64,000 bases of DNA, taken from the NCBI RefSeq assembly GCF_001375495.1, contig NZ_LN831058.1, positions 826,768 to 890,767 on the forward strand, written 5' to 3'. A program made the position numbers and the translations under genes. Below the pieces are notes generated by a model. That model was not told the origin of the DNA, made no database searches, and worked only from the letters and a program-made list of their open reading frames with translations. Origin of the DNA: Flaviflexus massiliensis. Its GTDB lineage: Bacteria; Actinomycetota; Actinomycetes; Actinomycetales; Actinomycetaceae. Shown piece by piece: positions 1 to 64,000 of the stretch; the first letter of the stretch is position 1; every line of letters begins with the position of its first letter.

Positions 1-30
1 CCGCCAACAAGAACAGAAAGAACAAGACCA

Positions 31-345
31 ATGAACCCGATTAATGAGATTGTTGCCGAATATGCGGCACTCAAAGCCCAGGCAGACCGCGACCAGAAAC
101 GCCTGAAAGAACTCCGCGCACAGATCCTCAACGTGCTCCCCGACGGAGGTAGCGCGGGGGAGTACCAGGTGAACGTGTCCCGTCCCAAGACCATGGACTG
201 GGCGAAGGTTGAAGCAGCGTTCCCCGCTTCCGCCTACCCGCAAATCTGGACTGCGCTTGATCGTGACGCAGTGAAGGATCATGTGGCTCCCGCAATCCTC
301 GACACCTTCACCACCGAGGGAAGCCCCAGGATGACAGTCAAATGA
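31..345 (+). CDS. Conserved phage early protein (104 aa), function unknown
   Basis: A small, charged, N-terminally helical protein (A/K/R/E-rich over residues 5-35, likely a short coiled coil) with a C-terminal half rich in aromatic and acidic residues. It is the first gene of a coupled set: its stop overlaps the ATG of the PD-(D/E)XK nuclease (ATGA at 342). Small proteins at this position next to a Cas4/RecB-like phage nuclease are common and often thought to be nuclease or recombination partners; that is inference only. A purine-rich stretch precedes the ATG, but there is no strong Shine-Dalgarno. Confidence 0.75.
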   Translation: MNPINEIVAEYAALKAQADRDQKRLKELRAQILNVLPDGGSAGEYQVNVSRPKTMDWAKVEAAFPASAYPQIWTALDRDAVKDHVAPAILDTFTTEGSPRMTVK

Positions 346-1382
346 CCAGCCTGTCACTCACCCCCATCACCCCCGCCACGATCACACCATCCGCACCGGC
401 ACCGTCTGGTTCGCTCCTCGTGCCGATCAGCGACAAGACCGGGCCCGGGAAAGACATTGAACGTGACAGGTGGGGCAGACCGTTGATCATCCCCCCACAC
501 GGCGGCAAACCGGTCCCCTACACGCGGTGCACGACCTTCGTCGGTTCTCTTGATGACAAAGAGAACTTGATGAAGTGGAAGGCTCGCATGACCGCGATCG
601 GCATGGCTCAACGAGACGACCTCGTCCTCCAGGCCCGTGCGGCTGACCCTGACGATAAGAAAACCCTCGGCAGGGTCGCCGAAGCCGCAGCCGAACATGC
701 AGGAGCCTCCCAACGCGCGACGATCGGGACCGAACTCCACGCCCTCACCGAACGGCTCGACCGAGGCGAAACTCTGCCCGATATGGGGAAGTGGCAGCCC
801 GACCTCGACGCCTACCAGGACACAACCCGACGGCTCGGGCTGGTGTCGGAAGAGATCGAAACGTTCGTCGTCAACGATGAGCTGCAGATTGGTGGCACGT
901 TCGACCGCGTCTACAACGTGGGTGGGCAACGGTATATCGGTGACCTCAAAACCGGGTCCTCGCTTGATTGGGGGACTGGGACGTTCGCGATGCAGCTCGC
1001 CGTCTACGCCAACAGCCTCCGCTACCACGCCGAAACTGGTGCACGCGACAACCTCAACGTCCGCACCGACCTTGCTGTCCTCGTCCACCTCCCCGCCGGT
1101 ACAGGCCGATGCGACGTGTACTGGCTTGATATCGAGAGGGGATGGGCCTCCGTTTCCCTCGCGGCTGCTGTCCGTGAATTCCGGAAACTCAAACGGGACA
1201 CGTGGCTCCGACCCTTCCAGCCCCTCATCACCCCCAGCCCCCGAACCCTCATCGACAAAGCGACCAGCGTTGATGAGCTCAACACAATCTGGTTCGACCA
1301 CCAGTCCACCTGGACACCCGACTTGACCGCTGCAGCCGCAGCCAAGAAAACACAACTCACACAGAAAGAAGCATCACTATGA
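342..1382 (+). CDS. PD-(D/E)XK phage exonuclease, Cas4/RecB-like
   Basis: A 346-aa protein with the RecB-type nuclease signature: a conserved His in TELHALTERL near residue 132, an acidic residue in GGTFDRVY near 187, the D-x-K pair in GDLKTGSS near 201-203, and a Q-x3-Y-type helix in MQLAVYANSL that is typical of RecB/Cas4 nucleases. Such phage enzymes resect double-strand ends for recombination or replication. The first 45 residues are Pro/Ser/Thr-rich and probably disordered. It is translationally coupled to its neighbours by ATGA overlaps at both ends, so it probably acts with the 31 and 1379 gene products. No Cys cluster for a Cas4-type Fe-S site is evident. Confidence 0.85.
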   Translation: MTSLSLTPITPATITPSAPAPSGSLLVPISDKTGPGKDIERDRWGRPLIIPPHGGKPVPYTRCTTFVGSLDDKENLMKWKARMTAIGMAQRDDLVLQARAADPDDKKTLGRVAEAAAEHAGASQRATIGTELHALTERLDRGETLPDMGKWQPDLDAYQDTTRRLGLVSEEIETFVVNDELQIGGTFDRVYNVGGQRYIGDLKTGSSLDWGTGTFAMQLAVYANSLRYHAETGARDNLNVRTDLAVLVHLPAGTGRCDVYWLDIERGWASVSLAAAVREFRKLKRDTWLRPFQPLITPSPRTLIDKATSVDELNTIWFDHQSTWTPDLTAAAAAKKTQLTQKEASL

Positions 1383-1921
1383 CCGCGATGAACCCATTCG
1401 CGTCCATCCCGTCCCCCTCCGACGGAATCACCTGGGCCGACAACAACGGTGCCCTCCTCATCCTGCAACCCACCGCCATCGAGACCGGCATCCAGACCTC
1501 CTACGGATCCGCCGATGCGGTCCGCGCCAACGTGTGGGTGCTCGACGGCCCCAACGCCGGCGAAGTCCATGACGACACGTTGGTCTTCCCGAAACTCCTC
1601 CAGTCCCAGCTGAAGTCCCGCATCAACCAGGTTGTGCTCGGCAGGCTCGGTCAAGGCGTCGGGAAACCAGGCCAGTCCGCTCCCTGGATGTTGAATGAGC
1701 CCACCCAGCAGGATGTGCAGACCGGCATGCAGGCCTGGGAACGCATCCAATCCGGCACCACTCCCGCACAGCCCGCACAGCAACAGCAGGCTCCGGCGCA
1801 GCAGGCTCCGGCTGCCACCACCCTCCAACCCCAAGCACAAGCACAGGCTCAGCCGGCATGGGGACAACAAGCGCAGCAGGCTCCGGTCCAGTCACAGTAC
1901 AACGACGCTCCGCCTTTTTGA
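1379..1921 (+). CDS. Phage DNA-metabolism protein, possibly ssDNA-binding-like (180 aa)
   Basis: The N-terminal 120 residues look like a compact beta-rich domain (repeated hydrophobic/Gly/Asp patterns and a VWVLDGPNAG turn). The C-terminal 60 residues are low-complexity Gln/Ala/Pro and end in the acidic-hydrophobic tip DAPPF. That build (compact beta domain, Q/A/P linker, short acidic tip ending in Phe) is the one seen in bacterial and phage SSB proteins, and the position just after the exonuclease fits. I cannot confirm an OB fold by eye. The start ATG overlaps the nuclease stop (ATGA). Confidence 0.6.
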   Translation: MTAMNPFASIPSPSDGITWADNNGALLILQPTAIETGIQTSYGSADAVRANVWVLDGPNAGEVHDDTLVFPKLLQSQLKSRINQVVLGRLGQGVGKPGQSAPWMLNEPTQQDVQTGMQAWERIQSGTTPAQPAQQQQAPAQQAPAATTLQPQAQAQAQPAWGQQAQQAPVQSQYNDAPPF

Positions 1922-2033
1922 TCGCACCCGCACCTAGGTGACGGTAATCGCCCTGCTGGCAGGCACACCCGGTTCGAGCCCGGGGAGGGCACCAAGAAAA
2001 CAGTGAAGAAGCCTGTGAAGGAGAGAAACGATG

Positions 2034-2729
2034 TCAGGAACCCAGAAGCCCGGCGGTTGCCGCTGCGGAGATCACTCCACCGGCGGCACCAGTGAAAATG
2101 TCTCGACCCCACGTCTGACTAATCTGGATCAAGCATTCGAAGAAGTCTTTGCGACGTTCTTCGGGGACAAAGGAAGTCACAGGGAGACTGGCTCCGGAGA
2201 CCTCGAAGGACAAGGACCTGAGGGCCGTCAAGTCAACATCCTCCCCATCAAGGATGTCCAGTCCCCGAGCGATCAAATAGTCGAGGTAGTTGCGAAGGCC
2301 ATCCGGGATCTCGCTGATCAGCCCGATCTCCTTGCGCAGTTTCTCAAAGGCTACACGCAGGCCCTCGAGCTCCTCGCTGCCGAGAACAGTGGGGAGTGAA
2401 CCAGCATGATCCAAGGTCCTGACCAGGTTCTTTGCCGCGATCAGATCCGAACCAGAAAGCCCATTGGCTCGAGTTTGTTTCCAATTATATTCCGGAAGAT
2501 TCAGCTTCCTCCACAGGACCTCAAAGAGTCCTTCGTTATCAGCCACAACATCATCGGCTGCTGTCGAGATGGTTTCACATGCGCGGATTGTTTCACTCAG
2601 CAACTCAAGCGCCCGAATATGACCCTCTCGAGGCGAGTCGTCAACAGCGCCGTAAAAGCCCAACAGCGAAGGCTCCTCAGCCATCCCCTCCATCAGGGCC
2701 AGCAGGTCGCGCAAGGGGTTATTACTCAT
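2034..2729 (-). CDS. Unknown protein with hydrophobic Gly/Ala C-terminal tail, prophage cargo
   Basis: A 231-aa protein encoded against the direction of all surrounding early genes. It is mainly helical (Leu/Glu/Asp-rich, for example ALELLSETIRACETIS and LRVAFEKLRKEIGL) and ends in a Gly/Ala-rich hydrophobic tail (FTGAAGGVISAAATAGLLG) that could insert in a membrane or pack as a GxxxG-type helix. I do not recognise the family. The ATG at 2729 is preceded by TACCAT 6 nt away on the minus strand, so the message is probably leaderless, and a perfect inverted repeat (2738-2762) overlaps that promoter. Own promoter, own operator and inverted orientation are typical of lysogeny-expressed 'moron' genes such as superinfection-exclusion proteins; this function is inferred from context only. 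The plus-strand frame at 2031-2399 is its antisense shadow. Confidence 0.7.
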   Translation of the reverse strand: MSNNPLRDLLALMEGMAEEPSLLGFYGAVDDSPREGHIRALELLSETIRACETISTAADDVVADNEGLFEVLWRKLNLPEYNWKQTRANGLSGSDLIAAKNLVRTLDHAGSLPTVLGSEELEGLRVAFEKLRKEIGLISEIPDGLRNYLDYLIARGLDILDGEDVDLTALRSLSFEVSGASLPVTSFVPEERRKDFFECLIQISQTWGRDIFTGAAGGVISAAATAGLLGS

Positions 2730-2737
2730 GACCACAT

Positions 2738-2762
2738 GGTACCGAGCGGAACGGTCGGTACC
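2738..2762. promoter_or_regulatory. Perfect inverted repeat, candidate operator
   Basis: Arms GGTACCGA (2738-2745) and TCGGTACC (2755-2762) are separated by 9 nt. The left arm overlaps the presumed -10 of the divergent minus-strand gene (2034-2729), so a dimeric repressor binding here would shut that gene off. The repressor could be encoded left of the window. Confidence 0.55.
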
Positions 2763-3040
2763 CGATGAATTACCTGCCTACGTCGCACGACGTTCATGAT
2801 GGTTCTGCTAGCCTGTCCGTGAGGCCTGAAAAACCTCATACAGACCGGGTTAGCTACGCCGATACCGTGGCTTTCTTTGACGACGGCATTATGCCGAGCG
2901 TGTCCGTGAATACAACACCCTCCGGGGGAATAGCGGACGGACCGTGTCTGTACGGTTTTTTCAGCGTCTCGGTGCCTTCGTCGTCCCTGAAAAAGATGCC
3001 GCAGGCACCTCCATCATCGACAGACCGATTTGGAGGAGTC
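2763..3040 (+). promoter_or_regulatory. 278-bp intergenic control region upstream of the replication genes
   Basis: No gene is supported here, although the downstream frame is open. It holds a 14-bp dyad ACGTCG-CA-CGACGT (2780-2793), a TAGCCT hexamer (2809-2814) that could be a -10, two direct copies of TGTCCGTGA (2814-2822 and 2901-2909), and a small hairpin followed by a T-run (2941-2961). The combination of dyads plus a terminator ahead of a well-placed Shine-Dalgarno (GGAGGAG, 3032-3038) suggests a regulated or attenuated leader. Confidence 0.45.
2941..2961 (+). terminator. Small intrinsic terminator or attenuator
   Basis: ACCGT (2941-2945), loop GTCTGT, ACGGT (2952-2956), followed by five more T (2957-2961). 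The stem is only 5 bp, so termination may be partial. It lies about 80 bp before the 3041 start codon and could act as an attenuator for the replication genes. Confidence 0.45.
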
Positions 3041-3451
3041 ATGGCGAAGCCATACCCAAACACCCTGCGTGACTACACGCACGTCCGTCACCTTCGACAG
3101 GTGATCCTCTCCAAGGCCATTGACTTCGGTGTCAGGCGCCGGACCGACCCATCTTTGACTGGCCTGGTGGAAACATCTGAAGGCTGGGCCAGGATCCTGG
3201 CCCGCATCGAATGGACCAGGCACGGACGCCGAACCTGCTGGACTCGCCCCGACCCTATAGGTGACGACCTGTATGTTGCCATCGACGCAGCCAACATGTT
3301 CACTCACCCCCGGACACAAGCGACCGCACTCACCACGGCATATACCGCGCACGAGAACAGCTGCTGGTCGGTGATTGTCGCGCGACCCCTCAACGATTAC
3401 CCAGTCAACCAGCTCCATGGCCTCACCGAATTCGAGGGAACCCATGAATAG
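3041..3451 (+). CDS. Small phage early protein (136 aa), function unknown
   Basis: The start at 3041 (MAKPYPNTLR) is chosen because GGAGGAG ends 2 nt before it and coding character begins there; the upstream in-frame extension crosses the regulatory region. The product is basic near the N-terminus and rich in Trp/His/Thr, with no motif I recognise. Its stop overlaps the start of the primase-polymerase gene (8-nt overlap), so it is co-translated with the replication genes and may be an accessory replication protein. Confidence 0.65.
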   Translation: MAKPYPNTLRDYTHVRHLRQVILSKAIDFGVRRRTDPSLTGLVETSEGWARILARIEWTRHGRRTCWTRPDPIGDDLYVAIDAANMFTHPRTQATALTTAYTAHENSCWSVIVARPLNDYPVNQLHGLTEFEGTHE

Positions 3452-4019
3452 TTATGACTTCGCGAAAGACATCACCACCAATGACGAGGACGCCCTCACC
3501 CTCTGGCAAATCATGACCAGAGCCCACCACCACGAACAAACAACCGAAGCACGCCTCTCAACCATCGAAGCGTTGAAAGCCACGGCCCACTGGTACGCCG
3601 GCCATGGGCACCCCGTCTTCCCCTGCGTTCCTGGTGAAAAGCGCCCCGCGACTGCGCATGGTTTCAAAGACGCCACCACCGACCGTGCCCAGATCGAAAC
3701 ATGGTGGACGCACATACCGGCAGCCAACATCGGCCTCCCCACCGGACACCAATTTGATGTCATCGACATCGACGACATCGCAGCCTTCGACCAAGTCATC
3801 GCCTTCGTCCGCGACGGCCACATCCCCAAACCCATAGGACTCGCCACCACCCCCCGCGGATACCACCTCTACATCCCACCAACAGGACTCGGCAACTCCA
3901 CGAACGTCATTCCAGGAGTCGACTACCGAGGCATCGGCGGCTATGTTCTCGCCGCCCCATCCCGCCTCACCAACGGCCGAAACTACCGCTGGTCATGGAC
4001 ACAGATCGGACAACAGTAA
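3444..4019 (+). CDS. Bifunctional primase/polymerase (prim-pol) domain protein
   Basis: A 191-aa protein whose residues 45-185 match the archaeo-eukaryotic prim-pol fold found in phages and plasmids: HWYAGHGHPVFPCVPGEKRP, WWTHIPAANIGLPTG, the catalytic acidic motif FDVIDIDD (near residue 105), and the PRGYHLYIPP block around 140. Such enzymes prime replication and can extend DNA. In many relatives this domain is fused to a RepA-like helicase; here the helicase is the next gene, overlapping by a TAATG. The preferred start is ATG 3444; an earlier in-frame start adds 23 residues that overlap the upstream gene. Confidence 0.85.
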   Translation: MNSYDFAKDITTNDEDALTLWQIMTRAHHHEQTTEARLSTIEALKATAHWYAGHGHPVFPCVPGEKRPATAHGFKDATTDRAQIETWWTHIPAANIGLPTGHQFDVIDIDDIAAFDQVIAFVRDGHIPKPIGLATTPRGYHLYIPPTGLGNSTNVIPGVDYRGIGGYVLAAPSRLTNGRNYRWSWTQIGQQ

Positions 4020-5437
4020 TGGACTACGCCTCCAACCCATTCTTCTCCCGCATGGTCAAAACACATGCCACCAGCGAGGCAAACCCTTTCACACCCACCC
4101 CCGTCGACGGACCCTCCAACTACGGGACCGCAGCCCTCACAAGCGAACTCGACATCCTCGCCAACACCATGCCCGGCGGAAGAAACCACCAACTCAACAA
4201 AAGCGCGTTCAACATCTCCCAACTCATCGCCTCCGGACACATCGACCCCACGATCGCGTGGGACGCGCTCAACACGGTCGCGAGACAGATAGGGCTCACC
4301 GAGTCGGAGATCCAGGCCACCCTGAAATCCGCCTACGGGGCAGGCTCCGCCCAACCCCGACACGTCGACGACATCACCCCGCCCGAGACAGTGGTGTTGC
4401 AACCCGTACCTAACCCGAACCCGCAACCGACACAACCCGCAGAACCACACGCGACAGAGACAGAACCAGTTGCACCCATCAGCCTGGAAGACTCCGTCCG
4501 CGAACACCTCCCCATCCTCGACTGGCACGCCCTCTGGGAACAAGACGACGAAGAAGAATGGATCCTCGAACCCCTCATCGCCAAACGACGCGGCATCGTC
4601 ATCTACTCCCCACCCAAAGTCGGCAAATCCCTCTTCTCCCTCGAAATGGCCGTCCACATCTCACGCGGAGAACCCTGGCTCGGCACCACCATCGACGCCC
4701 CCCACAACGTCCTCTACGTCGACTACGAAAACGACCCCAGAGGAGACACCAGGGCACGCCTCCAAGCCATGGGATACGGCCCCGACGACCTCCAGAACCT
4801 AAAAATGCTGTCCTTCCCCACCCTCGACGGCCTCGACACGTCTAAAGGCGCACAACAGCTCCTCGCAGCCTGCCAGGTCTACGAATGCGACATCGTCATC
4901 ATCGACACCATCTCCCGCGCCGTCGACGGCGACGAAAACGAAAACGACACCTGGCTCGCCTTCTACCGCAACACCGGCCTCCTCCTGAAACAGAACGAGA
5001 TCACCATGGTCCGCCTCGACCACACCGGCAAAGACGAATCAAAAGGGCAGCGGGGTGGGTCAGCGAAGTCGGGTGACGTCGACGCGATCTGGAAGCTCTC
5101 GAAAGTCACCGAGGACGGATCCAAACTCCAACTCAAACTCGACGACGCCCGCATGCAAATCACCGACCGCACCCTCATCCTCGACCGCATCACCGACCCG
5201 CTGCACCACAAGGTGGCAGGAGCCGGCCAGATGGCTGCCTGGGACGCGAAAGTCAACGAGATCATCCAAGCCCTCGACGACCACGGCTTCGACCGCGACG
5301 TCGGCCGAGGCAAGGCCCGCGAACTCCTCAAGGGACTCGGGATCGTCGCAAGGAACGAGACCATTTCCGAGGCGATCAGGCAGCGCAAGAACAGGCCCTA
5401 CGCCCTCCCGATCGAACTCAATCAGGAGGAGAAATGA
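4019..5437 (+). CDS. RepA-like hexameric replicative helicase (AAA_25/RecA fold)
   Basis: A 472-aa ATPase. Walker A PPKVGKSLF lies near residue 197 and Walker B DIVIIDTIS near 290, with a polar segment HTGKDESKGQRGGS (motif 3-like) and a C-terminal winged-helix-like region of about 70 residues (EIIQALDDHGFDRDVG onward). The first 100 residues (GTAALTSELDILANTMPGGRNHQLNKSA) match the primase C-terminal-type linker often seen between prim-pol and helicase domains. The start overlaps the prim-pol stop as TAATG, suggesting the pair works as a split primase-helicase. A strong Shine-Dalgarno near its end leads directly into the repeat-rich candidate origin. Confidence 0.85.
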   Translation: MDYASNPFFSRMVKTHATSEANPFTPTPVDGPSNYGTAALTSELDILANTMPGGRNHQLNKSAFNISQLIASGHIDPTIAWDALNTVARQIGLTESEIQATLKSAYGAGSAQPRHVDDITPPETVVLQPVPNPNPQPTQPAEPHATETEPVAPISLEDSVREHLPILDWHALWEQDDEEEWILEPLIAKRRGIVIYSPPKVGKSLFSLEMAVHISRGEPWLGTTIDAPHNVLYVDYENDPRGDTRARLQAMGYGPDDLQNLKMLSFPTLDGLDTSKGAQQLLAACQVYECDIVIIDTISRAVDGDENENDTWLAFYRNTGLLLKQNEITMVRLDHTGKDESKGQRGGSAKSGDVDAIWKLSKVTEDGSKLQLKLDDARMQITDRTLILDRITDPLHHKVAGAGQMAAWDAKVNEIIQALDDHGFDRDVGRGKARELLKGLGIVARNETISEAIRQRKNRPYALPIELNQEEK

Positions 5438-6018
5438 TGCCCCTCCCTGCCTACGAAAACCTGTCCCCGCCCCTCGGGGACAGGTCCCTAAAAACCACCT
5501 GCCCCAAACGTCCCGGGACAACAAAATTCAGGCCGACCGGGACAGCCGCCAATCGGCTCAACACCAACGCTTTCACCTGTCCCCAGATTCCACGGGACAG
5601 GTGGGGACAGGCGAACTCGGTGTACCTGTCCCCTTTTCCGCACCCCTTAAGGGGTGCGGAAAACAGACACCTGGGACAGCACCCCCACACTGAGGAGAAC
5701 CGTGACAGTGAAACTTCAAGAAAACACCTGCTTCAAATGTGGCCAGCCCACAACCACCACCCAAGACTTCATCACCCAAACCTGGGACCTCACCCCCATC
5801 CCACGAGCCGATGCAACTTGGGTCGCTTTCCTCTCCCGCCCCGTCCTCGCCATCACCACCAACGGCCAACGATGGCACGCCCACACTGCCCGCACCCACC
5901 ACGACCTCCCCAACAAATTCGACACCAACACGTGGCTCACCGAACACCGCTGCCACCACCCACCCATCCCCGAAGCCGGAAACCCCATCACCCTCACCCC
6001 ACCCACCGTCGAGATTGA
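5434..6018 (+). CDS. Doubtful reading frame across the repeat region
   Basis: AGGAGG lies 5 nt before an ATGATG overlapping the helicase stop, so ribosomes probably start here. The frame stays open for 194 codons, but the first 85 residues simply translate the GGGACAGG repeats and palindromes, and the rest overlaps the better-supported 5702-6055 gene in another frame with a Pro/His-rich composition. Either a short, poorly conserved peptide is made, or translation is coupled to keep the origin region transcribed. I list it because its ribosome binding site is among the best in the early region. Confidence 0.25.
   Translation: MMPLPAYENLSPPLGDRSLKTTCPKRPGTTKFRPTGTAANRLNTNAFTCPQIPRDRWGQANSVYLSPFPHPLRGAENRHLGQHPHTEENRDSETSRKHLLQMWPAHNHHPRLHHPNLGPHPHPTSRCNLGRFPLPPRPRHHHQRPTMARPHCPHPPRPPQQIRHQHVAHRTPLPPPTHPRSRKPHHPHPTHRRD
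5460..5700. repeat. Cluster of CCTGTCCC/GGGACAGG repeats and palindromes: candidate phage origin
   Basis: Copies of the octamer or its complement occur at 5460, 5477, 5576, 5594, 5604 and 5625, with partial GGGACA copies near 5514, 5539 and 5674. Several form perfect dyads: CCTGTCCCCG/CGGGGACAGG with a 5-nt loop (5460-5484), and CACCTGTCCC/GGGACAGGTG with a 10-nt spacer (5574-5603). Repeated dyads immediately downstream of a RepA-like helicase are what an iteron-type origin looks like. Binding by the helicase or another initiator is inferred, not shown. Confidence 0.55.
5634..5663. repeat. 30-bp perfect palindrome
   Basis: The sequence from TTTTCCGCACCCCTT (5634-5648) is followed directly by its exact reverse complement (5649-5663) with no loop. 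It could extrude as a cruciform, act as a bidirectional terminator (A-tract, stem, T-tract both ways), or be part of the origin structure next to it. Confidence 0.7.
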
Positions 6019-6055
6019 TTTGTTCAACCAAGCAGACGACCAACCTCCCTACTAG
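5702..6055 (+). CDS. Phage early protein with one CxxC (117 aa)
   Basis: GTG at 5702 follows GAGGAG (5692-5697) at good spacing. The product begins with a CFKCGQ knuckle (residues 10-15), and a later HRCHH cluster could complete a zinc site. It is rich in Thr, Pro, His and Trp. I do not recognise the family. It follows the candidate origin directly and is the first of a row of small early genes. Confidence 0.65.
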   Translation: MTVKLQENTCFKCGQPTTTTQDFITQTWDLTPIPRADATWVAFLSRPVLAITTNGQRWHAHTARTHHDLPNKFDTNTWLTEHRCHHPPIPEAGNPITLTPPTVEIDLFNQADDQPPY

Positions 6056-6071
6056 GAAAAGAGAAAGCGAA

Positions 6072-6353
6072 ATGACACACCTTGTCCATCCCGAAGAAAT
6101 CGAAACGATTGTTGGTGCGACCAGAGAGCAATCTAGACACATTGCTCGAGCCGTTAGCTCAGAGCAGACGGTGTACATCCTGCACTCGGTCGAATGCAGA
6201 GACACCGTGGAGGATCTTCGAAACTGCGATTTTTCACTGGCCCTCGACCGTGGAATCAATCCCGATCACTGGAGCGAATATGAAGACCGGCCAGTGCATG
6301 TTTCGGTCCTGAACGGTCAACTCATCCCCCTCAAGGAACTTGTCAATGGCTAG
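6072..6353 (+). CDS. Small hypothetical phage protein (93 aa)
   Basis: The start at ATG 6072 is preceded by AAAAGAGAAAG. The product is mildly acidic and probably alpha/beta, with no recognised motif. It overlaps the start of the following nuclease-like gene by 8 nt, so it is translated with it. The GC content is a little lower than in the neighbouring helicase gene. Confidence 0.65.
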   Translation: MTHLVHPEEIETIVGATREQSRHIARAVSSEQTVYILHSVECRDTVEDLRNCDFSLALDRGINPDHWSEYEDRPVHVSVLNGQLIPLKELVNG

Positions 6354-6729
6354 GAATCGTAAGAGTGCGAAATCGGCCGGTACACGCTTCGAACGACAAG
6401 TCGCAGACTACCTCGCGCAACATGTTGATGATCGGATCGATAGACGAGTCAAAACCGGAGCTAAAGACCGTGGCGATATTGCGGGCCTCCGACACATGGG
6501 TGGGCGTGTAACTGTCGAATGCAAGAACACGGCGCGTATCAGCCTCGCAGCGTGGGCGCAGGAAGTGGAGATTGAACGCGGCAATGACGATGCGCTCTGC
6601 GGCGTGATTATGCACAAGCGTCAGGGGAAAGGCCGGCCGGCAGATCAGTGGGTGACGATGACCCTCGGGGACTTCGTTGCGCTCATCACCGGGAACAGAG
6701 GGCATTTAGACAAGGAGAAAGAACGATGA
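6346..6729 (+). CDS. Holliday-junction-resolvase-like nuclease (PD-(D/E)XK fold)
   Basis: A 127-aa protein with the compact nuclease core GTRFERQVADYL (catalytic Glu in the first helix), DRRVKTGAKDRGDIAG (catalytic Asp in the GDI motif) and VTVECKNTAR (E-x-K). This is the arrangement seen in archaeal Hjc and phage RusA-alternative resolvases, which cut branched DNA during replication or before packaging. ATG 6346 is preferred over TTG 6340 because AAGGA lies 8 nt upstream of it. It is co-translated with both neighbours. Confidence 0.8.
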   Translation: MARNRKSAKSAGTRFERQVADYLAQHVDDRIDRRVKTGAKDRGDIAGLRHMGGRVTVECKNTARISLAAWAQEVEIERGNDDALCGVIMHKRQGKGRPADQWVTMTLGDFVALITGNRGHLDKEKER

Positions 6730-7025
6730 GCACGCCACCACCGTTGCCGGACTGGCTCGACGCACCCGCCATAAGGGCGCGACAAATGAGGGACAAGGAA
6801 GAGACCGATGAGGCTATGCGATTCATGCTCGAAAGGGCGCTTGCTTTAGAGCTTCGAGTGAACCGTGGCATGACGAAAAAGATGGTGGACCGCTGGCTGG
6901 ACGAGGTGCGCGCCGAAGCGTGGGATGAAGGTTTCGACGCAGGGGAGCGTGACGCTTTCGACTTAGACGAGAACCCAGACCATGAATGCCTAAAGAACCC
7001 CTACCGGAAGGAGAAGAACGCATGA
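6726..7025 (+). CDS. Small acidic phage protein (99 aa), related to the 7378 gene product
   Basis: A helical, charged protein with no known domain. It shares the segment RWLDxVRAEAW and the C-terminal NPYR with the 88-aa product at 7378-7644, so the two look like diverged duplicates on either side of the DUF4326 gene. It overlaps its neighbours by ATGA on both sides. Confidence 0.7.
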   Translation: MSTPPPLPDWLDAPAIRARQMRDKEETDEAMRFMLERALALELRVNRGMTKKMVDRWLDEVRAEAWDEGFDAGERDAFDLDENPDHECLKNPYRKEKNA

Positions 7026-7381
7026 GCCGCCCGAGACGTGTCCAGCTTCGCCGCACCAAGGGCTGGCGCATGCCTGAGAACACTATCAAAGTCGCCCGCC
7101 CCACCAAATGGGGTAACCCCTTCAAGATCGGTGGCTACTACTACTACGAAGATGGCGTGCCGGTGGCTACGGGGCACGCGAGCGCGGGAGCGAGAGTTGA
7201 GGACCGTGACCACGCAGTGCATCTTTTTGAAGAACTCATTGAACTCGACGGCTATGAGTGGGGCTGTGTCCGTGATGTTCGGGAGCTTCGGGGGAAGAAC
7301 CTCGCCTGTTTCTGCCCGCTCGACCAGCCATGTCATGCAGATGTGCTCCTCGAACTCGCCAACAAGGAGCCGGGCGCATGA
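7022..7381 (+). CDS. DUF4326 family protein
   Basis: A 119-aa protein with the DUF4326 signature: an N-terminal VARPTKWGNPFKIG block (a short segment that holds the family's conserved Lys/Trp/Gly-Asn-Pro) and the C-terminal CFCPLDQPCHADVLLEL motif, whose cysteines and His could bind a metal. The family is common in phages of many hosts; its biochemical role is not established, although a nucleotide-related function has been suggested for the fold. It is coupled by ATGA overlaps to the two related small proteins flanking it. Confidence 0.85.
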   Translation: MSRPRRVQLRRTKGWRMPENTIKVARPTKWGNPFKIGGYYYYEDGVPVATGHASAGARVEDRDHAVHLFEELIELDGYEWGCVRDVRELRGKNLACFCPLDQPCHADVLLELANKEPGA

Positions 7382-7644
7382 GTAGCTTCAAGAAGATGAT
7401 GGAAGCGCTGGATAAGCCGGTGAAGGGAGTCCCGACAGTGGACCAGGTTCGGGCACGGTTTATCGACTACGAGACCGAGATGTCACATTGTGCCGGATGG
7501 ATTGACGGCGTGAGCGACGAATACGGCGAAGCGTTCGACCGTTGGCTTGATCTGGTGCGCGCCGAAGCCTGGCTCCTGGGAGTTGGAGGCGGCATGTTCT
7601 ACGGCCCACTTGACATCCCGCCCAACCCGTACCGACAGGAGTAG
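7378..7644 (+). CDS. Small phage protein (88 aa), related to the 6726 gene product
   Basis: It shares the RWLDLVRAEAW segment and the NPYRQE tail with the 99-aa protein two genes upstream, and the underlying DNA (GTGCGCGCCGAAGC) is also conserved, pointing to a duplication. No known domain. The start ATG overlaps the DUF4326 stop. Confidence 0.7.
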   Translation: MSSFKKMMEALDKPVKGVPTVDQVRARFIDYETEMSHCAGWIDGVSDEYGEAFDRWLDLVRAEAWLLGVGGGMFYGPLDIPPNPYRQE

Positions 7645-7649
7645 GACGC

Positions 7650-7796
7650 ATGAGTGAGTCGACTCCGACGGGTGTACCGATCATCGACTGCACCACCTGC
7701 GGGAAACGGCATCCCGCTAGTCGTCAGCATTGCCCGACCTGCGGGCTGGCGACCCTCTGGCACCCGCACTGCGTTTGGGAAGGACAACCATCATGA
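7650..7796 (+). CDS. Two-CxxC zinc-ribbon microprotein (48 aa)
   Basis: A short frame between its neighbours: MSESTPTGVP, then CTTCGKRHPASRQHCPTCG, that is two CxxC knuckles 11 residues apart, followed by a His/Trp-rich tail. A GTAGGACGC sequence precedes the ATG. Its stop overlaps the start of the methyltransferase gene (ATGA at 7793), so it is probably translated. It likely binds zinc; partner unknown. Confidence 0.6.
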   Translation: MSESTPTGVPIIDCTTCGKRHPASRQHCPTCGLATLWHPHCVWEGQPS

Positions 7797-8437
7797 GTAC
7801 ATTCAAGAACCGCAAACTTTGGATTGATAGCCGAGGCATGCCAGTAATCACGACAACATCAAATGGGGCACGAAATGCGGAACATTGGGGATGGACCCCT
7901 GCAATCGCAACCCCGAGCGAAATGGCAGGACGCATGACTGGCAAGGTGCTTGACCCGACGTGCGGGGCACGCATGATGTGGTTCAACAAAACCGACCCGC
8001 GAGCAATCTACGGCGACCAGCGGACAGAGACCCACACCCTCTGCGACGGACGCACCCTCAACATCACCCCAGATGTCGAGCTGGACTTCCGGGAGCTACC
8101 CTTCGCTGACGAAACCTTCCGTCTGGTCGTGTTCGACCCGCCCCACCTGACCAACGTCGGGCACTCGTCATGGCTCGCAGCAAAATACGGGCGGCTTCTA
8201 CCTTCCTGGCAAGACGACATCACCGCAGGCTTCGCGGAGTGCTTCCGCGTCCTCAAACCGGAGGGAATCTTGATCTTCAAGTGGCCGGAGGTTCAGGTTC
8301 CTCTGGGTGACGTTCTCGCGTGCACGCCGGAAAAGCCGTTGTTCGGGCACACAGGCACCAACCCGACAACGCATTGGATGACGTTCATGAAGGACGCATC
8401 CCCCGACCATCACTCAGATAAGGAGACGGACGCATGA
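7793..8437 (+). CDS. Phage SAM-dependent DNA methyltransferase
   Basis: A 214-aa class I methyltransferase. The SAM-binding motif I is LDPTCGARMMWF (residue 52 on), an acidic motif II follows in IYGDQRT, and the catalytic motif IV is VVFDPPHL (near residue 113), which resembles the DPPY/DPPH of N6-adenine or N4-cytosine methyltransferases. The C-terminal part contains ECFRVLKPEGILIFKWP, a typical strand-5 block. It probably modifies phage DNA against host restriction. ATG 7793 is preferred because it couples to the upstream microprotein; an in-frame start further upstream lies inside that gene. Confidence 0.85.
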   Translation: MSTFKNRKLWIDSRGMPVITTTSNGARNAEHWGWTPAIATPSEMAGRMTGKVLDPTCGARMMWFNKTDPRAIYGDQRTETHTLCDGRTLNITPDVELDFRELPFADETFRLVVFDPPHLTNVGHSSWLAAKYGRLLPSWQDDITAGFAECFRVLKPEGILIFKWPEVQVPLGDVLACTPEKPLFGHTGTNPTTHWMTFMKDASPDHHSDKETDA

Positions 8438-8574
8438 ACTTCTTAACGCCCTTCTGGGAGCACCCCGCATGCGTGAAATGCGCCGGCTGCGGGAAGCCAC
8501 TCGTACTCAAATGGTCGAACAGCGCAATCGGATACGCGATCTACCACGGTTCTTGCAAGGAGAAGCCATGCTGA
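8434..8574 (+). CDS. Zinc-finger microprotein (46 aa)
   Basis: The ATG overlaps the methyltransferase stop (ATGA) and AAGGAG precedes it. The product has CVKCAGCG near residue 13 and a later Cys at 41, consistent with one small zinc site. Its stop overlaps the next ATG (8568). Function unknown. Confidence 0.55.
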   Translation: MNFLTPFWEHPACVKCAGCGKPLVLKWSNSAIGYAIYHGSCKEKPC

Positions 8575-8861
8575 AAACCTATCGCCAATCCCACGATCTC
8601 TGGGTGACCACCGGCGAGTTAACGTTCCCGACCCGGATACCGCCACACCTCGCCAGGACCATCGCACGCGAACTCCGTGCCCTCGCCCGCAAACCCGGCA
8701 GCCGGCGATGGACCTGGGAACGGCACCGACTCGCCGCCACCACCACCCCAGACACCATGACCCTCACCTTCCACGACACGATCACCGTCGCCATTAGCCG
8801 AGACGAACTCTCACAATTCATCAGCGAGCTACAGACCCACGGATACGGGAGACAACAATGA
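8568..8861 (+). CDS. Hypothetical phage protein (97 aa)
   Basis: GCAAGGAGAAGCC precedes the ATG at 8568. The product is basic in the first half (RTIARELRALARKPGSRRW) and beta-rich in the second (TMTLTFHDTITVAISRDEL). No family recognised. It is part of a run of coupled small genes. Confidence 0.65.
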   Translation: MLKTYRQSHDLWVTTGELTFPTRIPPHLARTIARELRALARKPGSRRWTWERHRLAATTTPDTMTLTFHDTITVAISRDELSQFISELQTHGYGRQQ

Positions 8862-9154
8862 TCAGGGTCCGCATTCACAAACGAAAAAACAAGCCACTCC
8901 CCGGACACCCCAACCGCGACATATGGCGGTGGCGAATCGACAAAACCCACTCACGCGGCGCAGACACCATCCGCAAAGGCGACGCCCCCACATGGAAAGA
9001 AGCCTGCCGAGAAGCACAACTCGCATACCTAACCCAAAAATGGGGCGAAGCCAACATAAGACAAGTTCAAGAATTCGCAAAACGCATCGTATCCGTCCAC
9101 ACTATCCCGGCTGACCAATGGCAGACCTTCCTCAAGGAGCCCAACAATGACTGA
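8858..9154 (+). CDS. Basic hypothetical phage protein (98 aa)
   Basis: A Lys/Arg/Trp-rich protein (MIRVRIHKRKNK at the start), possibly a small nucleic-acid-binding protein given its charge. No recognised domain. The start overlaps the previous stop by ATGA and its end overlaps the next start. Confidence 0.65.
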   Translation: MIRVRIHKRKNKPLPGHPNRDIWRWRIDKTHSRGADTIRKGDAPTWKEACREAQLAYLTQKWGEANIRQVQEFAKRIVSVHTIPADQWQTFLKEPNND

Positions 9155-9344
9155 CCTCGACCCCTTGGAGCATGTTGCGCGAAAACTCTGTATAGCAGAC
9201 GGAAACGACCCCGACAGACATGTTTGGGAACACGACGAATACGGGAGGCGGACCGTCTCAGAACCAGCCTGGACCCACTACGTCCCAGTGTTTGAAAAGC
9301 TCCTCAGCGCACCAGTTGAAACCGAAGGAGACGACGATGACTGA
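9147..9344 (+). CDS. Small acidic phage protein (65 aa)
   Basis: An acidic product ending in EGDDDD. It overlaps the preceding gene by 8 nt and the next by 8 nt (ATGACTGA), so it is translated in the same coupled chain. Its opening MTDLDPLEHVARKLCIADG resembles small phage proteins of unknown function. Confidence 0.6.
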   Translation: MTDLDPLEHVARKLCIADGNDPDRHVWEHDEYGRRTVSEPAWTHYVPVFEKLLSAPVETEGDDDD

Positions 9345-9507
9345 CCGCTATCCGCCACGTCCACAGGACTGCGCCACCTGCAACATGCACGGCCCTGAAC
9401 TGCCACCTTCTTCCAGTGCGCTCCTCGACTTGCACCGCGCTAGCCACGACGCCGTGCAAGCGATCGCCCAACCGTTCATCAACTTCTTCGAAAGGCACGC
9501 CCGATGA
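9337..9507 (+). CDS. Small phage protein with one CxxC (56 aa)
   Basis: ATG 9337 follows a GGAG (9329-9332) and overlaps the previous gene. The product has CATCNMH near residue 11, then a helical C-terminal half. Too short to classify. Confidence 0.55.
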   Translation: MTDRYPPRPQDCATCNMHGPELPPSSSALLDLHRASHDAVQAIAQPFINFFERHAR

Positions 9508-10214
9508 CTGACCTGGACCAGGCACGCACCCACATGCAGGACATCATCCAGTGGTGGGACATCCTCGGCGACGTCGCCGAAACCGCGACCGGAGTCGTGG
9601 GACACAGGCTCTCCATGACCGGGGTGCACGGTACACCGAAAGACGCCACTGTCACCGCGATCCTACAGATCGACGCTGTCGACACCATCCAGAAAGACGT
9701 GGAGGCGCTCGCGGGCAAGCTTGGGTGGCGTCCCCGCCGTGATGGCGACCCGAAGATTTACATTCTTGGGAACCTCGAATGGGCCGCGTTGAATCTCGCA
9801 CCCATCGAATGGACCGTCCCTATCGATGACCTCCACCGCCGGGTTGGTTCACTGACCGGCCATGCACCACGGCCCACACAGCGCCTCTGTCCACTCTGCG
9901 GAGAGACCCTGAGGATCATCCCACCAGACAGACCCACATGGCACACCGCCTCAGAACGACGCGCAGCCGCGTCAGAACCAGACCGCTTCACCTGTGACGG
10001 CTGCGGGGAAACACGCACGAGCGAAGAAATCGAGACCCTTTTCAGGTGGCGGATTTCGAATGCGGATGCCCAGGTTCTTCCTCGGGAAGCGTCCCGGCTC
10101 CTCGGGATCCCAGAGCAGACGATCTACTCATGGATCAGGCGTGGCCTCCTCGAGCGCACTGGGGAAGCAGTGAGCCTCTCAGACACCGCAACACTACGGA
10201 AGGACCACACATGA
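9504..10214 (+). CDS. Phage protein with zinc ribbon and MerR-like helix-turn-helix (236 aa)
   Basis: Three parts are visible: an N-terminal alpha/beta domain of about 115 residues ending in PIEWTVPIDDL; a zinc ribbon with CPLCGE near residue 131 and CDGCGE near 166; and a C-terminal helix-turn-helix (LPREASRLLGIPEQTIYSWIRRG) of the MerR/excisionase type. This is the build of a DNA-binding regulator or structural adaptor; it is the last large gene of the early block, so late-gene regulation is a reasonable guess. The start overlaps the preceding stop. Confidence 0.75.
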   Translation: MTDLDQARTHMQDIIQWWDILGDVAETATGVVGHRLSMTGVHGTPKDATVTAILQIDAVDTIQKDVEALAGKLGWRPRRDGDPKIYILGNLEWAALNLAPIEWTVPIDDLHRRVGSLTGHAPRPTQRLCPLCGETLRIIPPDRPTWHTASERRAAASEPDRFTCDGCGETRTSEEIETLFRWRISNADAQVLPREASRLLGIPEQTIYSWIRRGLLERTGEAVSLSDTATLRKDHT

Positions 10215-10282
10215 CATTAAAGAGCCAATGGTGCATAATGAAACCAGGGCGGAAGCATACCCAGAGTTCAAAGAAGAGCTGA
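10211..10282 (+). CDS. Possible 23-aa peptide
   Basis: ATG 10211 overlaps the stop of the helix-turn-helix gene (ATGA) and the frame closes after 23 basic codons. It may only serve to couple translation to the 10286 gene 3 nt beyond it. Confidence 0.25.
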   Translation: MTLKSQWCIMKPGRKHTQSSKKS

Positions 10283-10285
10283 GAA

Positions 10286-10501
10286 ATGCCAGATTTTCAA
10301 CTTGAGTCATGGAAAGTACATTCCAAGGTGATCACACGAGTCATGGGTGGCGGTGAGATTCGCCGGAACGTTATTGATGCCGTCTATTTCGTCAATGGCC
10401 AAAGACTCGGGTGTAACAACAAGATCACCGAGCTCCCCATGAACGCAACGCGAAAGCAAGTAGAAGCGGAATTGAAGCAGCACTTAGGAATCGCTGACTG
10501 A
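10286..10501 (+). CDS. Hypothetical phage protein (71 aa)
   Basis: A short alpha/beta protein starting 3 nt after the preceding stop, with AAAGAAGAG as a usable ribosome binding site. No motif is recognised. It ends the early plus-strand run; the next genes are a divergent pair of cargo-like genes. Confidence 0.6.
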   Translation: MPDFQLESWKVHSKVITRVMGGGEIRRNVIDAVYFVNGQRLGCNNKITELPMNATRKQVEAELKQHLGIAD

Positions 10502-10566
10502 GAACACGAGGGTGGAAGCGTCACAAACAGTGAAGATCGCTTCCTCCCTCGCATATGGATACCGGA

Positions 10567-10755
10567 CTAATTCTCCGCCATAGTCTCCTCATTCCTTCGA
10601 CCAAATCTGGGACATTTTGGGTTCCCGCAGACCCAAAACTCCTGCGTAGCTGAGCCGCTACCAGGCTCCTCCATTGAAGCCTCACCAACCAGAACTCGCT
10701 TTAGTCTCATAGGCTTTTTGCATCCTTGACAACGCCTACCCAAAACATTCTCCAT
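10567..10755 (-). CDS. Zinc-ribbon microprotein, minus strand (62 aa)
   Basis: The product has CQGCKKPM near residue 9 and CGNPKCPRFGR near 43, a plausible four-Cys zinc ribbon of the type found in small regulatory or toxin-associated proteins. It runs against the phage genes and is divergent from the lipoprotein gene at 10818, with 62 bp between. Ribosome-binding signal is weak, so the start is uncertain. It could be a lysogeny-expressed accessory gene. Confidence 0.5.
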   Translation of the reverse strand: MENVLGRRCQGCKKPMRLKRVLVGEASMEEPGSGSATQEFWVCGNPKCPRFGRRNEETMAEN

Positions 10756-10817
10756 CCACTCAAAAGCAAACCAATCGAATCAATGTTTGCCTACACGAAA
10801 TTTAATACACTCAGCAC

Positions 10818-11354
10818 ATGAACACTAGAAACCTCACGACTATACTTGGCGCATTAGCCCTCACGCTTTCCGCCTGCAGTGGAGACAGCTCGCCAGACGG
10901 AACCCCTCTCGGTGAACCATACGCAGTCACTTACAACGACACACCGTTCGAAATTACTCTCGACAACATCGAGTGTGGACTGACCGAAGCCACTAAAGAG
11001 ACCCGGACCATCAGCATCGGCGCATCAGGCAGCAGTGACAAGATGGTCGAAGAAACCTTTACTGCTGCTCCCGGCAACCAATACTGCCGATTCGAAGCCA
11101 CCGCCACCAACCTCGGCACTGCTCCCGCATGGGCGCAATACATTCGACAGGCCCAGGTCGACGGGAAGATCTTCGATAACCATGACACGAACGACCTGAA
11201 CGCCGTTACCGACGGGCCGCCGCCTTGGGAACACCTCCAGCCCGGGTCGTCGGCCACCATCACCCAATGGCTCGAACTCCCCGAAGGAGACGTGGAGGCA
11301 CTGATTTATCCCCCCGGGGATGATTCTCAAGCCCACCCCCCCCCCCCCCCATAA
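10818..11354 (+). CDS. Prophage-encoded secreted lipoprotein
   Basis: The N-terminus is a lipoprotein signal peptide (hydrophobic TTILGALALTLSAC with Cys 20 in an LSAC lipobox), followed by a Ser/Asp/Gly linker and a beta-rich domain of about 130 residues that resembles DUF4352-type immunoglobulin-like lipoprotein domains (EITLDNIECGL, CRFEATATNLGTAPAW). TACACT 6 nt before the ATG suggests leaderless transcription. Lipoproteins carried by prophages often block superinfection; that is inference. The reported C-terminus (HPPPPP, residues 173 on) runs into a poly-C tract that looks like a sequence error, so the true end is uncertain. Confidence 0.75.
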   Translation: MNTRNLTTILGALALTLSACSGDSSPDGTPLGEPYAVTYNDTPFEITLDNIECGLTEATKETRTISIGASGSSDKMVEETFTAAPGNQYCRFEATATNLGTAPAWAQYIRQAQVDGKIFDNHDTNDLNAVTDGPPPWEHLQPGSSATITQWLELPEGDVEALIYPPGDDSQAHPPPPP

Positions 11355-11580
11355 CCCCCCCCGGGGGGTTCACCAGCCCCCCCCATACACGAAGCCCGGC
11401 CCCACCCCTCACTTTACCCCCACCCCCCGCTGGTGACACCCCGCCCCGCCCGGGTGGCGGCCCGCGGGGGAGGATTCTCAACCCCCCCCCCCCCTCGTCA
11501 AATACCCCCCCCCGGTGGGTTCCCCACCCCCCTCCATCCACGAGCCCCGGCCCCCCCCATCACTTAACGCCCACCCCAGC
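11322..11580. repeat. Garbled 151-bp-offset duplication with poly-C tracts, probable assembly error
   Basis: GATTCTCAA occurs at 11322 and again at 11473, and what follows each copy can be aligned: poly-C, a CCGG..GGTTC block, an ACGA(G)CCCCGGCCCC block, and TCACTTTA/TCACTTAA. The left copy looks like a C-enriched corruption of the right one. Runs of up to about 15 C, which are not seen elsewhere in this window, and the offset of 151 bp (a common short-read length) point to misassembled low-quality reads rather than biology. Confidence 0.7.
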
Positions 11581-11616
11581 ATGTGAGCACCCCTGCAGTC
11601 CATGAGGAGGCCCGCC

Positions 11617-11928
11617 GTGTCAATGAGCCCCCGCCGGACAAACGGCCGCGCCCAGCAAAACTTCTCACGCATCGTGCTCGCACGAGCGAACGGCCGCTGC
11701 GAAGTCCAAGGCCCAAACTGCCAAGGTCGAGCCGTCGAGGCAGACCACATCATTCCACTCATGGATGGCGGCTCACACGACCCAGAGAACGGCAGGGCAG
11801 TCTGTCGTCCGTGCCACAGAACCTTCACAGACAAACAAATCTTTCAAGCAAAGAATGCGTGGCGACGAAAGCCCATTGCGCATCCCGCAGACACCGCGCC
11901 CCAAGGTCTCTACACTGGGCTGGATTAA
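11617..11928 (+). CDS. HNH endonuclease of the packaging module
   Basis: The HNH core is clear: CEVQGPNCQG, then VEADHIIPLMDGG (the catalytic His with DH), an Asn in DPENGRAVC and CRPCHRTFTDKQ, with two pairs of Cys holding a structural zinc. HNH proteins beside terminase genes take part in cos cleavage in many phages of Gram-positive hosts. AGGAGG (11605-11610) points to GTG 11617 or ATG 11623 as start; ATG 11602 is also in frame but has no ribosome binding site. Confidence 0.85.
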   Translation: MSMSPRRTNGRAQQNFSRIVLARANGRCEVQGPNCQGRAVEADHIIPLMDGGSHDPENGRAVCRPCHRTFTDKQIFQAKNAWRRKPIAHPADTAPQGLYTGLD

Positions 11929-12280
11929 AGGCGTCGGTGTGACAAGCGTGTTTCCCGCTCACTTCCATGACGGACCAGGCATTTTCCTCTCCCGTGACGC
12001 TGCCCACCCCCGATACCCCTCCCCCGCCCCAAGCCCGGCCCTCTAACTGCATAGGGCCTCCCCGGCTGTATATTTTCCGAACCTCTCTCACGCGCGCGAA
12101 GAGAATGGCCCTGAGCGCTCCTGTGTGGCGTCGTGTGGGCCGATCTCATTCTTGGGGTGGGCAACCTACTGCTGGATTTTGCTGGGTTCTTGAATTCGCC
12201 CCTTAATTGGGTTGCCATCTTTTCCGGCTAGTATTCGTTGTTATGTCGCTATTTAACCGTAAACAGGCTAGAATAATGGT
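11929..12280. other. 352-bp gap between HNH and the next gene, likely cos or packaging site
   Basis: No coding support. The first half is very C-rich; the second half holds AT-richer sequence ending in TAGAAT (12269-12274), 6 nt before the next ATG. A packaging initiation site is usually found beside the HNH/terminase genes, so a cos site here is plausible, but I cannot identify cohesive ends by eye. Confidence 0.3.
12269..12274 (+). promoter_or_regulatory. -10 element for leaderless transcription of the 12281 gene
   Basis: TAGAAT sits 6 nt upstream of the ATG at 12281, and no Shine-Dalgarno is present. This spacing puts the transcription start at or next to the start codon, the normal arrangement for leaderless actinobacterial genes. 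No good -35 is visible. Confidence 0.5.
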
Positions 12281-12826
12281 ATGAGAATTTGCGGTCATTG
12301 CGGTAAGTCGATTGCCGGGAAGCGTGCGAACGCGGTCTGGTGCTCCACTTCTTGCCGTGTCATGGGCGCGCGAGCGAGGAAGGCTCTGCCGGCCGAGATG
12401 ACGAGCAGTCCACGGTGGGTCCGGTTCGCGCTGCGTCCCCGTAAGAATGGGAAGCTCGCGAAGGTCCCGATACAGCTGAACGGCCAGAATGCGTCCTCCA
12501 CCAACCCCGCCACCTGGAGCACCTACGAAGCGACGAAAGCTTCGACCGTGGGTGATGGACTCGGTTGGGTTCTCGGTGACGGGATCGGCTGCTTGGATCT
12601 CGATAATTGTTTTGATGAGAACGGCACACTGTCAGATTTTGCGCGCTCGGTGATCGCGGAGCATGAGCAGCAGGTGGTTCTGATTGAACGGTCGCTGTCC
12701 GGACGTGGCGTTCATATTTTCTTGCCGATGGCACCTGGTGCTGGTCGGCGGTCCGAGCGGATTGAAGTTTATCCTCCCGACAGTGGTCGGTTTATTGCGG
12801 TGACAGGAGACAGGCTCCGCATCTAG
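12281..12826 (+). CDS. Solitary prim-pol-like protein with N-terminal zinc finger
   Basis: A 181-aa protein. Residues 4-26 form a zinc finger (CGHCGKSIAGKRANAVWCSTSC). The rest resembles the N-terminal domain of phage/plasmid primases such as the NrS-1 type: PRWVRFALRP, VPIQLNGQNASSTNPATW, GLGWVLGDGIGCLDLDNC (acidic metal-binding residues near 105-110), RSLSGRGVHIFLP and EVYPPDSGRFIAVTGD. No helicase domain follows. Its place between HNH and the terminase, away from the replication block, is odd; it is a second prim-pol-like gene in the same phage. Small stand-alone versions occur in this position in other actinobacterial prophages, but what they do there is not known to me. Confidence 0.75.
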   Translation: MRICGHCGKSIAGKRANAVWCSTSCRVMGARARKALPAEMTSSPRWVRFALRPRKNGKLAKVPIQLNGQNASSTNPATWSTYEATKASTVGDGLGWVLGDGIGCLDLDNCFDENGTLSDFARSVIAEHEQQVVLIERSLSGRGVHIFLPMAPGAGRRSERIEVYPPDSGRFIAVTGDRLRI

Positions 12827-12849
12827 TTTTGTGAAGGTGGTGGTTAGCG

Positions 12850-13308
12850 TTGGCTCTTCCTGGTAGGAAACCACCCCAAGCCGGTGATGCACCCAGGCAT
12901 CGAGTTGAACCTGTCCATGATTGGACGGAGGTCCCGGATGTGCCATTCGCAGGTCCGTGGCCGGTCGATCTTCCCGAGGGTCGTGTGATTGTCACGAAGG
13001 ACGGCCCGATCGATGTCAGCTTGCAACCTGAAACACGGGCGTGGTGGGAAACCATCAAGACCATGCCTCACGCGGTGTTGTGGACGGAGTCGGATTGGCA
13101 GTTCGCGAAGGCAACCGCAATCGTCGCTGATATGGGGTTTTGTGGTGGCGTTGGTGCGATGACTGAGTTGCGTCAGCGTGAGAAAACTTTGGGTACAACG
13201 CACGAGGCTCGTATGGGTTTGAGGATTCGCTATGTTGACCCTATTGGGGGTGAGGAACGCGGGAAGCTTGCGGAGGTGAGGACGATTGACGGTATCGCCG
13301 ATCTCTGA
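12850..13308 (+). CDS. Terminase small subunit
   Basis: A 152-aa protein directly upstream of the large terminase, with the usual small-subunit build: a Pro-rich N-terminus, then a mostly helical domain (AWWETIKTMPHAVLWTESDWQFAKATAIVADM) and a short C-terminal tail. It would recognise phage DNA and hand it to the large subunit. TTG at 12850 is preferred on position and length; GAAGGTGG upstream is the likely ribosome site. It overlaps the large subunit gene by 23 nt. Confidence 0.75.
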   Translation: MALPGRKPPQAGDAPRHRVEPVHDWTEVPDVPFAGPWPVDLPEGRVIVTKDGPIDVSLQPETRAWWETIKTMPHAVLWTESDWQFAKATAIVADMGFCGGVGAMTELRQREKTLGTTHEARMGLRIRYVDPIGGEERGKLAEVRTIDGIADL

Positions 13309-15067
13309 AATTCTTCCCGGCTACCGTGTCGACCCGGAGTCTGGTGCGCTGGTTACGTTGCCGTGGCCTTCTAGGCCGTCTGCGAAGGTGAGGCTTGCGA
13401 AGAATTCGCTTGGTCCGGGGATTATTGATTGGGCTGAGGGCCGAACAAACGAGCCCGGCCTAACGCATTATCTGACTGGTGCTCCGTGGAGATTCACGCC
13501 TGGACAAAAACGTTTTTTGATCATGTGGTATGCCTTCGACGAGACTGGCAGGTTCGTTTACCGGTCTGGTGTGAAGCGTGGGGCGAAAGGGACTGGTAAG
13601 GATCCGTTTGCGGCGGCAATGATGCTGATCGAGTTCATTGGCCCGTCCCAGCTGGTGTGGGATGCCCGGCTGGGCTGGACGGGTGTCAGGCATCGGATGC
13701 CGCTTGTCCAGGTGGGTGCGAACTCGGAAGCACAGGCTAAGGACACGATGAGGATCGCGAACTCGATGCTTTCGAAAGAGGCTCGCCGTTATTACGAGGT
13801 TGACTGTGGTGAGACTGCTACGAAGTTGCAGGATGGTACTGGTGGCCGCATGGAAGTGTTGACGTGGTCGGAGGGTTCAACGGAGGGTGACCCTGCAACT
13901 TTCATTGCGTTGAATGAGTCGCATCATATGACCGGTTCAGGTGGGCATGCGATCGCGGCGGTTGCCCGTCGTAACGTTGGCAAGTCTCCTCGTGAGTTGC
14001 AAGCGCGCCTGGTTGAGTTCACTAATGCTCACCGTCGTGGTGGAGATTCGGCTGCGGAGCGGTCATTTGAGGCGTGGCAGAAGCAGGTTTCAAATAAGGC
14101 GCTTTTGCAAGACATTTTGTATGACTCGATCGAGGCGGATCCGCGGTTGCGGATTCATGTGCCGGATGAATTGAAGCTCGGTATCGAGCAGGCCTATAGT
14201 GACGCTCCTTGGGCGGATACGGAACGTTTGCAGGCAGAAGCGCTAGATGCGCGCACCTCGGCTGGTGACACGATCCGGTTCTATTTCAACGGTTTGGCAG
14301 CGGCTGAGGATGCGTGGGTCGATCCAGGCAAGGTCGACGGATTGATGATGGAGGACGCGGTTCTTGAGGACCGTGAGGCGATCGCGATCTTCGCGGACCT
14401 TTCCAAATCTGAGGATTCGACTGCTGTAGTCGCTTGCCGCCTATCGGATTCGGCGTTCTTTGTTCTTGGCGTCTGGCAGAAACCGCATGGTGATCGCGGT
14501 AAGACGTGGCTTGCTCCTCGTGATGAGGTGAAGGCCGCGATCCTTGAAGCTGATGAGCGGTATCGTGTCGTGTGGCTGGGTGTGGACCCGTCACCGGCTG
14601 AGGATGATGCGACAGAAGCCCTTTATTGGCAGGAAATGTTAGACGAACTGCATCAGCACTTTTCAAAGAAATTGAAGGTGTGGGCCACTCCGGGACGTGG
14701 TGGTTCTTCCATTCTTTTCGATATGAGGATGTCTCAGACCGGGGGAAAGTCCCGCAATGAGGAGTTCACGAAGACAGCGATGCTTGTTGCGACTCTGATT
14801 GATGAATCAGATCCTTCGAATGGTGTCATTCCATTCACGTTGGAAGCGAACCCTATTTTGCGTCGGCATATGCACAATGCGAAGCGCCGACCGAATTTGT
14901 GGGGGTTCACTCTGGGGAAAGAGACGCGGGATTCTCCCCGGAAGGTGGATCTTGCAGTTTGTGTTGTCGGGGCTCGGCTTGGCCGTGACCGGGCTTTGAA
15001 TTCGGGCAAGGTGAAGTCTGGTCGGAAGCGGCGGACGGCGCGTCGTCGTACCGCAATTTTCGCGTGA
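13286..15067 (+). CDS. Terminase large subunit
   Basis: A 593-aa packaging motor. The ATPase half has the Walker A-like KRGAKGTGKDPF near residue 97 and the Walker B/coupling block FIALNESHHM near 206. The nuclease half has FADLSKSEDSTA near 369 (first catalytic Asp of the RNase H fold) and WLGVDPSPAEDD near 430. The basic C-terminus (GRKRRTARRRT) is typical for DNA or portal contact. TTG 13286 lies 5 nt after GGAGGTGAGG. It pumps DNA into proheads and cuts at genome ends, together with the HNH and small subunit genes upstream. Confidence 0.93.
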   Translation: MTVSPISEILPGYRVDPESGALVTLPWPSRPSAKVRLAKNSLGPGIIDWAEGRTNEPGLTHYLTGAPWRFTPGQKRFLIMWYAFDETGRFVYRSGVKRGAKGTGKDPFAAAMMLIEFIGPSQLVWDARLGWTGVRHRMPLVQVGANSEAQAKDTMRIANSMLSKEARRYYEVDCGETATKLQDGTGGRMEVLTWSEGSTEGDPATFIALNESHHMTGSGGHAIAAVARRNVGKSPRELQARLVEFTNAHRRGGDSAAERSFEAWQKQVSNKALLQDILYDSIEADPRLRIHVPDELKLGIEQAYSDAPWADTERLQAEALDARTSAGDTIRFYFNGLAAAEDAWVDPGKVDGLMMEDAVLEDREAIAIFADLSKSEDSTAVVACRLSDSAFFVLGVWQKPHGDRGKTWLAPRDEVKAAILEADERYRVVWLGVDPSPAEDDATEALYWQEMLDELHQHFSKKLKVWATPGRGGSSILFDMRMSQTGGKSRNEEFTKTAMLVATLIDESDPSNGVIPFTLEANPILRRHMHNAKRRPNLWGFTLGKETRDSPRKVDLAVCVVGARLGRDRALNSGKVKSGRKRRTARRRTAIFA

Positions 15068-15089
15068 TGGAGAGGGAGGGGCGGTTCTT

Positions 15090-16691
15090 ATGGCTGAGTT
15101 CCTGACAGATGACGAGGCCGCTATCCTCGACGGGCTGCGGGCGAAGATCGCTAGGTTTGAGGGTAGGAATAGGCTCCGCCGGAACTATTTCGAAGGTGAA
15201 GAGCTGCTCGTGAATCTGGGTTTCTCTATTCCTGAGGGGATGGAGTCTTTCCAGTCGGTGCTGGGGTGGCCCAGGAAAGCGGTTTCGGTGTTCGCGTCGC
15301 GGTTGCAGCCTGCGGGGTTCACGTCGGGGCGTGCCGAGGATGGTCTTGTCGAGGACATTGAGGACATGCTCGCGGGGTCGATGTTCGAGATGCTGGAGCG
15401 TCTCGCGATCGAAGCGGCCTGCCGCTATGGTGTGAGCTTTGTGTTCACGACGCGTGGGGACACGTCGATTGGTGAACCTGAGATTGTTGCTTCTGTCCGG
15501 TCGGCTCGGACCGCAACTGTAGACATGGATTTCCGGACGTGGAGGGTGAAGTCCGCCCTCGAAGTGACCGGGCCGCGCTCCTATAACCTTTATCTGCCTT
15601 ATGAGGTTCTGATGATTGAGCGTAAGGGCGGGCGGTGGATTAAGGAGACCATTCCGACCGGGACGCCGCTTGTGCAGTGCGCTCCTTATGTTCAGGGTGC
15701 GATTATCGGCAAGGAGCTCGGGCAGTCGCGGATCACGCGGCCGCTGATGAAGTTTACTGACGCCGGTGTGCGCACGCTCCTCCGTCAGGAAGTGTCTGCC
15801 GAGTTCTATTCGGCGCCCCGTCAGGCACTGTTGGGTGCGGACGATTCCATGTTCATGGACGAGAATGGGCGGGTTCGTCCGGGCTGGCTCTCCATCTTGG
15901 GTGGCATTTGGGGTATCCCGGATGCGCTCGGTGAGGATGATGAGCCGGATCCGGATCTGCGGCCTGAGTTTAAGAATTTCCCGCAAATGTCGATGCAGCC
16001 GTTCTCGGATCAGTTCCGGATGATTGCTCAGCAGGTGTCGGGCGAAACATCTATTCCGCCCAGTTATTTGGGTGTGGTTGCTGATTCTAATCCGACGTCG
16101 GCGCAGGCGATTTTCGCGAACGAGATTGACCTGATTAACGAGGTGAAGTCGCAGTGGCCGTCGTTCAATCTTGGGCGGTTGCAGTTGGCGAAGAACGTGT
16201 TCCATTTGTGGAACCAGGGTCGGGTGTCGGATGTTGAGTCGTTGGCTTTGGGCCGGTTGAAGTCGCGTTGGGTTGATCCTCGCACCAGGTCAGTGCAGGA
16301 ACAGTCACAGTTCGTGGCGCAACAGGTTTCGAGCGGGAACTTCCAGCCCGGATCGGAGACGACTCTTCGTCAGCTCCCGATCGATCCCGATGACATCGAG
16401 CTGTTCGCATCTGAGGCGCGCCGCGGCTCTGGCCTGTCGATCCTGTCCGAGATCGCCAACGGCGAGAATGTCGGACCGGCTGAAGGCGCTGGATCAATTC
16501 TTGAGGATCCGGTGAAGGAAGCGAACGCGATGAAGGCGAAACTTGACGCCCTCGGCGTCGGGGTCCGCGCGGGCGCAACCTTTGACTCGTTGAAGCTCCT
16601 TCTTGGGCTCGACGGTGTCGAGAACTCGGGCGCAGTCCCAGTGATGCTGCGGATGCCTGAGAGCGAGGCCGCAGCCTACGAAGGCGGTTGA
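15090..16691 (+). CDS. Portal protein
   Basis: A 533-aa protein of the SPP1/HK97-like portal class by length, position and composition. It has a crown-proximal N-terminal helix region (RNRLRRNYFEGEELLVNLG), a wing with PFSDQFRMIAQQVSGETSIPPSYLGV (the conserved portal motif before the stem), and SAQAIFANEIDLINEVKSQW in the stem/tunnel region. It forms the dodecameric gate through which DNA enters the capsid. A strong GAGGGAGGGG lies upstream of ATG 15090, and the gene overlaps the MuF-like gene by 4 nt. Confidence 0.92.
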   Translation: MAEFLTDDEAAILDGLRAKIARFEGRNRLRRNYFEGEELLVNLGFSIPEGMESFQSVLGWPRKAVSVFASRLQPAGFTSGRAEDGLVEDIEDMLAGSMFEMLERLAIEAACRYGVSFVFTTRGDTSIGEPEIVASVRSARTATVDMDFRTWRVKSALEVTGPRSYNLYLPYEVLMIERKGGRWIKETIPTGTPLVQCAPYVQGAIIGKELGQSRITRPLMKFTDAGVRTLLRQEVSAEFYSAPRQALLGADDSMFMDENGRVRPGWLSILGGIWGIPDALGEDDEPDPDLRPEFKNFPQMSMQPFSDQFRMIAQQVSGETSIPPSYLGVVADSNPTSAQAIFANEIDLINEVKSQWPSFNLGRLQLAKNVFHLWNQGRVSDVESLALGRLKSRWVDPRTRSVQEQSQFVAQQVSSGNFQPGSETTLRQLPIDPDDIELFASEARRGSGLSILSEIANGENVGPAEGAGSILEDPVKEANAMKAKLDALGVGVRAGATFDSLKLLLGLDGVENSGAVPVMLRMPESEAAAYEGG

Positions 16692-17440
16692 CCGTGAGTG
16701 AGGTGACGCAGGCCCAGCTCTGGCAGGTCCGACGATTGGACGAGGCGTTAAAGGTCGCGATCCGTCGTGACCTTCAAACAGTCTGGGCCTCTGTTTCCGG
16801 GAGGTCGCCGGACACGATCAAAGCCGTCCTCGTGGAAGCGGTGCCAGACATTATCAACAAGTACGGGTCGATGTCGGCGTCGATCGCGGCGGAGTGGTTT
16901 GAGGAGCTCATCGGCGAGGCCGCATTCATCCCAGACCTCTACAGCCCCGACGCCTACATAGCGTCGACCAGGTGGGCAATCAGTCCGCTCTACCGCGAGC
17001 AGGACTCCCCCGCTGAGGCGTTCTCACATCTCGTAGTCGCCTCCGAGCGGCACATGAAGAACTATGGTCGTCGCGTCCTGGACGAATCGGTGAGCCGCAC
17101 TCCGGGCGTTTTCTATGCGCGGGTGCCGTCCGGGCCGACGACATGCGAGTTCTGTCTCGTGATGGCATCACGCGGCCCGGTCTACACGAACCGGACGACA
17201 GCGAAATACCGTGCTCGTGACGGCGGCAAGTACCACGATTCGTGCGATTGCCAGGCGGTGCCGATGCGTGGACGGTGGATCGGCGACCCCCAACATCCGC
17301 GTGGATACCGCTGGGAAGGCGATCAGGTCGCAGGCTACCGGTTCGACGACCTTTACGAACAGAACTACAAGCCGTTCCACCAATCAGGCGACCAGGTGGA
17401 GCAGGTCGCGGCACGGATGAGAGCCGCCCGCAAGGCCTGA
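16688..17440 (+). CDS. MuF-like minor capsid protein
   Basis: A 250-aa protein overlapping the portal stop (TTGA). The N-terminal 130 residues are helical. The C-terminal domain carries the MuF/capsid minor-protein Cys/His pattern TCEFCLVMASRGPVY (near residue 151) and HDSCDCQAVP (near 183), which probably binds zinc. Proteins of this class are injected with or attached to the portal and are needed for infectious heads. GTG 16694 is an alternative start giving two residues fewer. Confidence 0.82.
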   Translation: MTVSEVTQAQLWQVRRLDEALKVAIRRDLQTVWASVSGRSPDTIKAVLVEAVPDIINKYGSMSASIAAEWFEELIGEAAFIPDLYSPDAYIASTRWAISPLYREQDSPAEAFSHLVVASERHMKNYGRRVLDESVSRTPGVFYARVPSGPTTCEFCLVMASRGPVYTNRTTAKYRARDGGKYHDSCDCQAVPMRGRWIGDPQHPRGYRWEGDQVAGYRFDDLYEQNYKPFHQSGDQVEQVAARMRAARKA

Positions 17441-17538
17441 CCGGACCAACAAGTTTCACCCCTTGCCGTTATTGGTGTTGGGGGTGTTTGACGTGTCTCC
17501 GCACGGAGACCAGCCCGCACGGGATGAAAGGAAACACC

Positions 17539-18057
17539 ATGACAGAAAGCACAGCAACCCTGACTGAGGAAACAACGTCGGCGATCAATGAAGCAACGGC
17601 AGCAGGCGCCAACTCCGAGAGCGGAAAGCCCGAGGAGAACACCGTCGAGGCCGGCAACCAGGCCTCGGATCTCGACGCGTGGAAGGCCGCTTCCCGCAAG
17701 TGGGAGGACCGTGCGAAGGCGAACAAGGCGGAACTGGAGCAGGTGACTGCTGACAGGGCGAAGGATCTGGAAAGGATCACGAGCCTTGAAGCTGAACTTT
17801 CTGCGCTCCGCGAGTCTCAGGCGGACATGCTCCGTGAGACGGTGGCCGCTGTGAAGGGGGTTCCCGCGCACCGGATCACTGGTTCGACGCGGGAAGAGCT
17901 CGAAGCGGACGCTGAAAAGTTCCTCGAAGAACTCAAGACTACGCGCCCGCTCGGCTACGTCCCGACTGCGGGAACTGGTGGGGAATCGTCTGTTGCATCT
18001 GTCGTTTCGGGCCGTGAGAGGGCTCGTGAAGCACTTGGCAAAAGCCAGAGTGCCTAA
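17539..18057 (+). CDS. Capsid scaffolding protein
   Basis: A 172-aa acidic protein with a disordered Thr/Glu/Ala-rich N-terminus, then a long coiled coil (WEDRAKANKAELEQVTADRAKDLERITSLEAEL) and a Gly/Ser-rich C-terminus. This build and the position just before the decoration and capsid genes are those of phage scaffold proteins, which line the prohead and are removed before packaging. AAAGGAAACACC precedes ATG 17539. Confidence 0.85.
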   Translation: MTESTATLTEETTSAINEATAAGANSESGKPEENTVEAGNQASDLDAWKAASRKWEDRAKANKAELEQVTADRAKDLERITSLEAELSALRESQADMLRETVAAVKGVPAHRITGSTREELEADAEKFLEELKTTRPLGYVPTAGTGGESSVASVVSGRERAREALGKSQSA

Positions 18058-18094
18058 TTATTCAAATTTTTGTTAGTTTCCTGAGGAGGAAATT

Positions 18095-18436
18095 ATGGCT
18101 CTGGGAGTCACTTCTGAAACCGTGGCGGGCGGGAACCTTTCTTGGCTCGGCTCGCGTCACGGTGTAGCTAATGCGAGGACGGGGACGCTGAAGACGTCCG
18201 CGTTCACTGACAAGCACGTGCCGTCAGGTACGCCCGTGTCGGTCGACACCGACGGGCTCTATGTCCCTTACACGGACGGTGCCCTGACTGGGTTCGTTAT
18301 CAATGACAGCAATGTTGAGGGCGGTGATGAGCCGGTCGCGATCCTCGATCACGGACGAATCCGGGTCGCGAACCTCCCGGTCGAGTTCACTGTCCCTGCG
18401 AACGCTGGCGCGTTCATTTTCGTTGAGGAGGCCTAA
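18095..18436 (+). CDS. Head decoration protein
   Basis: A 113-aa beta-rich protein just upstream of the capsid gene, resembling lambda gpD-like capsid-stabilising proteins (GTLKTSAFTDKHVPSGTPV, GFVINDSNVEGGDEPVAILDHG). Such proteins bind the expanded shell as trimers. A strong GAGGAGGAAATT precedes the ATG; only 3 nt separate it from the capsid gene. Confidence 0.8.
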   Translation: MALGVTSETVAGGNLSWLGSRHGVANARTGTLKTSAFTDKHVPSGTPVSVDTDGLYVPYTDGALTGFVINDSNVEGGDEPVAILDHGRIRVANLPVEFTVPANAGAFIFVEEA

Positions 18437-18439
18437 ACC

Positions 18440-19408
18440 ATGAGACTGTGGACTGACCTTATTAACCCGGCTGACCTGACCGGTTACGCACGCGAAATCG
18501 CCGACACCTACGACGCATCGGCTCTCTCGATTCTCATGCCGACTGCGACTGTGGATGACGTTGTGTTCTCGTGGGATGTGGACACGCTAGAGTCCCTCGT
18601 CGCCGAATACCGTGCGTTCGATGCGGAGACGTCGATCGGTGACGGTGGGGCGATGGAGCGGAAGACCGCTGAACTCGCACCCCTCGGCCGCAAAACCAGG
18701 TTCGGCGAGTACGAGCGTCTTCGCCGTCGTAACGCGGGCGTGGATTCATTCCAGGTTGCCGCGGACAAGAAGGCTGAGGCGCTCGCGAAGGGCGTGATCG
18801 ACCGGATCAACCTGCTCCGCGGTGAAGCGCTCGTCAACGGCGGTTACACCATTAATGAGAATGGCTTTAAGCAGACGGTTGATTTCGGTCGCCATGCGGA
18901 TCTGACGGTGACTGCTGCGACCCTGTGGGACGTTGGCGGTGACCCGCTGACCGACATTGCGGCATGGGTTGAGATCTTCGAAACTCATGCTGGGACGACG
19001 CCGACACACATGATCGCTTCGGCGAAGACGGCGCTGGCTCTGCGTCAGACGATCACCCCTGAGGGTGGAGTCCGCACCGCGTCGCTCGCGGACGTGAACG
19101 ACGAGCTGGGTGCGAACGGACTCCCGCAGCTCGCGGTCGTGTCCGGTCGTGTCGCCGGTCAGCGGATCCTCCCTGAGGACAAGCTCGTCATGGGTGTTGC
19201 CGGGATGACCGGTGGCACTATCTTCGGTACGACCGTTGAGGCTGACGATCCCCGCTATGCGCTTGATGGTGGGGAGCTTCCCGGCATCGTCGTGGGCGCT
19301 TACCAGGAGGACGATCCTGCGACCGTGTGGATCAGGTCGGCTGCGATTGGCCTGCCGATTCTGGCGAACCCGTCCATGTCGCTGTCGGCGACGACGGTTT
19401 CGGCCTAG
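18440..19408 (+). CDS. Major capsid protein, gpE-like
   Basis: A 322-aa protein of the major-capsid-protein-E type: N-terminal NPADLTGYAREIADTYD, LPTATVDD-like strand (SILMPTATVDDVVFSWD), a central AKGVIDRINLLRGEAL helix and a C-terminal DDPATVWIRSAAIGLPILANP block that is typical for the domain closing the HK97 fold. It forms the icosahedral shell. It follows the decoration gene in one transcript. Confidence 0.92.
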   Translation: MRLWTDLINPADLTGYAREIADTYDASALSILMPTATVDDVVFSWDVDTLESLVAEYRAFDAETSIGDGGAMERKTAELAPLGRKTRFGEYERLRRRNAGVDSFQVAADKKAEALAKGVIDRINLLRGEALVNGGYTINENGFKQTVDFGRHADLTVTAATLWDVGGDPLTDIAAWVEIFETHAGTTPTHMIASAKTALALRQTITPEGGVRTASLADVNDELGANGLPQLAVVSGRVAGQRILPEDKLVMGVAGMTGGTIFGTTVEADDPRYALDGGELPGIVVGAYQEDDPATVWIRSAAIGLPILANPSMSLSATTVSA

Positions 19409-19481
19409 TGGGCTGGGTGGTGGCTGGTGGCGCGATTGGGTGTCCGCCAGCCACTGCCTGCTGCTTCGAGAGGAGTTTCTT

Positions 19482-19670
19482 ATGGCGAAGATTCGTGGCG
19501 ACCTGAAGGGCGTCGTGATTATCGGGGGTAAAACGTATCGGGCCGGAGACATTGTCCCGGCCGGCGTCACGGTCGGTGACCACGTTGTGGAGGCGGTTAA
19601 AGATGGTAAGGCTTCCAAAGGTTCTGCTCGAACTGCGAAGAAGCCTGCACCTGACCCGGCCGTCGAATAG
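19482..19670 (+). CDS. Small head-tail region protein (62 aa)
   Basis: A short protein with one small beta domain (GVVIIGGKTYRAGDIVPAGV) and a Lys/Ala/Pro tail. Such proteins commonly sit between capsid and connector genes in siphoviruses of actinobacteria; role unknown. GAGAGGAG is a good ribosome site before ATG 19482. Confidence 0.65.
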   Translation: MAKIRGDLKGVVIIGGKTYRAGDIVPAGVTVGDHVVEAVKDGKASKGSARTAKKPAPDPAVE

Positions 19671-19682
19671 GAGGTGCCAGCC

Positions 19683-20114
19683 GTGGAGCCTCTCGCAACA
19701 CCACAGGACATCCGTGATAGGTGGTTCTCGCGGACCACGAAGCTCACGCTGACTGACGAGCAGCTGCGGACCGTGATCGGGGACGTGGAGGATGTCGTCC
19801 TTCAAGAGTTCCCAAACATTCGTGAGGACATTGATGAGGTGACTTTGCCAGCCCGGCGGGTTACTCGTGTTGTCGCCCGGATCGCGATCCGATTCTTGAA
19901 GAACCCGGACGGCTGGAGGCAGATCCAGGCCACAACAGGGTCAATGTCGCAGTCCGGGACGATCGCCGGTGACTATCCTGGCGAAATCTATTTGACGGCA
20001 GCGGACCGTGACGAACTAACTCCGATCATCCCAGACAACGGGCAGGGAGGGCGTGGTCGTGCGTTCACGATCATGCCTCAGGGGAGGCAGCCATGTTCGA
20101 CCCGCTGGGTCTGA
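19683..20114 (+). CDS. Head-tail connector (HK97 gp6-like adaptor)
   Basis: A 143-aa helical protein with an N-terminal TPQDIRDRWFSRTTKLTLTDEQLRTVIGDVEDVV segment that matches adaptor proteins which sit under the portal. The C-terminal part is Gly/Asp-rich. GTG 19683 lies 8 nt after AGGAGG, so it is preferred to GTG 19674. It overlaps the next gene by 22 nt. Confidence 0.75.
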   Translation: MEPLATPQDIRDRWFSRTTKLTLTDEQLRTVIGDVEDVVLQEFPNIREDIDEVTLPARRVTRVVARIAIRFLKNPDGWRQIQATTGSMSQSGTIAGDYPGEIYLTAADRDELTPIIPDNGQGGRGRAFTIMPQGRQPCSTRWV

Positions 20115-20473
20115 TCCCAGATGAATGGAAAACGGATGTGGTTCGTGTCGTAGATGGTGGGCGTGACTCGTCCGGGAACTGGGTTGAAGGCATCACGGTG
20201 ACGGTTTCGGACTGTGTCATAGCTCCGGGGACGACGATCGAGGATGGCCGGTTCTCGGATATCACCACGTCAACGATCCGGCTCTTCGCACCCCTCGACG
20301 AGGCAGCTTATGACCCTCCAGGCGGTGCGGGGTGGTCGTCGGGCGACACGGTGATCACCCCTGAAACGTCGATGATCCCTGGCAGGTGGCAGGTGGACGG
20401 GAAACCAGTCCGCTGGCCCGCTGGCTGGGAGATCAAGCTGTCAGGGGAAGGAGGCCGAAATGGCTCAATATAA
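20093..20473 (+). CDS. Head-closure (stopper) protein
   Basis: A 126-aa beta-rich protein with pattern VVRVVDGGRDSSGNWVEGITVTVSDCVIAPG, followed by TIRLFAPLDEAAYDPPGG and SMIPGRWQVDGKPVRWP. These strands and turns are usual in stopper proteins that close the head after packaging. The gene is embedded in the overlapping connector cassette. Confidence 0.7.
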   Translation: MFDPLGLIPDEWKTDVVRVVDGGRDSSGNWVEGITVTVSDCVIAPGTTIEDGRFSDITTSTIRLFAPLDEAAYDPPGGAGWSSGDTVITPETSMIPGRWQVDGKPVRWPAGWEIKLSGEGGRNGSI

Positions 20474-20759
20474 GCCTGACCATGCCGGCGTGGCTGAGTG
20501 GGCGCAGTCCCAAGAGATGCTCGATCTGCTGATGGAGCGTGCCGAGGATGGGAAACGGGCCGCTGAAGCCGCGTCGGGTCGTTGGCCGGACTACCAGGCG
20601 TCGTTCCAGACGGGGTCGGGTACTGCGCCTGTGGGTCGTCGTCACGAGACACGTGCCGCCGCACTCCTGATCAACACTCACCCGTCTGCGGGCCGTATCG
20701 AGTGGAACCACAACATCATGAACAACGCGGTCGCCGCCATCGAATCTGGCGGTGGCTGA
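20460..20759 (+). CDS. Head-tail joining protein (HK97 gp10-like)
   Basis: A 99-aa protein with a helical N-terminus (MLDLLMERAEDGKRAAEAASGRW) and a beta hairpin, ending SGGG. Its place between stopper and tail terminator and its length fit minor head-tail joining proteins such as gp10/DUF5403-type proteins. It overlaps both neighbours. Confidence 0.65.
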   Translation: MAQYKPDHAGVAEWAQSQEMLDLLMERAEDGKRAAEAASGRWPDYQASFQTGSGTAPVGRRHETRAAALLINTHPSAGRIEWNHNIMNNAVAAIESGGG

Positions 20760-21139
20760 TGGCACGTTTCCCGAACACGGCGAAAGCCGTCATAACCCTC
20801 TTTGAGCCACTGGCCCCCACGGTCCGGTGGCTCACCTCATTAGACCGGCTCCCCATCGTCCACGTCCACGCCCTCTCCAAACCGGGCCAAGTGGAATCGT
20901 GGGAGCGGCAAGACCGGATCAAGGTCGACATTTATGACCGTGACTACGACGACGCCGAAGAGCTTGCCGAACGGCTGCGGGACCAGGTCGCTGGCAGGTC
21001 GCACGGCACCCCGCACGGGTTCCTCGACCACGTGTGGATCGAGGTCGAACCCTATCCCGTCAATTATCCGGTCGAGTCCATTATCCAATTCACTTTCACG
21101 ATCCGCGTGGATGTCCGCGCAACCAACAAAATCACCTAG
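20759..21139 (+). CDS. Tail terminator protein
   Basis: A 126-aa alpha/beta protein with TSLDRLPIVHVHALSKPGQ, a strand DRIKVDIYDRDYDDAEELAERLRDQV and a C-terminal IIQFTFTIRVDVRA strand, the usual pattern of the lambda gpU-like ring that caps the tail tube. ATG 20759 overlaps the previous stop; the tube protein follows 9 nt later. Confidence 0.72.
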   Translation: MARFPNTAKAVITLFEPLAPTVRWLTSLDRLPIVHVHALSKPGQVESWERQDRIKVDIYDRDYDDAEELAERLRDQVAGRSHGTPHGFLDHVWIEVEPYPVNYPVESIIQFTFTIRVDVRATNKIT

Positions 21140-21148
21140 GAGGGTGTC

Positions 21149-21811
21149 ATGTCTCAGACTTTCGCTGAGCTGAAGAATCAGGCGGACGACACGAGTCAGG
21201 TCCGCAAAGTACTCGAAGGGGTAGCGTTCCTCGCCCCCCTCGACGCGCCAATCATCGAGTCGCTGACTGACACGGATGGGAACCTGAAGGAACTTCCGGA
21301 AGGTTACTGGCCCGTCGGTGTTGTGTCGACGGACGGTTATACGTTCGGGTCCGAGACGAACGTGGAGGACGTTGAGGGCTTCGGTTATGGTTCGCCGGTG
21401 CGCAGGGACATTGTTTCTGCGACGAAGTCGGTAACGTTCACGGCCCTCGAATCATTCCGGAAGAACGTCCTCGCGCTCGCCTATTCGATGAATCTGGATG
21501 CGGTGGAGCAGGCTGTGTCGGGTGAGGTCATGTTCGACCGTCCCGTGCTGCCGGAGAAGCAGTTCTACCGCCTGATCGTGATCGGCAAGGACGGTTCCGG
21601 CGCTCACGAGTACTTCCGCGCGAAGCACTACCCGCGCGTCTACTCGACCTCAATTCCTGAGGAGGCGTGGGGGACGGGTCCGGTGCAGTTCGCGATCGAA
21701 CTGTCTGTCGAGCCGGACAAGGAGATCGGTACTGATCTTCGCGAGTTCATCGCCGGGCCTGGCGCGAAGGCTGACGCTTCGGTGCTCGGCTTCGTTCAGA
21801 GCACGCCCTAA
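21149..21811 (+). CDS. Major tail (tube) protein
   Basis: A 220-aa protein with the tail-tube pattern: N-terminal disordered segment, LKELPEGYWPVGVVSTDGYTF, SATKSVTFTALESFRKNVL and a strand-rich C-terminal half ending KADASVLGFVQ. An AGGAGG ribosome site precedes ATG 21149. Its high-expression ribosome site and place after the terminator gene support the call. It is unrelated by eye to the phi13-type tail protein at the right end of the window. Confidence 0.88.
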   Translation: MSQTFAELKNQADDTSQVRKVLEGVAFLAPLDAPIIESLTDTDGNLKELPEGYWPVGVVSTDGYTFGSETNVEDVEGFGYGSPVRRDIVSATKSVTFTALESFRKNVLALAYSMNLDAVEQAVSGEVMFDRPVLPEKQFYRLIVIGKDGSGAHEYFRAKHYPRVYSTSIPEEAWGTGPVQFAIELSVEPDKEIGTDLREFIAGPGAKADASVLGFVQSTP

Positions 21812-21906
21812 ACAGACCGGTGTGGCGCGGGGCTTCCTTTCCTTTCGACCGCGCCACACCTCCACCCCACGCAAAGGAGAACCCTGTCTTGAGAGAAGGA
21901 AAAACA

Positions 21907-22062
21907 ATGGTTGAGAAGAAGTTCCGACTGCAGAAGGGTGACCACATCGTCACCACGTCCCTCGCATCGGAAGCAGTGCGGCTGCGGGCCGCAGGCTACA
22001 AGGACGTGCGCAAGCCCGGCCCGAAACCGGCCGACACAAAACCCGCTGATACCAAGAAGTAA
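21907..22062 (+). CDS. Small tail-region protein (51 aa)
   Basis: ATG 21907 follows GAAGGAAAA. The product has a short beta-type domain (FRLQKGDHIVTTSLASEAVRL) and a Lys/Pro/Asp-repeat tail (PADTKPADTKK). Found between tube and chaperone genes; role unknown. Confidence 0.6.
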   Translation: MVEKKFRLQKGDHIVTTSLASEAVRLRAAGYKDVRKPGPKPADTKPADTKK

Positions 22063-22089
22063 CAGAACACGAATCGAAAGGAAACGTTG

Positions 22090-22440
22090 ATGTCTGACCA
22101 GGTTAAGATCACGGAGACCCTCGCGAAGCTCGACAAAGAGATCACGGGCGGGGAACCCTATGTTCTCGGCGTGCCGGGGAATAAGCGGCTGACGTTCGAG
22201 GACTTCACATCCTGGAGCGGGGAGCGGGCACAGGTCGCGGAAGATCTCATTAACATCGCGACCGGCGTGACCGATGCACCGATGGATGAGTTCGCGCGGA
22301 AGTGGCTCACAGCGAAGGACTTCGAGACGTGGAAGGGACTGGGGCTGTCGTTCCGGCAGAAGGCGACGATCCTGAAGCAGGCCAGTGAGCATGTGCTGAA
22401 GGACATGAGCCCGGGGGAATCCGCCGCCTCGTCCAGCTGA
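22090..22440 (+). CDS. Tail assembly chaperone, unshifted product (gpG-like)
   Basis: A 116-aa helical protein (TFEDFTSWSGERAQVAEDLINIATGVTDAP, QKATILKQASEHVLKDM). Just before its stop lies the heptamer CCCGGGG (22410-22416) in the right phase for a -1 shift (C CCG GGG), and the -1 frame continues into a long Glu/Arg-rich extension up to 22871. This is the G/GT arrangement of most siphovirus tail chaperones, which hold the tape measure during tail assembly. AAAGGAAACGTTG precedes ATG 22090. Confidence 0.88.
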   Translation: MSDQVKITETLAKLDKEITGGEPYVLGVPGNKRLTFEDFTSWSGERAQVAEDLINIATGVTDAPMDEFARKWLTAKDFETWKGLGLSFRQKATILKQASEHVLKDMSPGESAASSS

Positions 22441-22871
22441 TCCAGCGGTACGAGGCAGAAATACGGGCCGACCTAGCCGAGGTTTATCGCCTCGATTTGG
22501 CGGCCCTCATTCATGCCCGCCGCTTCCGGCACACCCTCGATCTGATCGATCAGCTGCCGAAAACGTCCCGGCTGAAAGTCGCGATCGTGAACGACGACGA
22601 ACTGTTCGAGGACATCCCCCTCCCCGAGGAGGGGGAGCTGGAAGACACGGGCCCGGACTTGGCCGAGTGGGACATGACCGTGGAGATGCTCGCCAGTGTT
22701 TATGACGCGTTGAATACGTTGATTGCGGTCACGATCCAAGTCAACTCCGAGAAGAAGCGTCCGTTCCCGAAGCCTTTGCCGCGTCCGCAGACGGCGATTG
22801 ACAGGGCTAGGGAGCGACGTCGGAAGGCTGCGCAGGAGGAGATCCTCTCGATCTTCGCGCCCGGCAGATAG
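22090..22871 (+). CDS. Tail assembly chaperone, -1 frameshift fusion (gpGT-like)
   Basis: If ribosomes slip back one base at CCCGGGG (22410-22416), the product continues GIRRLVQLIQRYEAEIRADL and ends at 22871, about 260 residues. The extension has no usable start of its own at the beginning (the first in-frame ATG is 22512), while the coding pattern starts at the slip site, which supports frameshifting over a separate gene. The shifted part carries the tape-measure-binding region in known systems. Confidence 0.85.
22410..22416 (+). promoter_or_regulatory. Programmed -1 frameshift heptamer
   Basis: CCCGGGG read as C CCG GGG has the canonical X XXY YYZ form, so both tRNAs can re-pair one base back (CCC, GGG). 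It sits 24 nt before the zero-frame stop of the chaperone gene. GC-rich sequence follows and may form a stimulating structure. Confidence 0.8.
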
Positions 22872-22908
22872 AACGCATCATTTTTGAATAGAGGGGACGG
22901 TCCAGGCT

Positions 22909-25900
22909 TTGGCTAACGTCGGTTTCGCAACAGTCCAGATCGTCCCCTCGTTCAAGGGGATGCAGAAGCAGATCCGTGCTGAACTTGCCGGGATGGGGGA
23001 CGTGTCCTCCCGGTCGTTTGGGGAGCGGTTCACGTCGGGCCTCAAGAAGCACGTTAAGCGCGCTTTCAAGGTTGGCATCGGCTCTGCGGTCGCTGCCGGC
23101 GGGTACATCGGCTACCGCGGCTGGGACCGGCTCCTCAACATTGAGGACGCGCAGGCGAAACTTCGCGGTCTCGGCCACACTGCGGAAGAGATCGAGAAGG
23201 TCACCGAGCGCGCTTTGGCTGCGGTTGAGGGCACCCCGTACGCGCTTGATCAGGCGATGACTGTCGCGTCTGGGCTCATGGCGTCTGGCATCCCAGCAGG
23301 GGAAGAGCTGGAGCGTGTGCTGGGACTGGTCGCGGACTCTGCGACGCTTGCGGGTGCCGATTTGGGTGAAATGGGTTCAATCTGGAACCAGATTTTCGCG
23401 TCCGGCCGGGTCCAGGCTGAAGAGCTCAACATGATCAGTGACCGGGGCATCCCGATTTTCCAACTCCTCGCGGACCACTTCGGCACCACCGTTGATGGTG
23501 TGCGCGAACTCGGTGCGGAAGGAAAGATCTCTGCGGAGGATTTCGCGGCAGCTATGTCCACCTATGAGGGTGCGGCAAAGCAAGCTGGCGATACGACGCG
23601 CGGTGCGTGGGCGAATTTTAATACTGCTCTCGCAAAAATGGGCGCTGATGCTCTGGAACCGTTGCAGCCGATCGTGAAGGATCTGCTGGATAACGCGAAG
23701 GAGTGGGTGCAGGAGATCACGCCCGCGGTTAAAGAGTTCGTGGAGACGACTCTGGAGAACCTGGTCCAGAAAGCGGAAGACCTTAAAGCGTGGATTGACG
23801 AGAACAAGGTCGCGTTAGAGAACGCCGGTGTGGCTGCAGCCGGGTTTATGAGTGCGTTCACGGTGTCGAAGGGCCTGGCTGCACTGCCGGGCCTCCTTCA
23901 GGGTGTCGCCGCGGGAATCGGTGCGATTAACTCGATGCTGCGCGGCAACTGGATCTTCCTCCTGATCGGCGCGATCGTCGCCGGCATCGCACTCATTGTG
24001 AAGAACTGGGACACGCTCGGCCCGAAAGTCACCGAGTTCTACAACAACTATCTGAAGCCTGTGGTGGACTGGATTGTTGCGCTGTGGAATAACACGCTGA
24101 AGCCTGCGTTCGAGCAGGTCAAGTCTTTCGTGCTCGACACTCTCTGGCCCGCTTTCCAGACCGCCTGGGACGGAATCAGCTCCGCGATCCAGACTGCCTG
24201 GAATAACTGGATCAAGCCCGTGTTCGAGGCGATCTGGGGATTCATCTCGGGCACCCTGATCCCGATTTTTGAATGGCTGTGGGAGAAAGTTGTCCAGCCG
24301 GTCTGGAACTTTATCTCGTGGCATATCGAGGCGGCTTGGAACACGATCAAACTGGTTTTTGATGTGCTCGTGTTCGGCATCCAACATATCGGGGATATTT
24401 TCAGCTGGCTCTATGACCATATTGTGAAGCCGGTCTGGAACTGGATCAGCGATGCAATCTCCTGGGCCTGGAACAACGGTATCAAGCCCGTGTTCGAGGC
24501 AATCAAGGGCTTTATCGAAAACACGCTTGCCCCAGCATTCACATGGTTCTTGGACAACATCGTCACCCCAGTTTGGGATGGGATCGCGTCCGGAATCAGC
24601 TGGGTGTGGAATAACGCGATCAAGCCAGTGTTCAATTCGATTAAGGATTTCCTAGAGAACACACTGGGGCCTGCGTTTGAATGGTTCCGGGATGTTGCGG
24701 CGGGGGCGTTTGAAACTCTCGCTAACCTCCTGCTCGACCCAGTCCAGTTTATCGTGAACACGGTTTACACCAACGGGATTAAGAAAGCGTTTGATGCGGT
24801 CGCTGAGGCGGTTGGCTCAAGCGCAAGGCTCCCAAGCGCACACATCAGCGATTTCAACTTCACGCGACGCCGCACACCTGTGGCGAGCGGACCCCGCACT
24901 GGGGGAAGACTCACTTCTGTGCAGGCGCGTGCGAAGGGCGGCTACACCCCGCCGGGGTGGACGCTCGTCGGTGAAGAAGGTCCCGAACTGATCGACCTCC
25001 GTACACCAGGCAGGGTCTACACAGCTGCGGAGACTGCGGAAGCCCTTCGCGGAGCACAGATTGATTCCAGCCTGATCCCGGACCGCCTGTATGACCGTGC
25101 GGAAGCAAACTTCGCGCTCTCGGCCATGCGTTCCGGCGATCCAGACATGCTCTCGCTCGCGGCAGGCACAAGCGAACGCGATGCACTGCTGCCGGTCGGC
25201 GGGGTGTGGGACGCGCTTGGTGCAACTTGGTCGAAGACCTGGCGTGGAGCGGTAAACGTCGTGAAGACTGTCGGCGGTAAAGCGATTGAGTTTATCCGTG
25301 GCAGGCTTGCTGACGCGGCTGAATTGATTCTTAATCCGGTTAAGGGAGCGATCCGTAACGTCCTTCTCGGCAAGGGCGCTATCCCACATATCTTCGGCGA
25401 TATTTCTCTTAACACGATTGATAACTTGATCGGTTGGGTTCGAGGAATTGATGAGGAAGACGAGAAGCAGTGGGTGACCGCCGGTGCCACGCTTGATCCT
25501 GCCCTCAATGCGATTCTGGAATCAAAGATCCCGATGATGGGGGGATCGGCGCGCCCTGTCTCGGGGGGCCGTCTCACTTCGCTCTTTGGTCCTCGTTGGG
25601 GCGGGATGCATGCGGGTGTTGACTTCGCAGTCCCGACAGGTACCCCTATTAGGGCCTGGAGGCCTGGCGTTGTCACGGGGGCGGGCTGGAACACCTTGGC
25701 TGGTCGCACCGGCATCGGTGTTCTGCTGGCTCATGCGGGCGGCTTTGGCTCGTACTACGGGCACCTTTCGAGGGCGATGGTTAATCGTGGGCAGACTGTG
25801 CAGGCTGGGCAACTCATTGGTCTGTCCGGCAACACCGGGCGGTCGACGGGCCCGCACTTGCACTTCGAGATCTCTCGGGGCGGCCCACAGCGGCCCGTGA

Positions 25901-26151
25901 ACCCGTTGCCGTATCTGCATGATGACGGTGGCTGGCTCATGCCTGGGCTCTCACTCCTGCTGAACAACACGCGGAAGCCTGAACCTGTCCTGACTCATGA
26001 CCAGTGGGCAGACATTCGGGCTGGTCGCGATCGTGGCTGGCAGGAAGAAATGCTGCTCGTGGATGCAGATGGGTCAATCCTTGCGAACACGCGTGTTGTG
26101 GCTCGGAAGGAATTTGAGGCCGGCATCAGCCGGGAGGAGGCATGGTCATGA
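22909..26151 (+). CDS. Tape measure protein with C-terminal M23 endopeptidase
   Basis: A 1080-aa tail length-determining protein. Residues 1-280 match the tape measure N-terminal region (VPSFKGMQKQIRAELAG; GQ-type helices to EFVETTLENLV). A hydrophobic segment FLLIGAIVAGIALIV lies near 350. Residues 380-610 contain several diverged copies of a Trp-rich unit (W..IKPVFEAI.GFI). From about residue 885 an M23 (lysostaphin-type) domain has HAGVDF (metal-binding His and Asp) and GPHLHFEIS (active-site His near 981), which probably opens the cell wall during DNA injection. TTG 22909 follows GAGGGGACGG. The gene ends by ATGA overlap with the distal tail gene. Confidence 0.9.
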   Translation: MANVGFATVQIVPSFKGMQKQIRAELAGMGDVSSRSFGERFTSGLKKHVKRAFKVGIGSAVAAGGYIGYRGWDRLLNIEDAQAKLRGLGHTAEEIEKVTERALAAVEGTPYALDQAMTVASGLMASGIPAGEELERVLGLVADSATLAGADLGEMGSIWNQIFASGRVQAEELNMISDRGIPIFQLLADHFGTTVDGVRELGAEGKISAEDFAAAMSTYEGAAKQAGDTTRGAWANFNTALAKMGADALEPLQPIVKDLLDNAKEWVQEITPAVKEFVETTLENLVQKAEDLKAWIDENKVALENAGVAAAGFMSAFTVSKGLAALPGLLQGVAAGIGAINSMLRGNWIFLLIGAIVAGIALIVKNWDTLGPKVTEFYNNYLKPVVDWIVALWNNTLKPAFEQVKSFVLDTLWPAFQTAWDGISSAIQTAWNNWIKPVFEAIWGFISGTLIPIFEWLWEKVVQPVWNFISWHIEAAWNTIKLVFDVLVFGIQHIGDIFSWLYDHIVKPVWNWISDAISWAWNNGIKPVFEAIKGFIENTLAPAFTWFLDNIVTPVWDGIASGISWVWNNAIKPVFNSIKDFLENTLGPAFEWFRDVAAGAFETLANLLLDPVQFIVNTVYTNGIKKAFDAVAEAVGSSARLPSAHISDFNFTRRRTPVASGPRTGGRLTSVQARAKGGYTPPGWTLVGEEGPELIDLRTPGRVYTAAETAEALRGAQIDSSLIPDRLYDRAEANFALSAMRSGDPDMLSLAAGTSERDALLPVGGVWDALGATWSKTWRGAVNVVKTVGGKAIEFIRGRLADAAELILNPVKGAIRNVLLGKGAIPHIFGDISLNTIDNLIGWVRGIDEEDEKQWVTAGATLDPALNAILESKIPMMGGSARPVSGGRLTSLFGPRWGGMHAGVDFAVPTGTPIRAWRPGVVTGAGWNTLAGRTGIGVLLAHAGGFGSYYGHLSRAMVNRGQTVQAGQLIGLSGNTGRSTGPHLHFEISRGGPQRPVNPLPYLHDDGGWLMPGLSLLLNNTRKPEPVLTHDQWADIRAGRDRGWQEEMLLVDADGSILANTRVVARKEFEAGISREEAWS

Positions 26152-26840
26152 CGCTCACCGTCACCATTGAACCTGGGGTGGTGCCCCGCGTTATCCTCTC
26201 CGGAGGGACACCGGGGCAGTCAGTCGTGGGTGTCTCTCAAGGCGGTGCTCGATGGACCGTTGTCGAGGGGATGGCGAGCTATCCGATCGTGGACCCGGTC
26301 GCGCCACTCGAAACGGTGTTCTGGTACGAGCATGCGGGCGAAACGACACAACCAGCGTTCCGTGAGAGCCGCGTCTATAACGCCTTCACGTCCCTAGACG
26401 GCTCGACCGTAGTTCCGTTCATCATGCCTCACGAATGGTCACAAAAAGTCGATACGGGCCTGTCCGTGATCAGGGCGGGCGGGCAACTTTGGTGGATGTA
26501 CCCGAAAGACGTGGACGAGGGAACCTACCCTGTGCAGGCGCGCATAGCTGGTGAAAATATCCCGGCTATGCGCGCCATTCTCTCTACCCAAACACCGTTC
26601 GTATTTCTCCACGGGAAGTGCCCGCTTCCGGATTGCCATGTTCCTCCAGCGCTCACGGTGGTAACTGCATCAGCAGGGTTGTCAACGACGGCACGCAAAG
26701 ATCGGGCTGAGCAAACGTTTCAGCTGGACTTACAGCCCATCACCGTTAACTCCCTGGTTCCGGCCAGGACGTGGTGGCACACCGCGGCAGAGAACGATTC
26801 TTGGCTTGGTGTTGACCTGATCGCGGAAGCATTCAAATAG
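26148..26840 (+). CDS. Distal tail protein (Dit-like)
   Basis: A 230-aa beta-rich protein right after the tape measure, the usual place for the hexameric distal tail ring. The N-terminus TLTVTIEPGVVPRVILSGG and the MYPKDVDEGTYPVQAR segment fit the belt domain of such proteins; a C-terminal part resembles a galectin-like domain. ATG 26148 overlaps the tape measure stop (ATGA) and has GGAGGAGG 7 nt away; ATG 26142 is an alternative. Confidence 0.72.
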   Translation: MTLTVTIEPGVVPRVILSGGTPGQSVVGVSQGGARWTVVEGMASYPIVDPVAPLETVFWYEHAGETTQPAFRESRVYNAFTSLDGSTVVPFIMPHEWSQKVDTGLSVIRAGGQLWWMYPKDVDEGTYPVQARIAGENIPAMRAILSTQTPFVFLHGKCPLPDCHVPPALTVVTASAGLSTTARKDRAEQTFQLDLQPITVNSLVPARTWWHTAAENDSWLGVDLIAEAFK

Positions 26841-26852
26841 AGGAGGCTCCTG

Positions 26853-27899
26853 GTGAGAACTGATGTGCCGTCCCCGCTGGAGGCTCGTGGCTGCCGGTTT
26901 TGGTGTGAGGCCACGGTTGCTCTTGGGTCCAGTGAGGTGACTGTTCCGGTGGCTGGTGGGTCCAGGATTTGGCAGGCGGATCAGTGGCCTGCTGATCAAC
27001 TCTCGGGTGTGGTGATTCCGCGTGTGGTGGATGGCAAGGACTTGCTGGAAACTAACCTGGTTGGGTCGGATGGCCATCGCGTCACAGTGACGGCGCACGC
27101 AGAAACATCCACCAAGTCATGGGATTGGGTGGTCGGGACTTTCCTCGTCACGCGCGCGGAACCAGATGGCCCATCGATCACGCTCGACGGCGTGCTTGCC
27201 ACTCAACTAATTCTCGACCATAAGGGCCGGGCGGCGAGGGCGGTGTCGAAGGCATCGACGATCCACATGGCTGTCGCACGACTCCTCAACGAGGACAGGT
27301 TGACGGCATGGACTGATCCGCGTCTAGCGACGGTTGAGGTGCCGAAGGGTTTCACGATCGGTGAAGACCGAGGCGAATCCCTGCATGACCTAGTCACGGC
27401 ATGGGGTGCCCACGTCACGGTCTCACCCGTCGCGGATATCGCTTTCCATCAGGTGCCGACGAAGGCACCATCAACGCCGGATGTGGAATTCACAGAAGGC
27501 GAGTCTGGGACAGTGGTCGATGCGCCGATCACGCTGGACCGGTCACAGATCCATAATCATGTCACGGTGAGGGTGAAGGATCAGACGAGGGTCGCGGAAG
27601 CCACACAAACCACGGGCCGGTACGCCGTCCAAAGCTTTGGTTACCGCACTCTCACGATCGAAACTGATTCGATTTCACGCTATGCGCAAGCACAACTCAT
27701 GGCCCTCACCGAACTACACAAGGGACTGTTGCGGGCCGTTACCGTTCCGATCGAAGCTGTCCCGGACTGGCGGGTCGAACCCTACGATGCAGCGCGGCTC
27801 ACCACCGAGGATGTGAATGCGATCGGCAGGATCACCGGAATCGACATGCCACTTATTGCGGGGGAAACAGCGGTTTTTGATTTAGGACTGGAGGTCTAA
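26853..27899 (+). CDS. Baseplate/tail hub protein (DUF5047-like)
   Basis: A 348-aa protein with beta-strand repeats (ATVALGSSEVTVPVAGGSRIW; LTVSPVADIAFHQVP) and the conserved block TLEVPKGFTIGEDRGESLHDLVTAWGAHV-like region near 170-190, typical of tail hub proteins encoded after Dit in actinobacteriophages. It should link the tail tip to the fibre. GTG 26853 follows GAGGAGGCTCCTG. Confidence 0.7.
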   Translation: MRTDVPSPLEARGCRFWCEATVALGSSEVTVPVAGGSRIWQADQWPADQLSGVVIPRVVDGKDLLETNLVGSDGHRVTVTAHAETSTKSWDWVVGTFLVTRAEPDGPSITLDGVLATQLILDHKGRAARAVSKASTIHMAVARLLNEDRLTAWTDPRLATVEVPKGFTIGEDRGESLHDLVTAWGAHVTVSPVADIAFHQVPTKAPSTPDVEFTEGESGTVVDAPITLDRSQIHNHVTVRVKDQTRVAEATQTTGRYAVQSFGYRTLTIETDSISRYAQAQLMALTELHKGLLRAVTVPIEAVPDWRVEPYDAARLTTEDVNAIGRITGIDMPLIAGETAVFDLGLEV

Positions 27900-27901
27900 G
27901 C

Positions 27902-30169
27902 ATGGTCCGTCACACGGAACTCTCTGCGGCCCGTCGAGGTGCTCGCAGGAAGCTAGGGGCGCGCCAGCAGGTGCAGCGGTCGAACATGATCACGGCGGGG
28001 TTTGTGGGGCTCGATGGTGAAGACACTGATCGTGCCCTCATTTCAATTGATGAGGTGGATGATCCCGTGTCGGTGATTGCGCCTCCGGTGAAGATCATTC
28101 CCGGCTCGCTCGTGTCGGTCGCAGTAGATCACGCGGGCCGGCCTTCTCGTGTGCTTGGTCCGGCGACAGTCCGGCCGGAAGGACTCGACACCGAGGCACC
28201 CTTACCGCCCGCACAAATCCCGATGGAAGAACTCGCATGGGATGAATTCTCGCCGGAAGATCAGGCGAAACTGGATCAGGCAGTGATCGACCTTGACCAG
28301 GCGAAAACAGACATATCTGAGGCTGAGCAGGCGCTTGAGGATCTTGATCTGGTTGTTTTGCCGAGGCTCCGTGACGATCTAAATGAGTCCATAGGTCGGA
28401 TTGACGAGGCCCGCCAAGACCTTGACACAGCATTCCCGACCGGCCCGTTTGATGTGGGTGCGGAGATTGATGGTGTGCAGACCACGGCGGACGCGGCAAT
28501 GGTCACGGCAAATGGCAAGTCCACTGTCACCTACACATACACCTATACTTCACCTGGACCGACACCGACGGAAGAATTTGGGGCGGGGCGGAAGCCTTTT
28601 GATATTCACAGGAACCAGCTCCAAGCTGACGGAGCTATCGTCGCTGAGTGGGTCTGGGATGGCGCGAAATGGTGGCCGACTACCTTCGGCAATGAAGTCC
28701 TGTCCTCTCTCGACGTGGGCAAGCTGACCGCCGGGACGGCGAGCTTGCAGACCGCTGTCATTCAGAAGCTCGTAGCGCAACTAGCCAGACTGATTGAGGT
28801 GGATGCGGACAAGATCACGACCGGTACCCTCGACGCGGCACGGATCAACACGCTCGAGGTGTGGGCCGAGATAGCGACGCTTGGCAAGATCATCACCAAG
28901 GAACTCATCGCGGCTGGTGCGGTCACAGCAGAATCCCTGAACGTGGTTTTCACCGACCCTGCCACGGGGTTTGGTGTGTCGATCCAGCCAGAAGGATTCA
29001 CCCTCCTCGACGTTGATGGCGCACCCATGGTCACGTTGCGTACCGACATGGCGAATGCTTTCACTGTCGTGAAGGACGGGAAAATGGTCGCCTCAATTTC
29101 ACCAGACGGTGAGGTCGCTGGCAACGTCATCGCGGCGCGTGAAAGTCTGCTCTACCGAGGACGAGAACTCGAATCGTATTTGACCAAGCTTCCACGCGGC
29201 ATGATCGCACATGTCAGGAACACGAGCGACGCGACGGTGGGCACGAGTTCGGCGAGGCTTCTCGCAGTCACGTTCGTGACGCCGGCAGAGCTTCGCAGGA
29301 AAGTCAAAGTGACGTTCCGTGGTCATCCGGGGACATCATCCCCGCGCCTCTTTTTCGAACTACGGCAGTCGGCTGGGACGACCGTGAAAACGACAAACAG
29401 CAAGATGCATGACTGGTATCTGCCAGCGATGCCTCCCGGTAGCTCCCAGTCGTTCGAGTTCTCTCATGTGCGAACCATCGGCGAATGGGGCTGGCCACTC
29501 GATACGGAAATTACTCTTGGCATTTTTGTGCGAGCACTCGATTCGGGGAACACGGCTTTCTTCACATCCGCGAACAATCAGGAGATCTGGGTGGAGGACG
29601 TCGGCGGGAATATCCGTGCGGTGGCGCACACCCCGTGGGTTCCGGTTGGTGGTGGCGGTTCGAGCGGTGGCAACGAGAACGCAACCTATCCGACGGACTA
29701 CGAACGCTCCTGGGACAGCACCGGACACCGCACCTATTCCAGGACGAGTCTCTCGCATGTGCGTGCAGGCTCCTCGCTCGTGCAGGGCGCGATCGCCGGA
29801 AGCAACAGCAGGGGCCATTGGTTCTTCAACGACGCTGCTATCCGATCCGCGCTGGCGGGCGCAACCGTCGAGGGCGGTTTCCTTGTTATCCGGAACCAGC
29901 ACACCTATGCCGGTTCCGGCATGACAGCCGTCGTCCACACACACTCATACAGCAGTGCGCCGTCCAGCTTTGGGACTGTCACTGCATTCACCAGCGTGCA
30001 TGTACCGCGTGGCGAAACCGTCCGCATCCCACTCACCTCAACCGTTTTGAACGGCCTGAAATCCGGGTCCGTGCGGGGCTTCTCCCTCGACCACGGCGGC
30101 GGCTCATCCACCAGCCACTATGGCTACTTCTCGCCCACCGCGACGATCGAATTGAACTACACGAAGTGA
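27902..30169 (+). CDS. Tail fibre / minor tail protein (755 aa)
   Basis: A long fibre-like protein. The N-terminal 100 residues have a basic, beta-rich attachment region; residues 115-180 form a coiled coil (DQAVIDLDQAKTDISEAEQAL); the middle carries repeated ITTGTLDAARINT- and EVWAEIATL-like triple-helix motifs typical for phage fibres (adhesin repeats near 300-370). The C-terminal 200 residues are Gly/Ser/His/Thr-rich (VVHTHSYSSAPSSFGTVTAF), probably the host-recognition tip. It follows the hub gene by 2 nt. The receptor-binding role is inferred. Confidence 0.75.
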   Translation: MVRHTELSAARRGARRKLGARQQVQRSNMITAGFVGLDGEDTDRALISIDEVDDPVSVIAPPVKIIPGSLVSVAVDHAGRPSRVLGPATVRPEGLDTEAPLPPAQIPMEELAWDEFSPEDQAKLDQAVIDLDQAKTDISEAEQALEDLDLVVLPRLRDDLNESIGRIDEARQDLDTAFPTGPFDVGAEIDGVQTTADAAMVTANGKSTVTYTYTYTSPGPTPTEEFGAGRKPFDIHRNQLQADGAIVAEWVWDGAKWWPTTFGNEVLSSLDVGKLTAGTASLQTAVIQKLVAQLARLIEVDADKITTGTLDAARINTLEVWAEIATLGKIITKELIAAGAVTAESLNVVFTDPATGFGVSIQPEGFTLLDVDGAPMVTLRTDMANAFTVVKDGKMVASISPDGEVAGNVIAARESLLYRGRELESYLTKLPRGMIAHVRNTSDATVGTSSARLLAVTFVTPAELRRKVKVTFRGHPGTSSPRLFFELRQSAGTTVKTTNSKMHDWYLPAMPPGSSQSFEFSHVRTIGEWGWPLDTEITLGIFVRALDSGNTAFFTSANNQEIWVEDVGGNIRAVAHTPWVPVGGGGSSGGNENATYPTDYERSWDSTGHRTYSRTSLSHVRAGSSLVQGAIAGSNSRGHWFFNDAAIRSALAGATVEGGFLVIRNQHTYAGSGMTAVVHTHSYSSAPSSFGTVTAFTSVHVPRGETVRIPLTSTVLNGLKSGSVRGFSLDHGGGSSTSHYGYFSPTATIELNYTK

Positions 30170-30177
30170 GGACAACA

Positions 30178-30465
30178 ATGGCCCAAATTATTTATTCGGA
30201 ACTATGGAAAGCGTTCTACCTCGCCGACTCCTCCTCGGTCTTCCCTCTCCTCGTTCGAGGGGCCTGTGCCTACGTCGGAATCGCCTACAGCGAGTCTGTC
30301 CTGCATGCGTGTGCGACAGACCGGGACATCCTCGCCCACCTCGAAATGAGTGAGGAAACAGTCCTCGACGAGGTACTGAAAACGTTAGCGCACGACCCGG
30401 ACGCGGCGCCCATCATGGACCGATTCATCGTGGCAGCCGTCCAAAAATACAAGCAGGGAGAATAG
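30178..30465 (+). CDS. Small tail-tip region protein (95 aa)
   Basis: A helical protein without recognised domain. ATG 30178 lies 8 nt after the fibre stop with GAGGACAAC in front. Its position between two fibre genes suggests a tail or fibre assembly role. Confidence 0.6.
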   Translation: MAQIIYSELWKAFYLADSSSVFPLLVRGACAYVGIAYSESVLHACATDRDILAHLEMSEETVLDEVLKTLAHDPDAAPIMDRFIVAAVQKYKQGE

Positions 30466-30468
30466 ACG

Positions 30469-31170
30469 ATGCCGAAACTCGATATCTTCAAGCGGCTCAT
30501 CCCGAAAGTGGGTACCAGCCCGGCCACATCGGACGGTCCCGCACGGATCGACCACGCCCTCGAGGACCTCTCCCGCACCACACATGCGGTCGTCGAAGTC
30601 GCCAACAGAGCAGAGGCAGACACAATTGCTTCCACGCTCAAAGCTGGGCCAAACCCGTCTGAGGCGTTCCCCTTTGTCGTCTGGCGAAAAGACGAACGCA
30701 CCCTCGACCTCATGGAGTACAACCAGGGCTGGGAGCAGATCGGCGGCCGCCGGCACGGCATGAGCGCGTCCGTTGCACGCCGGACCCAACCAAAAACTGT
30801 GACCGAGCTGCATGTTGAGCAGTTCACGCGCGTATCCAACGGTTGGAACCTGTCGGGTGGGAACTTTGTGGTCCCCACGACCGGTATGTGGCTGATCCGA
30901 ATGTACGGCAACGTCGAAGGAATCACGGCGAGCACGGCGGGTGACCGATTCTTCGCCTACCAAGTGAATGGCGTCACCAAACAGCACTTCGACATCGCAC
31001 GGACCGCCGATGGCGGGATGGACCTCTACCCACTCACAAAGGGTGACGTCGTCAAGTTCGTTGGCTATCACGACACCGGCTCTGACGGGTCATCCTCGGG
31101 TGGCCGGATCATGCGGGCTGAAGTCATCATGGCCCAAATCTCCGACATCTCCTGGACCTCGGTCGGGTGA
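30469..31170 (+). CDS. C1q/TNF-like minor tail protein
   Basis: A 233-aa protein. Residues 1-60 form a helical neck. From about residue 125 the sequence follows the C1q/TNF jelly-roll pattern: FVVPTTGMWLIRMYGN (the common strand pair after F.VP..G.W.I), DRFFAYQVNGV and VVKFVGYHDTGSDGSSSGG, ending in a strand. Such domains form trimers on phage fibres and bind glycans or proteins on the host surface. It is preceded by a small gene 3 nt away and follows the main fibre. Binding target unknown. Confidence 0.7.
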   Translation: MPKLDIFKRLIPKVGTSPATSDGPARIDHALEDLSRTTHAVVEVANRAEADTIASTLKAGPNPSEAFPFVVWRKDERTLDLMEYNQGWEQIGGRRHGMSASVARRTQPKTVTELHVEQFTRVSNGWNLSGGNFVVPTTGMWLIRMYGNVEGITASTAGDRFFAYQVNGVTKQHFDIARTADGGMDLYPLTKGDVVKFVGYHDTGSDGSSSGGRIMRAEVIMAQISDISWTSVG

Positions 31171-31176
31171 TGCTCC

Positions 31177-31554
31177 ATGAAGGACATTTCGAATTGGACC
31201 GCGACATTCCTGGAGCCGGTGGTGATGGTTGCGATCATCGGCGGGCTCGTCGCACTCGTCGGTCATTTTTTGAAGGGCTTCTCGGAGCGCCAGACAGTGA
31301 TCACCACGAACAAGCAAGAGCGCGAAGAGCTCAAGCTTGACGCACTCGTCAGGACTGTGGAGTCAGCGGTCTCTGTGCAGAAGGCATGGGAGACCCGTGC
31401 AGGGAAGCTCGAGGAGCGCGTGGCTCATCTGGAGAAGGAGCAGGCCCGCCAAACAGTTCTGCAAGCTGCTAGTGAAGCCTACATTGCCTCTCTGATTGAC
31501 CATATCAACGATCAGTTACCGCCTCCGCCGCCACCCCGCCCCACGATGGACTAA
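31177..31554 (+). CDS. Membrane-anchored coiled-coil protein of the lysis region (holin-like or DUF2746)
   Basis: A 125-aa protein with one N-terminal membrane segment (FLEPVVMVAIIGGLVALVG, residues about 11-29), a charged coiled coil (ELKLDALVRTVES, KLEERVAHLEKEQ) and a Pro-rich tail (PPPPPPRP). This build is usual for DUF2746-like proteins in actinophage lysis cassettes; a role as second holin or spanin-like factor is inferred. A small terminator (31556-31576) follows. Confidence 0.6.
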   Translation: MKDISNWTATFLEPVVMVAIIGGLVALVGHFLKGFSERQTVITTNKQEREELKLDALVRTVESAVSVQKAWETRAGKLEERVAHLEKEQARQTVLQAASEAYIASLIDHINDQLPPPPPPRPTMD

Positions 31555-31555
31555 G

Positions 31556-31576
31556 CCCGCCACCATGGCGGGTTTT
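31556..31576 (+). terminator. Intrinsic terminator after the coiled-coil membrane gene
   Basis: CCCGCC (31556-31561), loop ACCAT, GGCGGG (31567-31572), then TTTT. It sits between the 31177 gene and the endolysin gene and would partly stop tail transcripts before lysis genes. Confidence 0.65.
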
Positions 31577-31602
31577 CTTATACCCCTGGAAGGAACAAAC
31601 CC

Positions 31603-32535
31603 ATGTCGTATCTCCTTGAAGCCCGTAAACAACGCACCCCGCAATGGAATCGCGCCCGTCGCCACAACAGCGTCCCGTCCGGTGTGTGTGTTATCCACAC
31701 AGCCGAAGGCAACGGCGCGAATAACGTCTTGGACTGGATCTTGACTCGCTCCGACTATGGGTCCTACCACCGGCTCTGTGACGCGACAAGCACGCTGAAG
31801 CTTGCTCCATGGAGTGGTGAGACGTTCCATTGTCGATTCACAAACCCGCACAGTGTCGGCATCTCCGCGGCTGTGAAGGCGGCAGACTGGCCTGCACTCT
31901 ATAAGGCTGGGACAGGGCAGAAGATCATCGACCGTATGGCCATCGAGGCCGCCGACTTCGTGACCTATATGAAGGGGCGTGGTGTCACAGTTCCCGTGAA
32001 ACGGATATCTCGTGCAGAGGCACTCGCCAAGAAGCCGGGATTCCTCGCGCATGAGGATACTGATCCTGGCAGGCGTACCGATCCTGGCAAGGACTTCGAC
32101 TGGGACTATTTCTTTGAACGGATTCGGCATCATCTCGGACAAACCACGGCGACCACGCCCGCGCCCGCGCCGGTGGTGTCGACGGGTCTCACGCTCCCGA
32201 AGAAGGGCGAACCGTACTACGGCCGGGTGATCGACGGACAACCTGGACCCTACACCTATGCGGCTCTCCAGCAGTTCCTCGCGGACCGTCAATATTACGA
32301 CCGTGTCGTCGACGGTGATCCCGGACCCTACACGTGGCGGGGCATGCAACAGTTCCTGGCGGACCGGAACTTCTACGACCGTGTCATCGACGGCCAGCCC
32401 GGCCATTACACCTATGCCGGCCTGCAACGTTTCCTCCAAGCCAACGGCTGGTATAAGCGCGTCATCGACGGCCAGCCCGGCGTTTACACGTGGCGTGCCC
32501 TCCAGGACTATCTCGCCCGACGAACCACGAAATGA
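31603..32535 (+). CDS. Endolysin: N-acetylmuramoyl-L-alanine amidase with four 26-aa wall-binding repeats
   Basis: A 310-aa lysin. Residues 20-180 form an Amidase_2 domain: zinc ligands in VCVIHTAEG (His near 32), SYHRLCD, and AHEDTDPGRRTDPGKDFDW (His near 150 with the PGR-TDPG motif). After an Ala/Pro linker come four tandem 26-residue units (32215-32526), each with the pattern YY.RVIDGQPGPYTY..LQ.FL, which probably bind cell-wall glycan. The unit is much shorter than standard peptidoglycan-binding domains. GGAAGGAACAAACCC precedes ATG 31603; the holin gene overlaps the stop. Confidence 0.9.
   Translation: MSYLLEARKQRTPQWNRARRHNSVPSGVCVIHTAEGNGANNVLDWILTRSDYGSYHRLCDATSTLKLAPWSGETFHCRFTNPHSVGISAAVKAADWPALYKAGTGQKIIDRMAIEAADFVTYMKGRGVTVPVKRISRAEALAKKPGFLAHEDTDPGRRTDPGKDFDWDYFFERIRHHLGQTTATTPAPAPVVSTGLTLPKKGEPYYGRVIDGQPGPYTYAALQQFLADRQYYDRVVDGDPGPYTWRGMQQFLADRNFYDRVIDGQPGHYTYAGLQRFLQANGWYKRVIDGQPGVYTWRALQDYLARRTTK
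32215..32526 (+). repeat. Four tandem 78-bp repeats in the endolysin gene
   Basis: Units at 32215-32292, 32293-32370, 32371-32448 and 32449-32526, each encoding 26 residues around V(I/V)DG(Q/D)PGxYT. The DNA copies differ at many third positions, so they are old or under selection to stay distinct. Confidence 0.9.
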
Positions 32536-32750
32536 GCACCACAATGAAACAAATCCTCACGCCCGAAGTGCGTACCTGGCTCTACGGAGTCATCTCCGCA
32601 GCACTCGCGATCATCGCCGCCTATGGGCTCATCTCAGCTGACGAGGTGCCGCTCTGGTTAACCCTTGCGGCTGCACTCCTTGGCCTGACTGGCTCGACCG
32701 TGGCCACCGCGTATAGGCCGACCAAGCACCCTGATCCTGACCTAGAATGA
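32532..32750 (+). CDS. Holin (72 aa, two membrane segments)
   Basis: A short protein overlapping the endolysin stop (ATGA). It has two hydrophobic segments (WLYGVISAALAIIAAYGLI and VPLWLTLAAALLGLTGS) with a charged turn between them and a polar C-terminus, as expected for a class II holin that opens the membrane for the endolysin. It ends before a strong terminator. Confidence 0.82.
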   Translation: MSTTMKQILTPEVRTWLYGVISAALAIIAAYGLISADEVPLWLTLAAALLGLTGSTVATAYRPTKHPDPDLE

Positions 32751-32768
32751 TCATTGGCCACACCGATG

Positions 32769-32804
32769 GCGCCCCATCCTCCATGTGAGGGTGGGGCGCT
32801 TTTT
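32769..32804 (+). terminator. Strong intrinsic terminator after the holin
   Basis: GCGCCCCATCCT (32769-32780) pairs with AGGGTGGGGCGC (32788-32799) and is followed by TTTTT (32800-32804). It ends the late phage transcript and separates it from the convergent restriction-modification operon. Confidence 0.85.
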
Positions 32805-32823
32805 CCATGTCTGGAGCGGATTT

Positions 32824-33015
32824 TCATCGTCGGCCTCGCAATTCGACGGTGAGACCGAGAGCCCCCACAATCTTTTCCAGGGTGGCGATCGAGATTGCCA
32901 CTCCGCACTCGGCCCGCGCCACGGTCGGGCGGGAGACTCCCGCTCTTTCAGCGAGCTCGACCTGAGTGAGGCCCTGCTCGTCTCGCGCCCTGCGGATCTG
33001 CTGCCCAATGCTCAT
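32824..33015 (-). CDS. XRE-family regulator of the restriction-modification operon
   Basis: A 63-aa Cro/C1-type helix-turn-helix protein: GQQIRRARDEQGLTQVELAE, RAGVSRPTVARAECG, ISIATLEKIVGALGLTVEL, close to HipB-like and antitoxin regulators. It is the third gene of the minus-strand operon, 3 nt after the specificity gene. It is the natural candidate to bind the perfect palindrome at the operon promoter (35377-35400) and adjust enzyme levels, as C-proteins do in other systems; this link is inferred. Confidence 0.85.
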   Translation of the reverse strand: MSIGQQIRRARDEQGLTQVELAERAGVSRPTVARAECGVAISIATLEKIVGALGLTVELRGRR

Positions 33016-33018
33016 CGG

Positions 33019-33534
33019 TCAAGCCCCGGCAAGTGCCTGGAGGCTGTCGAGAGCGGCTTCACGCTCTGCTATGACACCACGCATCGTCTGCTCCATGCAG
33101 TCCCAGTCAGGGCATCCATCCGGTGTAACTGGCAGTCGGATGACGGCAGCCGCCATATCAGTCATCTTCCACTTGTCGATATAGGCGTACTCAGACCCTG
33201 CGTTCTCAATCATGGGGGCGATGAAAAGCATGCTCTCCATTGACATCGGAGACTTAGGGTAGAGCACGTTGACGTCATCGGTAGCCCAGAACTTCTGGGG
33301 TTGATAGAAGGTCGTACCTACCGGGCCATTGTAACAAACCGTTAGGACTCCTGCGGGATGCAGCTTGTCATCATTACCGATGTAGTGGGTGATGCCATTG
33401 TTGAACTGCGAAGCACCAACGTAAGGGATATCGCCTTCGCTTCGCGCAAGCGAGGTGAGCCGGGAGCCTTTCACAAGGGTAAACAGGTCGTCTACCCGGA
33501 ACTCACCCCATCCGCTCGTGTCAATTTCTTTCAT
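33019..33534 (-). CDS. hsdS: Half-size restriction-modification specificity (S) subunit
   Basis: A 171-aa protein with one target-recognition domain only: GWGEFRVDDLFTLVKGSRLT, the DIPYVGASQFNNGITHYI block typical of HsdS/BcgIB domains, and a C-terminal helix (CMEQTMRGVIAEREAALDSLQAL) for dimerisation. Full S subunits are about twice as long with two recognition domains, so this one probably works as a dimer and reads a symmetric bipartite site. It overlaps the methyltransferase/nuclease gene by ATGA. Confidence 0.88.
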   Translation of the reverse strand: MKEIDTSGWGEFRVDDLFTLVKGSRLTSLARSEGDIPYVGASQFNNGITHYIGNDDKLHPAGVLTVCYNGPVGTTFYQPQKFWATDDVNVLYPKSPMSMESMLFIAPMIENAGSEYAYIDKWKMTDMAAAVIRLPVTPDGCPDWDCMEQTMRGVIAEREAALDSLQALAGA

Positions 33535-35360
33535 TTCCTCACCTCTAGAACTACAGAATCATCCGTCTCGGTAACGCTCGCCGAGTACGTCGCGAGCCTG
33601 CCGATCTTCTCGCGCATCGCCCTGGCGTCGATCCCACGCCGGAACATTGCGTAGTCCATCGCCGTGCGGGCAAGATCCTCTTCAGTGAGCACGAACGGCT
33701 TCACGGGGGCCTGCCAGCTGAGATTCACCGCGGGGTCGATCCACTGGCCGGTGCCGTACTGGCTGTCGTATTTCCGCTCGATCGCGTCGACCCAGTAGTC
33801 CTCAATCGCAGGCCAGCGACCGTGCACGTCGTGACGCCCCTTGTTCTTGACCGTCACGAGGCCGTCTTCTGCTATGTTGACCGCGAAGAACTCCTTACCG
33901 TCTTGGGGTTTCCCAGCCTCGAACACGAAGACGCTCGTCGTAACGCCGACACCGAAGAACAGGTTCTCCGGGAGCTTCACGACCTTCAGCAGACGATGGT
34001 GCCGCAGGATGCGGGACATCTGGGTGTTGCTGGTCTTCTCCAACTTCTTGTCGGGCAGGATGAAGCCGCAGAGGGTACCGCGCTCGACGCTGTCGAGAAC
34101 GTTCTCGACGATCTTCATGCAGCCGAACTTGTTCTCGTACGGCGGGTTCATCAGAACTTTCGTCGCACGAGTGGTCTTCATCCAGTTGCTGGCGCTCTCG
34201 GTTCGGGCGTCCATGTGGGCGAGGTTTGTCCTGCCGTCCTTGTGGATGAGCATGTTCGCGCAGGCGAGGGCGTAGATCTCACGGTCGAACTCGATGCCGA
34301 AGAGCTGCTTCGCCTTGATCTGCTTGGCCTTCATCGTGTTCACGCCACCGGCCTCGCGGATCATGTTGCTCATCGCCTTGACGAGGAACGAGCCGGAGCC
34401 CGCGCAGGCGTCGAGCACACGGTCGTCCTTGTCGACGCCGAGCAGCCGGTACATGAAGCCGGTGATGTGGTCGGGCGTGAAGACCTGCCCCGACTCGCTC
34501 TTCTTCTTGTAGCGGTTGAACTCGTTGAAGAAGATCGCCATCACGTCCTCACCGTTCCAAGCGCTGGAGTTAATGAGGCCCGAGATCTCCGTCACCCAGT
34601 CAATAAAGTCGCCGATAAGGTTCGTTAGTCGCGCAACGGCAGCCGGGTTGTCGTCATCTGTCGAAACGTTCATCTTGATCTCGGAGTATACGTCTGCCAA
34701 AAGCTGCAGCTTTGAGTTCTGCTGGAGATCGTTCCTGATCGCTTTATTCAGGGCACTCAGGATGCCGTTGTGGAACTCGCTGTAGTCCATGCCTCGAACG
34801 AGGATCGCGTCGTATCGGCGAGCGACGAGGGCACACGCCGTGAAGATCATGCGGTGATAGAGGTTCTTGATCCCAAAGTCCCCGTGCAGCGAGTTGTTGA
34901 TCCGCATCGTGAGCTCGTAGATGCGGTCCTTGTCGATCGGGCGCTCGGTCAGCTTCTCGAAGTAGAACTCCTTGGGCTGCAGCTCGTCCGGCACGTCGAG
35001 AGGCTTGCCGTTCACGTACGCGCGCGTGCGCTCTCCATCGAAGACGATGCCGATCACCAGGTCATACCGAGTACGCACCGTGGCGCAGTACTTCTCAACC
35101 TGAGCACGCAGCGCAGGTGAGCCGATCGGCATCGCATCCGGAGCCTTCGTCTCAAGCACCAGCGCCACGGTGCCGCGATCTACAGGCAGGTACCAGCCGT
35201 CCGGCTTATTCGATGCCCCCTCGCCAGTGAAACCGAGCTGATTCATCGTCGTGATCTGGCCAACGCCACTCTTCGCAACGCTGGAAGGCACATCAGAGAG
35301 GCCGAGTATCGAGTCAGCCAGGCTTCGGACCTGATCCTCTGTTTCTATTGCGTTCGCCAT
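33531..35360 (-). CDS. BcgI-like fused restriction nuclease and N6-adenine methyltransferase
   Basis: A 609-aa protein. Around residue 65-75 the N-terminal domain has VALVLETKAPD, the E-x-K of a PD-(D/E)XK nuclease, after GEGASNKPDGWYL which supplies the Asp. A helical linker follows. The methyltransferase core has motif I VLDACAGSGSFLV (near 315) and catalytic motif IV VLMNPPYENKFG (near 402), as in type I M subunits. Fusion of nuclease and methylase on one chain with a separate S subunit is the type IIB BcgI arrangement, which cuts on both sides of its site. ATG 35360 follows AAGGAGGG; upstream codons cross the promoter and are not used. It likely defends the lysogen. Confidence 0.88.
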   Translation of the reverse strand: MANAIETEDQVRSLADSILGLSDVPSSVAKSGVGQITTMNQLGFTGEGASNKPDGWYLPVDRGTVALVLETKAPDAMPIGSPALRAQVEKYCATVRTRYDLVIGIVFDGERTRAYVNGKPLDVPDELQPKEFYFEKLTERPIDKDRIYELTMRINNSLHGDFGIKNLYHRMIFTACALVARRYDAILVRGMDYSEFHNGILSALNKAIRNDLQQNSKLQLLADVYSEIKMNVSTDDDNPAAVARLTNLIGDFIDWVTEISGLINSSAWNGEDVMAIFFNEFNRYKKKSESGQVFTPDHITGFMYRLLGVDKDDRVLDACAGSGSFLVKAMSNMIREAGGVNTMKAKQIKAKQLFGIEFDREIYALACANMLIHKDGRTNLAHMDARTESASNWMKTTRATKVLMNPPYENKFGCMKIVENVLDSVERGTLCGFILPDKKLEKTSNTQMSRILRHHRLLKVVKLPENLFFGVGVTTSVFVFEAGKPQDGKEFFAVNIAEDGLVTVKNKGRHDVHGRWPAIEDYWVDAIERKYDSQYGTGQWIDPAVNLSWQAPVKPFVLTEEDLARTAMDYAMFRRGIDARAMREKIGRLATYSASVTETDDSVVLEVRK

Positions 35361-35376
35361 GCGATCCCTCCTTAGC

Positions 35377-35400
35377 GCTTGTATCAAATATGATACAAGC
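35377..35400. promoter_or_regulatory. Perfect 24-bp palindrome at the restriction-modification promoter
   Basis: GCTTGTATCA (35377-35386), spacer AATA, TGATACAAGC (35391-35400). It lies 16 bp upstream of the nuclease-methylase start codon, overlapping any promoter there. It is the likely operator for the XRE protein encoded at the end of the same operon. Confidence 0.75.
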
Positions 35401-35538
35401 TTTCGTCGACGAACCGACATGCACACGCCACGTCGCCTGAAGCTTGTGTGTGATGTCTGGACACCTGAAAACAGGTATTCAAGGCTACCGTCTAGAAACA
35501 GTTGTGGAGGTGGGGTTTAGTGCTCGACGGTGAGCTGT

Positions 35539-35739
35539 ATGGATAAAGAAACACTCATGACTTACTGGCAGATTATGGGTCCAGCTCGGGCTGATGAGGA
35601 TCGCCGGGACCTCCACGAGATGGAACCCTCACCTCAAGTTCTCGAGCTCCGGGCATGGGCAAACGAAGCACTACAAGCACACCACGAGTGGCGGGCGCAG
35701 CACCGACCCGACCTCGATATAGAGGCCCGCGAGGTCTAA
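35539..35739 (+). CDS. Small protein convergent with the integrase (66 aa)
   Basis: An acidic/basic, Trp/His-containing small protein. ATG 35539 or GTG 35530 could start it; the ribosome site is weak. The end overlaps the integrase stop by 4 nt. Position beside integrase suggests an excisionase or unrelated small gene, but no helix-turn-helix is visible. Low confidence. Confidence 0.4.
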   Translation: MDKETLMTYWQIMGPARADEDRRDLHEMEPSPQVLELRAWANEALQAHHEWRAQHRPDLDIEAREV

Positions 35740-36857
35740 GACCCGAGTCTTGCTGCGAGCTCCGCGTCCCGCTGCTTACTCGAGTGCTGATAAATCTGGA
35801 CAGCTTCGACGGAGGAGTGACCGGCACGGAACTTTAGATCAGCGAGGGTGGCTCCTTGCCTGCCGTAGTGGGTGAGCCCAATATGGCGAAGGTCGTGGAA
35901 CCTGAGCCGGGGGAGACCAGCGGCTTCAGTCGCAAGATTGAGGGCCCGCAGTAGGACCTTGTCGGACACGATCCCATCCAACCGGTCACGGTTATGAAAC
36001 AAGAGCGAACCGGGTGCCGGCGGAACATACACCTCAAGATGATGAAGCAGAACCTCATGCATGACCGCTGGCACCGAGATCTCACGCCTACCCGCCTCCG
36101 ACTTGGGCGGCCCCACAGTCAACGCACCCGTCGGCCCACGCTTCACCGCCTTCGACACCGACACTCGCAACGGAGCGAGCTTAACGTCCTCACGAGTAAG
36201 GGCCCGCACCTCACTAATCCGCAACTGACACCACACACCCAACGTCACCGCAGCCTTGTATTTCCCCTCCGTCGCATCAATCAACCGTGCGATCTGCTCA
36301 ACCTCCAACATCGGAAAATCTGTCCGCGCTCGCGGTTTCGCCATCGCACCCTTCACCTGCACAGGATTCGACGCGAGCAGGCCGGCATCGACTGCTGCAC
36401 CCATGCAGGCCGATAGGGAGCGGATCGTGTTCTGCGCTGACACGATCGACAGCGACTCTTGAAGTGTTACGTAGAGGTCCCGGCAATCCTCAGCTGTGAG
36501 TTCGCCGAGTTCGATGTGGCCGAGGGTGGGGAGGATCCGTCGGCGGAAAATCGACCCATAGCCACGCAGGGAGTTGGGGGAGCGGCCGGCTTTCTCCATC
36601 TGTCCATACCAATGCTCGTACCATTCCTCGATGGTGGCGGTTTCGTCGAGGCTGAGAGTGGGGCGCTTGATCGTGCCCCTGGGTGGCTCCCATGTCCCGT
36701 CGAGGATGCTTGCGTGGATCTTCGTCAGGTCCTGTCCTACGAGCCTGCGTGAGGGGCGGAGGGGAGTGTAGTAGTCCTTGCCGCGTCGCCGATACCGGCC
36801 CCGGTAGCGTCCGCTTTGGGTGGTGAGAATGCTGCCAAAATCTGATCGTCGTGCCAT
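35736..36857 (-). CDS. int: Tyrosine recombinase, phage integrase
   Basis: A 373-aa integrase. The N-terminal part has an arm-binding type region and the core-binding domain (EWYEHWYGQMEKAGRSPNSL). The catalytic domain shows the first Arg in CQLRISEVRALT (near 212), the H-x-x-R box RFHDLRHIGLTHYG (near 317), GHSSVEAVQ with the second His, and the Tyr nucleophile in IYQHSS (near 352). It inserts the phage at the tRNA-Ser gene next door; three GTACCCCT copies upstream of its start may be its arm sites. The start ATG 36857 opens the conserved MARRSDFGS. Confidence 0.93.
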   Translation of the reverse strand: MARRSDFGSILTTQSGRYRGRYRRRGKDYYTPLRPSRRLVGQDLTKIHASILDGTWEPPRGTIKRPTLSLDETATIEEWYEHWYGQMEKAGRSPNSLRGYGSIFRRRILPTLGHIELGELTAEDCRDLYVTLQESLSIVSAQNTIRSLSACMGAAVDAGLLASNPVQVKGAMAKPRARTDFPMLEVEQIARLIDATEGKYKAAVTLGVWCQLRISEVRALTREDVKLAPLRVSVSKAVKRGPTGALTVGPPKSEAGRREISVPAVMHEVLLHHLEVYVPPAPGSLLFHNRDRLDGIVSDKVLLRALNLATEAAGLPRLRFHDLRHIGLTHYGRQGATLADLKFRAGHSSVEAVQIYQHSSKQRDAELAARLGS

Positions 36858-36866
36858 GTTGAATTC

Positions 36867-36909
36867 GTACCCCTTCGTTTACCGAAAAAGTACCCCTATT
36901 CGTACCCCT
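36867..36909. repeat. Three GTACCCCT direct repeats beside int (attachment arm sites?)
   Basis: Copies at 36867-36874, 36890-36897 and 36902-36909, spaced 23 and 12 bp, lie between the integrase start and the tRNA. Arm-type integrase binding sites look like this. Confidence 0.6.
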
Positions 36910-37013
36910 ACGCACGCAATCACATGACGATTCGTGAGGACTAGTGACGACAACGGAGGGATGGGCGAAACCGTGCCCTAGCAACGAAAAACCCGACTTT
37001 ATGGCAAGATAAT

Positions 37014-37040
37014 GCCCCTTCCGAAAATGTCGAAAGGGGC
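37014..37040 (-). terminator. Terminator of the tRNA-Ser transcript
   Basis: GCCCCTT (37014-37020) and AAGGGGC (37034-37040) form a stem just downstream of the tRNA 3' end on the minus strand. The T-tract is poor (ATTATCTT), so it may be partial. As it lies on the phage side of the tRNA it may have come with the prophage. Confidence 0.5.
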
Positions 37041-37046
37041 TACTGC

Positions 37047-37130
37047 GGAGGATGGGGGATTCGAACCCCCGAGGGCTTGCACCCAACCCGCTTTCCAAGC
37101 GAGCGCCATAGGCCACTAGGCGAATCCTCC
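37047..37130 (-). tRNA. tRNA-Ser (anticodon GGA), prophage attachment site
   Basis: Read on the minus strand it starts GGAGGAT and ends ATCCTCC (7-bp acceptor stem), has the D arm, the anticodon stem CTCGC/GCGGG around the loop TTGGAAA (anticodon GGA, Ser), a long variable arm (GTTGGGTGCAAGCCC) that fits a serine tRNA, and a T arm with GGTTCGAATCC. Its 3' end points to the integrase, so the phage core site probably lies in its 3' half and integration restores the gene. Confidence 0.95.
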
Positions 37131-37338
37131 TTGCGTGCTGCGAAGCCGCAACATGCCCGTTAATCCTAACCGACCAAGCCGCCCCGGGTGAAATTCTCAA
37201 ATGTCGTGTTCGCCATGAAATGACGATTCGCATCCCTGAATGCATGGTGACAATGGAAATGTGAGACGGGATATTGAATTTCGAGACGTCTATACAAACC
37301 CGGTGCGGGTTTGCCAGAATGACTAATTGGACCAGTTG

Positions 37339-37366
37339 TTGACTGTGAAACTATCTCCGATATGGT
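37339..37366 (+). promoter_or_regulatory. Promoter for the glyoxalase-like gene
   Basis: TTGACT (37339-37344) and TATGGT (37361-37366) are 16 nt apart, 26 bp before the ATG. A good ribosome site (AAGGAGGAGC) lies between the promoter and the start. Confidence 0.5.
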
Positions 37367-37391
37367 GGTAGTCGCCTTGGAAGGAGGAGCG

Positions 37392-38063
37392 ATGGCTGAA
37401 AACGTTTCGGCAGTGCCGCCGCTCCTGGACCACATTGTGATTGCGGCACCGGATCTTGAAGGGCTTGTTGCCGACTTCGAGAAGGTGACTGGCGTGCGGC
37501 CCGAGAAGGGCGGATCCCACGAGAAGCTGGGAACCAGGAATTACCTCCTCACATTTGGAAACGGGCACTACCTTGAGTTTCTCGGCATTGATGAGAACCT
37601 GTCTGCACCGGCCGGTGGTCGGCCGTTTGAACTTGATTCTTTGACGGAGCCCAAGGTGTCCACCTGGGTGCTCCACCCTGAAAACCCCGATGAAGCTGTT
37701 GAGAATGGCAGGCGTGCCGGGGTGGGTGTTGGCGACCTGACCCCCGCATCCCGCCGCAAGCCCGATGGCGATCTTTTGACGTGGCGCCTCACGCCTCCGC
37801 TTGGGGGCGGCTTGAATGGCGCTATCCCGTTCATTATTGACTGGCAGGATTCGCAGTCCCCCGCTTACACCGCGACCGCACAGGCGACCCTCGAGTCGTT
37901 TGTCGTGTACACAGATGATCCGGACACTCTCGGAGGTTACCTGGCTGCCCTTGGCACCGGGGTTGAGATGCGCGCCTCGAGCGAGTGTCGTGATTGTTCG
38001 TGTCAGGTGTTCCCCTGTCTCGGCATTGCCGTGAGCGGACCTGCCGGCACCTGGGCTCTTTAA
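37392..38063 (+). CDS. Glyoxalase-like domain protein
   Basis: A 223-aa protein with the Glyoxalase_3 pattern (LDHIVIAAPDLEGLVADFEKVTGVRPEKGG, LGTRNYLLTFGNGHYLEFLG). The conserved H (LDHIV) and E (LEFLG) are metal-site candidates. Relatives act on small carbonyls or have unknown activity. ATG 37392 follows AAGGAGGAGC; the upstream ATG at 37362 lies on the -10. Its own promoter (37339-37366) suggests it is read separately from the oxidoreductase operon downstream, which starts 108 bp on. Substrate unknown. Confidence 0.8.
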   Translation: MAENVSAVPPLLDHIVIAAPDLEGLVADFEKVTGVRPEKGGSHEKLGTRNYLLTFGNGHYLEFLGIDENLSAPAGGRPFELDSLTEPKVSTWVLHPENPDEAVENGRRAGVGVGDLTPASRRKPDGDLLTWRLTPPLGGGLNGAIPFIIDWQDSQSPAYTATAQATLESFVVYTDDPDTLGGYLAALGTGVEMRASSECRDCSCQVFPCLGIAVSGPAGTWAL

Positions 38064-38171
38064 GATTCGCCCAGAATCGTTTCTTAACGGTGCCACCCAC
38101 CACCTCTCACGGCTCAGAAACTGAGCGCGTTAAGCGTACCTACACAAAAGAATTAACTTCGAGGAGAACAC

Positions 38172-39218
38172 ATGACTGACCAGGCTACTACCGAAACCAT
38201 GAGGGCTGTCGTTCTGCGCGAACACGGCAACGTTGACACCCTGACCCTTGAAGAGGACTACCCGAAGCCGGTTATTGAGCCGGGCAAGATCATCATCAAG
38301 GTCAAGGCCACCTCGCTCAACTACCACGACATTTTCACGGTGCGTGGCATGCCGGGAATTAAGATCCCCATGCCCGTCGTACCCGGCCTGGATATTGCGG
38401 GAGTTGTGGACGAGATCGGTGAAGGCGTTGAAGGCTTCTCGGTTGGTGACCGTGTTCTCGTTAACCCCCTGAACTCGGAATTCCACCTCATGGGTGAGGT
38501 CATGGATGGTGGGCTTGCAGAATATTCGCTCGTCGAGGCGGGCCAGCTCATTCCTCTTCCCGACAACGTCTCATTCGTAGAAGCGGCTGCCATGCCCGTC
38601 GCATACGGCACCGCCTACCGCATGATCGTGGGCAAGGACGCAGTGAAGGCCGGTGACAAGGTCTTGGTGCTCGGTGCTTCCGGTGGCGTGGGAACCGCCT
38701 CCGTCCTGCTTGCCAAGCAGCTTGGTGCCTACGTGGTGGCTGCCGTTGGTTCGAAGGAGAAGGGCGAGGCACTCCTTAAGTACGGCGCTGACGAGTACTT
38801 TAACTACCGCGAGATCGGCATCGACCAGTGGACCCGCGAGAACGTGGGTAAGCCCTCCCGCAGCTCCTACGAGACCGGCTTTGATGTGGTTGTGAACAAC
38901 ACCGGTGGCGACACCTGGCACCCCACGCTCAAGTCCACCAAGCTCGGCGGCACCATCCTCGTCTGTGGCGCAACCGCAGGATTCGACCCGAAGGAAGATC
39001 TCCGCTACATCTGGTCTTTCGAGCTGAAGGTGCAGGGATCGAACGGTTTCGGACGCGAAGACATTGAGGCGCTCGTCAACCTCGTCGCGACCGAAGACTT
39101 CCACCCCGTCATCGACTCGGTCGGCTCCCTCGAGGATGCGGCAGGCGCCCTCGCTCGCCTCGAGGACCGCGGCGTCACCGGCAAGGTCGTTATCGCACCC
39201 TGGGGTGATGAGAAATGA
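38172..39218 (+). CDS. MDR-family quinone/zinc-type oxidoreductase
   Basis: A 348-aa medium-chain dehydrogenase/reductase. The N-terminal GroES-like domain has VVPGLDIAGVVDEIGEGVEGFSVGDRV; the cofactor domain has VLVLGASGGVGTASVLLAKQLGA near residue 163. The structural zinc Cys cluster is absent, as in quinone reductases and enoyl reductases of this family. NAD(P)H-dependent reduction of a C=C or quinone is expected. GAGGAGAACAC precedes the ATG. It overlaps the thioesterase gene by ATGA and so starts the long operon. Confidence 0.85.
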   Translation: MTDQATTETMRAVVLREHGNVDTLTLEEDYPKPVIEPGKIIIKVKATSLNYHDIFTVRGMPGIKIPMPVVPGLDIAGVVDEIGEGVEGFSVGDRVLVNPLNSEFHLMGEVMDGGLAEYSLVEAGQLIPLPDNVSFVEAAAMPVAYGTAYRMIVGKDAVKAGDKVLVLGASGGVGTASVLLAKQLGAYVVAAVGSKEKGEALLKYGADEYFNYREIGIDQWTRENVGKPSRSSYETGFDVVVNNTGGDTWHPTLKSTKLGGTILVCGATAGFDPKEDLRYIWSFELKVQGSNGFGREDIEALVNLVATEDFHPVIDSVGSLEDAAGALARLEDRGVTGKVVIAPWGDEK

Positions 39219-39661
39219 GCCTCCCCATCGACATCGTGCAGCGCGCACTCCGTAACGGCCCTTACAACGCCTGGCTCGGCGTCAATGTCACAGAGCTGAC
39301 GAACGACTCCATCGTGTTCGAGGTGGAAGGCCGTGACGAGTTCACGAACTCCCATGCGGGCGAAGTTGTGCACGGCGGAGTCGTGTCCTCGCTGCTCGAT
39401 CTTGCGGCCTGCTTCTCGCTCGTTGGTTCACTCGGTGGCACCGCACCCACGATTGATCTGAGCGTCAGCTTCCTGCGTCCCGTCACCCCCGGCAAGATCA
39501 TCGTGACCGGCCGGCTCATCAAGCCCGGCCGAACGGTTGCTTTTGCCGAAGCGGAGCTGCGAAACGAGGGCGGCAAGGTTGCGGCGACCGCTCGCGGTAT
39601 TTTTGCGGCCTCGGCAACCCATAAGATCGTTGAGGAAGATGGTGTTGATGACGGGAGGTGA
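39215..39661 (+). CDS. PaaI-type hotdog thioesterase
   Basis: A 148-aa hotdog-fold protein. HAGEVVHGGVVSSLLDLAACFSL (residues about 46-68) is the helix with the catalytic acidic/His neighbourhood (HGG and D), followed by TIDLSVSFLRPV and KIIVTGRLIKPGRTVAFAEAEL strands. It hydrolyses acyl-CoA thioesters; in this operon it may recycle CoA from dead-end products. The start overlaps the previous stop (ATGA). Confidence 0.88.
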   Translation: MSLPIDIVQRALRNGPYNAWLGVNVTELTNDSIVFEVEGRDEFTNSHAGEVVHGGVVSSLLDLAACFSLVGSLGGTAPTIDLSVSFLRPVTPGKIIVTGRLIKPGRTVAFAEAELRNEGGKVAATARGIFAASATHKIVEEDGVDDGR

Positions 39662-41249
39662 CTTGCCGGAGGCTGTGGAGGTGAAACTCTCGGCCGGCAA
39701 CATCGGGGATGCCATCAACCAGGCATTCCCCGACAGCGTCGCGCTCGTTCAAACCGGTGACCGGGGTGGGGAGGTGACCTACCGTGAGTTCACGGACCGG
39801 GTCCTCTCCCTCCAAGCCACCCTCCAATCCCGCGGGATCAAGCCCGGCGATCACGTTGCGATCATTGGACTTAATTCGATCGATTGGATTGCCGCGTTCT
39901 ACGGGATCATGAGGGCGGGGGCTGTTGCAGTGCCGGTGAGCCACAAGTTCCCCCAGTCTGTCCTCACCTACGTTTTAGGCAACGCCGAATCGGTGCTGGT
40001 TCTTGCCGACCGGGCCGACCGGGTCCCGGAGGGTTCCGTTCCCGTCGTCCTCCTCAGCGAGGTGGCGCAGACCTCCGGAACCGCTCAGACTCCCTCGAGT
40101 GATGTCGACGGTGGCGAGGAGCCTGTGTCGCCAGCGGCAGTGGTTCGGGCGGATGATCCGGCGATGGTTCTCTACACCTCCGGTTCCACGGGCAAACCAA
40201 AGGGCGTTGTGCGCTCCCATGGTTCGCACGTGTGGATCATGGAACAGGGGGAGCGGGTCTCCGACGGAAGGCACCGCACCATCCTTGTCTCTGCCCCGCT
40301 CTATCACATGAATGGGCTCGCAACCGTGCAGGGAGCTCTCCTGCACGGGGATACGATCGTTTTGCAGCAGGCCTTCGATTCGCGCGGCTTCCTTCAGGCT
40401 GTTGCCGACCACGAGGTGACGCGACTGACCGGGGTGCCTCCGATGATGGCGCTGGCCCTGCGTGAGCAGGATCTGATCGATTCTCTCGACTTGTCGCCGG
40501 TCACCGAGCAACTCTTTGGTTCAGCTCCTCTCACGGAAGAACTGATCGACGACATTGCTGCTGTTTTCCCGGGATCGAAGCTCACGATCTCCTACGGGAC
40601 AACCGAGACCGGACCCGTGGCTTTCGCCCCGCATCCCGACGGAATCCCGTCTCCCACGAACTCTGTTGGTGTCGCGCACCGGGCCGTTAAGGTTCGTCTC
40701 CTCGACACGGACGGAACCGTGCTTGTCCAGGACGGTCTTGATGGAGACTTGCGGCCGGATACTGACATTGTCGGCAACCTGGCGCTCAGCGCCCCCGGTG
40801 AGCTTATTGACTACCTTAACCGCCCCGACCTGGCCCGCCCGATTGACGAGGAAGGCTATTACGTCACCGGCGACCTGTTCCGCAGGGACCGTGACGGTTT
40901 CTACTTCTTCACGGGACGCGTGGACGACATGTTTACCTCGGGTGGCGAGAACGTGCACCCGGCAGCCGTCGAGGAAGTCCTCGTCGCGCATCCGGCGGTG
41001 AAGGAAGCGGCCGTCGTTCCAGTTGCTGATGAACTTAAGGGTGCCAAGCCCGTTGCATTCGTTGTTCCCCAGCCGGGACGGGATGTGACCGAGCAGGAGC
41101 TCAAGGATTGGGCGCTGGGCCGCATGGAACCCTACGCACATCCCCGCCGCGTCTTCTTCCTCGATTCCCTACCCCTGTCGGGAACCAACAAGGTCGACCG
41201 CAACGGGCTCGAAAAGCTTGCGAATGATCGGATTGGAGAGAGCCAGTGA
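39648..41249 (+). CDS. Acyl-CoA synthetase (AMP-binding, class I)
   Basis: A 533-aa adenylate-forming enzyme. The ATP loop LYTSGSTGKPKGVV lies near residue 175; the FGSAPLTEEL and ISYGTTETGPV blocks and YVTGDLF mark the N- to C-domain transition; the C-terminal GRVDDMFTSGGENVHPAAVEE is the hinge region, and the PLSGTNKVDRNGL contains the catalytic Lys candidate. It should activate a carboxylic acid to its CoA ester. ATG 39648 is chosen because GAGGAAG lies 9 nt upstream; it overlaps the thioesterase by 14 nt. The substrate may be what the ABC importer brings in. Confidence 0.87.
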   Translation: MTGGDLPEAVEVKLSAGNIGDAINQAFPDSVALVQTGDRGGEVTYREFTDRVLSLQATLQSRGIKPGDHVAIIGLNSIDWIAAFYGIMRAGAVAVPVSHKFPQSVLTYVLGNAESVLVLADRADRVPEGSVPVVLLSEVAQTSGTAQTPSSDVDGGEEPVSPAAVVRADDPAMVLYTSGSTGKPKGVVRSHGSHVWIMEQGERVSDGRHRTILVSAPLYHMNGLATVQGALLHGDTIVLQQAFDSRGFLQAVADHEVTRLTGVPPMMALALREQDLIDSLDLSPVTEQLFGSAPLTEELIDDIAAVFPGSKLTISYGTTETGPVAFAPHPDGIPSPTNSVGVAHRAVKVRLLDTDGTVLVQDGLDGDLRPDTDIVGNLALSAPGELIDYLNRPDLARPIDEEGYYVTGDLFRRDRDGFYFFTGRVDDMFTSGGENVHPAAVEEVLVAHPAVKEAAVVPVADELKGAKPVAFVVPQPGRDVTEQELKDWALGRMEPYAHPRRVFFLDSLPLSGTNKVDRNGLEKLANDRIGESQ

Positions 41250-42037
41250 GGCTGGACTACCGGCGTAGGTCGGTGCGAATCGGGCTACCGATCATCACCG
41301 CCCTCATCATCATCGCGCTGTGGGAGGTGCTCGCCATCGCGGATATTATCCCGCAACGCTTCGCCGCTTCCCCCAGCCAGATCATCACCCAGCTGGTGAA
41401 GATGGTGGGAGGCTCCGCCCTGTGGACCGCGATCGGGGCGACCCTCTATGCGTGGATACAGGCGCTTCTCATCGCGATCCTTATCGGTACGGTTGCGGGC
41501 CTCATCATCGGATCCTCCCGCTACATTGCTGCTTTCTTCAAACCGATCATTGAGTTCTTGAAGCCCATCCCGTCCATCGCCATGATTCCCCTCGTGATTA
41601 TCGCGATGGGATCGGGCAAGTCCTCCGAAGTGTTCCTCGCGGCCTACGCCGCGGTGTTCCAGATGCTCATGGCAGCGATCTCTGCCGTGGGGACGATTGA
41701 TCCGGTTGCTCGGGATACGGCATCTGCCTATTCCTTCGGATTCTGGGCGCGCCTCCGTTACCTGGTTGTTCCCTCGATGCTGCCCCAGATTCTTACCGGT
41801 GTGCGCATCGCCTCCAACACCGCCCTCATCTTCTGCATCACCGCCGAGCTGCTGGTGGGCATGGAGGGCCTAGGGCAGTCCCTTGGGCAGGCTGGGGCCG
41901 CAGCTAACCTGCCGGTCATGTACTCCTACATTGTTGTCATCGGCATCGTCGGCCTGGGGCTCAACATGCTGCTGCTCACAGTCCAGAAGTGGCTCCTGTC
42001 TTGGCATGAGTCCTACCGAAACGAGGTGACGGCATGA
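41246..42037 (+). CDS. ABC transporter permease, NitT/TauT-type
   Basis: A 263-aa permease with six hydrophobic segments and the EAA-type loop (SYSFGFWARLRYLVVPSMLPQIL: cytoplasmic coupling helix). The family carries nitrate, taurine, pyrimidine precursors or aromatic acids. The ATG/GTG start overlaps the synthetase stop (GTGA), and it overlaps the second permease by ATGA. Confidence 0.88.
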   Translation: MRLDYRRRSVRIGLPIITALIIIALWEVLAIADIIPQRFAASPSQIITQLVKMVGGSALWTAIGATLYAWIQALLIAILIGTVAGLIIGSSRYIAAFFKPIIEFLKPIPSIAMIPLVIIAMGSGKSSEVFLAAYAAVFQMLMAAISAVGTIDPVARDTASAYSFGFWARLRYLVVPSMLPQILTGVRIASNTALIFCITAELLVGMEGLGQSLGQAGAAANLPVMYSYIVVIGIVGLGLNMLLLTVQKWLLSWHESYRNEVTA

Positions 42038-42801
42038 GGCTGGCGCTATTTGGCCTGTCGCTCCTGGGTGCGACCATCGCTATCGCACTCTGGTGGGTGA
42101 CGTCCTCCAACTCCGGTGAGATCTTCTTCCCACCCCTGCCCGATGTGCTGGACACGATGTGGTCCTACTGGATCGTGGGTGAGGGACGTGAAGACCTCCT
42201 ATCGACGCTCAGCAACCTTGCTATCGGGCTCGGAGTCGGCATTGTCGTTGGCATTCTCCTCGGTCTTGTGATTGGGCAGATTCCGTTCGTCAACTACGGG
42301 CTCACCCCGACCCTCGAGTTCATCCGTGCCATCCCGGCTACGGCGCTCCTGCCGCTCGCGATTGTGATCTTTGGTTTGGGGGACCAGATGAAGATCTTCC
42401 TCATCGGACTGGGCACCATGTTCCCAATCCTCCTCAACGTGATCGACGGGGTGCGCTCCATCCCCCGCGAATCCCACGACACGGCCAGGATCTTCGGGAT
42501 CACGGGCTGGTCGAAGCAGTGGCGAGTCATCATCCCCGCCACCATGCCCCGCGCGGTCGCCGGAATCACGATCTCCATTCCCCTGTCGCTCATCGTTGCC
42601 GTGACGAGTGAGATGAGAGGTTCGCAGACCGGTATCGGCGCCTACCTCATCACCGCTCAAAACTCTTTCAATCAGACAGCAGTGTGGGGCGTCATTATTC
42701 TTCTTGGGCTTCTTGGAGTCCTCCTCACCACCATCTTCTCCACCATTGAACGCAGGCTGCTTGCCTGGGATCGTGGCCTGCACGGAAGGGACCGCATATG
42801 A
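42034..42801 (+). CDS. ABC transporter permease, NitT/TauT-type (second)
   Basis: A 255-aa permease paralogous to the preceding one, with the coupling helix TARIFGITGWSKQWRVIIPATMPRA. The two probably form a heterodimer. The start overlaps the first permease stop (ATGA) and its end overlaps the ATPase. Confidence 0.88.
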   Translation: MRLALFGLSLLGATIAIALWWVTSSNSGEIFFPPLPDVLDTMWSYWIVGEGREDLLSTLSNLAIGLGVGIVVGILLGLVIGQIPFVNYGLTPTLEFIRAIPATALLPLAIVIFGLGDQMKIFLIGLGTMFPILLNVIDGVRSIPRESHDTARIFGITGWSKQWRVIIPATMPRAVAGITISIPLSLIVAVTSEMRGSQTGIGAYLITAQNSFNQTAVWGVIILLGLLGVLLTTIFSTIERRLLAWDRGLHGRDRI

Positions 42802-43619
42802 CGAACAACGTGAGACTCCAGGTAGCTGGGGTGCACAAGACCTATCCGCCTAGGAAGCGCCGCGATCCGGGAACGGAAGTGCTGAAGGACATCAACCTGG
42901 ACGTGCACGACCAGGAGTTCCTCACCATCGTTGGGCCCTCCGGGGCCGGTAAAACCACCCTCCTCCGCATCATCTCCGGGCTCCTTCCCGCCAGCGAAGG
43001 ACAGGTTCTGCTCGATGGTAAGGCAATTGATGGGCCACCCCGCGAGATTGCGCTCGTCTTCCAGGACTACTCCCGTTCCCTGTACCCGTGGATGAACGTG
43101 GCAAAAAACATTGGGCTCCCTCTCAAGGCGCACGGGGTCGATAAGTCCGAGATCGCGGACCGGGTCGAAGCCTGCCTCGAGAGCGTCGGACTTGCTGGCG
43201 TGGGAGACCGTTATCCCTGGCAGCTCTCGGGCGGCATGCAGCAGCGCGTCGCCATCGCCCGCGCGATCGCTTACCGCCCCGAGGTCATGATCCTTGACGA
43301 GCCCTTCGCCTCAGTCGACGCGCAGACCCGCAACGACCTGGAAGATCTCCTGCTCCGGGTCAAGGAGGAAATGAACTCGACTTTCGTTTTCGTCACCCAC
43401 GACGTTGACGAGTCCGTCTACCTCTCCGACAGGGTCGCGATTCTCTCCAAAACCCCAAGCCGTATCGAAAGAATCATTGACATTAATCTTCCGAAGGAGC
43501 GAAACCAGCTGGAAACCCGGGCGCTGCCCGAGTTCTCTGAGCTGCGTGCCGAGATCTTTGGAACCATCCGCAATCTGGTGGTACCCAAACCCGGAGCTTC
43601 CCCCGAGTACACCATCTGA
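42798..43619 (+). CDS. ABC transporter ATP-binding protein, NitT/TauT-type
   Basis: A 273-aa ATPase with Walker A VGPSGAGKTTLLRI near residue 46, Q-loop FQDYSRS, signature LSGGMQQRVAIARA near 143, Walker B VMILDEPFASVD near 163 and the H-loop THDVDE. It powers the importer. The start overlaps the second permease (ATGA) and 21 nt separate it from the binding protein. Confidence 0.93.
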   Translation: MTNNVRLQVAGVHKTYPPRKRRDPGTEVLKDINLDVHDQEFLTIVGPSGAGKTTLLRIISGLLPASEGQVLLDGKAIDGPPREIALVFQDYSRSLYPWMNVAKNIGLPLKAHGVDKSEIADRVEACLESVGLAGVGDRYPWQLSGGMQQRVAIARAIAYRPEVMILDEPFASVDAQTRNDLEDLLLRVKEEMNSTFVFVTHDVDESVYLSDRVAILSKTPSRIERIIDINLPKERNQLETRALPEFSELRAEIFGTIRNLVVPKPGASPEYTI

Positions 43620-43640
43620 TTTCTACACAGAAAGACAAAC

Positions 43641-44612
43641 ATGAAGAAATTTGGCAAATTTGCTGCCCTAGCAATGTCGGGGCTCCTGGCGCTAGCTGCC
43701 TGCGGATCGGATGATGGCCTGGAGGAGTCCGAAGACGGCCTGACCAAGCTCACCGTCTACCACATCACCACACTCGACTCGACCCCTCTCTACCTAGGCG
43801 TTGAGGAAGGCTTCTTTGAAGACGAAGGCCTCGACGTGGAAGTGAAAATCGCCGAATCCGGTTCCGCGATCATCCCCTCCGTCGTCAACGGTGAAAGCCC
43901 CATCGGCTACGCCAACGTCGTCTCTGACCTTGCTGCCATCGATCAGGGACTCGACATCAAGTTCGTTTCCAACTGCTGCGGTGTCGCCGGAATCGACGAA
44001 GAGTCCACCTCGGGCGTGTTCGTCATGCCGGATTCGGACATCGAATCCCCCGCTGACCTCGCGGGCAAGACCATTGCCGTGAACTCCACCAAGAACCTCG
44101 GTGACGTCACCATTCCGGTTGCCCTCGAAAACCAGGGAATCGACCCCTCCGGAATCGAATACGTTCCGATGAACTATGCTGACATGTCAGCCGCCCTAGA
44201 ACGCGGTGACGTGGATGCAATCTGGATGGTAGAACCCTTCCAGACCATCGCGGAAGACAACGGCTACCGCCGTGTCATGTCGAACTTCGCAGAGGCCTTC
44301 CCGGACTCCACCCTCGGCTACTACATCACCTCAGGTGACTTCGCCGAAGAAAACCCCGAAGTTGTTGCCGCCTTCCAGCGCGCGATGAGCCGCTCCAACG
44401 AATTCGCGACGGAAAACCATGACCGCCTCCGCGAGCTCGCGGTATCGGAGATTGGACTCACCGAAGAGGTAGCCGAACGCGTCTCGTTTGCAACCTTCGA
44501 GCCCGGCCTCGACACCGAGTCGATCAAGCTCTGGGGTGAAGCCGCCGTCAACGAGGGCGTTATCTCCGAAGAACCCGACTACGACTCACTCGTCATCGAA
44601 CCCACCGAGTAA
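43641..44612 (+). CDS. ABC transporter substrate-binding lipoprotein, NMT1/THI5-like
   Basis: A 323-aa lipoprotein: signal ends at the LALAAC lipobox (Cys 21), then an SsuA/THI5-like binding fold (LTVYHITTLDSTPLYLGVEEGFFEDEGLDVEVKIAESGSA...), with NGESPIGYANVVSDLAAI and AIWMVEPFQTI marking the two lobes. Ligands of this family include sulfonates, nitrate, HMP-like pyrimidines and aromatic acids, so the ligand cannot be fixed. The link to the acyl-CoA synthetase in the same operon favours a carboxylic acid. Confidence 0.88.
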   Translation: MKKFGKFAALAMSGLLALAACGSDDGLEESEDGLTKLTVYHITTLDSTPLYLGVEEGFFEDEGLDVEVKIAESGSAIIPSVVNGESPIGYANVVSDLAAIDQGLDIKFVSNCCGVAGIDEESTSGVFVMPDSDIESPADLAGKTIAVNSTKNLGDVTIPVALENQGIDPSGIEYVPMNYADMSAALERGDVDAIWMVEPFQTIAEDNGYRRVMSNFAEAFPDSTLGYYITSGDFAEENPEVVAAFQRAMSRSNEFATENHDRLRELAVSEIGLTEEVAERVSFATFEPGLDTESIKLWGEAAVNEGVISEEPDYDSLVIEPTE

Positions 44613-44665
44613 AAAACTCGGACCAGCACAACCAGTAGCTGGATTCGCTCACGAGCAAAGACAGT

Positions 44666-44698
44666 GCACCCGCCCGTTCAACAGAACGAGGCGGGTGC
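44666..44698 (+). terminator. Hairpin after the transport operon
   Basis: GCACCCGCC (44666-44674) pairs with GGCGGGTGC (44690-44698). The T-run after it is weak (CATTTAT), so this may be a weak terminator of the operon. Confidence 0.5.
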
Positions 44699-44858
44699 CC
44701 TGCATTTATCCAAGAACTCCATAAACGCTTGTAGTCGCGAGAAGTTGTGATTTGCCGTGACGATGTGGAGCACGGGCGCGACGTTGAACTTACTGGCTTT
44801 CGCCTTGCTCGCGATGCTCGCGCCGTTGCTGAAGGTCCCTCAAACCACCGTCAGATTG

Positions 44859-45554
44859 TTACTTGAATGGGGTGATGGTCAGCTCATCGATCACGACATC
44901 CGCTGGTGCTTCCAACACCTGCATGATCGACCACGCAACAGATTCGGCAGACATCGCGCTCGAAGGATCGAACTCTCGGTCCTGCTTTGCCGCCATGTCC
45001 CTCTGCATATCCGTATCGATCCGCCCCGGATTTACGATGCTGACTCGAATGTCTCGCTCCTCGGCACGCAACACCTGCGCAGCTTTCGTGAGCGCAGCCT
45101 TGCTACTCGAGTAGGGCAGCCACCCGGGGAACACAAGATCCGCTGCCGTTGAGCCAACAAAGACAGCCGTGCCCCGGGACTTTCGCAAGGGAGGGAGGAG
45201 GGTGCGGGTGAGGAGGATGGGGGAGAGGACATTGATCGCGTACACGTCCGTGAGGAATGAATCGGACATGTTGCTCACCGGAACCGCCCCTTCAATCCCC
45301 GCGCAGCTGATGAAGCCGTGCACGTCAATGTCGGACTCCGCAATGAAGTCGCCAACGGCCTGTGCCACCTGCTCGGGCTGACTCAGGTCACCGATGACAA
45401 CATCGGCTGTGGGGAAGAGCTGTGAGAGTTCCCGTGCGCGTTGCTCGTCGCGAGCAAGCAGGATCAGATGCCAGGAGTCGGATAGTTTTTCGGCAAGGGC
45501 TGCACCAACGCCACGCCCCGCCCCTGTCAGCACACAAGTTCTCATGCCTCCCAT
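44859..45554 (-). CDS. Short-chain dehydrogenase/reductase
   Basis: A 231-aa SDR: TGAGRGVGAALAEKL nucleotide motif near residue 9, VIGDLSQ, and the catalytic tetrad in ISCAGIEGAV, VFVGSTAADLV (Ser), LPYSSSKAALTKAA (Tyr-x3-Lys). The start at 45554 (MGGMRTC) follows GGAGGAGGG by 8 nt on the minus strand. The C-terminus (VIDELTITPFK) is typical. It is convergent with the transport operon and divergent from the SRP RNA. Substrate unknown. Confidence 0.87.
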   Translation of the reverse strand: MGGMRTCVLTGAGRGVGAALAEKLSDSWHLILLARDEQRARELSQLFPTADVVIGDLSQPEQVAQAVGDFIAESDIDVHGFISCAGIEGAVPVSNMSDSFLTDVYAINVLSPILLTRTLLPPLRKSRGTAVFVGSTAADLVFPGWLPYSSSKAALTKAAQVLRAEERDIRVSIVNPGRIDTDMQRDMAAKQDREFDPSSAMSAESVAWSIMQVLEAPADVVIDELTITPFK

Positions 45555-45684
45555 TATCCTGCCCTCCTCCCACCGGCCCAACCCAGGACCAAGAGAAGGA
45601 CGAGAAGTTTCGGATGATCACAGAGAGACGGGGAACAACGGTGGCGTTAGAAGCCCCGCTTTTCATCGTGGGAACCTTTTGGGC

Positions 45685-45690
45685 TAGAAT
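45685..45690 (+). promoter_or_regulatory. -10 element of the SRP RNA promoter
   Basis: TAGAAT (45685-45690) lies 6-7 nt before the first base of the folded RNA. The -35 region is not clear. Confidence 0.55.
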
Positions 45691-45695
45691 GGTGG

Positions 45696-45786
45696 CGGCT
45701 CCCCACGTGACGTTATCTCGTATACCGCCCCAGGGTCGGAAGGCAGCAAGGCAATGCGGGCTCTAGCGGGTGCGTGGGGAGTCTTT
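45696..45786 (+). ncRNA. ffs: Small SRP RNA (4.5S type)
   Basis: The apical loop signature CAGGGTCGGAAGGCAGCAA (45731-45749), followed by a GCGGGCTCT block, is the conserved SRP-binding hairpin of actinobacterial small SRP RNA. The ends GGCTCCCCACG (45697-45707) and CGTGGGGAGTC (45773-45783) pair. A T-run (TTTT) follows, forming the terminator. It guides nascent membrane proteins with Ffh. Confidence 0.9.
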
Positions 45787-45951
45787 TAATCTCCCCTGCC
45801 CATCAGTGCATTAGTGAAACCAAAATCGTGCACTCGGATGATCCCGTGCATGCCCCGATTGGCTCCTTCGCTTTTAGCTTGGGCGAGTGGGGGTAAGGGG
45901 TCGAGGCTTTGTTCTACTACGACCCTTCCATTGACTGCGTACGATCGAACT

Positions 45952-47049
45952 ATGTGCAATGGGGAACGTGAACTGACCAAATCGGTCAGCCTTGTCGGAG
46001 CAGACGGGCTACTGAATCCAGATGCTGTGGGATGGTCTCGACATCCGCTCCACGACACGTCAGGGATCGGTATTGGAAACGGTGCCCGCCCGAAGGCGTG
46101 GGGCCGGAACAAACGCTGGGAATACTGGCTCGTCATGACTCCCACCCATCTGTTTTCTTTGACGGTCAGCGATGTTGACTACGCTTCCTCACACACCGTG
46201 TGGGCCTATGAAATTCCCACCGGCAAGCGCATCGACGTGACGGCAATCGTTCCCTTCGCACGGGGAACCGTGCTCCCGCCGAGCTCGGGTGATGGGAGTG
46301 CTCGCGGTGGGTCGATGAGTTTCGGTGGTCGAGTCCTACCCCGTGGGCCGGGTCGCATGAGAGCCTTGATTGACACTCTTAAGGGCGGCACTCGGCTGCG
46401 TGCCGCAGGCCAGTCTGAAAAGAGATCGAATGCGGGATGGAGCCGCGTAAGATTCGATGTCACGGCACACCGTTCCCCCGATCACGAATCCCTTGGCGTT
46501 TTTGTGCCCTGGTCTGACAAGCGCTTCCAGTACATGGTGAAAGAAACCGCACTTCCAGCGACCGGATACCTGGAACTTGACGGTGAACTTCTAGAACTCC
46601 CGGAGGGCGAATCCTGGGCAATTCTCGACCACAGTCGAGGCAGGTGGCCGTACAGGGTGGACTGGAACTGGGCAGCCGCAAGTAGCCCGGCCGAGAGTCC
46701 CTCAGGAACCGTGAGTGTGGGAATCCAGTCCGGAGCAAAGGGGACCGACGGCACGGGCGCTCGCGAAAACGCCATCACCGTGGACGGCAGGCTCTACCCC
46801 ATCCACGAGGACATCGCGATGGACTACGAGTTTGGGAGGTGGCACAAACCCTGGCACCTACATTCGCCCTCCGTCGATCTCTGGCTCGAACCATTCTGGA
46901 ACCACGATGCCGTGACCGACGTCAGAGTTATCGCCGTGAAAGCCAACCAGGTATTCGGCTACTACAGCGGCACCGTTACCGTGGATGGTCAACAGATTGT
47001 CATCGACAGGATGCTGGGCTTTGCCGAGGATGTTCGAAACAAGTGGTAG
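45952..47049 (+). CDS. DUF2804 domain protein
   Basis: A 365-aa beta-rich protein with the DUF2804 pattern: LTKSVSLVGADGLLNPDAVGWSRHPL at the start, WGRNKRWEYWLVMTP, RVRFDVTAHRSPDHESLGVFVPWSDKRFQYMVKE, and DYEFGRWHKPWHLHSPSVDLWLEPF near the end. Function unknown in the family, though structural resemblance to carotenoid/terpene-like or esterase folds has been suggested. Start ATG 45952 is preferred; the upstream frame is not supported by coding character. Confidence 0.82.
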   Translation: MCNGERELTKSVSLVGADGLLNPDAVGWSRHPLHDTSGIGIGNGARPKAWGRNKRWEYWLVMTPTHLFSLTVSDVDYASSHTVWAYEIPTGKRIDVTAIVPFARGTVLPPSSGDGSARGGSMSFGGRVLPRGPGRMRALIDTLKGGTRLRAAGQSEKRSNAGWSRVRFDVTAHRSPDHESLGVFVPWSDKRFQYMVKETALPATGYLELDGELLELPEGESWAILDHSRGRWPYRVDWNWAAASSPAESPSGTVSVGIQSGAKGTDGTGARENAITVDGRLYPIHEDIAMDYEFGRWHKPWHLHSPSVDLWLEPFWNHDAVTDVRVIAVKANQVFGYYSGTVTVDGQQIVIDRMLGFAEDVRNKW

Positions 47050-47165
47050 CAACCTCGACAAGAGGACGCACCCCCGCCATCAGTCCCGACCACACCGCTA
47101 ACTAACCTGTTCTTGTGGCCTGGGAGGCACTTGGCTAGTCTTTCGCGAAGCCACAGCTAGGCAAC

Positions 47166-47171
47166 TAGACT
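47166..47171 (+). promoter_or_regulatory. -10 element, leaderless dnaX transcript
   Basis: TAGACT (47166-47171) ends 6 nt before the GTG of dnaX at 47178, with no Shine-Dalgarno. This fits a leaderless mRNA. Confidence 0.5.
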
Positions 47172-47177
47172 AGGGCC

Positions 47178-50024
47178 GTGAGCACTGCACTGTATCGACG
47201 TTACCGGCCCGAAACCTTTGAAGAAGTTGTCGGGCAGGAACACGTGACGGTTCCGCTCATGGCCGCTCTGGAAGGCGACCGGACCAACCATGCCTACCTG
47301 TTCTCCGGCCCCCGCGGTTGCGGTAAAACCACCTCGGCCCGCATCCTTGCTCGCTGCCTCAACTGCGCGAATGGACCAACAGCCACCCCCTGCGGCACCT
47401 GTGATTCCTGCGTTGAACTGTCACGTAACGGCCCGGGTTCCCTGGATGTTGTGGAGATGGACGCGGCCTCGCACGGAGGTGTGGAAGATGCTCGTGACCT
47501 GCGGGAGCGTGCAGGCTTCGCCCCGGTCCGTGACCGCTTCAAAGTCTTCATCATTGACGAGGCCCACATGGTCTCACCCCAAGGTTTTAATGCGCTCCTG
47601 AAAGTTGTGGAGGAGCCGCCCCCGCACGTGAAGTTCATCTTCGCCACCACGGAACCGGAAAAGGTGATCGGGACGATCCGGTCCCGCACCCACCACTACC
47701 CCTTCCGTCTCGTTCCACCCGGGATCCTGGAGGATTACATGGCGGGACTGTGCGAGCAGGAAAACGTCACGGTCGACGATGGGGTTCTCCCACTCGTTGT
47801 GCGAGCCGGCACCGGTTCCGTCCGTGACTCCCTCTCCGTGCTCGACCAGCTGATTGGCGGTGCGGGAGACAACCACGTGACCTACCCAACCGCGGTATCC
47901 CTCCTTGGCTACACGGACGGTACGCTGCTCGATGAGACCGTAGATGCCGTTGCCGATAGCGATGGTGCTGCACTCTTCGCCTCCGTGGCAAAGGTCGTCG
48001 AATCTGGCCTTGACCCCAGGCGATTCGTTGAGGACCTGCTCGAGCGACTGCGCGACCTGGTGGTGCTGGCGCTCGCCGGATCCGAAGCCCGCTCCGTTCT
48101 CGGGACGATCCCCGAGGATCAGCTGAGTCGCATGACTGCGCAGGCTGAGAGGCTTGGTGCTTCCAGGGCCTCCAAGAGCGCCGATCTGACCAACACTGCA
48201 CTGTCCGAGATGGTGGGGGCAACCTCGCCCCGCCTCCAACTCGAACTCCTATGCGCCCGCCTTCTCCTTGCTTCCGCAACGGTCCAAGCCAACGCAGCAG
48301 GTACCGGTGGGGGATCGCCCGCCGGTGGTGTGGCTGACGCGCGAGCAGCGGCACGCAACTTCATGAAGAAGGACCCCAAGAAGGGACAGCCGCAAGCTCA
48401 GGACAAGCAGCAGGCGACCCCGCCAGTACAGGTCCCACTATCAAGTCTCCCCTCCACTCCAACGACCGCCGCGACTACCCCTGCCGTGCCGGCACCTACC
48501 GCTTCTTCTTCCCAGCAGGCAGCAGATCCGGCACCCAAAAGCTCTGCACCGGCTGCTTCAACAGCACAGCCCACCCGCCTTGTGCCGGAGCCTCCGGCCC
48601 AAGAGCAGAGCACTCAGACCGAAGCCAAGGCCGAGGAACAGCAGCCCGTTCAGGGTCAAGAGCAAGGGCAAGCTCCCGTGCAGGAGGCCGAGCGAGCCGT
48701 TCCTCCTGCTCCGCGAGCAGATCCCCAGGCCGTGGCTGTGCAGGAGCCGACCGAAGTTGACAATGAACTCCTGGGAACGCTCCGTAATCTGTGGCGGCAG
48801 GCCATGGCCGATCCGCGGGTACCCCGAGGCACCTCGAACTTCATTCGGGACAACCAGGGTGCCACGAGCGTGCTCGGCGGTAATCTCCACTTTGATTTCC
48901 CCACGGAACAAGTCGCGAACCAGTTTGTTGATGAGGGGCGCTCGGGCGGACTCGAAACAGTATTCAGCGAGATACTGGGACAAAGAATCCAGGTGAACGT
49001 TGGAGTCAAGGGTGCCCCAAAGACAACGGGCCGCGAATCGGCTGATGATGCGGAGGGTGACAGGCCAGTAGCGCCCAGCTCCGCCACTCAGGCTCCCACC
49101 ACTCCAGGTGAGGAGGGTGACGCGAGCGGGCGCCCACCTGCCTCCACACCAAGTCCGCCACCAGTGGCGGTACCTCCGGTGATGTCACCCGTGCCCATTC
49201 CACCCGTGACACCTCCACCGGGTCTCCTCAAGGAGGGTGCTCCCGAACCGAATAGTGGTGCACGAGAGCAAAGCAATACGGGAACGACTGTTCCTGACCG
49301 GCCCGGCATGGCACAGGACTCTCACCGGGAGGAGACTTTCTCCACGGGTGATGACGTGCGTCCCGCTGGTGAGACTGATGTTCAGCCCGCGCCAGAGGCT
49401 ACGCCTAGACCAGTAGGGCAGGCGGGTGCGGACTCTAATGGGACCGAACAGGGGCCGGAGGGTGATGAACGGGTGAGCCCGGCTGCGCCGTCGAGCCAAG
49501 GTGACAAGACCACCGGTGACGGTGGTAGGCCGCTGTCGGCTATCGAGCGGGCGAGTGCGAGGTCTGCCGCGAGCAGGGCAAGTGCCGAGAGCCCCGCGGA
49601 CTCGTGGAGCGGAAGCTACGGGGGTGGCCCGAGCGACTTCCCCGGTGGTGAGCCCACGCCCCCCGATGATGACGAATACGGGGACCCGTACGACGGGTTG
49701 CCGTCAGATCTGCCAGACATTGTTCGCGAGGACTTCCCTGCACCCCCGCCGGCTGCGATGCCAAAGTTCCCGGCACCACCCCCGCTCAACGCCCCCACCA
49801 CGGGCGGCCCGAAGCTGGCTCGTGATCCGAAAGAGATGTTCAGTCGGCTTTCCGACTACCGTGGGACGGTAGCCCCGGCCGAGGAACCGGTCGAGGTTGA
49901 AGACGAAGAAGACACCGTCTCGGACGACGATCCGTTGGCGACCGAGGTGCAGGGGATTGGTTTGCAGGTAGTGCTCGACATTCTTGGTGGCGAGATTATT
50001 GAAGAAATTGAGGAGGAAGCCTAG
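47178..50024 (+). CDS. dnaX: DNA polymerase III subunits gamma/tau
   Basis: A 948-aa clamp loader ATPase. Walker [12 protein letters not shown] (near 42), the four-Cys zinc site in [19 protein letters not shown], Walker [10 protein letters not shown] (near 124) and sensor 1 IFATTEP are all present, then the domain III helices to about residue 365. The last 550 residues are Pro/Ala/Glu/Thr-rich and disordered with a few islands, much longer than the 430-650 residue products of most bacteria. An end island ([29 protein letters not shown]) is conserved in actinobacterial DnaX. The GTG is leaderless. recR overlaps its stop (GTG in TAGTGG). Confidence 0.95.
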
Positions 50025-50659
50025 TGGCTGGTGTGTATGACGGTGCGGTCCAGGATCTCATCGACGAACTGGGCCGACTCCCCGGTATCGGCCCCAAGGG
50101 AGCACAGCGCATCGCGTTTCACATCCTGTCCGCAGAAGAAGCCGATGTTCAGGCGCTTATTGATGCCATGAGTGCCGTGAAATCCAAGGTAAAGTTCTGC
50201 TCCATTTGCGGCAACGTCACCGAGCAGGAGATCTGCAAAATATGCTCCGACACGAGGCGCGTCGACACCGTCATTTGTGTCGTGGAAGAACCGAAAGACA
50301 TTGTGGCCATCGAACGGACCCGCGAGTTCCGCGGCAAGTACCACGTGCTCGGCGGCACCATCAATCCGATTGAAGGCGTGGGCCCCGAAGACCTTCGCAT
50401 CAGGCAGCTCTTCACCCGCCTGGCTGACGGGAAAGTCCAAGAGGTCATTATCGCGACCGACCCGAACATTGAAGGGGAAGCAACCGCTTCCTTCCTCATC
50501 CGCTCCCTCGCGCCGCTCGGAGTAAACGTGTCACGGCTCGCCTCCGGACTGCCCGTGGGCGGTGACCTTGAATACGCTGACGAGATCACGCTGTCGCGGG
50601 CGTTTGAGGGGCGAACGATGGTGCATAGGACCTCAGCCGAGGATCAGCCGGGGAAATAG
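50024..50659 (+). CDS. recR: Recombination mediator RecR
   Basis: A 211-aa RecR: N-terminal helix-hairpin-helix ([24 protein letters not shown]), four-Cys zinc site [16 protein letters not shown] (near 58), Toprim core [16 protein letters not shown] and [16 protein letters not shown]. It loads RecA with RecFO at gaps. The start GTG overlaps the dnaX stop (TAGTG), a standard arrangement in bacteria. Confidence 0.96.
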
Positions 50660-50772
50660 CGCCTAATATAGCGATTATCACCATCCACAGAGTGAGAATT
50701 GTTGACTGCGCCGTACCCCCAAAAACCAAAATATTCAACAATGGAGAACACCCAACCTACGGAGTTGACACA

Positions 50773-53072
<2,300 letters not shown>

Positions 53073-53115
53073 TTCGTAAAGAACAGCACAAGCGAATTAC
53101 AACTGAAAAGTTGAG

Positions 53116-53146
53116 GTGGAGGGCGAGAAAATGTCTCGCCCTCCAC
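53116..53146 (+). terminator. Strong hairpin terminator after asd
   Basis: GTGGAGGGCGAGA (53116-53128), loop AAATG, TCTCGCCCTCCAC (53134-53146): a 13-bp perfect stem. The T-run after it is short. Confidence 0.75.
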
Positions 53147-53446
53147 TCCGTCTTGAGTTGCGTTGATCCTTGTGGTGCCTATTCTCAATCGCCTCGAGCT
53201 GTCACCTCGGTCGAGCTGCCATGATCTGTCCAGGACTCGCGATAGCTTTGCGACTCTGATTGCTTAAGTGAAGTGATGAGAAACGGTGCAATTGCGCACC
53301 ACTCGGGTTCAACTGTTTGCCACTTGGTAAAGTAGGTGATTGTTGCCATCTCTTTTTACCCAAGTTCTTCGGTGTAGCTCATTGGTGAAAGTGCATGGCA
53401 TATCCATGCGTGGAAATGATGTCGGCTAAGGGAGCTGGGTGCAAAG
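53147..53446. other. 300-bp intergenic region with no gene seen
   Basis: Between the asd terminator and the DUF6541 start. It contains a GATTGTTGCC/AAGTAGG block, which could be promoter material for the surface-glycan genes, but no clear -35/-10 pair or RNA motif is visible. Confidence 0.4.
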
Positions 53447-55402
53447 ATGTCGTGGACTGGTCTAGCGCTGGCCACTGTGGCTTTGGCACTGATGACGATC
53501 CAGCCCGGCTACTCCATAGCTCGCCTCTTTCGGATCCCACGACTTCTTGCATTAGGCGCCGGTCCAGTTCTGGGTCTGGGACTTTTTGCGGTTCTTGCGC
53601 ACGTCTATAGTGCGCTTGGAATTCGCTGGGGCATGGCATCGGTTATTCCAGTCGGGCTTGCACTCGGTGGTCTCGCCGTCTTTGTTTCCCACCGACGCGG
53701 TGAACTCTCATTCTCGACCTGGACGGGTCTAGAGAAACGCCAGCTACTTGCTATCGCCCTCGGCACTGCCATTGGGGGAGGGCTTCAAGCATTTGGATTT
53801 TTGAGAGCACTGGTTGTGCCAAATGCTGTGCGAGTTGGCTGGGATGGGGTCTATCACCTGTCGGGTGTGCGTGCCGTCGTCGAGACAGGTGATGCATCGG
53901 TTTTTGCGATGTCCCGCCTTTATCAGGATGGCGAAGGAATCTTCTACCCGACCGGTTTTCACTCCCTTGCGGGACTTCTTCCGTGGGTCGATGTTGAAGT
54001 TGCGCTTAACTCAACGGTTATCTTTGCCAGCGCGATAGCTGTTCCGCTCGGCACCGCAGTGCTGGCTACTCAAGTCTTAAAGAAATACCCAGCCATAGCC
54101 TTTGCGGCACCCATCTATTCGGTTTGGATGCTGAGTCTCGTCGGGGTTGTTTTCGGGCAGCGAGCAGCACTTCCTGCGGGATTGGCGGCAAGCCTTGTTC
54201 CCGGCGCGCTTGCACTCATATGGCACATCAGCTTCGAACGACTCCGTCTCGTTCACATTGTGCCGATCCTGCTACTCGTTGCTGGGGTTGTCTATGCGCA
54301 GCCGTCGGTCATGGTGGCCGTGGGACTATTTGCCATTCCGCCCCTCCTCCTAGGTCAGGGACCGAAACTGTGGAAGGTGATGATCGGTGGAAACAAGCTA
54401 ATCCCAGTCGGGGTAGGTCTCGTTGCCGGCTTTGCCCTGATTCTCGTTAACTACATCCTCACCCATCCCCGGGTGCAGTCGGTTGCGAACTATCCGAGAG
54501 CTCCCCACTTGGAAGATAACTGGGAGCGGCTCGGAGCGGTTCTTATCGATGAATCCGTCCAGTTCGGTCCCGGAGTCAACTCGTGGCTTGTCATCATGCT
54601 CGTAGTTGTTGGTGCCGTATTTGCCATGGCCTGGAGAAAATCAACCGCGTTTGTTGCCGCCTGGATTGTCTGCATAGTCCTGGCGATGGGGGCAATGAAG
54701 GTTGATTGGTTGGGGAGCGTCTTCACCGGATTCTTCTACAATGACTTCCCACGTATTACCGCAATCCTTCCAGGATTTGTCGGGGTGCTAGCAGGAGCAG
54801 GAACTGTCCTCGCTGTTCTTTCCATTGCCAGAATCCTGCAAAAACTGCGACTTCATTCGACAATAATTGGCGTTATCTCTTTTGCCTTGCTCGTCGGCAC
54901 TGTTGTTGTGGTGCGTGATCAAACAGATAACTTCCGTGAAGATATTCGAGTGGATCTGCTCGCCTTCAAGTACTTCACTCCTCACAGCGGAAAGATGAAC
55001 ACTGTTGTCGAGACGTGGGACGAGATTGAATACATCCGCGGCCTCTCAGAAGACCTTCCTGATGATGCTGTTATCGTTGGCAACCCACTAGGTGGTGCCA
55101 GCATGTTCTATGCGCTCGGTGGGATTGATTCGTACCCCAAGGCAATTAACACTTTCCGAGCCGGTACGGCTGAGCACTACCTTGTGCACAACTTCCACGA
55201 CTATCTCACGGATCCGGCAGTGTGTGAAGCGGTGAGGGAACTGGGGGCCACCCATGTCTATCTCAAACCGGAAACCTATGCAGAAGGACTTGGGTCGTCA
55301 ACGGGAAGGCCTGGATTCTTTGATGTACCCCACGATGCTCTAACTCTTGAGCGGGCCTATACCGACAAGATCGGACTGTGGAGAATCGACGCCTGCAATT
55401 AG
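53447..55402 (+). CDS. DUF6541 polytopic membrane protein, GT-C-like
   Basis: A 651-aa membrane protein with about 14 hydrophobic segments in the first 490 residues, then a periplasmic C-terminal domain (residues 490-651, with the EDLPDDAVIVGNPLGGASMFYALGG block). The pattern is that of actinobacterial DUF6541 proteins, which are thought to be GT-C-type glycosyltransferases or O-antigen-like ligases using lipid-linked sugars. An Asp/Glu pair in the first outer loop cannot be assigned with certainty. It lies at the left of the surface-glycan locus. Confidence 0.75.
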   Translation: MSWTGLALATVALALMTIQPGYSIARLFRIPRLLALGAGPVLGLGLFAVLAHVYSALGIRWGMASVIPVGLALGGLAVFVSHRRGELSFSTWTGLEKRQLLAIALGTAIGGGLQAFGFLRALVVPNAVRVGWDGVYHLSGVRAVVETGDASVFAMSRLYQDGEGIFYPTGFHSLAGLLPWVDVEVALNSTVIFASAIAVPLGTAVLATQVLKKYPAIAFAAPIYSVWMLSLVGVVFGQRAALPAGLAASLVPGALALIWHISFERLRLVHIVPILLLVAGVVYAQPSVMVAVGLFAIPPLLLGQGPKLWKVMIGGNKLIPVGVGLVAGFALILVNYILTHPRVQSVANYPRAPHLEDNWERLGAVLIDESVQFGPGVNSWLVIMLVVVGAVFAMAWRKSTAFVAAWIVCIVLAMGAMKVDWLGSVFTGFFYNDFPRITAILPGFVGVLAGAGTVLAVLSIARILQKLRLHSTIIGVISFALLVGTVVVVRDQTDNFREDIRVDLLAFKYFTPHSGKMNTVVETWDEIEYIRGLSEDLPDDAVIVGNPLGGASMFYALGGIDSYPKAINTFRAGTAEHYLVHNFHDYLTDPAVCEAVRELGATHVYLKPETYAEGLGSSTGRPGFFDVPHDALTLERAYTDKIGLWRIDACN

Positions 55403-55477
55403 CCCACCCATACTCATGCACGAGTGTTCTTTGATGAGGCAGGAGCGAGTTGGGCACTACTTTCATGTTTGAGAGTG

Positions 55478-55522
55478 AACCTCCCCGGTATGTGAATGCG
55501 AAGTTCACATACCGGGGAGGTT
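55478..55522. terminator. Perfect 19-bp bidirectional hairpin terminator
   Basis: AACCTCCCCGGTATGTGAA (55478-55496), loop of 7 nt, exact complement (55504-55522). It separates the plus-strand DUF6541 gene from the convergent DUF2304 gene; the stem with TT/AA ends could end transcripts from both sides. Confidence 0.8.
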
Positions 55523-55568
55523 CCTTGTCTTGCGAGAGCACTCCGTCTAGAGAGAATGCAGGAAGAAC

Positions 55569-56051
55569 CTAAGCTGAAGGCTGATCTGTTGGTTGCTCAC
55601 CAGTGTCCTCGTTGGTCGCTTTCTGAGGGGCTTCTGGGGAGTCGAACTGCGTGCTTTCGGGCCGAGAGCGAGTAATTGCAAGCTCCCGAGCAAGGTCGGT
55701 AATCCTGTTCTCGAAAATATTCATTCGGCGATAACTCACGACCGCGTATGAAAGGAAGGAAATAACAAGGAGGTAGAGGACGAGGTCAGCGCCTCGCCCG
55801 ACACCAACGAACTGTGCGACTTCCGTCGTGATTTCTGGGAACAGAATCGAGACCAGAGCAATGATTACAAAAAGAACAAGCAGGAGACGGCGTACTGCAA
55901 CGTTTTTGGTATTCGAAGTCGAGCGGATGAGCAGAAACGCTACGATCAGTACTCCGACGATGAGGACCAGCTTGATCAGAAGAGAACCGCCGAAGGTGCC
56001 ACTCGACGACTGCCCGGAAAGCTGCAGGGCGAAGGATTGAAAGTTACTCAT
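55569..56051 (-). CDS. DUF2304 membrane protein
   Basis: A 160-aa protein with three membrane segments (LLIKLVLIVGVLIVAFLLI, LLLVLFVIIALVSILF, LVLYLLVISFLSYAVV), a helix with conserved RMNIFENRITDLARELAI, and a Glu/Pro-rich C-terminal tail. DUF2304 proteins usually pair with a GT2 dolichol-phosphate-mannose-like enzyme, as here, and may carry the lipid carrier or its flipping. ATG 56051 is the likely start; TTG 56066 is an alternative. 8 nt separate it from the GT2 gene. Confidence 0.82.
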   Translation of the reverse strand: MSNFQSFALQLSGQSSSGTFGGSLLIKLVLIVGVLIVAFLLIRSTSNTKNVAVRRLLLVLFVIIALVSILFPEITTEVAQFVGVGRGADLVLYLLVISFLSYAVVSYRRMNIFENRITDLARELAITRSRPESTQFDSPEAPQKATNEDTGEQPTDQPSA

Positions 56052-56058
56052 TATTGAC

Positions 56059-56751
56059 CTATCCAAATAGCATTTCAGTCACGATATTGACTCCGTTCAG
56101 GAGGCTCTGACCCTTCGAACGAGAATAGTCGGTGTAATCGATTGTCACGGAGTACTCAGTCCACGGTAGCTTCGTATCTGCCAATTGATTAATGATTTCT
56201 GAAGCGTGGGCCATCCGGTTCTGTTTCAAGTGAATTCGTTCCAGAGCATCCCTCCGCAAAACGCGAAGGCCGTTGTGAGCATCGGTGAGAACCATGCCGG
56301 TCCGATACTTTGTTGCTCGTGCAGCCGTGCGTAGTACGAGCTTTTTTAACCAACCGGCCTGGTGGGTTTCACTCAGGAAGCGGGACCCCAGAACAAAAGA
56401 CAGGTCGTTATCCTCGGCGCAGTTCACCATGCCGAGTGCGTCGGAAGTGCGGTGCTGCCCATCGGCATCAAAGGTCACAACGTATTTTGCATCCGTGTAG
56501 GTGAGTACCCAGGAAAAACCGGTCTGGAGTGCAGCGCCCTGCCCAAGGTTGATGGGATGTTGTGCGACATGGGCACCGGCATCGCGAGCGAGAATCGCGG
56601 AATTATCGGATGATCCATCGTCAATGCAGACAATGTTGGGGAAAACTTTGAGCGTTTCGGTAATGACGTCGGCGATGACCGTGGCCTCATTATACAAGGG
56701 GACTACCAGCCATGTATCCCGAACAATTTCGGGTTCGTTAGTCTCGCTCAT
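56059..56751 (-). CDS. GT2-family glycosyltransferase, DPM-synthase-like
   Basis: A 230-aa GT-A enzyme: TWLVVPLYNEATVIADVI, IDDGSSDNSA, VTFDADGQHR (the DxD-like metal motif), FVLGSRFL and a C-terminal VLRRDALERIHL acceptor region. It should transfer a sugar from a nucleotide donor to polyprenyl phosphate. CATAAT lies 6 nt before the ATG on the minus strand, so the message may be leaderless. It heads a two-gene operon with the DUF2304 protein. Confidence 0.87.
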   Translation of the reverse strand: MSETNEPEIVRDTWLVVPLYNEATVIADVITETLKVFPNIVCIDDGSSDNSAILARDAGAHVAQHPINLGQGAALQTGFSWVLTYTDAKYVVTFDADGQHRTSDALGMVNCAEDNDLSFVLGSRFLSETHQAGWLKKLVLRTAARATKYRTGMVLTDAHNGLRVLRRDALERIHLKQNRMAHASEIINQLADTKLPWTEYSVTIDYTDYSRSKGQSLLNGVNIVTEMLFG

Positions 56752-56871
56752 TGCCCTATTATGGCATGGTAGCCTTGATTCAGCCGTATGGCGTTGTTCA
56801 AATTGGAATCTATCAGTTGGCGATTGGTCGTCATACTAATTGTTGAAGAATTAACGGATTAGGTGGTGATG

Positions 56872-57468
56872 ATGGCTACTCGCATTGTTGAGACAGCGGA
56901 TGTTTCCGAGCAGGCCAGCATTGGTGACGGCTCGAGTATCTGGCATCTCGCTCAGGTCCGAGAGAATGCAGAACTGGGTAAGAACTGCATCGTGGGCCGA
57001 GGAGCCTACATCGGTGAAGGCGTTGTCATGGGCGACAACTGCAAGATCCAGAACTACGCCCTTGTCTACGAGCCAGCAAAGCTGGCCGATGGTGTCTTTA
57101 TTGGGCCTGCCGCCGTTCTTACCAACGACCTCTATCCTAGAGCGATCAACGTTGATGGCACCCAGAAATCCGCTTCCGATTGGGACCACGTTGGAGTAAC
57201 CCTTGAACGGGGTGCTTCCGTTGGTGCGCGAGCAGTGTGTGTTGCCCCGGTCGTCGTTGGCGAGTGGGCAACGGTCGCGGCTGGAGCCGTGGTCACGAAG
57301 GATGTTCCCAACTACGCGCTGGTGGCAGGTGTGCCGGCCAAGCAAATTGGTTGGGTGGGTGATGCTGGAGCTCGCCTCGAACAGGTAGAGCCGGGCATGT
57401 GGAAGTGCCCACTTACTGACAGTCTTTACGAAGAAACAGATTCTACAATTCGAAAGGTCGAGAGCTGA
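56872..57468 (+). CDS. Left-handed beta-helix acetyltransferase, WbpD-like
   Basis: A 198-aa hexapeptide transferase with repeats ASIGDGSSIWHLAQVRENAELG, KNCIVGRGAYIGEGVVMG, NCKIQNYALVYEPAKLADGVFIG and a C-terminal GAVVTKDVPNYALVAGVPAKQIGWVGD. WbpD-like enzymes N-acetylate the 3-amino group of UDP-2,3-diamino sugars. ATG 56872 is chosen because AGGTGG lies 5 nt upstream; ATG 56869 is also possible. It overlaps the aminotransferase by one base. Confidence 0.87.
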   Translation: MATRIVETADVSEQASIGDGSSIWHLAQVRENAELGKNCIVGRGAYIGEGVVMGDNCKIQNYALVYEPAKLADGVFIGPAAVLTNDLYPRAINVDGTQKSASDWDHVGVTLERGASVGARAVCVAPVVVGEWATVAAGAVVTKDVPNYALVAGVPAKQIGWVGDAGARLEQVEPGMWKCPLTDSLYEETDSTIRKVES

Positions 57469-58580
57469 TGGCAAGAGAGATGATCCCCGCAGCTAAGCCA
57501 ATTGTTGGTGACGAGGAACGTGCCGCAGTTGATGCAGTACTAGCAACAGGTATGTTGGCACAGGGAGAGGAAGTCTTCTCCTTTGAAAAGGAGTTCGCAT
57601 CAGCGCTCACTCCAGGTGCGACTGCCGTGGCAGTAAACTCGGGGACTTCCGCTCTCCACCTGGGCTTGCTCGCCGCAGGTATTGGACCCGGCGATGAGGT
57701 TATTGTCCCGTCCTTTACTTTCGCAGCAACTGCTAACTCAGTAGCAATCACCGGTGCGACCCCCGTCTTTGCCGACATCTCACACGAGGACTTCTGCCTG
57801 GATCCCGAATCCGTACGAGCAGCGGTGACTGAGAAGACGAAGGCGATCATGCCCGTCCACCTGTACGGTCACCCGGCAAACATGACCGAACTCGAAGCGA
57901 TCGCTTCCGAGCATGGACTCATGATCTTCGAGGATGCCGCACAGGCACACGGTGCCTCGCTGAATGGTAAGCAGGTCGGCACTTTCGGTACCTTTGCCGC
58001 GTTCTCCCTGTATCCCACCAAGAACATGACCTCCGGTGAAGGCGGCATGGTGACCACCACCGATGAAAACGTGGTGCGACAGATTCAGTTGCTTCGCAAC
58101 CAGGGCATGCTCAAGCAGTACGAGAACGAAGTTATCGGTCTCAACAACCGCATGACCAACGTCCACGCCGCCATCGGCCGAGTGCAGCTCCGCAAGCTTG
58201 AGGGCTGGACCAAGTCCCGCCAGGATAATGCCGCTTTCCTGAACTCGAACCTTGAAGGTGTGCTTACCCCGAAGCTCCGCGATGGCGCCGTGCACGTGTA
58301 CCACCAGTACACGATCCGCATCGAAGGCTCCGACCGTTCTGAGCGTGATCAGTTCGCGAATGCTCTGCGTGAGGAATATCAGGTTGGTTGCGGCGTTTAC
58401 TACCCGATTCCGAACCACCGCCTGCCTTCGCTTGCGCACTATGCTCCCGGTCTTGATCTGCCGGTTACGGAAACCGCAGCAAAGGAAGTTATCTCGCTTC
58501 CCGTGCACCCCTCGCTTAGCCAGGAAGACCTGGACCGTATTGTTGAGGCAGTGAACACTGTCGCGAAGGCAGGTGCATAG
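57468..58580 (+). CDS. DegT/DnrJ/EryC1-type sugar aminotransferase, WbpE-like
   Basis: A 370-aa PLP enzyme: GTSALHLGLLAAGIGPGDEV, VHLYGHPANM, DAAQAHGASLNGKQVGTFG and the Schiff-base Lys in YPTKNMTSGEGG (near residue 185), then VGCGVYYPIPNHRL in the C-terminal domain. It would transfer an amino group to C3 of a UDP-sugar keto intermediate. It shares its start base with the acetyltransferase stop (ATGA-like) and ends with the oxidoreductase start. Confidence 0.9.
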   Translation: MAREMIPAAKPIVGDEERAAVDAVLATGMLAQGEEVFSFEKEFASALTPGATAVAVNSGTSALHLGLLAAGIGPGDEVIVPSFTFAATANSVAITGATPVFADISHEDFCLDPESVRAAVTEKTKAIMPVHLYGHPANMTELEAIASEHGLMIFEDAAQAHGASLNGKQVGTFGTFAAFSLYPTKNMTSGEGGMVTTTDENVVRQIQLLRNQGMLKQYENEVIGLNNRMTNVHAAIGRVQLRKLEGWTKSRQDNAAFLNSNLEGVLTPKLRDGAVHVYHQYTIRIEGSDRSERDQFANALREEYQVGCGVYYPIPNHRLPSLAHYAPGLDLPVTETAAKEVISLPVHPSLSQEDLDRIVEAVNTVAKAGA

Positions 58581-59572
58581 TGGCGAACTTGCGAGCAGGC
58601 CTCATCGGCCTCGGTTCTATGGGCCGTCACCACGCCCGTGTCATCCGTGAAATTGAAGGCATGGACCTCGTTGCGATCGCGGATCCGGCTGGAGATAAGT
58701 TCGGCGTTGCCAAGGGACTTGAAGTCCTCCCGGATGTTGACTCCCTCATCGCCGCAGGTATCGACACCGCCATGGTTGCCGTTCCTACGGTTTACCACGA
58801 GGATGTTGCCCTGAAACTGGCAGCGGCAGGCGTGCACACGATGGTGGAGAAGCCTATCGCGCACGATGTTGATGCTGGCAAGCGAGTCGCAGCAGCGTTC
58901 GCAGATTCCGATCTGGTTGGTGCGGTTGGTTATGTTGAGCGCTGCAACCCGGCGATCATGGCGCTTCGCCAGAAGCTCGCCGAAGGCATCCTGGGTGAGA
59001 TCTACCAGATCCAAACCCGCCGCCAAGGCCCCTTCCCCGCCCGTATCTCCGATGTTGGCGTGGTCAAGGACCTCGCAACCCACGACATTGACCTGACCGC
59101 CTACGTTGCTGGGGCTGGCTACGCAAATGTGGCAGCACAGACTTCGCACCGGTCGGGCCGTGAGTTCGAGGACATGGTGATCGTGTCCGGTCAGCTAACC
59201 AACGGCATCATGGTCAACCACGTTGTGAACTGGCTGTCTCCCTTCAAGGAAAGGCTGACACTCGTCACGGGTGAGCGCGGTGCACTGGTCGCAGATACCC
59301 TGAACAACGATCTGACCTTCTACGAGAACGGCACCGAGCCGACTCAGTGGGATGTTGTTGCGCAGTTCCGTGGAGTGTCCGAAGGACCGGTGACTCGCTA
59401 CGCGATCGTGAAGCGCGAGCCACTGCGAGTTGAGCAGGAGCGCTTCCGCGATGTGGTGAACGGCGAGGGAACCGAGATTGTCACGATGGAACAGGGCGTG
59501 GCAACGCTCGAGGTTATCGAGGCGATTTTGGGCTCTGCAAGCACAGGTGAGTCGGTCTCACTGTCTTCGTGA
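58580..59572 (+). CDS. Gfo/Idh/MocA sugar dehydrogenase, WbpB-like
   Basis: A 330-aa NAD-linked enzyme: GLIGLGSMGRHHARVI nucleotide motif, AAAGVHTMVEKPIAHD with the EKP motif near residue 92 and the catalytic KDLATHDIDL block near 170. In the Wbp pathway this step oxidises UDP-GlcNAcA at C3 to give the keto substrate for the aminotransferase. GTG 58580 overlaps the previous stop (TAGTG). The three genes together point to UDP-2,3-diacetamido sugar synthesis. Confidence 0.88.
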   Translation: MANLRAGLIGLGSMGRHHARVIREIEGMDLVAIADPAGDKFGVAKGLEVLPDVDSLIAAGIDTAMVAVPTVYHEDVALKLAAAGVHTMVEKPIAHDVDAGKRVAAAFADSDLVGAVGYVERCNPAIMALRQKLAEGILGEIYQIQTRRQGPFPARISDVGVVKDLATHDIDLTAYVAGAGYANVAAQTSHRSGREFEDMVIVSGQLTNGIMVNHVVNWLSPFKERLTLVTGERGALVADTLNNDLTFYENGTEPTQWDVVAQFRGVSEGPVTRYAIVKREPLRVEQERFRDVVNGEGTEIVTMEQGVATLEVIEAILGSASTGESVSLSS

Positions 59573-60753
59573 TGAATTCCAAGCCGGCAAGAAGAGCCCG
59601 TCGAGTCACTCTTGCCACCCGTATTTGGGAACCGGAGCCTGCAGCAGCTGCTTTCAGGCTCCGCTCCCTTGCTGGACAAATGCGTCACCTCGGAGCCCGT
59701 GTTCAGGTCCATACCTCAACACCCCCTCCCAAACTGGTGGATGAGGCCAAGCGTGCCGACCAGAAAGCTAATTTCAAGGTTCGCCGCCACCGTGTGCTCC
59801 GGGGTGCGGATGGCTACCTGCGTGGTTACTTCCAATACCTCAGCTTTGATGTGCCACTTTTCTTCCACTTGCTCCTGGAAAAGAGCCCAGATATTTACGT
59901 GTGTGAACCGCCGCCAACCACCGGGATCATCACCCGCATAGTCTCGACTCTGAAGAGACGTCCCTACGTTTACTATGCTGCCGACATCTGGTCCGACGCT
60001 TCTGAGAGTGCCAATGTTCCTGGCTTTGTCGTTAGCGCGCTTAGGTTCGTCGAAGGTCTGGTGCTCAAGGAAGCGGCTCTAGTCATTGCAGTCAATGACG
60101 AGGTAGCATCACGAGCCAAGAATCTAGGTGCACGCAACGTCGAAACCGTCCGTAACGGTGTCGATACGACAATCTTCCGACCGGATGGTCCAGGTTCACC
60201 TCTTCGAGGTGAGCGGTACTTTGTTTATGCTGGCACCATGTCGGAGTGGCAGGGGAGCGAGGTCTTCCTCGATGCCTTCGTGAAGATCCATCGTGAATTT
60301 CCTGATGCCAAACTAGTGTTCGTTGGCCAGGGTAATGCCGTCGATGAACTCCGACAGACGATCGATGAGCACGGTATGGACAAAGCGGTCACTATCCTCC
60401 AACCTGTTTCTCCCGAAGAAGCTGCCGCCTATCAACGGGATGCGGTAGCCGCTCTCGTCTCAATTAAGCCAGGCATAGGGTATGACATGGCTTTCCCAAC
60501 AAAGACTATGGCCAGTTGGGCATGCGGGACACCGGTGATCTATGCAGGTGCTGGACCAGCACGTGATCCATTGGAAGCGAACAAATTGGGGTGGGCAGTC
60601 GGCTACGATGCCGATGCGATTGCAACTGCCATGAAGTCAGCTCTCAGGGACCCTCAAGATTCCATGCGAATTGCTGAGTGGGCGAAGAGCGAAGTCTCAC
60701 TCCAAAGCTCCTCGGAACGTGCAGCTCAGGCTATTCTTCGGTCCGTCGAATAA
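59572..60753 (+). CDS. GT4-family glycosyltransferase
   Basis: A 393-aa GT-B enzyme with a Rossmann N-terminal lobe (RVQVHTSTPPPKLV, CEPPPTTGIITRIV) and a C-terminal lobe with YFVYAGTMSEWQGSEVFLDAF, KLVFVGQGNAVDELR and the nucleotide-sugar block SIKPGIGYDMAFPTKTMASWACGTPVI. It probably adds the diamino sugar to a growing surface glycan. ATG 59572 follows the dehydrogenase stop; GTG 59569 is also in frame. Confidence 0.88.
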   Translation: MNSKPARRARRVTLATRIWEPEPAAAAFRLRSLAGQMRHLGARVQVHTSTPPPKLVDEAKRADQKANFKVRRHRVLRGADGYLRGYFQYLSFDVPLFFHLLLEKSPDIYVCEPPPTTGIITRIVSTLKRRPYVYYAADIWSDASESANVPGFVVSALRFVEGLVLKEAALVIAVNDEVASRAKNLGARNVETVRNGVDTTIFRPDGPGSPLRGERYFVYAGTMSEWQGSEVFLDAFVKIHREFPDAKLVFVGQGNAVDELRQTIDEHGMDKAVTILQPVSPEEAAAYQRDAVAALVSIKPGIGYDMAFPTKTMASWACGTPVIYAGAGPARDPLEANKLGWAVGYDADAIATAMKSALRDPQDSMRIAEWAKSEVSLQSSSERAAQAILRSVE

Positions 60754-60997
60754 CCGCAAAAACGCGTTACCCTCTAGCTCACGAATAACCAAATTGAGGA
60801 ACAAATTGCTGTCCGCAGGTGTGCAGAGCGGTTGCCCTTAAGTCCAAGTGATACCCGTAATAGCTCTCCCGGTCATTCTGAAAGGTCAAGTCCCGTGTAG
60901 TGGTGTAGCGGTCTAGCTTTCGGCTCGGTATGAAGTTCGGGGTTTTGGGTTAGGCGGTTAGCTGGTGTTGGTCGCCATGATCACCTCCTGGGTGAAG
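60754..60997. other. 244-bp non-coding gap, possible remnant of another insertion sequence
   Basis: No gene seen. AAGTCCCGTGTAGTGGTGTAG (60889-60909) resembles ends of IS256-type elements from actinobacteria as I remember them; no transposase is left. It lies against the left end of the first IS3 element. Confidence 0.3.
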
Positions 60998-61014
60998 TGC
61001 CCCGGGTTTTGTTC

Positions 61015-61935
61015 CTAGGCGTTTACCCTATTTTTGATTGTTTCTTGTGTTGGGTAGTGAGCCCAATAGTCGACTTCTACCTCGTGTGGTGTCCGATATC
61101 CCAGGCTTTGGTGGAGTCGGGCTTCGTTCCACCACGTCACCCATTGAAATGTGGCGATCTCGACCTCAATAACATCAGCCCACCGGCGGGTATGGATCAA
61201 TTCATTCTTGTATGAGCCGTTGACATTTTCTGCTAGAGCGTTATCGTAGGAATCTCCCACTGTGCCGGTTGACGGAGTGATACCAGCCTCTGTCAGCTTG
61301 TCGTTATAGACAACGCTAACGTATTGGGAGCCGTGGTCAGCATGATGGACCAGACGCGTGGTTTCCTTCGCTGATGCAATGGCTTGATTCAATGCTTGTA
61401 AGGGGAGGGCTTCGGTCCGCATCGAATCCGATAGTGCCCAGCCCACGATCTTGCGGGAGAAGGCATCGGTGACAAACGCTGCATACACAAACCCTGTCAC
61501 GGTGCGAACATAGGTGATGTCAGCAACCCATAACCGATTCGGTCCACTTGCTTGAAAGTCTCGTTTGACCAGGTCAGGGCGCGTATCAACAGTCCGTGGT
61601 TTACGTGTCGTGACAGGAGGCTTGCCTTTGCTCTTGCCGCATACCCCGGCCAGGCGCATCAACCGGCCAGTTTGCTCCCGGCCGATACTGATTCCTGCAC
61701 GGCGCAGTACATGCCACATCTTGCGTACACCGTAGACCCCGTAGTTTTCTTCATGAATCTGGCAGATCATCTCCACGAGGTCAGCATCACGCAGTGCCCG
61801 GGCACTGGGGCCGCGGGATTTGGATTGGCGGTATCCCCGGGCAGTGATGAACCCGCCTTCGCGGTGCTGTTGTAACGTCTGGCAGATGAACTCAACCCCG
61901 AAATGATCACGGTATTCGTCGATGAATGAGATCAT
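61015..61935 (-). CDS. IS3-family transposase OrfB (DDE integrase core)
   Basis: A 306-aa transposase: HTH_21-like region GVYGVRKMWHVLRRAGIS, then the rve core with DDE residues in WVADITYVRTVTG, VHHADHGSQYVS and YDNALAENVNGSYKNELI. The ATG overlaps the orfA stop (AAATGA), where a -1 frameshift normally makes the OrfAB fusion. The product cuts and joins the ends of its own element. Confidence 0.93.
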   Translation of the reverse strand: MISFIDEYRDHFGVEFICQTLQQHREGGFITARGYRQSKSRGPSARALRDADLVEMICQIHEENYGVYGVRKMWHVLRRAGISIGREQTGRLMRLAGVCGKSKGKPPVTTRKPRTVDTRPDLVKRDFQASGPNRLWVADITYVRTVTGFVYAAFVTDAFSRKIVGWALSDSMRTEALPLQALNQAIASAKETTRLVHHADHGSQYVSVVYNDKLTEAGITPSTGTVGDSYDNALAENVNGSYKNELIHTRRWADVIEVEIATFQWVTWWNEARLHQSLGYRTPHEVEVDYWAHYPTQETIKNRVNA

Positions 61936-62246
61936 TTCTGACGTTTCGGGTCGAGTTCGGACGCGAAAAAAGCTGAGGCAGCTTTCAACAGTTCGTTGGT
62001 GTCACGAAGTTCTTGGTTCTCCCTGCGTAGCCGCGCATTCTCGGCGATCACGTCTTCCTCCGCACGGTGTACTCCACCGGCTTGACGAGCTTGTTGTACC
62101 CACTGGCGGGCTGTATGCCACGAAACCCCCAGCTTTGGGCCTACCAGTTTGCATGCTGCTTGGATGGATAGATTTTCTGCCAGAATACGGTCTTCTACGA
62201 GGCGAACCACACGGTCCTTCGCGTCCTGGTCAAACTTCTTCGGCAT
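61932..62246 (-). CDS. IS3-family transposase OrfA (HTH and leucine zipper)
   Basis: A 104-aa protein with a helix-turn-helix (AACKLVGPKLGVSWHTARQW) and a leucine-zipper-like coil (ENARLRRENQELRDTNELL). It binds the element's inverted repeats. It lies 28 bp inside the right inverted repeat, which therefore also overlaps its promoter region. Confidence 0.9.
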   Translation of the reverse strand: MPKKFDQDAKDRVVRLVEDRILAENLSIQAACKLVGPKLGVSWHTARQWVQQARQAGGVHRAEEDVIAENARLRRENQELRDTNELLKAASAFFASELDPKRQK

Positions 62247-62267
62247 GGTCTAGATTTTCCCATCTAC

Positions 62268-63044
62268 TCAGACGGAACAAAACCTGGGACAGTCCACAGT
62301 GCGATAGACCCGTTCGACTTTCAACGCGGCAAAAAATGACTCAGCCAGGGCATTATCCCAGCACACACCGGTGCGGCCCATGGATGAACGCATTCCAAGG
62401 TCTTTGAGGAGCGTGCGATAGCGTGCTGAGGTGTAGACACTTCCTCGGTCGGAATGGAAGATCGCACCGGGCTTGATCACTGTCGTTGCGGCAGCGTTCT
62501 TTAAGGCCTGCTCCACCAGAGATGATCGCATATGATCAGCGATCGACCAGCCCACCACTTTCTTGGAGAAGCAGTCGATGACCGTGGCGAGGTAGATGAA
62601 GCCCTGCCAGGTGCGGATATAGGTGATGTCGCCAACGAACTTGATCCCGGGACGATCGGCGGTGAAGTCACGCTCAACTAGGTCAGGGACCTCCTCAGCG
62701 CCCCGGGTATCAGGTGTGGTGGTGACTTTGTAGGGCCGGACCTGACAAGGCACTAGGCCTTCGTCTTTCATGATCTGACGGACCAGCTCAGGTGAGCACT
62801 CAATGGCTTCAGCTCTCAGATCGGCATGGATACGCCGATACCCGTAGATGCCCTCCGATTCTTCAAAGAAGAAAATGATTCGCTTTGCGAGCTGTTCGCG
62901 CCGGGCACCGGTTGCCGATTGGGGGCGGCTGCGCCAGTGATAAAACCCCGAGGTCGATACCTGGAGCCATCGGCACATTGACGTCACCGGATTCGTGTTA
63001 GCTGGGTCGTTGCGCAGGGAGTCGATGTACTCATACTTGCTCAC
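62268..63044 (-). pseudogene. IS3-family transposase OrfB, C-terminally truncated
   Basis: 258 residues with DDE motifs in VGDITYIRTWQG, FHSDRGSVYTSAR and CWDNALAESFFAALK. After ALKVERVYRTV the true sequence stops; the last residues DCPRFCSV come from the end of element A. Full-length relatives continue 35-40 residues, so it is probably inactive. GTG 63044 overlaps the orfA stop. Confidence 0.82.
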
Positions 63045-63385
63045 TACCGCTGCTCCCTCGCGAAGTAAGCGCTGGCTTTTTTCAGGAACTCTCGCTCCGC
63101 GCGTAGCTCTCGGTTCTCTCGTTCCAGCTCTTTGAGCCGGGCCCGCTCAGGCAGGGTTAGTGCTTCTTCGTCCCCGACGTTCTCTTGGCGGTACTTATAG
63201 ACCCAGCCTCGTAAAGTCTCAGGATTGACGCCGTAATCCTTGGCGACAGCCCTGACCGGTTTCGAGGAGGAGACGACCTCTCGACAAAGCTCGTCTTTGA
63301 ACTCCTGGCTGTAATGCTTGCGTGTTGCCGACATAAACTCGGATCTCTCTTTCAGTAACGCCCCCTCGATTGTAAGAGGGCCCAC
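62292..63385 (-). mobile_element. IS3-family insertion sequence B, truncated at its orfB end
   Basis: A second, different IS3-type element with intact orfA and an orfB that loses its last 35-40 residues at the junction with element A at 62291/62292. The outer (right) end lies near 63385, close to the start of the phage tail gene; its inverted repeat cannot be confirmed because the other end is gone. Confidence 0.75.
63044..63334 (-). CDS. IS3-family transposase OrfA of element B
   Basis: A 96-aa protein with helix-turn-helix (VRAVAKDYGVNPETLRGWV) and a coiled tail (RARLKELERENRELRAEREFLKKA). The start at 63334 (MSATRKHYS) follows GAAAGAGAGATCCGAGTTT; an upstream in-frame start is less likely. 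It overlaps the orfB start. It probably still makes DNA-binding protein. Confidence 0.85.
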   Translation of the reverse strand: MSATRKHYSQEFKDELCREVVSSSKPVRAVAKDYGVNPETLRGWVYKYRQENVGDEEALTLPERARLKELERENRELRAEREFLKKASAYFAREQR

Positions 63386-63400
63386 TGTCCGAAATCCCTA

Positions 63401-63994
63401 GGCCGCCCAGCCACCATCGGACTCGACAAGCTCTACTACGCGACTATCACCGAAGACCCCACCACGGGCGAGGAAACCTACGCCACCCCCACTCAGCTTG
63501 CTAAAGCCATCAGTGCTGAGCTCTCTGTGGAACTGGCAGAAGCAATTCTGTACGCCGATGACGGAGCGAGCGAGATCGTGAAGGAATTCAAGTCCGGTAC
63601 CCTCACCCTCGGCGTGGATGACCTTGGCACCGAAGCAGCCTCCGCACTCACCGGCGCACACGTCGATGCCAACGGGGTGCTGATCTCCACCTCGGAGGAC
63701 AACACAACCCCGGTCGCGATCGGCTTCCGCGCCGCACGCTCCAACGGAAAGTACCAGTACTTCTGGCTCTACCGGGTCAAGTTCGCCCTGCCCACCACGA
63801 CCCTGGCAACCAAGGCCGACTCCATTACGTTCTCCACCCCGACGGTGCAGGGCACAATCCTGCGCCGTAACAAACCAGACGCTACTGGTAAGCACCCGTG
63901 GCAGGCCGAAGTCACCGAAGGGGCTGCTGGAGTGAAGGACGAGACCATCAACGCCTGGTACCAGGCCGTCTACGAACCCGCCACCGCAGAGTAA
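63401..63994 (+). pseudogene. phi13-type phage major tail protein, 5' end lost
   Basis: About 198 residues open with ATIGLDKLYYATITEDPTTG, the start region of phi13/Lactococcus-type tail tube proteins, and continue LSVELAEAILYADDGASE, VDDLGTEAASALTGAHVD, TTPVAIGFRAARSNGKYQYFWLYRVKF and end with TINAWYQAVYEP. The family begins about 8-10 residues earlier, so the insertion element has taken the start codon. It is not the same as the tail gene of the main prophage and shows that a second phage region begins here and continues past the window. Confidence 0.82.
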
Positions 63995-64000
63995 GGAGCC

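Follow-up and report, generated by a model that had tools for sequence, protein, structure and literature searches.

Closest described restriction-modification systems

BcgI, the archetypal Type IIB system, has its nuclease and gamma-class methyltransferase in one RM chain and its specificity subunit (S) in a separate one, and this S is described as having two TRDs and reading CGAN6TGC (PMC4081073). In HpyUM032XIII of H. pylori UM032, a BcgI-like fused RM chain is joined by a one-TRD subunit, S1, and the two suffice to methylate the palindrome CYAN7TRG; this half-size S is ascribed to a poly-G frameshift, the S2 half being still present (PMC4450513). HaeIV is said to bind as a homodimer, one specificity domain being present in two copies, and to cut on both sides of the symmetric split site GAYN5RTC (PMC4081073, PMC3874165).

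The locus studied here lies in a 64,000-nt stretch of DNA, the whole of which is referred to below as the window. It resembles HpyUM032XIII in joining a fused RM chain to a one-TRD S but differs from it in that the half-S gene is stable and has no S2, is followed by a 3' XRE gene, and lies in a prophage. The RM chain is organized like that of BcgI, with S separate, whereas S has one TRD where that of BcgI has two. HaeIV, unlike our system, is a single-chain enzyme and is better compared with relatives in which the half-S is fused, such as locus L003. M.AhdI, one of the Type 1 1/2 methyltransferases, has a separate one-TRD S and the 2M+2S composition that we propose here but is a methylase without a fused nuclease (PMC3874165). 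Sau42I is, like our system, BcgI-like and carried by a temperate phage, Staphylococcus phage phi-42 (PMC6532042); its RM protein is about 29% identical to ours over half the protein, and the annotated bcgIB of a phage related to phi-42 is, unlike our half-S, full length (1002 nt). The XRE protein recalls the C proteins of Type II and RptR of Type I systems, small regulators encoded with the R-M genes and acting on the R-M promoter (PMC12255303), although a C gene is typically found upstream of R, while our XRE gene is the last of its operon. According to these sources, the half-S mechanism (HpyUM032XIII) and phage-borne BcgI-like systems (Sau42I) are already known; what appears to be new, judged from sequence, is a stable natural half-S and a 3' XRE gene with co-varying operators.

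We read the locus, with a probability of roughly 70%, as a self-contained BcgI-like R-M operon carried as prophage cargo, in which half-S chains would pair to recognize a symmetric split site and XRE would act as repressor. Two RM chains would assemble with two half-S chains in a geometry like that of BcgI (RM)2S, and the half-S helices would pair antiparallel, giving a site that can be written X-N(about 5-8)-X'. Such an enzyme would methylate one adenine per half-site at hemimethylated sites and cut on both sides of unmodified ones. XRE dimers bound to a dyad would repress the whole operon and so cap the RM level in the lysogen, and the prophage would shield its host and itself from foreign DNA that lacks the mark. 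An earlier note on this DNA had presented the dimerizing half-S and its symmetric site as a departure from BcgI. The difference in TRD number stands, but dimerization and a symmetric site are less unusual than was claimed, because this mode of action is reported for HpyUM032XIII, HaeIV, and M.AhdI.

Prophage setting and operon layout

The earlier note had placed three minus-strand genes between a holin and an integrase, assigned them to a BcgI-like system, and regarded them as prophage cargo. The genes are indeed there, as ORFs with domain matches; homology and structure models support the assignment, and gene content together with an att repeat supports the carriage. The operon adjoins the integrase of a prophage of ~43.9 kb that extends to the left of the window. 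On one side lie the plus-strand genes for an endolysin (31603-32535; phrog_12609, 3e-28) and a holin (32490-32750; PF23809, phrog_6116), and a terminator-like hairpin (32768-32800, plus strand) separates these lysis genes from the R-M operon that converges on them; five terminator-like sites were found in the region, with 2.1 expected. On the other side, a small plus-strand ORF (35530-35739) separates RM from a minus-strand tyrosine integrase gene (35736-36857; PF00589, phrog_1). Beyond it is a minus-strand tRNA-Ser(GGA) gene (37045-37130), whose 3' end (37045) carries the presumed attR, a 15-bp repeat found again at window coordinate -6808. With an integrase, this repeat at a tRNA, terminase, portal, tail, and lysis genes, the element has the gene content of what is probably an intact temperate prophage. 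A DNA-level comparison of the cargo slot and its surroundings (window 30000-36900) found no sister phage in 50,697 phage records, and viral contigs queried with the integrase and with S gave no match beyond this prophage. The order RM-S-XRE, converging on lysis genes, is present on another phage contig (L071). Among plasmid records, 75 matched RM, one of them over at least 80% of its length (Lactobacillus iners, 50.5%).

The three ORFs are each intact and tightly coupled. A leader containing the Shine-Dalgarno sequence AAGGAGG, read from the sequence (35361-35376, minus strand), precedes the ATG of RM (33531-35360, minus strand), a nuclease-methylase of 609 aa in one chain; the half-S gene overlaps RM by 4 nt (ATGA), and 3 nt separate it from the XRE gene. 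The N-terminus of RM has a PD-(D/E)XK-type motif (P53 D54, E70-x-K72), and the rest of the chain includes a gamma-class N6-adenine methyltransferase with D317-x3-G321 and NPPY at 405-408. In a fold search, the methylase fold of the RM model matched HsdM, and the rows for BsaXI and DrdV covered the N-terminus too, from residues 1-2 onward. The N-terminal 145 aa searched alone matched no Pfam family, and a profile of 65 RM rows matched solved structures over the methylase part, with none at the N-terminus. The N-terminal nuclease is thus a probable one, indicated by the motif and, more weakly, by a few fold rows. A gamma-class methylase in the RM chain and a separate S of HsdS fold place the operon with the BcgI-like Type IIB/IIG systems; since its S has 171 aa and one domain instead of two TRDs, we file it as a half-S variant and not as a standard BcgI.

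These features bear on whether the enzyme serves anti-phage defence or mainly methylates, be it for self-protection of the prophage, epigenetic regulation, or post-segregational maintenance. The latter seems to us unlikely: PMC4081073 portrays BcgI as a strong maintenance methylase whose cleavage requires two sites, and repression by XRE would hold levels low, but the nuclease-type and methylase residues are identical in 65/65 aligned rows (Y408 is sometimes F), and retention of the nuclease motif throughout argues for selection on cutting.

The half-size S and the XRE gene

The half-S (33019-33534, minus strand; 171 aa; PF01420) consists of one TRD (about 9-135) and one C-terminal helix (144-169); the earlier note had proposed a one-domain subunit, and homology and a structure model support this. 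It aligned with PDLC03591, a 341-aa Type II S model, over one half only (178-325), and its structure model (pLDDT 93.7; like that of RM, a monomer) had the HsdS fold by fold search. Esub1 (PDB 8vsq/8vsr), a single-TRD S-like chain, was among the fold-search matches; the name was not found in the literature among the matches listed. Whether the helix is CR1-like or CR2-like came out inconsistently between relatives.

The earlier note had also considered that S might prove to be a frameshifted full-length gene. This was not borne out, and a frameshift or assembly error was rejected: a clean half-S is also present in Arthrobacter NIO-1057 (L002), an HMM search of the operon's strand found no remnant of a second TRD 3' of the half-S, and no partner S was found elsewhere in the host genome (98.6% complete) at E up to 0.001. 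Indeed, the half-S is the only PF01420 match found in that genome and RM the only N6_Mtase protein. Because the three genes are kept in L002 and neither a TRD remnant nor another Methylase_S domain was found, the half-S is, on sequence comparison, not the product of recent decay. With its single TRD and C-terminal helix, and with no further S found to partner it, the subunit has the features expected in a homodimeric half-S system. If the half-S instead stayed monomeric, one RM and one half-S would form an MmeI-like unit that reads a single half-site, methylates one strand, and pairs transiently for cleavage. The fold does recur in enzymes with a single TRD (MmeI and BpuSI, for example), and monomer binding by MmeI-type enzymes has been called plausible (PMC3874165), but we consider this quite improbable: the helix is retained and matches that of the L002 half-S at 18/25 positions, an enzyme reading a half-site of only 3-4 bp would probably not be safe, and the half-S of HpyUM032XIII is reported to recognize a palindrome.

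Turning to control, the XRE/HTH_3 protein (32824-33015, minus strand; 63 aa; PF01381, 5.4e-14) matched the PADLOC Control_protein model at 2.5e-7. It is a small XRE HTH protein, as R-M C proteins are, but is encoded by the third gene and not upstream of the endonuclease. We rejected its identification as a HipB/Y4mF antitoxin, as it scored 44.2 bits against TIGR03070, below the cut-off of 71.65, and it shares its operon with RM and S. The perfect palindrome that had been noted upstream of RM is exact: the putative operator dyad GCTTGTATCA-AATA-TGATACAAGC spans 24 nt (35377-35400), 16 nt upstream of the RM start codon, and would be the XRE site. At ≤3 mismatches it occurred once in the window and in 0/100 dinucleotide shuffles. 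Its 20-nt core has one exact occurrence in the 2.63-Mb host genome; at ≤3 mismatches the core was found in two places and a reversed control pattern gave three matches per strand, so the exact match alone is informative. No sigma-70-like promoter was found in 32600-35800. The dyad of L002 carries one mismatch. Between the two loci 19/20 dyad positions are identical, whereas the flanks agree at 21/100 and 3/18; by this comparison the dyad is a conserved footprint. Three other XRE-bearing relatives (L003, L004, and L005) have a different dyad in common. The dyads of L002 and of these three are, singly, not significant against shuffles. Together, homology and these comparative footprints support the proposed regulator with its operator.

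The exact pattern also occurred in at least 120 viral-contig loci, with 39 distinct contexts in all; 89 matches have the same spacer pair (GCAC/GTGC). Among the matches listed, however, an XRE-like ORF lay within 1.5 kb in 1/120 and an S domain was nearby in none, so the pattern alone is not diagnostic, and we rejected the dyad as a widespread phage operator. Could XRE instead be a remnant, either antitoxin-like or a phage regulator, with the dyad serving another protein? The HipB/Y4mF-like similarity would fit, as would the distribution of the gene in its clade (10 loci, the window's included): XRE lies directly 3' of S in six and is absent from four, and one XRE-less locus, L050, has an unrelated dyad before RM that beats 200/200 shuffles. 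Nevertheless, such a role is very doubtful. Dyad type follows XRE type in 5/5 XRE-bearing loci with upstream sequence, and both types are absent upstream in 4/4 XRE-less loci, the patterns compared having been defined after the sequences were seen. Uniqueness of the exact dyad in the genome and a separate repressor candidate in the prophage (L086:15625-16320) likewise make XRE unlikely to be the prophage's own repressor.

Relatives and evolution of S architecture

L002 has the same three genes, with identities of 87% (RM), 66% (S), and 61% (XRE). For RM, synonymous divergence between the two is saturated (dS about 2) and dN/dS is 0.04; for S, synonymous sites are saturated and dN/dS gave no ratio, while XRE yielded 0.148 by one method and no value by the other. 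Two-TRD S genes are found in 7/10 clade loci (one of the seven frameshifted), so the half-S may be a loss derivative. R-M genes of phages are frequently lost, and S genes are broken elsewhere in the family (L006, L039, and L088), but that the cargo is decaying or inactive, with S a truncated two-TRD gene and restriction lost, is the least credible account, given the intact and coupled ORFs, the clean 3' side of S, the conserved catalytic residues, and the same architecture in L002 at such a distance.

On RM trees, the distribution of one- and two-TRD S requires at least 7 changes (53 rows) to at least 12 (68 rows). This repeated switching suggests that RM tolerates linked or unlinked TRDs; the chain is 76-87% identical across forms in which the half-S is free, the half-S is fused, or S has two TRDs. 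The window's TRD is 73% identical to one half of the two-TRD S of Corynebacterium oculi. A bolder and rather improbable idea is that free half-S subunits turn the RM family into a combinatorial platform: half-S chains of co-resident prophages or incoming elements would heterodimerize on a common RM to give a third, asymmetric specificity, with XRE-operator pairs setting separate regulatory groups. It would account for both the switching and the identity to the C. oculi S half.

The self-contained operon that we favor belongs to a natural series in which nearly one RM chain accompanies all three forms of S, and this series offers a direct test of the evolution of Type I-like and Type IIB enzymes by TRD fusion. 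It would, moreover, be a compact source of symmetric specificities, and the locus hints at a simple circuit for phage-borne R-M systems in which the repressor is encoded at the 3' end, with a defined candidate operator.

Operon layout, prophage setting and the RM subunit

Between the holin (32490-32750, plus strand) and the integrase (35736-36857, minus strand), we found the three minus-strand genes claimed in the earlier note: a 609-aa nuclease-methylase chain (RM; 33531-35360), with an ATG start and an AAGGAGG ribosome site; a 171-aa specificity subunit (S; 33019-33534), overlapping RM by 4 nt; and XRE, a 63-aa HTH regulator (32824-33015) that starts 3 nt past the S stop codon. The operon and the lysis genes run towards each other across a terminator-like hairpin (32768-32800). 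A 69-aa plus-strand ORF (35530-35739) lies between RM and the integrase.

Since 15 bases of the 3' end of tRNA-Ser(GGA) (37045-37130) recur outside the window on this contig, at window coordinate -6808, the prophage spans ~43.9 kb. Nine of 10 prophage proteins scanned matched phage-type functions (repressor, anti-repressor, exonuclease, helicase/primase, terminase, portal, scaffold, tape measure and endolysin), and for the tenth (27902-30169) the sole match was to a family without known function; for the repressor candidate, an unknown-function family was the best match and repressor families ranked below it. The IMG/VR record of this prophage stops at the integrase start (36857) and thus omits the att site, which lies at the tRNA gene (37045). 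The tRNA-Met called by ARAGORN at 30704-30799, antisense within a phage ORF (30469-31170), is probably a false call.

RM matched Pfam N6_Mtase (1e-27), and its best three PADLOC models were Type IIG fusions, with matches starting at residue 151 or later. In its AlphaFold model (pLDDT 83.4), residues 145-555 aligned with HsdM (2okc; Z 29.4, rmsd 3.8, 364 aligned), residues 1-547 with DrdV (7lo5; Z 19.8, rmsd 6.8, 461 aligned) and residues 2-531 with the Type IIB enzyme BsaXI (8w2p; Z 24.1), the latter with an rmsd of 17.1 over 468, so that the domains are differently placed. P53, D54, E70, K72, D317, G321, N405, P406 and P407 were identical in all 65 aligned RM rows, and position 408 was Y or F. 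Searched alone, the N-terminal 145 aa matched no Pfam family, and the 65-row profile gave no match to solved structures before profile position 194; assignment of the N terminus as a putative nuclease thus rests on the invariant motif and domain position. For this reason, confidence is slightly lowered, to a probability of about 0.7, in the whole proposed explanation: a prophage-borne BcgI-like restriction-modification (R-M) system in which two RM would pair with two half-S at a symmetric split site and XRE would repress the operon from the dyad.

The half-size specificity subunit and its relatives

S matched Methylase_S (7.4e-13) and covered only positions 178-325 of a 341-aa Type II S model. 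Its structural model (pLDDT 93.7) comprises one TRD and one helix (144-169) and resembles half of the HsdS chains 1ydx (Z 14.6, rmsd 4.1, 158 aligned) and 1yf2 (Z 13.9, rmsd 3.4, 162 aligned); a sequence search of solved structures with S found nothing. RM was the sole N6_Mtase protein found in the host genome, and a PF01420 search there returned this S alone, and hence no second S to complete the enzyme.

A half-length S, as proposed earlier, could be a decayed or frameshifted full-length gene. Arthrobacter NIO-1057 (L002) keeps the half-S in a matching three-gene set (RM 87%, S 66% and XRE 61% identical). Between the two loci, RM has a dS of ~2.1 and a dN/dS of 0.039, and S is saturated at synonymous sites (identity 65% amino-acid versus 61% nucleotide). 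The conserved gene set and the RM dN/dS make recent decay unlikely. The window TRD matched the second TRD of a two-TRD S in Corynebacterium oculi (L008) at 93/127 positions (core, 54/63), the helices at only 6/24; against the L002 S, the TRD matched at 85/127 and the helix at 18/25. Given this high TRD and low helix match with L008, TRD and helix seem to have been reshuffled, and the window's half-site is predicted to be contained in the L008 site.

The RM query gave 68 loci in genome_contigs (one genome per species, 84,980 species) and 4, one of them weak, in viral contigs. At E up to 1e-60, RM is rare: matches occurred in 3/213 family genomes (own included), in the same three of 396 sampled order genomes and in 1/394 class genomes (own only). 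Of the 73 loci checked (window, L002-L072, L088), five were set aside, L012 because its S is partial, L048, L063 and L066 because of contig ends, and L070 because it is the viral-contig copy of the window's prophage. The other 68 were classified. Thirteen carried a separate half-S, 23 a half-S fused to RM and 32 a two-TRD S (L006 and L039 frameshifted, L088 IS-interrupted), the class being uncertain for L040 and L062 (frames appear broken near the RM-S junction), L053 (second RM with two-TRD S nearby) and L025 and L068 (contig end soon past the S stop). In L088 (G211, 10186-12340), from the same family, the two-TRD S is broken in its second TRD by transposase-like ORFs, leaving an accidental half-S-like gene.

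On the 68-row RM tree, built by a quick method with long branches flagged, a minimum of 15 changes was required among the three states and 12 between one- and two-TRD, with 9 changes of the two-TRD label forced by well-supported branches alone. Once 15 rows had been dropped for long branches, a broken S or, in one case, a contig edge, the 53-row tree required 9 and 7, with 7 forced. The window and L002 were sisters (SH-aLRT 91 with 68 rows, 96 with 53) within a clade of 10, whose RM are 76-87% identical to that of the window; seven members carry a two-TRD S, two a separate half-S and one a fused half-S.

The probable XRE regulator and the dyad

The perfect palindrome claimed at the promoter position is borne out: an exact 24-nt dyad (35377-35400; arms 10, spacer 4) stands 16 nt upstream of the RM ATG, and the listed RM ORF has a GTG start further upstream, past the dyad. 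At up to 3 mismatches, it was matched in 0/100 window shuffles, and it beat 200/200 shuffles of the 96 nt surrounding the RM start. The 2.63-Mb genome contains a single exact copy of the dyad core; allowing 3 mismatches added one further place, not above a reversed control pattern (3 hits per strand). No sigma-70-like promoter was found in the operon region.

XRE immediately follows S in 6/10 clade loci (window, L002, L003, L004, L005 and the viral L071, which has no upstream sequence for dyad comparison). In ungapped alignment, the window and L002 agree at 19/20 positions of the dyad core, compared with 21/100 in the upstream flank and 3/18 in the downstream one. L003, L004 and L005 share another dyad, TGATT(G/A)-N14-CAATCA, with half-sites agreeing at 11-12/12, spacers at 5-7/14 and upstream flanks at 22-30/80. 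The XRE-less clade loci (L006, L007, L008, L050) have neither type. Across 841 kb of loci, with patterns written after the sequences had been seen, the window type occurred only in the window, its copy L070 and L002, and the other in L003-L005 and once elsewhere (L043). Taken singly, the L002 dyad and the second-type dyads did not differ significantly from shuffles. Loci lacking this XRE can have dyads too: L050 has one of its own that beat 200/200 shuffles, and L013 one at 0.01.

By eye, GTGTCCG/CGGACAC-like elements lie upstream of RM in XRE-less L050, L006 and L007, forming a full dyad with a 14-nt spacer in L050. In two Corynebacterium loci, a serine recombinase of the resolvase family (L007:8910-9473, by Pfam; L013:8509-9081, by similar sequence) lies directly 3' of S, XRE's place in the window. 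HTH_3 matched 8/36 small ORFs scanned upstream of RM (33 of 47 genome ORFs plus 3 viral) and 5/22 downstream.

Other phages, published systems and proposed mechanism

The three-gene order recurs, with a different S, in another phage: on a 36-kb viral contig (L071), RM, a two-TRD rather than half-size S, and XRE converge on an endolysin of amidase type, after which comes a minor tail gene, so that the slot is alike. A DUF3800 protein (L071:3312-4115) lies there between the operon and the lysis genes. A profile scan of viral contigs gave 12 loci, of which one is the prophage studied here and one a fragment; the other 10 have a two-TRD S (4: L090, the contig of L071; L096, L098, L099), a single half-S (2: L091, L092), an S split into two ORFs (3: L093-L095) or a fused half-S (1: L097, the contig of L072). 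The two-ORF S resembles the natural split of HpyUM032XIII. RM matched 57/50,697 phage records, none over 80% of its length.

In HpyUM032XIII, RM plus half-S1 is reported to methylate the palindrome CYAN7TRG, the site becoming CYAN7TTC when S1 and S2 are joined (PMC4450513). Further reported parallels are the HaeIV homodimer, the 2M+2S M.AhdI and EcoDXXI truncations (PMC4081073, PMC3874165), engineered half-HsdS and M-half-S fusions that dimerise and are active (PMC6158711), a one-TRD Type I S linked to a palindromic motif (PMC3936762), palindromic sites in AlfI, FalI and BplI (PMC1892151), the phage-encoded Sau42I (PMC6532042) and, as a regulator comparison, RptR (PMC12255303). Judged by title and abstract start, none of the openly accessible papers among the matches listed reported a half-S that is stable and natural together with a 3' XRE in a BcgI-like system; given this scope, the evidence that the combination is novel is weak.

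The sequence shows a nuclease-methylase chain and a one-TRD S encoded in one operon. The half-S helices would pair antiparallel to give a symmetric S2 carrying two RM. By analogy with BcgI, such a complex would place m6A in both half-sites, perform maintenance methylation and cut on two sides at unmodified sites. Binding of XRE to the dyad, for which support is comparative, may repress the operon, and as a putative last step, the lysogen would be protected.
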